Shown here: positions 1 through 27,327 of the stretch, in pieces
Position numbering within the stretch: position 1 is the stretch's first letter
Layout: the number at the start of each line of letters is the position of its first letter
Virus record (IMG/VR): IMGVR_UViG_3300005045_000040
Coordinates: 1 to 27,327 of that record
Source of the DNA: a virus
Reading direction: 5' to 3' (one strand)
Length of the DNA: 27,327 bases
Program-made: the position numbers and the translations under genes
The notes under the pieces: model-generated
What the model was told of the DNA's origin: nothing
The model's database searches: none
What the model saw: only the letters and a program-made list of their open reading frames with translations

Positions 1-294
1 CATGTCATGCCCCAAATCTCCGCAAGGCTCCCAACATTGGCCTTTATCCTTGCATTCGCAGGAGGGCTGTGCCTTGCCTTTCATCTCCCTAATTTCATCT
101 TCAAGTGCATCGCATTTGTCTTTGTAGTGCTCGAGGTTGAAGCGTAAACTGGCCTCTAGGGTAATCAAAGGAATCGGCTGTGCCAGTGCTTCGGTGAGTG
201 ATTTAATTAGGTCGGGATTTCCAGCTTCCCATTGGGAATTATTTATTGCTTCCAGTGCAGCCTGCACTGTTTCTCGTTTCATGGTGATGTTCAT
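1..294 (-). CDS. Hypothetical phage protein, C-terminus cut by window edge
   Basis: The frame is open from the ATG at 294-292 to position 1 with no stop, giving 98 codons of a partial gene. A good ribosome site (AAGGAG, 304-309) lies 9 nt upstream of the ATG. The ATG overlaps the stop of the preceding gene as ATGA. The visible protein begins MNITMKRETVQAALEAINN. It is helical, with a charged stretch (DKCDALEDEIREMKGK) that could form a short coiled coil, followed by a cysteine cluster (CECKDKGQCWEPCG) resembling a metal-binding knuckle. I do not recognise the family. Small coiled-coil/Cys proteins are common at the distal end of phage early operons. Confidence 0.6.
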   Translation of the reverse strand, partial: MNITMKRETVQAALEAINNSQWEAGNPDLIKSLTEALAQPIPLITLEASLRFNLEHYKDKCDALEDEIREMKGKAQPSCECKDKGQCWEPCGDLGHDM

Positions 295-509
295 TTGATA
301 AGACTCCTTATTACTTTAGCTGATCGCTTCATCCCGGCCTCTTCGGCCCCATCACCCCAGTCTTTTGCCAGTTCTTCATGTACTTGCGCAGCATACTCAA
401 GCCACTCTTTTGCGTAGGTTTCCATTTGAGTTTTGCTGTACCCATCGCCGCCATCACCTAACCTAAAATAGTTTTTGTATGCTGGCTCTGGCAGTGTTGG
501 TTTGTTCAT
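291..509 (-). CDS. Small hypothetical phage protein (72 aa)
   Basis: The frame is open upstream to 542, but the ATG at 509 is preferred. It has GGAG 7 nt upstream and sits 1 nt after the stop of the neighbouring gene, whereas the longer start would overlap that gene by 32 nt. The product begins MNKPTLPEPAYKNYF. It is acidic in the middle, contains WLEYAAQVHEELAKDW and ends in a basic helix. No domain recognised. Its stop overlaps the next ATG (ATGA), so it is translated as part of the early-left operon. Confidence 0.6.
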   Translation of the reverse strand: MNKPTLPEPAYKNYFRLGDGGDGYSKTQMETYAKEWLEYAAQVHEELAKDWGDGAEEAGMKRSAKVIRSLIK

Positions 510-510
510 T

Positions 511-714
511 TCAATACTCCACATTGTCAAGTTTGAATTCATGGGCGCAGTGAGGACAGGTAATTTCGTACCCCGCCAGCTTGTCCCATTCGTTTTTGAA
601 GATTCGATTCGCGATTAAGTAGTCATTGTTCGAGTCGTACTTAACAAGATCAATGTTGACCTCGCAGTTGGGGCAATCTACGGCGAGTGACCAGTCGAGG
701 TTAGCTATGTTCAT
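511..714 (-). CDS. Small zinc-ribbon protein (67 aa)
   Basis: Two CxxC knuckles, CPNC near residue 14 and CPHC near residue 54, are about 40 residues apart, the layout of a zinc ribbon. Nearly the whole protein is this domain, so it could bind nucleic acid or a protein partner. AAGGAA lies 7-8 nt before the ATG. It ends 1 nt before the next start. The metal-binding fold is inferred from the cysteine pattern; the function in the phage is unknown. Confidence 0.65.
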   Translation of the reverse strand: MNIANLDWSLAVDCPNCEVNIDLVKYDSNNDYLIANRIFKNEWDKLAGYEITCPHCAHEFKLDNVEY

Positions 715-727
715 ACCGTTCCTTCGG

Positions 728-1045
728 CTAGTTGAAATCGCCGCGCATCATGCTACGTGGGTAGGTCTGCTGTGATACTGGCGGCTTCGTTTCTTTCAGT
801 GCAGCTTCAATCGGCAGAATTGCCGTCCTATGCGTCTTGGCGCAGGCGGTACAGATCACGGCCCAATCTCCAATGTAGTCAAGGCCCACGCCGTACTCGC
901 CTTGCCCAACACCGGCAACTTTGTAAGGAGTGTCGGAGTACGTCCATTTTCCATTGACCTTCTCGCCAATGTCATAGTTCAGTTGTGCGTCGTAGAAGGC
1001 TTTCCCGCCGCACACATCACACGACCTGTAGTCAGCCCCTGCCAT
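728..1045 (-). CDS. Hypothetical protein with two CxxC pairs (105 aa)
   Basis: The N-terminus carries CDVC (about residues 9-12, in SCDVCGGKAFYD) and a second CTAC near residue 66, which could together hold one zinc ion. Between them is a Gly/Tyr-rich stretch (VGQGEYGVGLDYIGDW). The start has AAGGAG upstream, inside the 3' end of the preceding gene, with a 14-nt overlap. That suggests coupled translation. I do not recognise the family beyond small phage zinc-binding proteins. Confidence 0.6.
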   Translation of the reverse strand: MAGADYRSCDVCGGKAFYDAQLNYDIGEKVNGKWTYSDTPYKVAGVGQGEYGVGLDYIGDWAVICTACAKTHRTAILPIEAALKETKPPVSQQTYPRSMMRGDFN

Positions 1046-1379
1046 TTTGTTCTCCTTGTTTCAGTGCAGCTTGAAGCTGCGTGATTGCTTTGTCTGTACG
1101 CCAATTCTTCCAAGGTGCATGTTCCAAGGCATCCAACCCCGCCTGTGCAGCAAGGCGCAGGGCATCACGATCAGTTGTCAGCGACCTGATCTCGCTCTGC
1201 GCAATGTCATACGCCTCCTCGCTCAGTGGGCCTGATTCGAGTTCGTTGCGTTCAGCGGTCAGGCGTTCAACCTGCATAGCCAGAGCTACGCGGTCTTGCA
1301 GGGATGCTTCAAGTGCATCAGCAGCTAAATCGGCTTCTGCTGCTCCGCAGGCGCGTAGCGTTTCAATCAGTGTTTTCAT
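1032..1379 (-). CDS. Coiled-coil hypothetical phage protein (115 aa)
   Basis: The ATG at 1379 is chosen over one at 1391. It makes a 4-nt ATGA overlap with the upstream stop and has TTGGAG 7 nt before it. The product starts MKTLIETLRACGAAEADLA. It has a long heptad-like region (VALAMQVERLTAERNELES and IRSLTTDRDALRLAAQ) and ends in a helix with WKNWRTDKAITQLQAALK. This resembles the Ea22/Ead-like early proteins of lambdoid phages in style, but the assignment is weak. It is probably a homo-oligomer through the coiled coil. Confidence 0.55.
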   Translation of the reverse strand: MKTLIETLRACGAAEADLAADALEASLQDRVALAMQVERLTAERNELESGPLSEEAYDIAQSEIRSLTTDRDALRLAAQAGLDALEHAPWKNWRTDKAITQLQAALKQGEQNGRG

Positions 1380-1702
1380 GCCGCACTCCAATCAACTACA
1401 CCGTCAAATACTGGTGCATAAATAGTCATCCCCAGCCGCACAGCGATATGATGCTCAAGCGTGGCACCCTTGCTGGCCTGCCAGCCCGGCAGCAGTTGGA
1501 TCGCGTCGCACGTAACCAACTGCGCAATGTCGGCGCGCATACACTGATGCCAGGGCATCGCGTGGTCGGTGTTGATCTCGGCCGGGTTGATCACTGTATG
1601 ACCCAAGGCCCGCAGTTTTGCGGCCATGGCGTGAAAGGCCGGAAAATTCAGGTCGGGCTTTCCGGTCATGGGGCCACCGATGTAGATGCGTAGTGGGATC
1701 AT
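1376..1702 (-). CDS. DUF4406 protein (deoxyribosyltransferase-like fold)
   Basis: The 108-aa product shows the DUF4406 pattern: IYIGGPMTGKPDLNFPAF at residues 6-23, the NPAEIN segment near 39, a W/C...MRADIAQLVTCDAIQLLPGW block at about 51-74, and S/T-x-GA-x-x-E (KGATLEHHIA) near residue 79. This fold is related to nucleoside 2-deoxyribosyltransferases, and the GGPMTG loop and the late glutamate match the positions used there. The substrate of phage members is not established; a nucleotide-pool or modified-base role is plausible. The ATG overlaps the upstream stop (ATGA). Confidence 0.8.
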   Translation of the reverse strand: MIPLRIYIGGPMTGKPDLNFPAFHAMAAKLRALGHTVINPAEINTDHAMPWHQCMRADIAQLVTCDAIQLLPGWQASKGATLEHHIAVRLGMTIYAPVFDGVVDWSAA

Positions 1703-2052
1703 GCTGCACCGCCTTTTAGCCGATCTACCTCAGTCTTCAACGCATCGTTCTCATCCTCAAGCTGCTTAACCTTTGGATGGTGTTCAAGCGTGTCAGCATC
1801 AGGGTCAAGTAGTTCATTGCGCGGGTCGCACACCACAAGCATTCCAAAACAGACCCTGAAAAGCGACCCTTGCTTGCAGATTTCAATCAGTTTTGCAAGC
1901 GCTTTCTGACACTGCTCAGGATCGTCGGTCTCGAAAAATGTCTCGTCGCTCTCCATTGCTTCCGGCATATAGCCTTTTTCGATGGACTCCAAAAAGTTGC
2001 ATACTTTGATTGCCATTTCAAGGTCAGCGTCTGATGCTTTTCCCATTTTCAT
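1699..2052 (-). CDS. Acidic hypothetical phage protein (117 aa)
   Basis: The frame extends to 2133, but the ATG at 2052 overlaps the upstream stop as ATGA, like its neighbours, and is preferred. The protein is strongly acidic (MESDETFFETDDPEQCQ), with a central hydrophobic segment (LFRVCFGMLVVCDPRNELL) and a C-terminal coiled coil (VKQLEDENDALKTEVDRLK). The central block looks like a conserved phage family I have met without a named function. No catalytic motif is visible. Confidence 0.6.
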   Translation of the reverse strand: MKMGKASDADLEMAIKVCNFLESIEKGYMPEAMESDETFFETDDPEQCQKALAKLIEICKQGSLFRVCFGMLVVCDPRNELLDPDADTLEHHPKVKQLEDENDALKTEVDRLKGGAA

Positions 2053-2510
2053 ACCCGTACCCCCGCATCCGCCCGGATCGCCAGCACCGTGCGCATGGCC
2101 CCCATCATTTGCAACGGCGTGGATAGTCGACACAATTGCTCGTGCAGATCAATACCCGCTTCCACCTGCCCGATGCCGGGGCCGTCAAAACCCCATGTAC
2201 CGGTGCGGCCGGCGCGTTGGTACATGCGCACCAGGGCATCACTGGCGTCACCAGCGGTCTGCTCGCACAATGGGTCAATGTCACGGCTGCGGATGATGGT
2301 CACGTTGATGGCGGCGGCCAAATCACTCCAATCCTGCTCGGTGCCCTTGCCGGTTTTGAGCGCGTCAAAGGCTAGGCGGATCGGTAGCTCCAGGCGCAAC
2401 AGTTCGCCCGGCGTGAATGGCTCCAGTTTATTGATGACCTTGAAGGCGGCCATCGGGTCGGCCTGCCAGCGGCGTTTGTGCTGGCTAGCGGTGCGGTGTT
2501 TGGTTTTCAT
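2049..2510 (-). CDS. Hypothetical phage protein (153 aa)
   Basis: The start at 2510 overlaps the methyltransferase stop (ATGA) and is better placed than an upstream ATG at 2537. The protein is basic at its N-terminus (MKTKHRTASQHKRRWQ), then mostly helical with PFTPGELLRLELPIRLAFDA and a segment of alternating Asp/Arg (RSRDIDPLCEQTAGDASDAL). No motif identifies an activity. It lies in the same operon directly downstream of the two methyltransferase genes. Confidence 0.6.
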   Translation of the reverse strand: MKTKHRTASQHKRRWQADPMAAFKVINKLEPFTPGELLRLELPIRLAFDALKTGKGTEQDWSDLAAAINVTIIRSRDIDPLCEQTAGDASDALVRMYQRAGRTGTWGFDGPGIGQVEAGIDLHEQLCRLSTPLQMMGAMRTVLAIRADAGVRV

Positions 2511-2998
2511 GCAGCTTCTTTCATAAACACTATCCAATGGGTCCCTGCTTTTTTACCGGAGGTATTCCCAAACAAAGGTTGTACTGGTGTTAGCGCGAGA
2601 ACCTCCCTTAACTTCACTTGTGTTTCGTTCCACTTGAACACTAGTACGCCGTCGACTTCCAGCACGCGAAAACACTCTGCAAATCCTTGACGAAGATCGT
2701 CGCGCCAATCCTGGCTGAGCTTTCCATACTTGGCGGCAAGCCAGGAGCGTGGGCCTGCGCGTACCAAGTGAGGCGGGTCGAATGCAATCAGCTTGAAAGT
2801 GTCGTCGGCGTAAGGCAGTGCACGGAAGTCCAGCAGCACATCAGGATCAATGCGCAGCGTGCGTGTGCCGCTTGTATTCCCGTGCGACCGGTCGGTCACA
2901 ATAAGCGTCTCGGACCGACGATCTCCAAACACAGCACTCGGGTGGCCACGATCAAACCACATCATTCGACTGCCGCAGCATGGGTCTAATATTTTCAT
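2507..2998 (-). CDS. SAM-dependent DNA methyltransferase, adenine-type (163 aa)
   Basis: The product opens with a SAM-binding motif I (MKILDPCCGSRMMWFD, residues 1-16). At 73-77 it carries FDPPH, a variant of the DPPY/NPPY catalytic motif of amino-methyltransferases. The segment FAECFRVLEVDGVLVFKWNE fits the later strands of the Rossmann fold. At 163 aa it is a minimal enzyme with no obvious target-recognition domain, as in many phage stand-alone methyltransferases. Known family members modify DNA adenine or cytosine amino groups, probably to protect phage DNA from host restriction. Histidine in place of Tyr in the catalytic motif is seen in some phage enzymes but leaves specificity open. The ATG overlaps the stop of the upstream methyltransferase frame (ATGA). 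Confidence 0.75.
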   Translation of the reverse strand: MKILDPCCGSRMMWFDRGHPSAVFGDRRSETLIVTDRSHGNTSGTRTLRIDPDVLLDFRALPYADDTFKLIAFDPPHLVRAGPRSWLAAKYGKLSQDWRDDLRQGFAECFRVLEVDGVLVFKWNETQVKLREVLALTPVQPLFGNTSGKKAGTHWIVFMKEAA

Positions 2999-4317
2999 GC
3001 AGTCTCCAGTTCGGCCACTTCATGGCGCGCAGTTTGTGTTTGTTTCATAAATCCTGCTCTGCGAATAAGTTGCACAACTGCTGTTGCAGCGCACAGCGCC
3101 ACAACGCCGTTGCCAACGCACTTGAGGCGTGCGGCTCGGCAATCGTCCATGTTGAAGGCCAGCCCATTAACCACGCCCCGAAAAGCGGGTTCAAGTGCTG
3201 GCGCGAGCTGGGGGTTTCCGCCGAGGATTCCTGCCCATCGCGGGTCGGCTGGGCCAGGGGCGAATAGGCCACAAAGTTGGCTAGTTGACCCATATGCTTC
3301 CTGCCCCCCCCCGGTGACTGTCGCGTGCTGTTCCGAGTTCGGACCCTTGCTGTCGCGGGCGGCTGGTGTCGGCCAGTGTTGTGCTGCACTCACCAATTCC
3401 GGAAACTCGCGCATCGAAACTTGGCCGCGCTTCTCCGCATCGTTCGCCCGTGGTGTTGGCCATGAAACCAGTATTTCCTCCATCCGGTTGCGAAAGTCCC
3501 CACTGATCTGGCCATGGCTGTTGTCCCCGGTACCCACTTGTGGCGTCGGCCAGTACCGAGGCTGCGATTCCAGCCCCACCGTGCGCTTCTGGCCATCCTC
3601 TGTCATACCCTTGCTGGCCACCAGTTCCGGCGACACTGAGCGCCCGCCGTTCGGCACGTTCGGCGTGAGCCACATCTTCACGTCCAGAGTCAGAGCCGAA
3701 TTGCGTTCGCCCTGTCCGCTGCGCTCCAATGCCGTCGGCGGCGTCCAGTTGTCGCCAGGCCCAGCAGAACCACCGCGACCGGCCATGACTGGCACCCACG
3801 TCGGACGCTGAAAGAGTGAGCCATTCCGCATTCCACCCGCGGTCGGCCAGTTCTCCCAGGACGCGGGCGGCCGCGCGCTCGTCGAGAGCCCCTTCGGCTT
3901 CGTCCACAACGGAGGCGGTGGCAGAAGCGATGCCTGCGACGTTCTCCAAAAACAGGCATCTCGCACCGCAAGCGTCGGCAATATCGACGATATTGAAGAA
4001 CAGGCCGGAGCGTGAGCCGTCGAGCCCTGCGCGTCGGCCGGCGAGTGACAAGTCTTGGCACGGGAAGCCCGCAGCGATGCAATCCACTGCGCCACGCCAA
4101 GCTGCGCCGTCGAAGGTGAGTAGGTCGGACCAGACAGGTGCCGCATCCAGGGAGCCTTCTTCCATGCGCGCAACCAGGACGCTGGCGGCGTATGCTTCCC
4201 GCTCAAGGTATGCAATGGTGCGATGCGTGCGGCCCAGGTGGGCGAGCCCGGCTCGCAGTCCTTCACCAAGCATTCCGACACCTGCGCAGATTTCGATGGT
4301 ATGAATGTCCATGACAT
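2995..4317 (-). CDS. Alternate-frame ORF carrying C5-methyltransferase motifs IX-X; upstream part overprints the methyltransferase
   Basis: This frame is +1 relative to the methyltransferase frame and stays open for the whole gene (to 4410 upstream). Its last ~100 codons are the true methyltransferase C-terminus: WAGILGGNPQLAPALEP, FRGVVNGLAFNMDD, then RLKCVGNGVVAL (motif X). Upstream it holds WPTP-type repeats (YWPTPQVGTG, SWPTPRANDAEKR, HWPTPAARDSKG), a pattern I recall in annotated phage proteins. The possible ATG at 4317 has AAAGGCGG about 8 nt upstream, better spaced than for the methyltransferase ATG at 4312. I believe the 2995-3303 part is coding as the methyltransferase end. Independent expression of the rest is uncertain. 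Confidence 0.4.
   Translation of the reverse strand: MSWTFIPSKSAQVSECLVKDCEPGSPTWAARIAPLHTLSGKHTPPASWLRAWKKAPWMRHLSGPTYSPSTAQLGVAQWIASLRASRAKTCHSPADAQGSTAHAPACSSISSILPTLAVRDACFWRTSQASLLPPPPLWTKPKGLSTSARPPASWENWPTAGGMRNGSLFQRPTWVPVMAGRGGSAGPGDNWTPPTALERSGQGERNSALTLDVKMWLTPNVPNGGRSVSPELVASKGMTEDGQKRTVGLESQPRYWPTPQVGTGDNSHGQISGDFRNRMEEILVSWPTPRANDAEKRGQVSMREFPELVSAAQHWPTPAARDSKGPNSEQHATVTGGGQEAYGSTSQLCGLFAPGPADPRWAGILGGNPQLAPALEPAFRGVVNGLAFNMDDCRAARLKCVGNGVVALCAATAVVQLIRRAGFMKQTQTARHEVAELETA
3281..4312 (-). CDS. DNA (cytosine-5) methyltransferase, motifs I-VIII (frame ends after a G9 tract)
   Basis: The 343-aa frame has clear C5-methyltransferase motifs: motif I (IEICAGVGMLGEGLRAGL, residues 6-23), catalytic motif IV (GFPCQDLSLAG, Cys85), motif VI (FLENVAGI, 121-128) and a motif VIII-like segment (GASHGRSRWF, 173-182). 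Motifs IX-X are missing: the frame stops at 3281, seven codons after a nine-G tract. The missing end, including the motif X segment RLKCVGNGVVAL, continues in the +1 frame to 2995. With eight Gs the gene would be one 438-aa enzyme, normal for the family. The variable region holds repeated L/M-A-D/N-A/T units typical of high-GC phage enzymes. It is in an operon with an adenine-type methyltransferase. The N-terminal half is certain; whether an active enzyme is made depends on slippage, a length variant or a sequence error. Confidence 0.8.
   Translation of the reverse strand: MDIHTIEICAGVGMLGEGLRAGLAHLGRTHRTIAYLEREAYAASVLVARMEEGSLDAAPVWSDLLTFDGAAWRGAVDCIAAGFPCQDLSLAGRRAGLDGSRSGLFFNIVDIADACGARCLFLENVAGIASATASVVDEAEGALDERAAARVLGELADRGWNAEWLTLSASDVGASHGRSRWFCWAWRQLDAADGIGAQRTGRTQFGSDSGREDVAHAERAERRALSVAGTGGQQGYDRGWPEAHGGAGIAASVLADATSGYRGQQPWPDQWGLSQPDGGNTGFMANTTGERCGEARPSFDARVSGIGECSTTLADTSRPRQQGSELGTARDSHRGGAGSIWVN
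3304..3312 (-). repeat. Nine-G homopolymer tract in the cytosine methyltransferase
   Basis: Nine consecutive C on the plus strand, read as G9 in the gene. It lies exactly where the methyltransferase must change frame: codons CAC-CGG-GGG-GGG-GCA lead to a stop at 3281, while loss of one G gives CGG-GGG-GGG-CAG and enters the motif IX-X frame. Such tracts are known contingency sites for slipped-strand mispairing and are also a common place for sequencing errors. Confidence 0.9.
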
Positions 4318-4366
4318 TACGCCGCCTTTTGTGTCTGGCTGTGGATAGGCAGCAGGTATTGAGGGG

Positions 4367-4753
4367 TCAGCATGACACCCCCCGGCTTTGGGTTTGCGCA
4401 TTGCTCTCATTGCGGCAATAGCCGCCCGTGCCGATCACCAGCACCGGCTGGTCGCGCCAACTGATGCGCGCGGGCAGCACGATGCGCGCTTGCTGCTGCT
4501 TGTCTTGGTAGCTTTTGAGCGCCAGGCGCCCGCTGTCGGTGATGGCGTAGAAAAATTTACTTTTATCGCCGCGCGTGACCGACACCAACTCACGCTCGCG
4601 CAGGCAGCTCATGTGTGCCCAACACTTTTGTTTTGAAAAGCCGGTGGCCTGCTCGATTTGCTCATTCGTCATGGCGGTTTTTTGGCTCACCAGGGCGGCC
4701 AGCATGGCGCTCTGCTGGACGTTGATGATGGCGGGGATTCGGTTAGCGGTCAT
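4367..4753 (-). CDS. Winged helix-turn-helix regulator-like protein (128 aa)
   Basis: Residues about 14-80 read as a MarR/ArsR-like winged helix: SAMLAALVSQKTAMTNEQIE, then the recognition region ATGFSKQKCWAHMSCLRERE, then the wing LVSVTRGDKSKFFYAITDSG. The C-terminal 50 residues are basic or polar and end in QTQSRGVSC with no known domain. The ATG overlaps the upstream stop as ATGA. It could regulate the operon or act as a DNA-binding accessory factor. The target is unknown. No operator-like palindrome is visible next to it. Confidence 0.65.
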   Translation of the reverse strand: MTANRIPAIINVQQSAMLAALVSQKTAMTNEQIEQATGFSKQKCWAHMSCLRERELVSVTRGDKSKFFYAITDSGRLALKSYQDKQQQARIVLPARISWRDQPVLVIGTGGYCRNESNAQTQSRGVSC

Positions 4754-4956
4754 GGCTGGCTGGGCTCGGGTTGAATGGGTTGGTTGATGTGCAGGCCGCA
4801 GGTGGCGCTCTGGCCGTCGATGTGCATGGCTGCGGCATAGGCGACCATGCCGCGCGCCAGTCGTGCCTGGGGTGTATTGGCGGCAAGTTGGCCGGTCACA
4901 TCGAGCCGCACGCCGCGCTCGGGCATGGGGGTTAGGGTGACGGTGATGGCAGTCAT
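4750..4956 (-). CDS. Small hypothetical phage protein (68 aa)
   Basis: The start is ambiguous. The ATG at 4956 (MTAITVTLTPMPERGVR) is preferred over a TTG at 4980, but neither has a clear ribosome site. The sequence looks like a beta-rich small protein (VRLDVTGQLAANTPQARLAR) with a C-terminal proline-rich tail (NQPIQPEPSQP). No family recognised. The stop overlaps the winged-helix ATG. Confidence 0.5.
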   Translation of the reverse strand: MTAITVTLTPMPERGVRLDVTGQLAANTPQARLARGMVAYAAAMHIDGQSATCGLHINQPIQPEPSQP

Positions 4957-5006
4957 GGTGGTAGAGGTAGCGCGCAGCAAGGCCAGTGTCTTGCTGCGCT
5001 TTGGGT

Positions 5007-5840
5007 TTACTGGCCTCGGGCGTAGACGCCCATCAATACCGCGATGTTGTTATCGTCAAATTCGGCCGCGATCAGGTTGGCCAGTTCGTCGGCCATGGAT
5101 TCCTGCTGCTCTTCAAATTTGACAATACGCAGGGTGATTTTTGGCACCGCCTCGCCCGTCAATACGCCCAGGCGCAACACAAACACCCGCTCAGTCAGGT
5201 CGCTATAAGGCACGCAGTCAAAGCGAATCAGTACCGGTAATAAATCTTTACTGCTGGCCTGCACACTTTCAAAGGCCGAGCGGGTAGCGCCCAGGCTTTG
5301 TTCTTCGCTCTCGATCTTGCGCGTGCTGTCAATGGTGATTTTGCGCACCGCCGCCACCGCCTGGCGCGTGTCAATCTTGCTGTCATCCGAGGCAAAGCAG
5401 GTAATGCAAGCAGCCCAGTCCTCCAAAAATTCAGCCACGGCTTTTTGTGCTTTACCAACGCCATCAGCCGCTGCCAACAGGGCGCGGTAAACAGCGGTTT
5501 TTTCAGCCTTCAGCACCGCCTTGTTATCGGCATGGCCCAGCTCCGATGGTGTACCCAGGTTGAGTACCGCTGTGGCGTGCATGGCATCTTTATCTACAAA
5601 CACACTGGTGCCGCTGTCACCATGGGCGGTGGCATAGGCGGCAAACGCCGTCAGGCTGGATGTAGCCATGCTGCCCCGCGCCCGGCGGCGCAATGGCAGC
5701 ATGTTTTCAAGATCGTGCAGCTTGTAATCGCTGGGCAGGGCAACCAGGTCTTTGGCCACGTGCGAGGTTTCGATGGCTGAGTTGGCGCTGCTGATGGCTT
5801 GGCCTTCTTGCAAGGCGATGAGGGTTTCTTTGGTAAGCAT
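5007..5840 (-). CDS. DUF2303 (YfdQ-like) phage protein (277 aa)
   Basis: The protein matches DUF2303 in length and layout: an N-terminal ALPSDYKLHDLENMLPLRRR block (about 34-53), an FAAYATAHGDSGTSVFVD core (66-83) with an ...AVLNLGTPSELGHADNKA strand, a long helical middle (FLEDWAACI), and an alpha/beta C-terminus rich in charged residues (LRIVKFEEQQESMADELA). Members occur in early operons of many prophages, including E. coli YfdQ. No biochemical function is established. The start at 5840 has only a weak ribosome site (GAAAG). A 29-nt gap separates it from the upstream gene. Confidence 0.8.
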   Translation of the reverse strand: MLTKETLIALQEGQAISSANSAIETSHVAKDLVALPSDYKLHDLENMLPLRRRARGSMATSSLTAFAAYATAHGDSGTSVFVDKDAMHATAVLNLGTPSELGHADNKAVLKAEKTAVYRALLAAADGVGKAQKAVAEFLEDWAACITCFASDDSKIDTRQAVAAVRKITIDSTRKIESEEQSLGATRSAFESVQASSKDLLPVLIRFDCVPYSDLTERVFVLRLGVLTGEAVPKITLRIVKFEEQQESMADELANLIAAEFDDNNIAVLMGVYARGQ

Positions 5841-5869
5841 GAGTGGCTTTCAAGAGTGGGGGAGTAAAA

Positions 5870-6232
5870 CTAGACCGTGATCTCGCCGGTCTTGCGGTCA
5901 ACAAAACTCATTTGGTTTTCAGGCGCCAGGCTCAAGCGGCCATACTTACCCACATGCAGCGGCGTGGTGCGCTTTTCTTCTTCACCGGCTTTGCCGTCCG
6001 CCGTGGGGCGGCTGAACTTGAGCGTGTGCTCACATTGCACCTGGCAGGTTCCGGGGATTTTCTTGAAGGTGAATTTAATATTCACCTCGCCCGCTTTGTC
6101 GTTGTCAATACTGGCCGCCGCTACCTGGCTCAGAGCGATAGACAACTTGCGGTCAAATACGCCGCCGTCCAGGTCTTCAAGAAACGCGGCTACGTCTGTA
6201 GCGGCAGAGGTGGATTGTTCAGGGTTGCTCAT
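5870..6232 (-). CDS. Conserved hypothetical phage protein (120 aa)
   Basis: Starts with a strong ribosome site (AAAGGAG, spacing 6-7) at 6232. An acidic N-terminus (AAFLEDLDGGVFDRKLSIAL) precedes beta-rich sequence (VNIKFTFKKIPGTCQVQCEH and KRTTPLHVGKYGRLSLAP). It is found next to DUF2303 genes in other prophages as far as I recall, which suggests the two act together. I cannot name its function; a role with DNA or recombination proteins is only a guess from context. Confidence 0.65.
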   Translation of the reverse strand: MSNPEQSTSAATDVAAFLEDLDGGVFDRKLSIALSQVAAASIDNDKAGEVNIKFTFKKIPGTCQVQCEHTLKFSRPTADGKAGEEEKRTTPLHVGKYGRLSLAPENQMSFVDRKTGEITV

Positions 6233-6295
6233 GGAAATACTCCTTTGGAGTGGTTGTGGAAAAAAGGTAAAAAACAGGCGATCGGTTGATAGATT

Positions 6296-6688
6296 TCAAC
6301 CGGGCAGCGCCGAGACAATGGCCGATAGGCGGTCCCAGTTCGCCCGGATCAGCAGTGGGATGCCGATCAGAAAAGTGGTCAGCGCCAACAGCATGGCCAG
6401 CGTCACAAACAGCCATTCGCGGGGCGACAGCACCATCATTTCATCGTTGTCAAAATTGACGTTGCCGCCATCCACGTCGCTGGCCGTTGGGTGAGCACAA
6501 TCGCAGTCGTCCCGGCTTTGGTACACGCCCAATTCGTCACAAGTGCGCAGGCGCATGGGGGCGACCTTTGCCGCGCCATTCATCCACGCCGGGCGCGTGC
6601 TTTTGGGTGGTGCTGTGAACGTTTGGCAGGTCGACTGGATGCACGTGCAATCGCGCCCCTGGTTGCATAAGCTGGTGCAGCCACTCAT
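6296..6688 (-). CDS. Cys-rich protein with one C-terminal membrane segment (130 aa)
   Basis: The N-terminal 65 residues contain nine cysteines, several in close pairs (CTSLCNQGRDCTC, CDELG, DDCDC). One hydrophobic helix follows at about 93-112 (LFVTLAMLLALTTFLIGIPL), then a short basic/amphipathic tail. There is no signal peptide, so it is probably a single-pass inner-membrane protein with the Cys domain on one side. The ATG overlaps the stop of the 316-aa gene (ATGA) and AAGGTG precedes it. Function unknown. Confidence 0.6.
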   Translation of the reverse strand: MSGCTSLCNQGRDCTCIQSTCQTFTAPPKSTRPAWMNGAAKVAPMRLRTCDELGVYQSRDDCDCAHPTASDVDGGNVNFDNDEMMVLSPREWLFVTLAMLLALTTFLIGIPLLIRANWDRLSAIVSALPG

Positions 6689-7635
6689 GGGGTCACCTTT
6701 GATTTGTTGGCTTGCTTTACATCAGGAGCAAGGTACCGATCTCGGCTGGATTTGGAAATCTCCGGCCGCAACGTCGCCGGGGGTGAAACCTTGAACACCG
6801 TGCCGCCTATTTCGACAATCTGAATTCCGCGCAAGAATGCTGAAACATCCACATCTGTACCGCTTTGCATACGTCGCTTATGCGACTCGACCAAATGAAG
6901 AATTGGGCGCTTCCGCCCGGTGCTGGTCATGGGCAAGCTGCGTGCGTATAGCAGCGACTTAATTTCTTCTTGCATACATCCAAGATGGGCGAGAGCAATC
7001 TTTTCTTGGGCTGTAATCGTCCAGCAGTGACAGCGATCTGCCAGCATTTGTAATGTGACGGACGCCCATATCCCCTTTGCCGTTGATTCATCTTCCGGCG
7101 TGGTCACTGTTGTTACTTTTGCTCCAGGTTGATACCCATGGTTATTTGATATTTGCTGCCAGCACGGTACAACCTCGCCTCTAGAAGTCACGGTGAAAAA
7201 AGTACGCTCACCCTGAATACCATCATTTTCAGCGCTCATCGTCAGCATTTCGTAGAGTGTTCCACTCTTACCAGTGCGCCAATATTGTCCAAGAGCCGAA
7301 GCTTGTTTTATATACATTGCAATCAGGTATGCAGACGGGTTTTCCACTTTTGTTTTACCTATGGGGCGAAAAGCGTACAACCCTTTGATAGGCAGTTTGT
7401 CGTTCACCAGGTCAAACGGCCAATAGCCCCCTTCATCGCCAGCCTCAAGTAGGCGTGAATTGCTAGAAATATACGGACCCTCTGATCGCAAGACGGCTAC
7501 GCGCTCGTTGGTGAGCCTATCCGCTGGTGCTGCGCCACGGTTCTTTTTTACCTTGCTTTCAAAGCACGCAATCAATGATGCTGCAACCGTATCTTCAAAG
7601 TCAGACTCAGCCCAAAAATCTTCAATTTGTTTCAT
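6685..7635 (-). CDS. Hypothetical phage protein, 316 aa
   Basis: A 316-aa protein with an acidic N-terminus (MKQIEDFWAESDFEDTVAAS) and several aromatic segments. The C-terminal region runs RKRPILHLVESHKRRMQSG, then VDVSAFLRGIQIVEIGGTVF, resembling the tail of a conserved phage family that I know only as uncharacterised. The AT content is visibly higher than in the neighbouring methyltransferase and DUF2303 genes, which suggests separate acquisition. Both ends are joined to neighbours by ATGA overlaps, so it is a stable operon member. Confidence 0.6.
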   Translation of the reverse strand: MKQIEDFWAESDFEDTVAASLIACFESKVKKNRGAAPADRLTNERVAVLRSEGPYISSNSRLLEAGDEGGYWPFDLVNDKLPIKGLYAFRPIGKTKVENPSAYLIAMYIKQASALGQYWRTGKSGTLYEMLTMSAENDGIQGERTFFTVTSRGEVVPCWQQISNNHGYQPGAKVTTVTTPEDESTAKGIWASVTLQMLADRCHCWTITAQEKIALAHLGCMQEEIKSLLYARSLPMTSTGRKRPILHLVESHKRRMQSGTDVDVSAFLRGIQIVEIGGTVFKVSPPATLRPEISKSSRDRYLAPDVKQANKSKVTP

Positions 7636-7901
7636 AACACCCCCCGCGCCATGATCGTCTTATGCCCGCGCTTGGTACGGCATTGCACGCCGCCATCTGG
7701 CAGCGGCTCAACGCTGGCGTTTTCTGACCCGCACAAGTCGCGCCGGGCCATACGCTGGGCATCCGCCACGCTGGCAGCGGTGTCGCGCGCAGCCTGCAGT
7801 TCGCTGGGGCCGTCGAGCAGGTAGCTGGTGGACAGCACCGCGGCGAACAAGGCCGCGCTGATGACAGCCAAGGCGCTATTGGTCAGGCGATGGCGGGTCA
7901 T
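7632..7901 (-). CDS. Small protein with N-terminal membrane anchor or signal (89 aa)
   Basis: MTRHRLTNSALAVISAALFA starts a positively charged n-region followed by a hydrophobic helix to about residue 28. It could be an uncleaved anchor or a signal peptide. The rest is soluble, with one CGSENASVEPLPDGGVQC segment whose two cysteines could pair outside the cytoplasm. The ATG overlaps the upstream stop. Not recognised; the location suggests an envelope-associated early phage protein. Confidence 0.55.
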   Translation of the reverse strand: MTRHRLTNSALAVISAALFAAVLSTSYLLDGPSELQAARDTAASVADAQRMARRDLCGSENASVEPLPDGGVQCRTKRGHKTIMARGVL

Positions 7902-8320
7902 GCTGGCACCGCCTCGGCATTGACAGCAACTACCACCGGCTTTCCGTACAGCTCCACCATCTCCGCCTGGCTATCGGGCACCAGCCTCCGCTGACGGATC
8001 AGTACATCACGTTTTTTGGGGTCGTGGTGGTAAAAAGCCTCCACTGGCACGCCGTATTCACGGCGCACACCGCGTGGCTCCAAGGCAACGTAGCTGCAAT
8101 CATCAACTTCAAACTCAGCATTTTTGAGTGTGTCTTTGTCAACACCAAGCAGCTCCAGCCGGTAGACAGCCTCACGCATGGCGCCGCTTTGAATATCGTT
8201 CCAGTGGTTGACGAACAGCGACACCACGAGCGTGATGTCTGGTTTACAGGAGGTGTTGCCGGGCAGAATGATGCCGACGGTGCATTTCAGCCTGAATGCG
8301 GGGTAGGTGGATAGCTTCAC
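7898..8320 (-). CDS. First gene of the early-left operon; hypothetical (140 aa, GTG start)
   Basis: The GTG at 8320 has a strong AAGGAG site (plus coordinates 8327-8332) 6-7 nt upstream and lies about 33 nt after the predicted start of the left promoter, so it should be the first gene transcribed. The product (MKLSTYPAFRLKCTVGIILP) is alpha/beta with no catalytic motif seen. FYHHDPKKRDVLIRQRRLVP is the most charged region. Family not recognised. Confidence 0.6.
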   Translation of the reverse strand: MKLSTYPAFRLKCTVGIILPGNTSCKPDITLVVSLFVNHWNDIQSGAMREAVYRLELLGVDKDTLKNAEFEVDDCSYVALEPRGVRREYGVPVEAFYHHDPKKRDVLIRQRRLVPDSQAEMVELYGKPVVVAVNAEAVPA

Positions 8321-8360
8321 TTGTCACTCCTTGCCCGCCGAATTGCGGGGTTGGAGTGGA

Positions 8361-8388
8361 TTATTAGGCATTACCTACACAAAAGCAA
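8361..8388 (-). promoter_or_regulatory. Early-left promoter
   Basis: Read on the minus strand, TTGCTT (8388-8383) is followed after 16 nt by TAATAA (8366-8361). Transcription would start near 8354 and give a leader of about 33 nt before the GTG at 8320. Both hexamers lie inside or beside operator palindromes, so repressor binding would block polymerase. The same elements recur in the right promoter at 10186-10214. Confidence 0.65.
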
Positions 8389-8400
8389 GGCATTGCCTAA
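8364..8400. promoter_or_regulatory. Left operator pair (two 15-bp palindromes)
   Basis: TTAGGCATTACCTAC (8364-8378) and CAAGGCATTGCCTAA (8386-8400) are 15-bp near-palindromes with half-site TTAGGCA and centres 22 bp apart, two helical turns. They overlap the -10 and -35 of the left promoter. The same half-sites occur in the repressor/cro intergenic region, so both modules are probably bound by the same repressor and Cro-like protein. Confidence 0.75.
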
Positions 8401-8450
8401 ATATTTTTTCAATGCTTCACTGAAACCCTGTAAATCTCAGGGAGTGTTAA

Positions 8451-8798
8451 GTGAAAAAAGTAGTTTTTATGTGCGCTGCGGGTCTCGTATTGGTTACGAC
8501 GGCCAGCGCAAATCCGGCGCACACGCAAATTTCAGCTTTAAGCGAAAGCCAACGAAACGAATTGTTTTCAAAGCTGTTGACAGCCGAAACACCATTATGC
8601 AAAACGGTCAGTGAGACTTTTTATCAAGGGAGCGACAAACAAGGGAACGCATATTGGAACGCCAAGTGTCTAAAAAAGAAGGCGTTCCAAATACAGATAG
8701 CCAACAATGCAACAGGATCAACAAAGCTATTGGACTGCGCTGTCATCAAAACTTTGAATGCACCAAGTTGCTTTAAACGCATACCAGGTTCACTATGA
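8451..8798 (+). CDS. Secreted small protein (115 aa), likely lysogen-expressed accessory gene
   Basis: GTG start at 8451 with GGGAG about 6 nt upstream. Residues 1-21 (MKKVVFMCAAGLVLVTTASA) form a typical signal peptide, with cleavage likely after ASA. The mature ~95 residues contain four cysteines (in PLCKTVSE, AKCLKKKA, LLDCAVIK, PSCFKRIP) that could make two disulfides in the periplasm. It is transcribed away from the left operon, starting just outside the left operator pair, in AT-richer DNA. No family recognised. A lysogenic-conversion role is inferred from position and export. Confidence 0.65.
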   Translation: MKKVVFMCAAGLVLVTTASANPAHTQISALSESQRNELFSKLLTAETPLCKTVSETFYQGSDKQGNAYWNAKCLKKKAFQIQIANNATGSTKLLDCAVIKTLNAPSCFKRIPGSL

Positions 8799-8926
8799 AG
8801 TTCGCTTTGAAATTGATGTTTCTAGCAATCATTTTTATCTGCGTAAATACGTGGGCGCACAGCGGGCGAACTGACAAGCACGGCTGTCATAGGCAAAAAT
8901 CCACAAATACCAGGCACTGTCACTAA
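8795..8926 (+). CDS. 43-aa exported HxGCH mini-protein
   Basis: A short frame from ATG 8795 to TAA 8924-8926 overlaps the stop of the preceding gene as ATGA. Residues 1-21 (MKFALKLMFLAIIFICVNTW) are a signal peptide ending near WAH. The mature part contains HSGRTDKHGCHRQKSTN and ends RHCH. Short exported proteins with AHSG-x-x-D-x-x-GCH...YHCH are a recurring type in phages and plasmids, often near nuclease genes. The His/Cys pattern suggests a metal-binding knuckle. Too short for routine gene calling but well supported by coupling and motif. Confidence 0.6.
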   Translation: MKFALKLMFLAIIFICVNTWAHSGRTDKHGCHRQKSTNTRHCH

Positions 8927-8941
8927 ACGCTCAAGCGGGTT

Positions 8942-9235
8942 TTATTTATAAATCACTTTGCACCCTTTGCGCTCCCATTTATCCTTAGCCTTCCCCTTGG
9001 CGATTTTCTGCCACTGCATGTTGCTGGGCCGATCAGGACCACCACACGCCAGCGGTTTGATGTGGTCGATAACATAGCCTTTGCATGGTCCCTTGCGCGC
9101 GCCATTGTCCGGGCAGGGGTGCTGGTATTTGAATTCGATTTTGGCGCTCTGGCTGCGCTTGATGCGGGCATCGGCGGGCGAGCTGGAGATCAGCGCGGCA
9201 AAGATTAAAACGACGCCGGTAAGATTCATTTTCAT
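8942..9235 (-). CDS. Secreted HNH endonuclease (97 aa)
   Basis: Residues 1-23 (MKMNLTGVVLIFAALISSSP, then ADA) look like a signal peptide. The mature part has an HNH core: the motif VIDHIKPLACGGPD (His58), then SNMQWQ (Asn72) and a downstream WERKGC. Cysteines at 41, 51, 64 and 92 could form a structural zinc site or disulfides. An exported HNH nuclease would act in the periplasm or outside, for example on incoming or extracellular DNA. It is convergent with the HxGCH mini-protein, 15 nt apart. The ATG overlaps the stop of the membrane zinc-ribbon gene (ATGA). HNH assignment is firm; export is predicted by eye. Confidence 0.75.
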   Translation of the reverse strand: MKMNLTGVVLIFAALISSSPADARIKRSQSAKIEFKYQHPCPDNGARKGPCKGYVIDHIKPLACGGPDRPSNMQWQKIAKGKAKDKWERKGCKVIYK

Positions 9236-9648
9236 AAATGCATCAAGAAAAAAGGCGCTCCCAAAAGAATCACAAAAATCACAACAATCGCCAACACAAC
9301 CTGGCCCCAGTTTTTCCCTAAATAAACACCTGTTTCGTATGATGCGTGTGACGGACGGACTACAGGCTCATTGATTAATGGCGGTATCAGAGCAGTACCG
9401 CAGTGCTTGCATTTGCGGGCGTCTGGCAACACCCATTCACGACAATCAGGACACCTTACATGAGTCTTTTCTGTAGGAACGGTTTCTTTTGGGTGTTTCA
9501 GATCGTCAGCGACGGCGCAAAAAATAAAACCAAGCAGCGGACTCAGTAGCATGGACAAAAGGAACCAACCGAACCCTGAGCGTCCCTTGGAGGAGCCATA
9601 GGCCCCAACAGCGATGGCAAACACAAACCACGTGAAAAATATACTCAT
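9232..9648 (-). CDS. Membrane protein with cytoplasmic zinc ribbon (138 aa)
   Basis: Hydrophobic helices are visible at about 3-18, 26-47 and 115-136. Between the second and third lies a zinc ribbon, CPDC (66-69) and CKHC (80-83). A ribosome site GGAGG precedes the ATG at 9648. The layout suggests an inner-membrane protein with a metal-binding loop. It is encoded with the secreted HNH nuclease, next to the repressor on the same strand, so it may be expressed in the lysogen. A superinfection-exclusion role would fit the place but nothing in the sequence proves it. Confidence 0.65.
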   Translation of the reverse strand: MSIFFTWFVFAIAVGAYGSSKGRSGFGWFLLSMLLSPLLGFIFCAVADDLKHPKETVPTEKTHVRCPDCREWVLPDARKCKHCGTALIPPLINEPVVRPSHASYETGVYLGKNWGQVVLAIVVIFVILLGAPFFLMHL

Positions 9649-9710
9649 TGCTCCTCCATCAAAAAATTGACTTCATCGCCAGAGCATATTTCATCTTGTG
9701 GCGGGTGGAA

Positions 9711-9727
9711 AAAATCAAATTGATTTT
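9711..9727. other. AT-rich 17-bp palindrome between repressor and membrane gene
   Basis: AAAATCAA-A-TTGATTTT is a perfect palindrome with 8-bp arms, followed on the minus strand by two more T. It lies downstream of the repressor stop and upstream of the membrane-protein start. It could be a weak terminator for the repressor message or a binding site for another regulator. TTGACA on the minus strand just upstream could be a -35 element, but no good -10 follows. Confidence 0.4.
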
Positions 9728-9749
9728 GTGTGTAATTAATGCAAAATTG

Positions 9750-10145
9750 TCAAGCCGCATTGCGCCTGGCCAACAGTTCATCTATCACCTGGTCGTAGTG
9801 CTGTTTTTTCTCCGTAAGGGTCCGAATGAGTTCGTCTTGTTCTTTAGCAGGAAGACCCTCGAACAATTGCAGCAAGATTTTGTGTCGAGGGTCTGTGCCC
9901 GCATAAGGTGCCTGTTCTTCGGCCGCCTGTATGCTTTCTTCGGGAAAATCAAGCCACCACGTGAGTGGTTTGCCAGATATTTCGGCTAATTTTGGGTAAT
10001 GCTTCTTGTGGATGCGACCGTGTGCATACCAGTCATACACCGATGGTGGTTTCACATCAAATAACTCGGCCACTTGAGCAGGTTTTAACCCGAGGCGTTC
10101 GGCTTCTTGTTTGAGTTTGACTCCCATATGCTCTTGTTTTTTCAT
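9750..10145 (-). CDS. Prophage repressor, short HTH type without protease domain (131 aa)
   Basis: Residues about 13-46 form a Cro/CI-type helix-turn-helix (AERLGLKPAQVAELFDVKPP, then SVYDWYAHGRI). A segment TWWLDFPEE follows and then a helical C-terminus (LLQLFEGLPAKEQDELIRTL) likely for dimerisation. There is no S24/LexA-type Ser-Lys peptidase domain, so RecA-driven self-cleavage is not expected. The frame is open upstream to 10592, but that region is the oppositely oriented cro gene. The ATG at 10145 (MKKQEHMGVK) is preferred; the ATG at 10127, preceded by AAGAG, is the alternative. It is divergent from the Cro-like gene with operators in between, the standard immunity layout. Confidence 0.75.
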   Translation of the reverse strand: MKKQEHMGVKLKQEAERLGLKPAQVAELFDVKPPSVYDWYAHGRIHKKHYPKLAEISGKPLTWWLDFPEESIQAAEEQAPYAGTDPRHKILLQLFEGLPAKEQDELIRTLTEKKQHYDQVIDELLARRNAA

Positions 10146-10153
10146 GGGCGGAA

Positions 10154-10211
10154 TTAGGCAGTCTGAAAATAAATTCGGCAATGCCTTGCTTTTAATGTAG
10201 GTAATGCCTAA
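10154..10211. promoter_or_regulatory. Right operators between repressor and cro-like genes
   Basis: Two full 15-bp near-palindromes, TTCGGCAATGCCTTG (10174-10188) and GTAGGTAATGCCTAA (10197-10211), have centres 23 bp apart. A third site with one good half (TTAGGCA, 10154-10160) is centred about 20 bp further left, next to the repressor start. Three spaced sites recall the OR1-OR3 arrangement of lambda. The third could control the repressor's own promoter (for example TTGCCG then CCTAAT with 17-nt spacing on the minus strand). Confidence 0.75.
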
Positions 10212-10214
10212 TAA
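10186..10214 (+). promoter_or_regulatory. Early-right promoter
   Basis: TTGCTT (10186-10191), a 17-nt spacer and TAATAA (10209-10214). The start point is expected near 10220-10223, which coincides with the ATG of the Cro-like gene at 10222. Both elements are covered by operator palindromes. The module is almost identical to the early-left promoter at 8361-8388, apart from one base in spacer length. Confidence 0.65.
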
Positions 10215-10221
10215 TGGAGGC

Positions 10222-10500
10222 ATGAAACACATTTCTCCGATCGAAAGGGCCGCAACGATGGTCGGTGGCTTGACGTCGCTTGCACGCATGTTAGGTGTCG
10301 CACCGCCAACAGTGCATGAGTGGAAAACACTGAAGCGACAGGTGCCACCCGCGCGGTGTGTGTCCATTACCCGTATCACAAACGGCGTTATCACACTGCA
10401 GGAGCTTAGGCCAAACGACTGGCAGGATTTCTGGCCCGAGCTGGCCACCCCCGCCACCCTTTCCCAACCAGCTACCCAAGCCGTAGCGCAGGGGGTTTGA
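10222..10500 (+). CDS. Cro/YdaS-like DNA-binding protein (92 aa)
   Basis: The product MKHISPIERAATMVGGLTSL reads as a YdaS/Cro-type helix-turn-helix: GGLTSLARMLGVAPPTVHEW (15-34) is the HTH core, VPPARCVSITRITNGVITLQ the following helices, and LRPNDWQDFWPEL a tail typical of phage Cro-like proteins. It is the first gene on the rightward transcript, divergent from the repressor. An in-frame ATG at 10204 lies upstream of the predicted transcription start and inside an operator, so it is not used here. It likely competes with the repressor for the shared operators. Confidence 0.8.
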   Translation: MKHISPIERAATMVGGLTSLARMLGVAPPTVHEWKTLKRQVPPARCVSITRITNGVITLQELRPNDWQDFWPELATPATLSQPATQAVAQGV

Positions 10501-10501
10501 C

Positions 10502-10738
10502 ATGGATGGGTCACGCGCAATGCTTGAGGTTGAAGTTTCCAACAACAAGCTGACCATGATCTCCTGGCTCCCTGTTGCCCAGGCCGCATCATGTATGGCG
10601 GCGGTGGCTGTCGCCTGGGTTAACCGGGGTTGCGCTCCCGAATGTCGGTGTACGGGCATGCCGAGCACGCAAAGTGATCCTGGCGCACACCCATGCTGCC
10701 CCACGGCTCCGGTGCCGGTTCGCTGCGCAGAAGTTTGA
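10502..10738 (+). CDS. Doubtful small ORF after the Cro-like gene (78 aa)
   Basis: The ATG at 10502 follows the Cro-like stop by 1 nt and has AGGGGG 6 nt upstream, which argues for translation. The first ~40 residues look possible (MDGSRAMLEVEVSNNKLTMI). The second half is Cys/Pro-rich and overlaps by 118 nt the better-supported minus-strand gene at 10620-10907. One of the two frames is probably a shadow in the overlap. Kept only as a candidate. Confidence 0.25.
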   Translation: MDGSRAMLEVEVSNNKLTMISWLPVAQAASCMAAVAVAWVNRGCAPECRCTGMPSTQSDPGAHPCCPTAPVPVRCAEV

Positions 10739-10907
10739 ACGCCATGGCTCTGCAACTCGGACACTGCTCGCCTGTCGCTGGATTTAGTCGGCTCTCCAGT
10801 GCGTTGATGCGCCTCTCCAGTTCCTCCACTTGTGTTGGCAAGTTTTGCAGGCGCTTCCATGAAGGGATGCGCTCCAGCGCCTTCATGACGTCTTCCAGTA
10901 TTCCCAT
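10620..10907 (-). CDS. Coiled-coil zinc-ribbon protein on the opposite strand (95 aa)
   Basis: The N-terminal half is a clear coiled coil (LPTQVEELERRINALESRL, residues 24-42). The C-terminal half is a zinc ribbon, CPSC near 49 and CSAC near 81 (FACSACPYTDIRERNPG). AAGGGG precedes the ATG at 10907. This two-part layout is common in small phage proteins encoded against the direction of the early-right genes. Being antisense to the rightward transcript, it may be expressed in the lysogen. Function unknown. Confidence 0.65.
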   Translation of the reverse strand: MGILEDVMKALERIPSWKRLQNLPTQVEELERRINALESRLNPATGEQCPSCRAMAFKLLRSEPAPEPWGSMGVRQDHFACSACPYTDIRERNPG

Positions 10908-11051
10908 GAGCGCCCCTTTTGCTGATATTGGTTGTGTGAGAACACCATTGTCCTGCAGCCGGGGCGCTCACCCCATCACCACCCGCCGCCACAAAGCCCG
11001 CACCGTCTCGCCGGCGGTTGAACTCCCCAACCGTCATGATGCTGCCCGCCA

Positions 11052-11080
11052 CAGGGCCAGCAGCGGCGTCTCTGGCCCTG
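11052..11080 (+). other. GC-rich hairpin in the leader of the CII-like gene
   Basis: CAGGGCCAG (11052-11060) pairs perfectly with CTGGCCCTG (11072-11080) across an 11-nt loop. No U-tract follows, so it is not a standard intrinsic terminator. It sits in the 267-nt stretch 10908-11174, which otherwise holds no convincing gene, about 95 nt before the CII-like start. It could be an attenuation, antitermination or antisense-RNA structure. Confidence 0.45.
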
Positions 11081-11174
11081 CGGTGGGTGGTGTTTGTGTT
11101 GGTGCGGTGCATGGCCGCAGTGTGCGTGCACACCATAGTTTTGAAAACCACCATGTTTTTTAAGAGGTAGTGAT

Positions 11175-11630
11175 ATGCGTAGTACTTACATTGCAATGAT
11201 TAAAGCCACACCCGGCGGGTGGGATGTGATGTGCGCGTCATTGGGCATGACCCGTGACGCACTAGAAAACCGCATTTATGAGCGTCGTGGCCAGTCTGTG
11301 TGTGTGCATTTGGCGCAGCAAATGCAGACGGTTTCAGGCACGACGCTTTGGGCCGAAGCGGTAGCCCAGCAGGCCGGTGGCACGTTTGTCAAACTGCCCG
11401 ATACCGGGCCGATTGGCAATGAGGAATTGCTGGCCAAGTTTAATGATCTGTACTCTGAGATCGGGCGTTTGTCCCAGGTGTTTCAGTCGGCAATATTGGA
11501 CGACGACATCAACCCTGGTGAGCGCCACACCCTGGAGCATGTGGGTCACCAAGTCAACCGAAAAACGCTTGAGCTGTTGGGTGTGGCGTTTAAGGTGTTT
11601 TGTAAGCAGGACGAAAGCAATCGGGTCTGA
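11175..11630 (+). CDS. CII/YmfL-like phage regulatory protein (151 aa)
   Basis: The N-terminal region (MIKATPGGWDVMCASLGMTR, about 8-27, then DALENRIYERRGQSVCVHLA) matches the YmfL/phage CII-type regulator pattern, with a helix-turn-helix in the first 60 residues. The remaining part is helical (LSQVFQSAILDDDINPGERH) and may oligomerise. AGAGG (11164-11168) precedes the ATG at 11175. As the gene between cro and the replication genes, it occupies the cII position of lambda and may influence the lysis-lysogeny choice. Its stop overlaps the primase ATG. Confidence 0.75.
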   Translation: MRSTYIAMIKATPGGWDVMCASLGMTRDALENRIYERRGQSVCVHLAQQMQTVSGTTLWAEAVAQQAGGTFVKLPDTGPIGNEELLAKFNDLYSEIGRLSQVFQSAILDDDINPGERHTLEHVGHQVNRKTLELLGVAFKVFCKQDESNRV

Positions 11631-12616
11631 TGGACAACTACGCTGAGGTGGTTCACCAAATGCAGGCCTTTGGCGTGGTTTTCCGCGACAAGGATTTGCC
11701 CTTGGTGGTAGATGAACCCAAGCGCCGGGGCTGTGGCCTCAAAGGCAAGTGGTGGTACTGGCTGCGTACCTTTCGCCCCGATGCCGGGGGCAATTTCATT
11801 GTGGGCCGGTTTGGCAGCTACAAGTCGGGCTAGAGTGAAAAGGTCGATGTCGACTGGAAGCCGCTTAACGACGCCGAACAAAAACGCCGCCAGGCCGAAC
11901 ATGACGCCGCTCGGGCGGTGGCCACCGCCGCCCGCGTGGCTGAGGCCGAGCTAGCTGCGCTCAGTGCTACTGACCTGTGGCGCCGGGCGTCAAAGCAGGG
12001 CAGTTCACCCTACCTGGCGCGCAAGGGTGTATTGGGTGAGGCCTGCCGCTACTTGCCCGGTGGTGAGCTACTGGTGCCGCTGTTGCGCTACGACTGGCCT
12101 CGTGATCAGGCGCTGCGGGGCGTGCAGCGCATCAAGCCCGATGGCGGCAAGATGTTCACACCGGGTTTTGCCAAGGCGGGCTGCGCTGTACGTCTGGGTG
12201 ACGCTGTGGATGGATTCATCATTTTGATTTGCGAGGGCTATGCCACCGGCCTGACGCTGCGCATGGCTACGCAGTACACGCTGGCGGTGTACGTGGCGCT
12301 GGACGCTGGCAACCTGCAGCATGTGGTGCCCCTGGTGCGCTCAATGCACCCAACATGCCGAATTCTGATTTGTGCCGACGATGATTACCGCACCCGCGAC
12401 CATGCGGGCGCTCTCAATAACCCTGGGCGCGCAGCGGCGCTCAAAGTTGCCAAGACGGTGGTGGGTTGTGACCTGCTTTGGCCCATTTTCCCAATGGCAG
12501 GCCGCGGCCCCAAAGACACCGATTTCAATGACCTGCACCATGCACATGGGTTAGAGGTGGTTACCCGCCAGATTTCCAGCGTGCTGCGTGCCATAAGGAC
12601 AAAACACCATGGTTGA
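11630..12616 (+). pseudogene. Toprim-domain phage primase interrupted by an in-frame TAG
   Basis: From ATG 11630 the frame reads KWWYWLRTFRPDAGGNFIVG, then GSYKSG, and stops at TAG (11831-11833, codon 68). Translation continues in the same frame as SEKVDVDWKPLNDAEQKRRQ and on through a long linker. A Toprim domain follows with the catalytic Glu in ICEGYAT (residue ~202) and the acidic motif ICADDD (250-252), then FNDLHHAHGLEV. Homologs I recall have Gln at the stop position (GSYKSGQSEKV type), so a single CAG-to-TAG change explains it. The full product would be 328 aa. The tail could restart at ATG 11918 and keep the Toprim domain without the N-terminal part. It may still be partly active, suppressed, or a sequence error. 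Confidence 0.75.
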
Positions 12617-14147
12617 TGACGCGGAATTACCGCCACAACCGCCCATGTCCGGAACACCACCGGCTGAGGCAGTTACACCCCCAACTGCACAGGTTTTAAG
12701 CCTGGCTGACGCGGCCAAATCCAAGGCGGCCAAGTTGGCCCCTGCACCGCTGTCAGGCGCGAATGCGCTTGATGTGGGGGCCGGGGGGGATACCAAGCCT
12801 GCCAAAAAGCAAGAAAAAACCATTGACTGGGGTTTGTACAACAACCTACTGGAAAACTTTGCCCTGATCTATGGCACTGACACGGTGTGGGACGGCTCCC
12901 AGCGCCTGATCATGAAGCTGGCCAACATGGCGCACGCGCATGGTAGCGACATGGTCAAGATGTGGAAGGGCGACGTGCGCCGACGCACGGTGCTGCAGCA
13001 AGATGTGGTGTTTGACCCCACTTGCAAGGCAGACCTGGTGCGCTGCATCAACCTGTTTGACGGCATCGCCATGGTGCCCAAAGAGGGCGATGTGAATCCA
13101 ATTCTTGATCTGGTGCGCTACCTTACCAGCCGTTCGCATGAGGACTACTTCGATTCCGACAAAATTATGCATTGGCTGCTGCAGTGGCTGGCTTACCCGC
13201 TGCAGCATGTGGGTGCGAAGCTGCGTACGGCTGTTGTGATGCATGGTGATGAAGGCGCTGGGAAAAACTTTCTGTTTGACCTGGTCGCCGCGATCTACGG
13301 CAAATACGGCTGTCTGGTGGGCCAGGATGAGCTTGAAGATAAGTTCAATGACTGGCGCTCCTGCAAACTGTTTGTGGTCGGCGATGAGGTGTCTAGTCGG
13401 CAAGAGCTGGTGCATAACAAAAACCGTCTCAAGGCTTTGATCACTTCGCCATCGGTGCAGATCAACCCCAAGAATTTACCCCGGCGCGAAGAATCGAACC
13501 ACATGAATGTGGCGTTTCTGTCCAACGAACTCACGCCGCTGGCTATGGACAACAGCGACCGGCGCTATCTGGTCATTTACACCCCACGCGCCAAAGATTT
13601 TGAGTATTACCGAGCGCTTGGAAAATGGCGCGATAACGGGGGCACAGAGGCGTTTTATCACTTCTTGCAGACCTACCCATTGGATGACTTTGACCCATTC
13701 GCCCCAGCCCCGCAAACACTGGCTAAGCGTGACCTGATCGACATCAACCGCAAAAGCCCCGAACTGTTTTGGCTGGCTTGGAGCCAGGGTGAAATTGACC
13801 TGCCGTACTGGCCCTGTGCCAGCACCCAGGCCTACCGAGGCTACATCAAGTGGTGTCAGCGCACCGGCGACCGATTTCCCTTCAAGCAAAACATGTTTAC
13901 CCGAACGCTGCTGCGCATCAGTGAGTCTGAGGGGCCGCAGGTGCGCGAGAAAGTCATGGCACCCAAAGATGAAATGGGCGTCAAAAAATCGGAACGCATG
14001 CTGCTCACACTTGACCCACCACCAGAACGAAAAGAGGGCGAGTGGGCTACCGAAAGCCGCGAAGCGTTTGAGAAAGAACTGCGCAAATACATCGGTAATA
14101 GCTTCCCCCATTCCCCCAATAGTGGCGAAAACGGAGATGAACAGTGA
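12609..14147 (+). CDS. Phage SF3-type replicative helicase, D5/DUF5906 family (512 aa)
   Basis: A proline/alanine-rich N-terminal linker (1-70) precedes the body. The Walker A is GDEGAGKN (213-220), the usual form for this family, with Asn in place of the Thr/Ser. Walker B is LFVVGDEVSS (Asp259-Glu260). A third motif is visible in NHMNVAFLSNELTPLAMDNS, near the SF3 motif C Asn and the arginine-finger region DNSDRRYLV. The enzyme should unwind DNA at the phage origin as a hexamer. Its start overlaps the primase stop by 8 nt, so the two are expressed together. The repeat region right after the gene fits its target. Confidence 0.85.
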   Translation: MVDDAELPPQPPMSGTPPAEAVTPPTAQVLSLADAAKSKAAKLAPAPLSGANALDVGAGGDTKPAKKQEKTIDWGLYNNLLENFALIYGTDTVWDGSQRLIMKLANMAHAHGSDMVKMWKGDVRRRTVLQQDVVFDPTCKADLVRCINLFDGIAMVPKEGDVNPILDLVRYLTSRSHEDYFDSDKIMHWLLQWLAYPLQHVGAKLRTAVVMHGDEGAGKNFLFDLVAAIYGKYGCLVGQDELEDKFNDWRSCKLFVVGDEVSSRQELVHNKNRLKALITSPSVQINPKNLPRREESNHMNVAFLSNELTPLAMDNSDRRYLVIYTPRAKDFEYYRALGKWRDNGGTEAFYHFLQTYPLDDFDPFAPAPQTLAKRDLIDINRKSPELFWLAWSQGEIDLPYWPCASTQAYRGYIKWCQRTGDRFPFKQNMFTRTLLRISESEGPQVREKVMAPKDEMGVKKSERMLLTLDPPPERKEGEWATESREAFEKELRKYIGNSFPHSPNSGENGDEQ

Positions 14148-14161
14148 AAAACACCCAAATT

Positions 14162-14385
14162 AGTTACGCGGTTACAGAATGGCGTAACTCCGAAACCCAA
14201 TGCCAGCGCGGGAAGTTACGCGGTTACGCGGTTACGCATGGCCCCTATACATATGTGTGCGTACATGGGCGCATGTGTGGGTGCGTACGTGCATGTATGC
14301 GCAACCCTAGCGTAACCGCGTAACCGCGTAACTCATCAATGTTCATGCGGGTTTGCGAGTTACGCGTGCGTGTAACCGCGTAACT
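14162..14385. repeat. Nested GGTTACGC direct and inverted repeats, candidate replication origin
   Basis: AGTTACGC plus two GGTTACGC-type units (14214-14237) is the exact reverse complement of 14310-14333, a 24-bp perfect inverted repeat around 72 nt. Outside it, AGTTACGCGGTTAC (14162-14175) is the exact reverse complement of 14372-14385. Local hairpins also form: AGTTACGC with GCGTAACT (14182-14189), and AGTTACGCG (14358-14366) with CGCGTAACT (14377-14385). The 72-nt centre is alternating purine-pyrimidine. It occupies the whole 268-nt gap after the helicase and has no gene. Iterons plus a cruciform next to primase and helicase suggest an origin, which is an inference. Confidence 0.75.
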
Positions 14386-14415
14386 CACTGTTTTATTGTT
14401 TTAAAAGGAAAAAAA

Positions 14416-14634
14416 GTGAAGAAGAGGTTGATCAGTTGCACTCAGGAAAACCGCCAAGCCATGGCCGCTGCCGTCAAGGCTTGGCCAGCGCTTCATGCAT
14501 TGGTGCAGCACCTTCAAGCCCAAGACCTTTTCCCAGGCCTGCGCGCCATGCGCATCACGCTCACAGGCAGCGAAGCGTTCGTGTCACAGGGGTTAGGTGC
14601 CATCGCAGCCATCAACGCAACCAAGGCCGATTAA
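14416..14634 (+). CDS. Small hypothetical phage protein (72 aa, GTG start)
   Basis: The GTG at 14416 has AAAGGA 6-7 nt upstream. The frame is open from 14353, but the extra residues come from the repeat region, so the GTG is preferred. The product (starting MKKRLISCTQENRQAMAAAV) is helical and ends AAINATKAD. It lies between the origin candidate and the first late gene, 10 nt before the next ATG. Not recognised. Confidence 0.55.
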   Translation: MKKRLISCTQENRQAMAAAVKAWPALHALVQHLQAQDLFPGLRAMRITLTGSEAFVSQGLGAIAAINATKAD

Positions 14635-14644
14635 AGGATTCATC

Positions 14645-15436
14645 ATGCAGATCAAGATTGACATCAGTGGCATCAAAGAAGTTCAGGCCGCGCTCGCCAA
14701 AGCGCCAGGGCAGATCAACTTTGCGCTGGCCAATGCGATGAATAAGACTGCATTGCAGGCCAAGAGTGAAATACAAACCGAGATGCCGCGTGTGTTTGAT
14801 CGGCCTACGCCATGGGTCATCAACAGCCTGCGCGTGAAGTTCGCAAGCAAGAGTAATCTGGTGGCTGAGGTAGCCTACAAAGACAAGAATTCAGTGGAGT
14901 CCTCCCGTAGCATGATCGAGCCGCATGTCTTTAGTGGCAAACGCCACCACAAAGCCATGGAGGCGCGCCTGATGAACATCGGTCTGCTCCCTGCAGGCTA
15001 CAGTGTTGTGCCTGGTGCTGCCGCAAAACTCGACGCCAACGGCAACATGAGCCAAGGACAGATCAGTCAGATACTCAATGTCTTGGGTGCCTACACCGAG
15101 GCAGGCTACAACAAGGCCGACAACCGAACCGTCAAGCGACTGGCCAAAGGCAACGTCAAAAAGAACACCTACGGCTTCGTCTATTGGGTCAACCCCGTGG
15201 GCGGCACCAAAGCCAAACACCTGCCGCCCGGCGTCTACCAACGCATCAGCACCGGCTTTGGAACCAGCCTCAAGCCCGTTCTGATCTTCGTCAAAGAGGC
15301 CCAATACAAGAAGCGACTTGACTTCTTTGGTATCGCTCAGAAAGTCATCGACCGCGACTTCACAGGAAACTTCACTCAGGCGTTTGATGAAGCGATGAAG
15401 ACCTCGCTCATCAAGAGCCAAGGGACTCTGCTATGA
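14645..15436 (+). CDS. Phage structural-type protein of unknown role (263 aa)
   Basis: ATG 14645 has AAAGGA upstream; an ATG at 14597 is out of place inside the preceding gene. The N-terminus MQIKIDISGIKEVQAALAKA followed by FALANAMNKTALQAKSEIQ resembles the start of minor tail or tail-completion proteins (lambda gpZ or HK97 gp10 type). The C-terminal LPPGVYQRISTGFGTSLKPV then IFVKEAQYKKRLDFF has a similar flavour. Its place before the terminase genes is unusual for a tail protein. The call of a virion-related protein is tentative. Confidence 0.5.
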   Translation: MQIKIDISGIKEVQAALAKAPGQINFALANAMNKTALQAKSEIQTEMPRVFDRPTPWVINSLRVKFASKSNLVAEVAYKDKNSVESSRSMIEPHVFSGKRHHKAMEARLMNIGLLPAGYSVVPGAAAKLDANGNMSQGQISQILNVLGAYTEAGYNKADNRTVKRLAKGNVKKNTYGFVYWVNPVGGTKAKHLPPGVYQRISTGFGTSLKPVLIFVKEAQYKKRLDFFGIAQKVIDRDFTGNFTQAFDEAMKTSLIKSQGTLL

Positions 15437-15629
15437 ACCTGATGCCACCCACCGACGGCTCTACCCACAGCGGCGTCCACCCACAGCCGAACACCCCCCC
15501 GTCAAAGGTACTTTCACCAACCTTCCACCCGAGGGTAATTCGAACCACGTGGTGCGCGCGTTCGGGGGTGTTTCGCTTGGGTAGTCGGTGGATTGATACG
15601 GCTGTAACACCCGCGCACAGGGGGACTAC
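15437..15629 (+). other. Gap before terminase, candidate cos region
   Basis: 193 nt without a convincing gene. It contains the inverted repeat GAACACCCCC / GGGGGTGTTTC (about 15490-15499 and 15564-15574) and the palindrome ACCACGTGGT followed by a GC-alternating run. In lambda-family phages with a GpA terminase, cos lies just before the small terminase gene, so this is where it would be expected. A 68-aa frame (15433-15639) overlaps the upstream stop as ATGA but has no coding character. No cohesive end can be proved from sequence alone. Confidence 0.3.
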
Positions 15630-16256
15630 ATGCCACTGATGAGCTACCGAAAGTACGCAGAGCACCGCGGCTGCAGCCTGCGGGCCGTGCAAAAGGCCAT
15701 TGGCAACATGGACGGTAAGGGACAACGTGATGGCCGCATCGCCGCTTCGCTGGTGGCTATTGAAGGCAGCCAGCATCCGAAGATTGACAGCGACAAGGCA
15801 GACGCGCTGTGGCTACTCAACACCGACGAGTCCAAGCGGTCCACATTGTTCACGCCCAGCGACGAAGCATCAAGCATCCAGGCGCCGCTGTTGGATGATG
15901 ACTTCGAGATACCGGGTGACCCAGAGTCTGACGCAGCCAAAAAAAGTTATCACCAGTCGCGCTCACTGCGTGCCAAGATCGACGCGGAGAACGCCCAGCT
16001 CGACCTGGACCAGCGCAAGGGCAAGTTGATCGACCTGGACGAAGCCAAGCAGCTGGGTTTCACCACGCTGCGCACCCTGCGGGATGCGCTGCGCAACACC
16101 GGGCCCCGCATTGCTGCCCAGGTGGCCGCTCTGTCTGACCCGTTCGCGTGCGAGGTCTTGATTAATGCCGAGATCGACTCGGTGCTGGCCAGCATGAGCG
16201 TCGAAAAGATTCTGACCGACCAGTTTGATGACGACCAGGACGGGGAGGGTGATTAA
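15630..16256 (+). CDS. terS: Terminase small subunit (Nu1-like, 208 aa)
   Basis: The N-terminus MPLMSYRKYAEHRGCSLRAV is a Nu1-type winged helix-turn-helix for cos DNA binding. A variable acidic linker (about 65-110) follows, then a helical oligomerisation and TerL-binding region (SLRAKIDAENAQLDLDQRKG, then TLRDALRNTGPRIAAQVAAL). AGGGGGA lies 5-6 nt before the ATG at 15630. The gene ends directly at the GTG of the large subunit, the usual pair. Confidence 0.8.
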   Translation: MPLMSYRKYAEHRGCSLRAVQKAIGNMDGKGQRDGRIAASLVAIEGSQHPKIDSDKADALWLLNTDESKRSTLFTPSDEASSIQAPLLDDDFEIPGDPESDAAKKSYHQSRSLRAKIDAENAQLDLDQRKGKLIDLDEAKQLGFTTLRTLRDALRNTGPRIAAQVAALSDPFACEVLINAEIDSVLASMSVEKILTDQFDDDQDGEGD

Positions 16257-18335
16257 GTGACCCCCAAGCAAGCCCTGGCCACAGCATGGGCAAATGCCCT
16301 GCAGCCGGACCCGGTGATCACCGCCGATGAATGGGCACGCACTGAGCGCGTCATGCCAGCGGACGCGGTCGAACCCGGTCCCTACCGGCCAGAGCGCACC
16401 CCGTACATGATCGACGTGCAACGCACCATGTCGGCCACGTCGCCCTATGTTGAGGGTTGGATGAAGAAGGGCGTGCAGCTGGGCGGCAGCGTGTCGGGTG
16501 AGAACCTGCTCGGCAGCTGGATATGCAATGCGGCCGGCAACATCCTGGTGTCATTCCCCAAGCTGGAAGACGCCAAGCAATGGGAACTTACACGCTTTGA
16601 GCCCATGCGACTCAGTTCCCGTGCATTACGCAAGCGCATCAAGTCCGCCGGGGTCAAGGGGTCAGACAACACCAAGCTACGCAAGAAATACCCCGGCGGC
16701 GTCATGCGCCTGATTGGCGTCAGCTCCATGCCCAAGTCGGCCACCGTGCGTTACGTCAAAGTGGAAGAGCCCGACGAATACCCGTTTGACGTAGACAACC
16801 AGGGCTCAATTTTCGAAGGCCTGCGGGCTCGCTTTCGCAACTTTGGACGCAAAGCCAAGATGTTTGGCGACAGCACACCCACGGCCGAGGGAGCCAGCAA
16901 CATCGACCGCGAGTACAAGCGTGGCGACCAGCGCAAGTGGCACCTGTGCTGCCCCGACTGCAAACACCCCCAGCCGCTGCGCTGGGCGCAGATGAAGTGG
17001 ATCATCCACGAAGATCCCGAAGAAACCGCCGCCAGCACGCGTTATGCCTGCGAGTCGTGCGGCACTCTGAACACTGAGGCCACCTGGAAGACCGCCAACT
17101 ACGCACGGCGCCCCGGCATGACCGAGGCCCAATGCAAGGCCGACAACTTGGCGTTTTGGGAAGCCACCGCCAAGGGCCAACCCGGCGTGGCCAGCTGGCA
17201 CATCAGCAGCCTGGCCGCGCCCATTGGCTGGGCGCCCTGGGGCAGCCTGTCCCTAATGTGGCTGGGTGTGGGTGATGACGAAGACAAGAAAAAGGCGTTC
17301 AGCAACAACGTCGAGGGCGAGACCTACAGCTACAAAGTCAGCAGCGCCATCAGTTCCAAGGTGCTGCAGTCGCTATCTGAAAGCTATGCGCTCATGAGTT
17401 GCCCCATGGGTGGCCTGGTATGTGTAGCCGGGGTCGACACGCAAGACAACCGGCTGGCCTATGTGATCCGTGCCTACGGCCGCCAGGAAGAAAGCTGGGG
17501 CATTGCCCACGGTGAAATCTATGGTGACACCTCCCAGCCCGAAGTCTGGAAGAAACTGGCTGAGGTGCTCGATGCACCCATCGCCCATACCAGTGGCCAG
17601 GTGATGCACATCGACGTGGCCTTTATCGACATGGGAGGCCACCGAGGTGAAGAGGTCAAAGCCTTTTGCCGTGATGCCAAGTTACGTGGCAAACACTGGT
17701 GTGCCACGCTTGGTGCCAAGCCATTGCATGCACCACCTCTAGGCAAACCGCGCAAGGTCGAATTCACCTGGCGCGGCAAAGAAGTGCCCGGCGGTGCAGA
17801 GTTTCGTTACATCGGAACCCAGACCATCAAGAACATGTTGGACGGCCGCCTGAAACTTGGCACCGACGCCAACGCCGTGCGCAGCGGCCCTGGGGTGTTC
17901 CACACGCCGATCGGCTTCGAGCAAGACTACTTTGACCAAATGCGCAGCGAACAGCGCATCCTGCACAAAGACAACAGCGGAAACAAAGTCATGATGTGGG
18001 TGCACCTGAGCGGGCGCAACGAGTCATGGGACTGCGAAGTGCTAGCCTATGCCGCTTATCTGTACGCCATTCAGGGCCGTCATGCTGAAACCGTCTTCAG
18101 CCAGCGAGAAAAGCTCTACCAGGATGCCCGCCAGGGCGACCTACTGACGCCCCAGTTGCCACCCCCCGCTATCGAAGTGCAGACGCGTGCACCCGAAAAT
18201 ACCGACACCGTGGCAGCGCTTCAGCCTCAGCCTGTCGTCATCACGCTGCCCGCACAAGCAACCGTACAAGCCAGCAAACCTAACCCCATCCACCGCCCCG
18301 CCCGTCAACCCTACCGCCCAACCGCCTCATGGTAA
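16257..18335 (+). CDS. terL: Terminase large subunit, GpA family (692 aa)
   Basis: The GTG at 16257 abuts the TerS stop. The ATPase region has the adenine-binding/Walker A area WMKKGVQLGGSVSGEN (68-83), which deviates from GxxxxGK[ST], and Walker B VKVEEPDEYP (167-176). A zinc site CCPDC (231-235) and CESC (265-268) is typical of GpA proteins. The nuclease region includes VAGVDTQDNRLAYVIRAYG with the first RuvC-type Asp, VAFIDMGGHRGEEV, and RNESWDCEVLAYAAYL with a late Asp. The last ~70 residues are Pro/Gln-rich and would bind the portal. Length is slightly above lambda gpA. Confidence 0.9.
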   Translation: MTPKQALATAWANALQPDPVITADEWARTERVMPADAVEPGPYRPERTPYMIDVQRTMSATSPYVEGWMKKGVQLGGSVSGENLLGSWICNAAGNILVSFPKLEDAKQWELTRFEPMRLSSRALRKRIKSAGVKGSDNTKLRKKYPGGVMRLIGVSSMPKSATVRYVKVEEPDEYPFDVDNQGSIFEGLRARFRNFGRKAKMFGDSTPTAEGASNIDREYKRGDQRKWHLCCPDCKHPQPLRWAQMKWIIHEDPEETAASTRYACESCGTLNTEATWKTANYARRPGMTEAQCKADNLAFWEATAKGQPGVASWHISSLAAPIGWAPWGSLSLMWLGVGDDEDKKKAFSNNVEGETYSYKVSSAISSKVLQSLSESYALMSCPMGGLVCVAGVDTQDNRLAYVIRAYGRQEESWGIAHGEIYGDTSQPEVWKKLAEVLDAPIAHTSGQVMHIDVAFIDMGGHRGEEVKAFCRDAKLRGKHWCATLGAKPLHAPPLGKPRKVEFTWRGKEVPGGAEFRYIGTQTIKNMLDGRLKLGTDANAVRSGPGVFHTPIGFEQDYFDQMRSEQRILHKDNSGNKVMMWVHLSGRNESWDCEVLAYAAYLYAIQGRHAETVFSQREKLYQDARQGDLLTPQLPPPAIEVQTRAPENTDTVAALQPQPVVITLPAQATVQASKPNPIHRPARQPYRPTASW

Positions 18336-18679
18336 CCACCGTCAAAACCCAAAAAACCAACGTGTCCGTCACCGACGTGCTGCAAAGTGTGCCGGTCACT
18401 GAAGACGTCATCGAATACACCCTGGCCTGCGCCCTGGCCCTGTCTCCCCCAGAGATGCGCGCCGACATCCGCGCCCACATTGCCCTGCACGCCAGCGCCC
18501 AGGTACGCCGCGTCTTTGGCGGCGACCGCATGTACATCAGCCAGCGCGCCGGCGAGGGCAAAAGCAGCCGCAACGCCAACATCAAACGCGACTACTGGCA
18601 GCTCGGCGAACACATCCCCCTGCTTGAGCGCCGTTACGGCCTAAGCACGCGCCAACTCTGGTACATCATCAAATCCTGA
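18329..18679 (+). CDS. Mor-like transcription-activator domain protein (116 aa)
   Basis: The C-terminal half matches the Mor/C activator fold: GGDRMYISQRAGEGKSSRNA then IKRDYWQLGEHIPLLERRYG and LSTRQLWYIIK, with the strand-forming Y-I and the terminal HTH (LLERRYGLSTRQLWYII). In Mu, such proteins activate middle and late promoters as dimers. Here the gene overlaps the TerL stop by 7 nt inside a late operon. It could activate late transcription of the head genes, but the location differs from Mu. Its stop abuts a 34-bp repeat. Confidence 0.65.
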   Translation: MVTTVKTQKTNVSVTDVLQSVPVTEDVIEYTLACALALSPPEMRADIRAHIALHASAQVRRVFGGDRMYISQRAGEGKSSRNANIKRDYWQLGEHIPLLERRYGLSTRQLWYIIKS

Positions 18680-18712
18680 ACCGTGCACTTTTTGCCTTAA
18701 AGACTGCACACC
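18679..18712 (+). repeat. 34-bp direct repeat, copy 1
   Basis: Identical to 20804-20837. It starts on the last base of the TGA stop of the Mor-like gene. It contains GTGCA...TGCAC arms around CTTT...AAAG, so it can fold as an imperfect hairpin. It precedes the connector gene by 22 nt. Confidence 0.9.
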
Positions 18713-18734
18713 CGCGCCGCCATAGTCCACGGAC

Positions 18735-19292
18735 ATGGCAGCACCAATACTCACCACCGAACCCATCATCCTGCTCGCTGGCGACACCGCCACCTGGCAG
18801 ATCAGCCTCGCCGACTACCTGGCCAGCGACGGCTGGTCCCTGGCCTACACGCTGATCAACGCCACCAGCAAAATCAGCATCAACAGCAGCGCAGTCGGCC
18901 CTGACCACCTGGTCAACGTCGCCGCCGCCACTACCGCAGGCTGGGCCGCTGGCACCTACTCCTGGCGCGCCCAGGTCAGCAAAGCCGGGCAGGTGTTCAC
19001 CGTGGCTACCGGCACATTGGCAGTGCAGGCTGCATTCAGCGCCGCCACCCTGGACGCCCGCAGCCACGCCAGCAAAGCCCTGGCCAACATCGAGGCCTAC
19101 CTCGAAAATGCCAACAACCTGAGCGCCGCCATGTACGAGATTGCTGGGCGCAAATTGCAGCGCCTGAGCATCCCTGACCTGCTCACCCTGCGCGACCGTT
19201 ACCGCGCCGATGTCGCCCGCGAGGATGCCGCCTCCCGCATCGCCCGCGGCCTGCCTGACAAGCGCCGCGTACTGGTGCGCTTTGGCCCCTAA
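18735..19292 (+). CDS. Head-tail connector-type structural protein (185 aa)
   Basis: The N-terminal part (LTTEPIILLAGDTATWQISL, then DYLASDGWSLAYTLINAT) is beta-rich. The C-terminal ~75 residues are helical and resemble a gpW-like head-completion segment (YEIAGRKLQRLSIPDLLTLR DRYRADV). Proteins with this layout sit between terminase and portal in many Burkholderiales phages, the position of lambda gpW. The ribosome site is weak (GGA, with ATG at 18735). The call rests on position and remembered family pattern. Confidence 0.65.
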   Translation: MAAPILTTEPIILLAGDTATWQISLADYLASDGWSLAYTLINATSKISINSSAVGPDHLVNVAAATTAGWAAGTYSWRAQVSKAGQVFTVATGTLAVQAAFSAATLDARSHASKALANIEAYLENANNLSAAMYEIAGRKLQRLSIPDLLTLRDRYRADVAREDAASRIARGLPDKRRVLVRFGP

Positions 19293-19304
19293 CACCACTA
19301 CGCT

Positions 19305-20804
19305 ATGCAACCCAAAAATCTACTGACTAAAGCTGCCCACTGGCTGCGTGGTGTACCCAATCAAGCGCCCCAGGAGCGCCACTTCACCGCCGCGCGCATA
19401 GACCGCCTCACCGCCGACTGGCAGGCCACCGAGCAAAGTCTGAATCACGAACTGCGCAGCGACCTCAACCGCCTGCGCAGCCGGGGCCGAGACCTGTTGC
19501 AAAACAACGATTACGCGGTGAAGTTCGCCGGCATGGTCAAAAACAACATCATCGGCCCCGGCGGCATCCGCCTGCAGATGCGTGTGGAAGACAGCCCCGG
19601 CAAGCAAGACAAGCTGGCCAACGCCGCCATCGAGTCGGCCTGGAAAGACTGGTCTAGCGCCTGCGACATCACCGGCCAGCAAACCCTGCGTGACCTGTGC
19701 GGCACCCTGGTCGGCGGCCTTCCCTCAGACGGCGAGTTTCTGGTGCGCCAGGTGCGTGGTGCGGAGTCTGGCAACAAATACGGCATCGCCCTGCAGTTGA
19801 TTGATGTGGACCGCATCGACACCACCTACAACCTGGCCGCCACCAGCACCAGCAACGCCGTCATCATGGGTGTGGAGGTCGATGCCTACCGCCGCCCGGT
19901 GGCGCTGCACATTTTTGCCAGCCACCCCAATGACGGCATCCAAAGCAGCCGCCAGCGCATCCGGGTTCCTATTGGCGAGGTGCTGCACCGCTTCAAGGTC
20001 GAGCGCGCCGAGCAAGTGCGCGGCATCCCGTGGATGAGCTCTGGCATGATCAGCCTACACCACTTGGGCAACTTCAAGTTGTCGGCCCTGCTGGCCGCCG
20101 AGCACGGCGCCAATCATTACGGCTTTTTTACCACCCCCGACGGCCAAAGCCCGATTGGTGGCCTTGACGAAACCGGCAAGACCATCAGCCCCAGCCAGCC
20201 CGGCACCTTTGACACCCTGCCCACCGGCGTCGGCTTTCAGCAGTTCAACAGCAAATACCCCGAGCAGAACTTTGGGCCGTTTGTCAAAACCACCCTGCAG
20301 CGTATCGCCAGCGGCTGGCGCGTGGCCTACCACAGCCTGGCCAATGACCTCGAAGGCGTCAGCTACAGCAGCATCAGATCCGGCGCGCTGGAAGAACGTG
20401 ACCGCTGGGCCGACGACCAAGAGTGGTTTATCGCCGCCTTCATGGAGCCGGTGTTCCAGATGTGGCTGCAAACCGCGCTCATCATGGGCGCCATCACCAT
20501 GCCCAACGGCAGCGCTTTGCCCGCTGCAAAAATCGCCAAATTCAGCACCCACGAATGGCAGGCCCGGCGCTGGGAATGGGTTGACCCCAAGGGCGACATG
20601 GACGCCAAGATTCTCGCTGTCAAGGCCGGCCTGATGGCCCCGCAAGACCTGGCCAACGCCATGGGCTACGACTTTGACGACACCCTCACCAGCATTGCCG
20701 CTGCCCAGGCTGCTGCCAAGTTGCTGGGCGTGCAGCTCACCGCCTACGACCCCACACCGGGTGCCCAAATCTCCATGACACCGCAACCCGCAGCCAGCGC
20801 CTAA
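19305..20804 (+). CDS. Portal protein, lambda gpB family (499 aa)
   Basis: The 499-aa product shows lambda-portal features: LRSRGRDLLQNNDYAVKFAG and VKNNIIGPGGIRLQM (about 57-93), the LCGTLVGGLPSDGEFLVRQV block, the conserved LQLIDVDRIDT and FKVERAEQVRGIPWMSSGM, and SYSSIRSGALEERDRWADDQ (350-370) with MEPVFQMWL. It would form the dodecameric ring through which DNA enters and leaves the capsid. It starts 12 nt after the connector gene and ends on the second 34-bp repeat. Confidence 0.9.
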   Translation: MQPKNLLTKAAHWLRGVPNQAPQERHFTAARIDRLTADWQATEQSLNHELRSDLNRLRSRGRDLLQNNDYAVKFAGMVKNNIIGPGGIRLQMRVEDSPGKQDKLANAAIESAWKDWSSACDITGQQTLRDLCGTLVGGLPSDGEFLVRQVRGAESGNKYGIALQLIDVDRIDTTYNLAATSTSNAVIMGVEVDAYRRPVALHIFASHPNDGIQSSRQRIRVPIGEVLHRFKVERAEQVRGIPWMSSGMISLHHLGNFKLSALLAAEHGANHYGFFTTPDGQSPIGGLDETGKTISPSQPGTFDTLPTGVGFQQFNSKYPEQNFGPFVKTTLQRIASGWRVAYHSLANDLEGVSYSSIRSGALEERDRWADDQEWFIAAFMEPVFQMWLQTALIMGAITMPNGSALPAAKIAKFSTHEWQARRWEWVDPKGDMDAKILAVKAGLMAPQDLANAMGYDFDDTLTSIAAAQAAAKLLGVQLTAYDPTPGAQISMTPQPAASA

Positions 20805-20837
20805 ACCGTGCACTTTTTGCCTTAAAGACTGCACACC
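20804..20837 (+). repeat. 34-bp direct repeat, copy 2
   Basis: Perfect copy of 18679-18712, starting on the last base of the portal TAA stop and ending 21 nt before the protease-capsid ATG. As in copy 1, it fills most of the intergenic gap. Confidence 0.9.
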
Positions 20838-20858
20838 ACAAGCCCGAAAGTACACCCC

Positions 20859-22907
20859 ATGTCAAAGAAACAAATCCCCGACACCCTCAAGCGGCATCTA
20901 GCCAGCGGAAAAGTTGAGCGCGCCCTGCTGGTCGAGCGCCAGGTGGTTGACGTCACCGCCCGCACCGTCACCCTGGCCTTTGCCAGCGAGACCCCGTATG
21001 AGCGCTACTGGGGCGTCGAGATTTTGGACTGCACCGCCCCAGCCATGCGCCAGGGCCGCCTGCGCAGTGGGGCAAATTTATTGTGTGACCACGATAGCCG
21101 AGATGTCGTCGGCGTTGTTGAGTCCGTCGAAATCGGCGCTGACCGCATTGGTCGCGCTGTGGTGCGCTTTGGCAAAAGCGCCCGCGCCGAAGAAGTCTTC
21201 CAGGACGTGGTGGATGGGATACGCCGCAACGTCTCGGTGGGCTACATGATCCACAAAGCGCAACTGGTCGAGACCAAGGAAGGTATGGAAACCTACCGCG
21301 TCACCGACTGGGAACCCTTTGAAGTGTCATTGGTCAGCGTGCCCGCTGATGCCAGCGTTGGGGTAGGCCGCAGTGCCGACGCCGATCTGGACAAAAAAGA
21401 CCTCACGGTGCAAGTGACCGTGTGGCAAAGCGACCCCAAGGACTGTACTGATTGCGCTGCCTGTGCTGCCTGTGCCGCCTGTGTTGCCATGCATGGCTGT
21501 TCTGACTGCGCATCCTGTGCTGACTGCGCTGACTGCGCTGTCATGCAGGCCTGCGTTGACTGCGCCGCCATGCAGGGCTGTACTGAATGCGCTGCCATGC
21601 AGGCCTGCGCTTCGACCCCAACCCCATCCACCTCTGAAATGAAAGCCATCATCATGCCTACCGAAAAAATTGAAGCCGTTGCCCAGCGCAACCACGCCGC
21701 CGAAATCTCCGCTATTGCCTCTGGCATCCCCGGCGGGGCCGACCTGGCCATGCGCGCCATCCAAGACGGCAAGACCGTCGAAGAATTCCAGCAAATCGCC
21801 ATCAAGGCGCTCAGCAACAAACCCCTGCCCACTGCCGACATCGGCATGAGCCGCGATGAAGTCAAGCGCTTCAGTGTGGTGCGCGCCATCAACGCCCTGG
21901 CCAACCCCGGCGACGCCGCCGCCCAAAAAGCCGCCGCCTTTGAGCGTGACTGCTCCGAAGCCGCTGCCAGCAAGATCGGCAAGCAATCTCGCGGGCTCAT
22001 GGTGCCCTATGACGTGCAAAAGCGTGACCTCACCGTGGGCGCCCCAACTGGCGGCGGCAACCTGGTCGCCACCGACCTGTTGTCGGGCAGTTTCATCGAC
22101 ATTTTGCGCAACGCCATGGTCATCAACACCCTGGGCGCACGCACGCTCACCGGCCTGAACGGCATGATCGCCATCCCCAAACAAACCGGCGCTGCTACCG
22201 CCTACTGGGTCGCTGAAAACGGCGCGCCCACCGAGTCGCAGCAAACCGTCGGCCAGGTCACCATGAGCCCCAAAACGGTCGGCGCGTTCAGTGACATCAG
22301 CCGCCGCCTGTTGCTGCAGTCCAGCATCGACGTCGAGGCCATGGTCCAGAACGACTTGGCCACCGTGCTCGGTCTGGCCATCCAGCAAGCCGCTATCAAC
22401 GGCCTGGGCTCGGCCAACCAACCCAGCGGCCTGCTCACCTTGATCACCCCCAGTGTGATTGGCGGCACCGACGGCGCTGCTCCCACCTGGGCCAACATCA
22501 TTGCGCTTGAAACCGCCATCAGCGCCGCCAATGCCGACATCGGTACCCTGGGCTACCTGACCAATGCCAAGGTGCGCGGAAAACTCAAGGGCACGGAGAA
22601 GTTTGCCACCACCAACGGCTCCCCGGTGTGGGAGGCTGGCAACACACCCCTCAACGGCTACCGCGCCGCGGTGACCAACGCCGTGCCAAGCAACCTGACC
22701 AAGGGCGCCTCTGATGTCGCCAGCGCCATCATGTTTGGCAACTGGGGCGACCTGGTGATCGGCATGTGGGGCGGGCTTGACCTGATGATTGACCCCTATA
22801 CCGGCAGCACCGCCGGAACCATCCGCGTGGTCGCCCTGCAAGACGTCGACGTAGCCGTGCGCAACGCCTTGTCGTTCGCCACCATGGTGGACGCCCTGAC
22901 GGCCTAA
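20859..22907 (+). CDS. Prohead protease fused to major capsid protein, with Cys-repeat linker (682 aa)
   Basis: Residues 20-170 are a U35 (HK97-type) prohead protease: LLCDHDSRDVVGVVESV with catalytic His78, RRNVSVGYM with Ser126, and EVSLVSVPADASVGVGR at its end. Residues 196-250 are a cysteine-rich repeat. Residues 261 to about 370 look like a scaffolding delta-domain (VAQRNHAAEISAIAS). From about 375 on is an HK97-fold capsid: TGGGNLVATDLLSGSFIDIL, MIAIPKQTGAATAYWVAENG, TVGAFSDISRRLLLQSSIDV. Fusion of protease and capsid is known in several phages. The protease would cut itself and the scaffold away during maturation. An internal ATG (21639 or 21654) might give capsid alone, but no strong ribosome site is seen. 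Confidence 0.9.
   Translation: MSKKQIPDTLKRHLASGKVERALLVERQVVDVTARTVTLAFASETPYERYWGVEILDCTAPAMRQGRLRSGANLLCDHDSRDVVGVVESVEIGADRIGRAVVRFGKSARAEEVFQDVVDGIRRNVSVGYMIHKAQLVETKEGMETYRVTDWEPFEVSLVSVPADASVGVGRSADADLDKKDLTVQVTVWQSDPKDCTDCAACAACAACVAMHGCSDCASCADCADCAVMQACVDCAAMQGCTECAAMQACASTPTPSTSEMKAIIMPTEKIEAVAQRNHAAEISAIASGIPGGADLAMRAIQDGKTVEEFQQIAIKALSNKPLPTADIGMSRDEVKRFSVVRAINALANPGDAAAQKAAAFERDCSEAAASKIGKQSRGLMVPYDVQKRDLTVGAPTGGGNLVATDLLSGSFIDILRNAMVINTLGARTLTGLNGMIAIPKQTGAATAYWVAENGAPTESQQTVGQVTMSPKTVGAFSDISRRLLLQSSIDVEAMVQNDLATVLGLAIQQAAINGLGSANQPSGLLTLITPSVIGGTDGAAPTWANIIALETAISAANADIGTLGYLTNAKVRGKLKGTEKFATTNGSPVWEAGNTPLNGYRAAVTNAVPSNLTKGASDVASAIMFGNWGDLVIGMWGGLDLMIDPYTGSTAGTIRVVALQDVDVAVRNALSFATMVDALTA
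21444..21608 (+). repeat. Cys-rich tandem repeat encoded in the capsid fusion
   Basis: Fifty-five codons (residues 196-250) hold 15 cysteines at 196, 199, 202, 205, 208, 214, 217, 220, 223, 226, 232, 235, 241, 244 and 250, every one in the same three-residue register. Units are C-x-x (DC, AC, SC) and a longer C-A-x-M-Q/H-x unit (AAMQG, AVMQA, VAMHG). The DNA has matching 9- and 18-bp near-repeats such as GACTGCGCTG and GCCATGCAGG, which suggests growth by slippage or unequal recombination. Confidence 0.9.
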
Positions 22908-22915
22908 GTGCCACT

Positions 22916-22945
22916 TAGCCCGCTGCACTCTGGTGCACCGGGCTA
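22916..22945 (+). other. Strong hairpin after the capsid gene
   Basis: TAGCCCG-C-TGCAC pairs with GTGCA-C-CGGGCTA around a TCTG loop: a 12-bp stem with one C-C mismatch. It begins 8 nt after the capsid stop. No T-run follows, so it is more likely an mRNA-stabilising or processing structure than a full terminator, which would fit high capsid expression. Confidence 0.65.
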
Positions 22946-22970
22946 ACCCGCAAACCAACAGAGATCCACC

Positions 22971-23363
22971 ATGAATCAAAACAACCTTGGCACCCAGTTG
23001 CAAATGCTCGCCCTGGCGTCCATGGCCAACATCCTGACCACCGCCAACGGCACCGGTGTCGATGCGCGTGATTTTGTCGGCGAACTCGCCATCCTGCTCA
23101 GCGCCATCAATGTCGCAGGTACCACCCCCACGCTGGCCGTCAAGGTGCAAGACAGCGCCGACAACAGCAGCTTTACCGACATTGCCGGGGCCGTATTCAC
23201 CACCGTGACCGACGCGGGCACCAAGGCCGCCACGCTGGAAAAGATCACCCTCAACGTCGACAGCGCCCGGCGCTACCTGCGCGTGGTCAAAACTGTCGGA
23301 GGCACATCAACGCCCGAGTTTTCGCTCAGTTGCACCGCCGTGGGTCTGAAACAAAACCGCTAA
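22971..23363 (+). CDS. Beta-rich phage head protein (130 aa), possible decoration protein
   Basis: The protein opens MNQNNLGTQLQMLALASMAN. It then forms alternating strands (LAVKVQDSADNSSFTDIAGA, then KITLNVDSARRYLRVVKTVG) ending SLSCTAVGLKQNR. This layout is common in the gene right after the capsid gene of lambda-like phages, the position of decoration or head-completion proteins. The family has no name I can give with confidence. AGAGAT precedes the ATG. Confidence 0.6.
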   Translation: MNQNNLGTQLQMLALASMANILTTANGTGVDARDFVGELAILLSAINVAGTTPTLAVKVQDSADNSSFTDIAGAVFTTVTDAGTKAATLEKITLNVDSARRYLRVVKTVGGTSTPEFSLSCTAVGLKQNR

Positions 23364-23371
23364 GAGCCGCC

Positions 23372-23656
23372 ATGCTTACCGCCAACCTAGACGTATTTTT
23401 CAGCACGGACGAATTTGCCAAGCCCGTCACGCTTAACGGCGTGATCGTGTCGGCCATTTACGACGCGCCCTATGCGTCTGGGTCAGTCGGCCCCTACGGC
23501 ATGGCCAGCACCCAGCCAGTGCTGACCCTGGCAACCGCCAACGTGCCAACCGACCCGGTTGGCAAAACGGCAGTAGTCAACGCGGTCAACTACCTGATCG
23601 CCGCCCATGAACCCGACGGCACCGGCATCAGCCGCCTGCTGCTGGAGGCTGCATGA
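23372..23656 (+). CDS. Head-tail joining protein, gpFII-like (94 aa)
   Basis: Start at ATG 23372 (AAGAG upstream) rather than an ATG at 23330 inside the previous gene. The product runs MLTANLDVFFSTDEFAKPVT, then LNGVIVSAIYDAPY, a loop of Gly/Ser, and a strand pair PVLTLATANVPTDPVGKTAV with RLLLEAA at the end. This is the pattern of lambda FII-type head-tail joining proteins (flexible loop, then a small beta barrel). The stop overlaps the next ATG. Confidence 0.7.
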   Translation: MLTANLDVFFSTDEFAKPVTLNGVIVSAIYDAPYASGSVGPYGMASTQPVLTLATANVPTDPVGKTAVVNAVNYLIAAHEPDGTGISRLLLEAA

Positions 23657-24090
23657 CCACCATCATCAACCAGGTTGTGACCGCCATCACCGCTGCGCTG
23701 CAAAGCGCACCGGCAGTGGCTGACAGCATTGGCCGCGTCAACCTGCGCCCGGTCTCGCAAGCAGTCGCGCAAGCGGTGGTTGTGCGTCCGGTGCAGTCTG
23801 AGGTAACCCAAGCGGGCGTGCTTAACAGCATGCCTGTGAGTTGGTCTACCACCGTCGCGGTGGAGTGCTATGCCCGCAGCAGCGGGGCAACTACGCCGGA
23901 CCAGTCGGTAGACGCCTTGCTTGAGTCGGTCTACGCCCGACTCATGGCAGACCCCACGCTTAGCGGTGTGGTGCTAGGTCTGCAGCCGCAGCACGTCAGC
24001 TTTGACTTTGACGCCGACGGCGATAAAACCGCCTGCGCCACCATAGTTTTCAACGCCCGCCAGCGCGCAAGCGCCGGTTCCCTGAGTTAG
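23653..24090 (+). CDS. Tail terminator protein, gpU-like (145 aa)
   Basis: ATG 23653 overlaps the FII-like stop. The middle has VEYAR-type sequence (STTVAVECYARSSGATTPDQ) and helix SVDALLESVYARLMADPTLS. It ends FDFDADGDKTACATIVFNAR, the strand pattern of lambda gpU and related terminators, which cap the tail tube at the head-proximal end. It ends in TAG, followed by a T7 run at 24091-24097. Confidence 0.65.
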   Translation: MTTIINQVVTAITAALQSAPAVADSIGRVNLRPVSQAVAQAVVVRPVQSEVTQAGVLNSMPVSWSTTVAVECYARSSGATTPDQSVDALLESVYARLMADPTLSGVVLGLQPQHVSFDFDADGDKTACATIVFNARQRASAGSLS

Positions 24091-24112
24091 TTTTTTTATA
24101 TAGGAGACAGTC

Positions 24113-24754
24113 ATGTCTTATTACTTCCCTGAAGGTTCCTCGCAGCAGTTTTCTCAAACCATGGCCTCCGCAAAGACCATCACCGCCATGACCAACGCCA
24201 ACCCGGCAGTGGCCACCAGCGTTGCCCACGGCTACACCACCGGCGATGAAGTACTCATCAACTCTGGCTGGGAAGACTGCACCGACAGTGTGTTCAAAGT
24301 GACTGTACTCACCGTCGACACCTTCAGTCTGACCGGACTGGACAGCACCAACACCAGCTTTTTCCCCGTCGGCACCGGTGGTGGTACAGCGCAAAAAATC
24401 AGCAGCTGGACGGCCATTCCCCAGGTGCTGTCCATCAGCTCCAGCGGTGGTGATGCGCGTTTTACCGACGTCAGCCTGCTGTCCAAACGCAACGCCATCA
24501 AAATTCCGACCGGGTTTAACGCCACCAGCATCACGCTGAGCATGGCGCACGACGCCGCCCAAGTCGGTTACCAAACCATGATTGGCATCAGCCGCAACCT
24601 CTCCAAAGTGGCCTTTAAACAGGTCATTAGTGGCGGCGCTGTGACCTACGGCTATGGCTACATGAACGTCTCCGAGATGCCCAAGCTCAACGTCAACAGT
24701 GTCAACACTGTAGATGCCGCGCTGACCATCATTGGCCGCTCAATCAGTTACTAA
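24113..24754 (+). CDS. Major tail tube protein, gpV-like (213 aa)
   Basis: A strong AGGAGA site precedes the ATG at 24113. The protein is beta-rich with the tube-protein pattern: FSQTMASAKTITAMTNANPA, GYTTGDEVLINSGWEDCTDS (a Gly-rich segment typical of phage Ig-like or binding insertions), VFKVTVLTVDTFSLTGLDST, and a C-terminal core YGYGYMNVSEMPKLNVNSVN. It polymerises to form the tail tube. It is followed by two hairpins, then the chaperone genes. Confidence 0.75.
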   Translation: MSYYFPEGSSQQFSQTMASAKTITAMTNANPAVATSVAHGYTTGDEVLINSGWEDCTDSVFKVTVLTVDTFSLTGLDSTNTSFFPVGTGGGTAQKISSWTAIPQVLSISSSGGDARFTDVSLLSKRNAIKIPTGFNATSITLSMAHDAAQVGYQTMIGISRNLSKVAFKQVISGGAVTYGYGYMNVSEMPKLNVNSVNTVDAALTIIGRSISY

Positions 24755-24798
24755 AAACTGACAGTTTTATGCGCGGCAGGGCTGGGGCCACCCAGCCC
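24754..24798 (+). terminator. Two consecutive hairpins after the tail tube gene
   Basis: AAAACTG-A-CAGTTTT (24754-24768) is a palindrome overlapping the stop codon's last base. Next, GGGCTGGG (24779-24786) pairs perfectly with CCCAGCCC (24791-24798) across GCCA. TTTT follows at 24804-24807 within GGCAGGTTTTGCC. It could reduce read-through from the abundant tube message into the chaperone genes. Confidence 0.5.
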
Positions 24799-24876
24799 GG
24801 CAGGTTTTGCCCGAGCCAGCCGCGCCGCGCATATCCAGCTTATCGGGCCATATTTATACAGATCGGGCAATCCATC

Positions 24877-25212
24877 ATGGCTATCACCATCACCGTCTCA
24901 GACACCGTCAGCTTCAAAGTCAAGGGCACCATCAATGACGCCGGCGGCATCGCGCAGCCGTTTGACTTCAAACTCACCTGCCTGCGCATGGATGCAGACA
25001 CCCTGGACGCCCGCGTCAAGGCCGGCAACGACGAAACCTTTGTCGATTTCCTGACCGATGTGGTTGAGGATTGGGCCGGTGTGCGCGATGCAGAAAACAA
25101 AGCTATCGCCTACAGCACAGAGGCCCTCAATCAGTTATGCAAGATACCCGGCGTCGCCCGCGTCGCCTGGGTGGCATATCTGACAGAGGTGGGCGCCAAA
25201 ACAAAAAACTAA
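24877..25212 (+). CDS. Tail assembly chaperone, G-like (111 aa)
   Basis: The ATG at 24877 starts MAITITVSDTVSFKVKGTIN, the N-terminus expected of lambda gpG-type chaperones. The frame upstream to 24769 runs through the hairpin region and is not used. The helix DAENKAIAYSTEALNQLCKI and the end VAYLTEVGAKTKN follow. The last three codons carry the slippery heptamer A-AAA-AAC just before the TAA stop. The protein binds the tape measure during tail assembly and is not in the virion in lambda. Confidence 0.75.
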   Translation: MAITITVSDTVSFKVKGTINDAGGIAQPFDFKLTCLRMDADTLDARVKAGNDETFVDFLTDVVEDWAGVRDAENKAIAYSTEALNQLCKIPGVARVAWVAYLTEVGAKTKN

Positions 25213-25583
25213 CGCAGCTCGCCTACCTCATAGCCAGCCAGAGAAAACCGCATGCACCGCCTGCCACCGACAAACAAAACCCCTGGCTGGCCAGCGTCAT
25301 TGAGCAGCCTGACAGCGCGCCAGAGGTGGGCTACCTGTGGCCATGCAACGTGGCCACCTGGGGGCACTGGCAGGCTGTCCAAACGCAATGGCGTGTTGGC
25401 ACGGGGGGCGCTACGGGCTTGGACTATGCGGGTGTGCGGGCTTACCTTGATGAGCAAGACATCAAAAAGCAAGATCGGCGCGAATTCTTTGCCGGCATCC
25501 AGGCCGCCGAAAGAGGCACGCTCGAGGCTTGGAGTGATCTCTCTGAGCGCGAGCAGGCCACCCAGAAAAACAGCAACCAGTAG
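24877..25583 (+). CDS. Tail assembly chaperone GT, made by -1 frameshift (235 aa)
   Basis: The heptamer A-AAA-AAC at 25203-25209 lies directly before the G-frame stop. Slipping back one base reads on as LTQLAYLIASQRKPHAPP, then GYLWPCNVATWGHWQAVQTQ, and a DUF1799-like end (LDEQDIKKQDRREFFAGIQ) to the TAG at 25581-25583. This gives 111 + 124 = 235 aa. The G/GT frameshift is a conserved feature of long-tailed phages; the ratio of the two products sets tail assembly. The T part has no start codon or ribosome site of its own. Confidence 0.85.
25203..25209 (+). promoter_or_regulatory. Programmed -1 ribosomal frameshift site
   Basis: A-AAA-AAC (X-XXY-YYZ) in the G frame, followed immediately by TAA. 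This is the slippery type also used by IS elements and coronavirus-like systems, here in the standard phage G/GT position. No pseudoknot was worked out downstream. Confidence 0.85.
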
Positions 25584-25595
25584 CAAGGCAGCACC

Positions 25596-27327
25596 ATGGC
25601 AGATGTAGGCATCAAAATCACCGCCCTGGACGCCACCGGGGGTGCCTTCAGCGCCGTCACAGGCAAACTCTCTGGCCTAAAAAAAGAGGCCGAAGGAATC
25701 AATGAGACCATCGGTGGTTTAGTTGAAAAGTTCTCAGCGCTTGGTTTGACGTTGGGCGCTGGCTTGAGTCTTGTCGGGCTGAAAGAGATCATCAATACCG
25801 CTGACGAATTCAGCAAAATGGCACAAAAAACCGGCGTCACTGTCGAGGCGCTGCGCCAGTTGAACTACGCCGCCAGCCTGAGCGACGTCAGCACCGAGGC
25901 ACTAGGCACCGGACTGCGCAAGCTGTCCATCAATATGGCTGCCGCCGCTGGTGGCAGCGCCGAGCAAGTGCAATTTTTTAAAGCCCTTGGGTTGAGTGTT
26001 AAAGACGCTGGCGGCCACCTCAAAAGCGCCGACGGCATGCTCGGTGAGATAGCCAGCAAATTTGCCAACTTCAAAGACAGCCCGGAAAAAGCCGCCCTGG
26101 CAGTTAAAGGGTTTGGCAAAGCCGGTGCCGACCTGATACCGCTACTCAACGCTGGTGGCGCCGGGCTAAAAACCATGGCCGATGAGGCCGATGCGCTGGG
26201 CGCCGTGTTTAGTGGTGAGTTTGGCAAGTCCGCCGAAGAGTTCAATGACAACCTGACGCGCATTGGTGTCGCCAGCAAATCTGCAGTCTCCAGCATAGCC
26301 AGCGAACTGCTCCCCACCATGACGCTGCTATCAGAGAAGTTTTTAGAGGCCCAAAAATCCAGCAGTGGTTTTGGTAGCTATATCGGCGGTGCCCTCAAAA
26401 CAATCATCGAGGCGGCCAGTATTTTATATACCGATGTGGAGTTTGTGCTCAAAGGTATTGGCCGCGAGTTTGGCGCCATTGCTGCCCAAATGGTCGCTCT
26501 GGGTCATGGGGACTTTGCCGGATTTACCGCCATCAGCGTCGCAGTCAAAGAAGATGCAGTGCGCGCCCGCGCCGAATTGGATAAATTGCAGTACGAAATC
26601 CTCAACGCCGGACTACTCAACAGCAAGGCCGGCGCTGGCCGTGGTACCGCCACCGACCCGCGCCTTCTGGGCAGCACCCAACTGGACGCGCCCATCGTCA
26701 ACACCGCCACCAAAACCATCAGCGAGGCCGCCAAAGGCCTGGCCAAGTACAACGACCTGATGGCCGCTGCCGCCGGGTTTGAAAAAACCTGGGCCGAAGA
26801 CGTCAACTTATTGCGCGCCGCCCTGGATGGTAAAAAAATCAGCCAGGACCAGTACAACCAGTCAATCAATATGCTGCTGAAAAAGCAGCCACTCATGATG
26901 GATGCCGCCAAGTTAGAGATCGAATGGCAAAAAGAGGTTATCAAAGCCAATGAGGACGCCGACAAAGCCCGCACCGACAGCATGAAATCCATTCAGGATG
27001 AGCTTGACAAACAACTTGAACACAATGCCGCCATTGGCCTGAGCGTGATCGCCATTGCAGAGCTTGACGCCGCCAAACTGAGCGACCAAGCCATCAACAA
27101 AGACAGCCTGGCCGGCGTAGCCGACCTGATCGACTTCAGTGGCAAGTTAGGCGACAAATACCGGCAAGAAGCCCAAGCCCTGCGCGCTCTGGCCGCCGCC
27201 AAAGTATCGGGTGCGGTCACGCAGACCATTTATGACGCCGCACAAGACATACTCAAAGAGCAAAAGAAAGCCGCCGAAGAATCCGGAAAATACTGGGAAG
27301 ACGCCCTCATGCGCGCTTTTGAATCGG
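25596..27327 (+). CDS. Tail tape measure protein, N-terminal part (cut by window end)
   Basis: The ATG at 25596 begins MADVGIKITALDATGGAFSA. The frame is open to the window end (577 codons). It shows the tape-measure N-terminal pattern: a leading helix, DEFSKMAQKTGVTVEALRQL then AASLSDVSTEALGTGLRKLS, Gly/Ala-rich hinges, and long amphipathic helices (EIEWQKEVIKANEDADKART) that continue past the end. No transmembrane segment or lysozyme domain is in the visible part. It follows the GT chaperone, as expected. Confidence 0.85.
   Translation, partial: MADVGIKITALDATGGAFSAVTGKLSGLKKEAEGINETIGGLVEKFSALGLTLGAGLSLVGLKEIINTADEFSKMAQKTGVTVEALRQLNYAASLSDVSTEALGTGLRKLSINMAAAAGGSAEQVQFFKALGLSVKDAGGHLKSADGMLGEIASKFANFKDSPEKAALAVKGFGKAGADLIPLLNAGGAGLKTMADEADALGAVFSGEFGKSAEEFNDNLTRIGVASKSAVSSIASELLPTMTLLSEKFLEAQKSSSGFGSYIGGALKTIIEAASILYTDVEFVLKGIGREFGAIAAQMVALGHGDFAGFTAISVAVKEDAVRARAELDKLQYEILNAGLLNSKAGAGRGTATDPRLLGSTQLDAPIVNTATKTISEAAKGLAKYNDLMAAAAGFEKTWAEDVNLLRAALDGKKISQDQYNQSINMLLKKQPLMMDAAKLEIEWQKEVIKANEDADKARTDSMKSIQDELDKQLEHNAAIGLSVIAIAELDAAKLSDQAINKDSLAGVADLIDFSGKLGDKYRQEAQALRALAAAKVSGAVTQTIYDAAQDILKEQKKAAEESGKYWEDALMRAFES

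Follow-up and report, generated by a model that had tools for sequence, protein, structure and literature searches.

A nested inverted iteron array behind a phage SF3 helicase gene as a probable replication origin of the P4 and phage-inducible-island kind

Known origins of SF3 primase-helicases and the present locus

The origins of the phage-inducible islands (EcCICFT073, SaPIs) lie immediately 3' of the SF3 primase-helicase gene and consist of short iterons in two opposed sets, one on either side of a core that is reported to be AT-rich (PMC6092414, available portion). In the available portions of the papers concerned, the rep-ori of EcCICFT073 was tested on a plasmid (PMC6092414), the C-terminal domain of SaPI Rep reads iterons downstream of its own gene, apparently as two hexamers (PMC7581432), and the CTR of NrS-1 polymerase forms a hexameric ring (PMC7102993). 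P4 encodes its alpha protein (777 residues) as a single polypeptide with Toprim and DUF5906 families; its ori1 holds six 8-bp type I repeats (unit TGTTCACC) in the order <<<><<, and crr, which by annotation lies 3' of alpha, is made of two 120-bp direct repeats about 4.7 kb from ori1. In a further arrangement, replication of pRN1 requires a stem-loop 3' of orf904, an origin that its authors describe as having no iteron structure, and a stem-loop 3' of the primase gene of phage BIP-1 has been proposed as an origin (all PMC4234260, available portion).

The DNA analysed here, called the window throughout, is an IMG/VR virus record of 27,327 b from a tailed phage. Unlike the island satellites, the carrier is a full-size phage with genes for the terminase large subunit, portal and head-tail joining to the right of the array described below, the terminase genes being 1.2 kb downstream of it. 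The genes ahead of the replication pair include a regulator-like one (minus strand) and a CII-like one (plus strand); the window also holds a DNA methyltransferase gene (2995-4410, minus strand; phrog_29583, phrog_1008). The features of the replication region are as follows.

11918 to 12616, plus strand: Toprim primase half, P4-alpha-like, of a split gene (Toprim_3, 38.4 bits, cut-off 27.2; phrog_2249 DNA primase profile, 109-327 of 802)
12609 to 14147, plus strand: DUF5906 SF3 helicase, the proposed initiator (PF19263, 71.3 bits, cut-off 27.6; phrog_2249 profile, 395-772)
13719 to 14093, plus strand: helicase C-terminal domain (residues 371-495), with a winged-helix-like fold and a proposed role in reading the 8-bp unit
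14162 to 14237, plus strand: left half-array, sites at 14163, 14171 (two mismatches), 14182 (inverted), 14215, 14223 and 14231
14238 to 14309, no strand: core, 72 nt of alternating purine-pyrimidine, proposed melting site
14310 to 14385, minus strand: right half-array, sites at 14310, 14318, 14326, 14359 (inverted), 14370 (one mismatch) and 14378
14214-14237 and 14310-14333: inner arms, 24 nt, 100% complementary, 72 nt between them
14162-14198 and 14349-14385: outer arms, 37 nt, 81% complementary
14162-14175 and 14372-14385: perfect part of the outer arms, their first 14 nt
14163 (GTTACGC) and 14182 (GCGTAAC): left end hairpin
14357-14366 and 14377-14386: right end hairpin

The Toprim protein and the DUF5906 helicase match different halves of a single primase family, phrog_2249. 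Many relatives have, in the helicase frame, a single long protein (about 760-820 residues), close to the length of P4 alpha. Relatives match the Toprim protein from about residue 19, and its true start may therefore lie downstream of 11918.

The array fills the gap between the helicase gene and the probable start of the next gene, at about 14416; it begins 14 nt past the helicase stop codon, whose last base is 14147. A scan for GTTACGC with up to two mismatches, in which copies fitting the mirror layout were kept, gives six 8-bp sites, the 72-nt core and six further sites in the orientation >><>>>|<<<><<, provided that one two-mismatch unit on the left and one one-mismatch unit on the right are counted. 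Site offsets are 0, 8, 19, 52, 60 and 68 in the left half and 0, 8, 16, 49, 60 and 68 in the right. Two-mismatch matches that overlap real sites or fall inside the core were excluded from the count, and the core holds a single one-mismatch match, at 14299. The nested perfect repeats, the smaller hairpins at both ends, the position directly after the primase and helicase genes and the near symmetry about 14273 that the original prediction had described are all present, both arm pairs sharing a centre at 14273.5. The repeats are not due to chance: the 224 nt of the array contain 10 exact 7-mers, compared with a maximum of 4 and a mean of 2.0 in 2000 mononucleotide shuffles, and 224-nt stretches clear of the array elsewhere in the window never contain more than 4.

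Two other elements adjoin the sites. One, of the type AACCC-AATGCC-GCGCGGG, lies between the outer and inner sites of each half (14189-14213 and 14334-14356); by eye it recurs in many relatives, Pseudomonas phage pAN among them, and in some cases (L112) the copies in the two halves point the same way. The other is an A- and T-rich tract directly to the right of the array (14387-14416), also seen by eye in relatives and possibly serving as a ribosome site or in melting.

The original prediction had found no named type to match this arrangement, but the P4 and phage-inducible-island origins of SF3 primase-helicases do match it. As in the islands, the array sits immediately 3' of the SF3 helicase gene, with opposed iteron sets around a core. 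The closest layout is that of the CFT073 island, >><>>>|<<><< (unit TGTCTACC), directly 3' of a primase gene carrying D5_N, DUF5906 and Pox_D5; we take this element to be EcCICFT073 from its position and gene content rather than from a record label. Its core is about 25 nt and non-alternating, whereas the core here is 72 nt, alternating and not AT-rich. With P4 the phage has in common the Toprim and DUF5906 families, the 8-bp repeats and a site 3' of the gene, and the six sites of ori1 show the sign order of the right half here, in different letters. The differences from P4 are that the phage has a single inverted array rather than two separated sites, two proteins rather than one, and an alternating core, for which the best 40-nt value in P4 is 0.62. 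The helicase fold is shared with the NrS-1 polymerase CTR, which is joined to a different primase. The inverted repeat just 3' of the primase-helicase gene also recalls pRN1 and BIP-1 (PMC4234260, available portion), but theirs is an archaeo-eukaryotic primase and the one here is Toprim_3. In BPP-1, a relative of BIP-1, a 9-bp unit stands in an inverted two-plus-two arrangement about 460-600 nt behind bbp29, with bbp28 annotated in between on the opposite strand, so the BIP-1 stem-loop may also be an iteron array.

That P4 requires, by annotation, a separate crr with the same repeats as its origin allows another reading of the array, as an initiator-binding accessory site (for titration or copy control, or needed in cis like crr) with the true origin elsewhere. 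We consider this unlikely, as the exact cluster, like its 15-mer, occurs once in the window, and both halves stand together with a distinct core as in the island origins.

Conservation of the array behind homologous helicases

An exact 23-mer of the array was found in 10 IMG/VR stretches, in nine of which the helicase adjoins; one of the nine lies on a contig that does not differ from the window in the genes compared. The tenth (L010) was taken as a chance match, an 8-bp tandem repeat that follows a structural-type gene and has neither symmetry nor helicase. A blastn comparison of the array with phages and plasmids gave nothing but short matches, in Klebsiella phages KLB24 and KLB28 and one Streptomyces plasmid.

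A second sample, gathered from the helicase, comprised 63 bacterial-genome loci, the best 80 of 228 viral-contig loci and named phages. The 156 loci with a helicase match included 154 with a readable stop, of which 151 were followed by 300 nt or more free of long N runs, and these fell into 107 clusters. Counts of the commonest 7-mer in the 380 nt that surround and follow the helicase stop reach five or more in 93 of 107 non-redundant stretches, compared with 11 of 1070 control stretches from the same loci, and seven or more in 76 of 107 compared with 1 of 1070. Two loci (L156 and L157) are undercounted in this test because the filter removed words of only two letter kinds, as their unit is. 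Median inverted-repeat coverage is 0.29 downstream of the helicase and 0.066 in controls, and the arms have opposite polarity in 89 of the 103 loci with at least five copies. The median unit count is 12 and the modal split 6 + 6, exactly so in 21 of 99 scanned loci, in a scan where about 1.2 false sites are expected per locus. Many loci of the window's clade have the order --+---|+++-++ at near-identical offsets.

The scan assigned no unit in 8 of the 107 loci; by inspection six of them (L052, L071, L082, L119, L156 and L157) have arrays, and those of L031 and L070 are degenerate. Behind the related primase gene of the distant Yuavirus M6 homologue there is no such array. Hosts of helicases followed by an array are phages and prophages in Burkholderiales, Stenotrophomonas, Xanthomonas and others. 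Prophages of Polaromonas sp. CF318 and Paracidovorax wautersii DSM 27981 are among the close relatives. In Stenotrophomonas phage S1 the annotated hypothetical protein gp2 (L154, 2454-2804) overlies the array and is probably not a gene. The search for arrays next to DUF5906 helicases in other phages, proposed as a check by the original prediction, thus found them, and an origin or initiator-binding array is still the best reading of an element that stays behind the helicase from one homologous locus to the next.

What follows the array varies, the first downstream ORF falling into 23 clusters among 101 loci and 12 among 38 close-clade loci. In L119 the helicase is followed by an extra ORF before the array, which is nonetheless intact, 480-1000 nt behind the stop. 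The array therefore belongs with the helicase and not with what follows. This bears on two further readings. The position between replication and late genes and the strong hairpins might indicate a transcript element, such as a terminator, an antitermination site or a regulatory RNA, but a promoter and terminator scan found no such site, an Rfam search of 14000-14600 gave four matches (E 0.2 to 0.6), none of them anywhere near its gathering score, and the array stays with the helicase as downstream genes change, even behind the extra ORF of L119; we give this reading hardly any credence. The nearby terminase genes could likewise point to a packaging site, or to one for partition or recombination. 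The arrays of H4907 and pAN, however, precede antitermination, lysis or hypothetical genes rather than terminase, and the unit letters track the helicase, making such a site extremely improbable.

Unit letters and the protein that may read them

The layout persists across helicase lineages while the letters of the unit differ between loci, the units including GTTACGC, GTTTACGC, TGTCACGC, GTTGCGC, TGTGCGGG, TGTGCAGGG, TGTGTTGGG and TCAGACAG. Among ten loci with the full pattern, unit identity is 0.82 within loci and 0.63 between loci at the same position. The copies at one locus change together, tandem copies of the same arm included, which fits one protein reading all copies and is not demanded by base pairing alone. 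The alternative is an origin driven by structure, in which the palindrome extrudes a cruciform or stem-loop read by its shape, as proposed for pRN1 and BIP-1. The perfect 24-bp arms and the stem-loop requirement of pRN1 speak for it, but a shape formed by complementary arms leaves the concerted change of same-arm copies unaccounted for, and we regard it as very unlikely. The cruciform of the original prediction is accordingly unneeded; direct copies that co-vary with inverted ones fit protein sites better than base pairing.

Unit divergence follows the C-terminal domain of the helicase more than its ATPase domain. The analysis covered 63 of 66 alignment rows, those with units, and five loci with frame breaks were omitted from the protein set. 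Spearman correlations with unit distance over these 63 loci are 0.60 for the C-terminal domain, 0.54 for the head and 0.41 for the ATPase. With the ATPase held constant the C-terminal signal is 0.49 (0 of 1000 permutations), whereas the ATPase loses its signal, which is no longer significant, once the C-terminal domain is controlled for. In the close clade (29 loci) the C-terminal partial given the ATPase is 0.27 (4 of 1000 permutations), the simple correlation is barely above the permutation maximum (0.327 vs 0.304), and the wing segment 445-470 correlates best (0.41) in an exploratory comparison. These permutations ignore the tree and are hence too generous, and a faster-evolving domain may correlate better for its rate alone.

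The helicase model (pLDDT 87) has as its best structural match the NrS-1 CTR (6k9c_B; Z 26.3, 364 aligned, r.m.s.d. 3.9), followed by the SaPI5 primase-helicase (Z 18.1) and then D5 and E1 types. The C-terminal domain was also folded alone (residues 365-512, pLDDT 89). A Foldseek search with this model gave nothing at or below E 0.001; in VIA-align its top match is the P4 origin-binding domain (1ka8), a weak one at Z 6.8 (<8), with an r.m.s.d. of 3.4 over 81 of 100 aligned and with unrelated winged helices within 1 Z. The model supports a predicted winged helix, and only suggests kinship with the P4 origin-binding domain.

The alternating core and a proposed mode of initiation

Purine and pyrimidine alternate at 80% of steps in the core, and 0 of 5000 shuffles reach 0.80. 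Its two strict alternating runs (14246-14267, 22 nt, and 14281-14303, 23 nt) are the longest in the whole window, where the next longest is 14 nt. For relatives, core analysis was limited to the 80 of 99 loci with a core of 55-110 nt, the remainder having an unreliable automatic split or core length. The median strict run is 25 nt in the close clade and 20 nt over the 80 loci, compared with 6 in controls, and 56 of 80 loci exceed the control's 99th percentile. Alternation is weaker in distant lineages (0.62-0.63) and absent in some (0.31 in L041); P4, the CFT073 island and BPP-1 do not show it, their best 40-nt values being 0.62, 0.62 and 0.54. An AT-rich melting core as in the islands is unsupported: AT content in the close clade (37 loci) is 0.366 in the core and 0.364 in the locus, and over all 80 loci 0.416 and 0.383. 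The core may form Z-DNA or melt easily.

The array is very probably a replication origin of the P4 and phage-inducible-island kind in a full-size phage, at which the SF3 helicase encoded by the phage itself would bind, probably in the form of two hexamers. The winged-helix-like C-terminal domains of one hexamer would read the six sites of one half, and a second hexamer would face the first from the other half-array; the ATPases would then melt the core, the Toprim protein would prime, and host enzymes would complete two forks. A half-array may be one ring's worth of sites, which fits P4, the CFT073 island and this phage. GC skew, looked for as an origin signal, has no clear turn at the array. 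Apart from the BIP-1 proposal, a literature search with most subscription papers outside its reach returned nothing published on the array of these phages. New here would be the setting in full-size phages rather than satellites and the alternating purine-pyrimidine core in place of an AT-rich one. More tentatively, and with doubt prevailing, these loci may form a widespread class of temperate-phage origin in which twelve sites place two SF3 hexamers, six sites each, and the alternating, Z-DNA-prone core, not an AT-rich stretch, opens first.

If that class exists, such a core opening first would amount to a separate mode of origin melting, and it raises the question of whether Z-prone DNA can stand in for an AT-rich melting element. 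Under the origin reading, full-size phages would share a single origin design with P4 and the islands. Nature supplies many variants of the unit, each paired with its helicase, and these would be ready material for studying origin recognition by an SF3 initiator and the loading of two rings; a repeat array behind the helicase may serve as a simple rule for locating origins in uncultured phages.

Follow-up and report, generated by a model that had tools for sequence, protein, structure and literature searches.

The window analysed here is the whole 27,327-nucleotide stretch of viral DNA, and all features described for the gene under study lie on its plus strand. Directly downstream of a portal gene (19305-20804), one reading frame (20859..22907) encodes a protein of 682 amino acids in which a prohead protease, a scaffold segment and a major capsid protein are fused. 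The S78 protease domain occupies 20859..21371 (residues 1-171, from the Pfam hit and alignment), with the PF04586 match itself at residues 72-165 (E 6.5e-9). In the same frame, the C-terminus carries the HK97-fold major capsid domain (22053..22886, residues 399-676; PF05065, Phage_capsid, E 3.6e-46), and the phrog_617 'major head protein' profile matches residues 24-676 (E 1.7e-154). Alignment of the fusion family shows an invariant S126 and a nearly invariant H78, which, by analogy with the S78 family, are the candidate catalytic pair of the protease. The intervening scaffold (delta-like) segment at 21654..22028 (about residues 266-390) is predicted to be helical from about residue 279 to 390 (10-residue blocks with mean pLDDT of 53-79) within an otherwise poor AlphaFold model (22 sequences, mean pLDDT 41.6).

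The window gene is a member of the protease-scaffold-capsid fusions of the MD8 type (phrog_617). A fusion of this gp5 type has been described in Pseudomonas phage MD8 (PMC8508860) and, like the window gene, combines maturation protease, scaffold and HK97-fold capsid in one gene. It differs from the window gene in that no cysteine array is reported for MD8, and the description makes no mention of an internal start, cysteines or a linker (PMC8508860). Fusions of this three-part kind are present in many cultured phages, and three relatives were found in genome assemblies of Rhodoferax, Comamonadaceae and Hydrogenophaga; given the origin of these assemblies, the host of the window phage is probably a betaproteobacterium.

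Between protease and scaffold lies a linker of 94 residues (21372..21653, residues 172-265), most of which is taken up by a Cys/Met triplet array (21444..21608, residues 196-250; CTDCAACAACAACVAMHGCSDCASCADCADCAVMQACVDCAAMQGCTECAAMQAC). The sequence-only reading had pointed out that the 15 cysteines of this tract fall in one three-residue register between protease and capsid, and we find sequence, coordinates, count and placement to be correct: all 15 are at positions 196+3n, and only 3 of the 18 cysteines of the fusion are found in the remaining 627 residues. What that reading had missed is that the four register positions without cysteine (211, 229, 238 and 247) are all methionine. Its placement of the tract between protease and capsid is right and can be stated more exactly, as the array ends 15 residues before M266, the predicted beginning of the scaffold segment. 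The exact chance that 15 cysteines in 55 residues all fall within one given register is 3e-10, and none of 100,000 shuffles placed 15 cysteines in any single register (maximum 12); since the single register is a consequence of the underlying DNA repeat, the shuffle test rules out scattered cysteines and nothing more. An identical array is carried by a second IMG/VR contig (3300015603_000054), which shares 19,338 bases with the window and differs from it there at one position. We considered an assembly artefact as the source of the array and rejected it on the basis of this second contig, which makes an assembly slip unlikely; the two contigs represent the same phage population, so the second one adds no evolutionary depth. 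The AlphaFold model is unusable for the array (pLDDT of about 30-40).

The array is encoded by a degenerate tandem repeat (21439..21611) with periods of 9, 27 and 54 bp, at which the repeat matches itself at 70-75%. Codons were compared with the consensus 9-bp unit, that is, between repeat copies of one population and not between phages. Seven changes were found in cysteine codons and all seven are synonymous, always T/C at position 3, while 13 of the 18 changes in the other array codons affect the first or second base (Fisher p 0.0016, a value that overstates independence because the repeat copies share ancestry). Taken at face value, this pattern would reflect purifying selection on cysteine. 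No register codon has been lost despite the decay of the repeat. The RNA fold of the linker was not notable relative to shuffles (z -1.7).

We collected fusions from viral contigs, cultured phages and genomes and compared the region between the protease end motif (VPADxxVGxGR) and the scaffold. A linker is present at this place in every member examined and varies freely in length and sequence. In 80 non-redundant relatives its median length is 28 residues (measurement limited to 70 codons); these linkers are of low complexity and rich in Ala, Glu, Pro, Thr and Ser, and cysteine makes up 0.1% of their residues. The suggestion that the tract spaces the protease from the scaffold is thus borne out, as relatives carry a linker at exactly that position. 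The sequence-only reading had also proposed comparison with homologous fusions, with homologues lacking the tract as the result that would speak against it, and this is largely what we found. Close homologues are without the tract and carry a short acidic stretch in its place. In the nearest relative (L002, 82-87% identical), this stretch reads DSEDSEDATEGTADEAGEAE, and the flanks on either side of it (VQVTVWQ and MPTEKIE) are kept. Length variation between phages, likewise anticipated, holds for the linker as a whole but not for the cysteine array, which was found in one population only and, in the sequences compared, is lineage-specific. Searches of viral contigs for the patterns CADCADC and AM[HQ][GA]CxxC returned, within protease-capsid fusions, the same population only, and a DNA search for the array in cultured phages yielded nothing beyond short, partial hits with weak E-values. 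Among the fusions examined, one other junction contains more than one cysteine, that of the distant protease-capsid fusion L346 (linker RILRPEVPAMRTCPHCHAPVSDAAAHVCPSCQRAL). Zinc-ribbon-like CxxC...CxxC stretches are present in L346 at two places, the protease N-terminus and the segment directly after the internal scaffold start (CPHC...CPSC).

Nearly every linker in the fusions examined ends in a methionine whose codon is preceded by DNA resembling a ribosome-binding site, which raises the question of translation starts within the gene. In 81 non-redundant fusions, the ATG examined was the first one in frame that is 10 or more codons beyond the protease motif, a choice in which the Shine-Dalgarno (SD) sequence played no part; 1146 further in-frame ATGs from inside these genes served as control. 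A core SD (AGGA, GGAG, GAGG or AAGG) precedes 75% of the first linker ATGs versus 5% of the control ATGs (Fisher p 7e-52, overstated since the fusions share ancestry), and the mean SD duplex energy is -5.0 versus -2.0. The cores lie mostly 6-10 bases from the ATG, as in aaaggaggttaaaATG and gagaggaggttgttATG from linkers of relatives. They occur in all three reading frames (30/20/11) and are therefore not a side-effect of a conserved peptide, indicating repeated selection for the site. An earlier control, which picked the best start within 60 codons (88% versus 54% at -4 kcal/mol), was too permissive and was replaced. A strong SD with an ATG in frame where linker and scaffold meet is seen, for example, in L299, L310, L343 and L264. 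In a distant relative (L388, 497-2472), protease and capsid are separate frames that part where the fusions have their internal start, and the capsid ATG overlaps the protease stop as ATGA behind AAAAGGG-type bases. Taken together, these comparisons provide good support for an internal start in the fusion family. Searches of the open-access literature gave no earlier report of internal initiation in fusions of this type, and we make no claim of priority.

In the window, the corresponding ATG (M266, 21654..21656) is a putative internal start by homology, its position and SD being conserved in relatives. Its own SD-like site is weak, consisting only of GAAAG (21641..21645) 8 bases before the ATG, with a duplex energy of about 0. 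GAAAG-N8-ATG is also the arrangement at the start of the gene itself, and the internal SDs of the nearest relatives (L002 and L003) are likewise weak. Initiation at M266 would yield a scaffold-capsid product without protease. Because the array is upstream of M266, it would be carried only by protease-bearing chains if this start is used, and most capsid chains would then probably lack it. To speak of a capsid protein that has such a linker is thus probably misleading, the predicted start conserved in the family being downstream of the tract.

A comparable arrangement is known from lambda, where the scaffold Nu3 is translated from a start inside the protease gene C and in its frame, giving protease-bearing and protease-free products. 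If its putative internal start is used, the window gene would resemble C/Nu3 in making both kinds of product from one frame; it differs in that the capsid is part of the fusion, whereas the lambda capsid protein E is encoded by a separate gene. The lambda-type hallmark, a conserved in-frame start with a ribosome-binding site at the scaffold boundary, is found in the family, and the window site is a weak instance of it.

We propose that the array is a lineage-specific repeat expansion in the protease-scaffold tether of a gene whose capsid chains are also made from an internal start, an explanation that we regard as fairly probable. A tandem repeat would have expanded within the variable linker between the S78 protease and the scaffold segment. 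Translation would also begin inside the gene at M266, just past the linker, as proposed for the other family members, so that one gene may give two products, a full-length chain and a scaffold-capsid chain. The former, probably the minor one (the ratio is a guess), would bring the protease into the prohead by means of its own capsid domain, and the latter would form most of the shell. Present only on the full-length chain, the array would act as a longer tether through which the protease reaches its cleavage sites, and it would presumably be lost at maturation, when protease and scaffold are cut away. One observation runs counter to a pure spacer, namely that cysteine codons are unchanged at positions 1 and 2 though their neighbours change. 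As an extreme natural linker, the array illustrates how much the protease-scaffold joint tolerates. The conserved internal start, if used, would explain how a phage that encodes protease, scaffold and capsid in one gene avoids attaching a protease to each subunit of the shell. Two products would then be expected in cultured relatives as well, such as Escherichia phage ECO1230-10, Pseudomonas phage Persinger and Vibrio phage VP882.

Alternatively, the array may have been selected as a metal- or thiol-binding element. With its 15 Cys, 4 Met and 1 His it would hold Zn, Cu(I) or an Fe-S cluster, and binding would make the tether fold or cross-link the protease chains within the prohead. We consider this possible but rather doubtful. 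Metal binding had also been put forward in the sequence-only reading and, like the anchoring role in assembly suggested there, is conjectural. A selected binding element would account for an array with Cys or Met at each of its 19 register positions and for the contrast between conserved cysteine codons and changing neighbours, although the latter is the test whose independence is overstated by the common ancestry of the repeat copies. The zinc-ribbon-like stretches of L346 are also in its favour, as they imply that cysteine elements entered the fusion gene more than once; yet L346 is the sole other multi-cysteine junction and its relatives (L348, L349 and L351-L355) are without the element. 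The array itself is kept in none of the relatives. High cysteine content and CxxC spacing are shared with metallothioneins, but no metallothionein or other metal-binding family was matched in Pfam up to E 10, the best PDB match had an E-value of 0.17, which is not meaningful, and metallothioneins are not known to be built as unbroken CxxC triplets. The more specific version, according to which metal loading of a selected tether would fold or cluster the protease in the prohead and thereby place head maturation under redox or metal control, is in our judgement improbable.

A weaker form of the repeat-expansion explanation is that the expansion is neutral and has no effect at all, the linker tolerating anything. 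It fits with the free variation of linkers and with a repeat confined to one population. What speaks against it is the history of the repeat, which has decayed to 70-75% while every register codon was retained. We hold an expansion without any effect to be unlikely. The chance microsatellite mentioned in the sequence-only reading is not quite apt either, as the repeat has had time to decay to this extent and cysteine codons have nevertheless changed only between T and C at the third position.

Capture from, or relationship to, the free-standing phage CxxC-triplet proteins of phrog_15341 is very improbable: that profile (37-95 of 276) does match fusion residues 194-251 (E 5.9e-7), such proteins occur in several phages and one of them (L216) contains CADCVDCTNCLDC...CASCAACASCTDC, but the match depends on cysteine spacing and low complexity, as is evident from the absence in the fusion of the N-terminal segment of those proteins, and the sequence on both sides of the array is that of the phrog_617 linkers of relatives. 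The two thus share a cysteine at every third residue and differ in that phrog_15341 proteins are small and free-standing with N-terminal parts of their own, the resemblance being one of periodicity only. An AlphaFold model of one CxxC-triplet protein (5 sequences, mean pLDDT 47) was unusable. Proteins of this kind that match phrog_15341 were seen in L205 (4030-9687), L196, L088 (2892-3977), L216 (1978-2391), L146 (2808-3173) and L078 (9600-11287). They carry about 10-46 cysteines in long runs behind a short N-terminal part, which in L205 and L146 is of the type WYDENNNSW...SPTLTNC. They often occur as tandem paralogues (one 41-kb record has up to 10 matches) and seem a more striking case than the window array itself.
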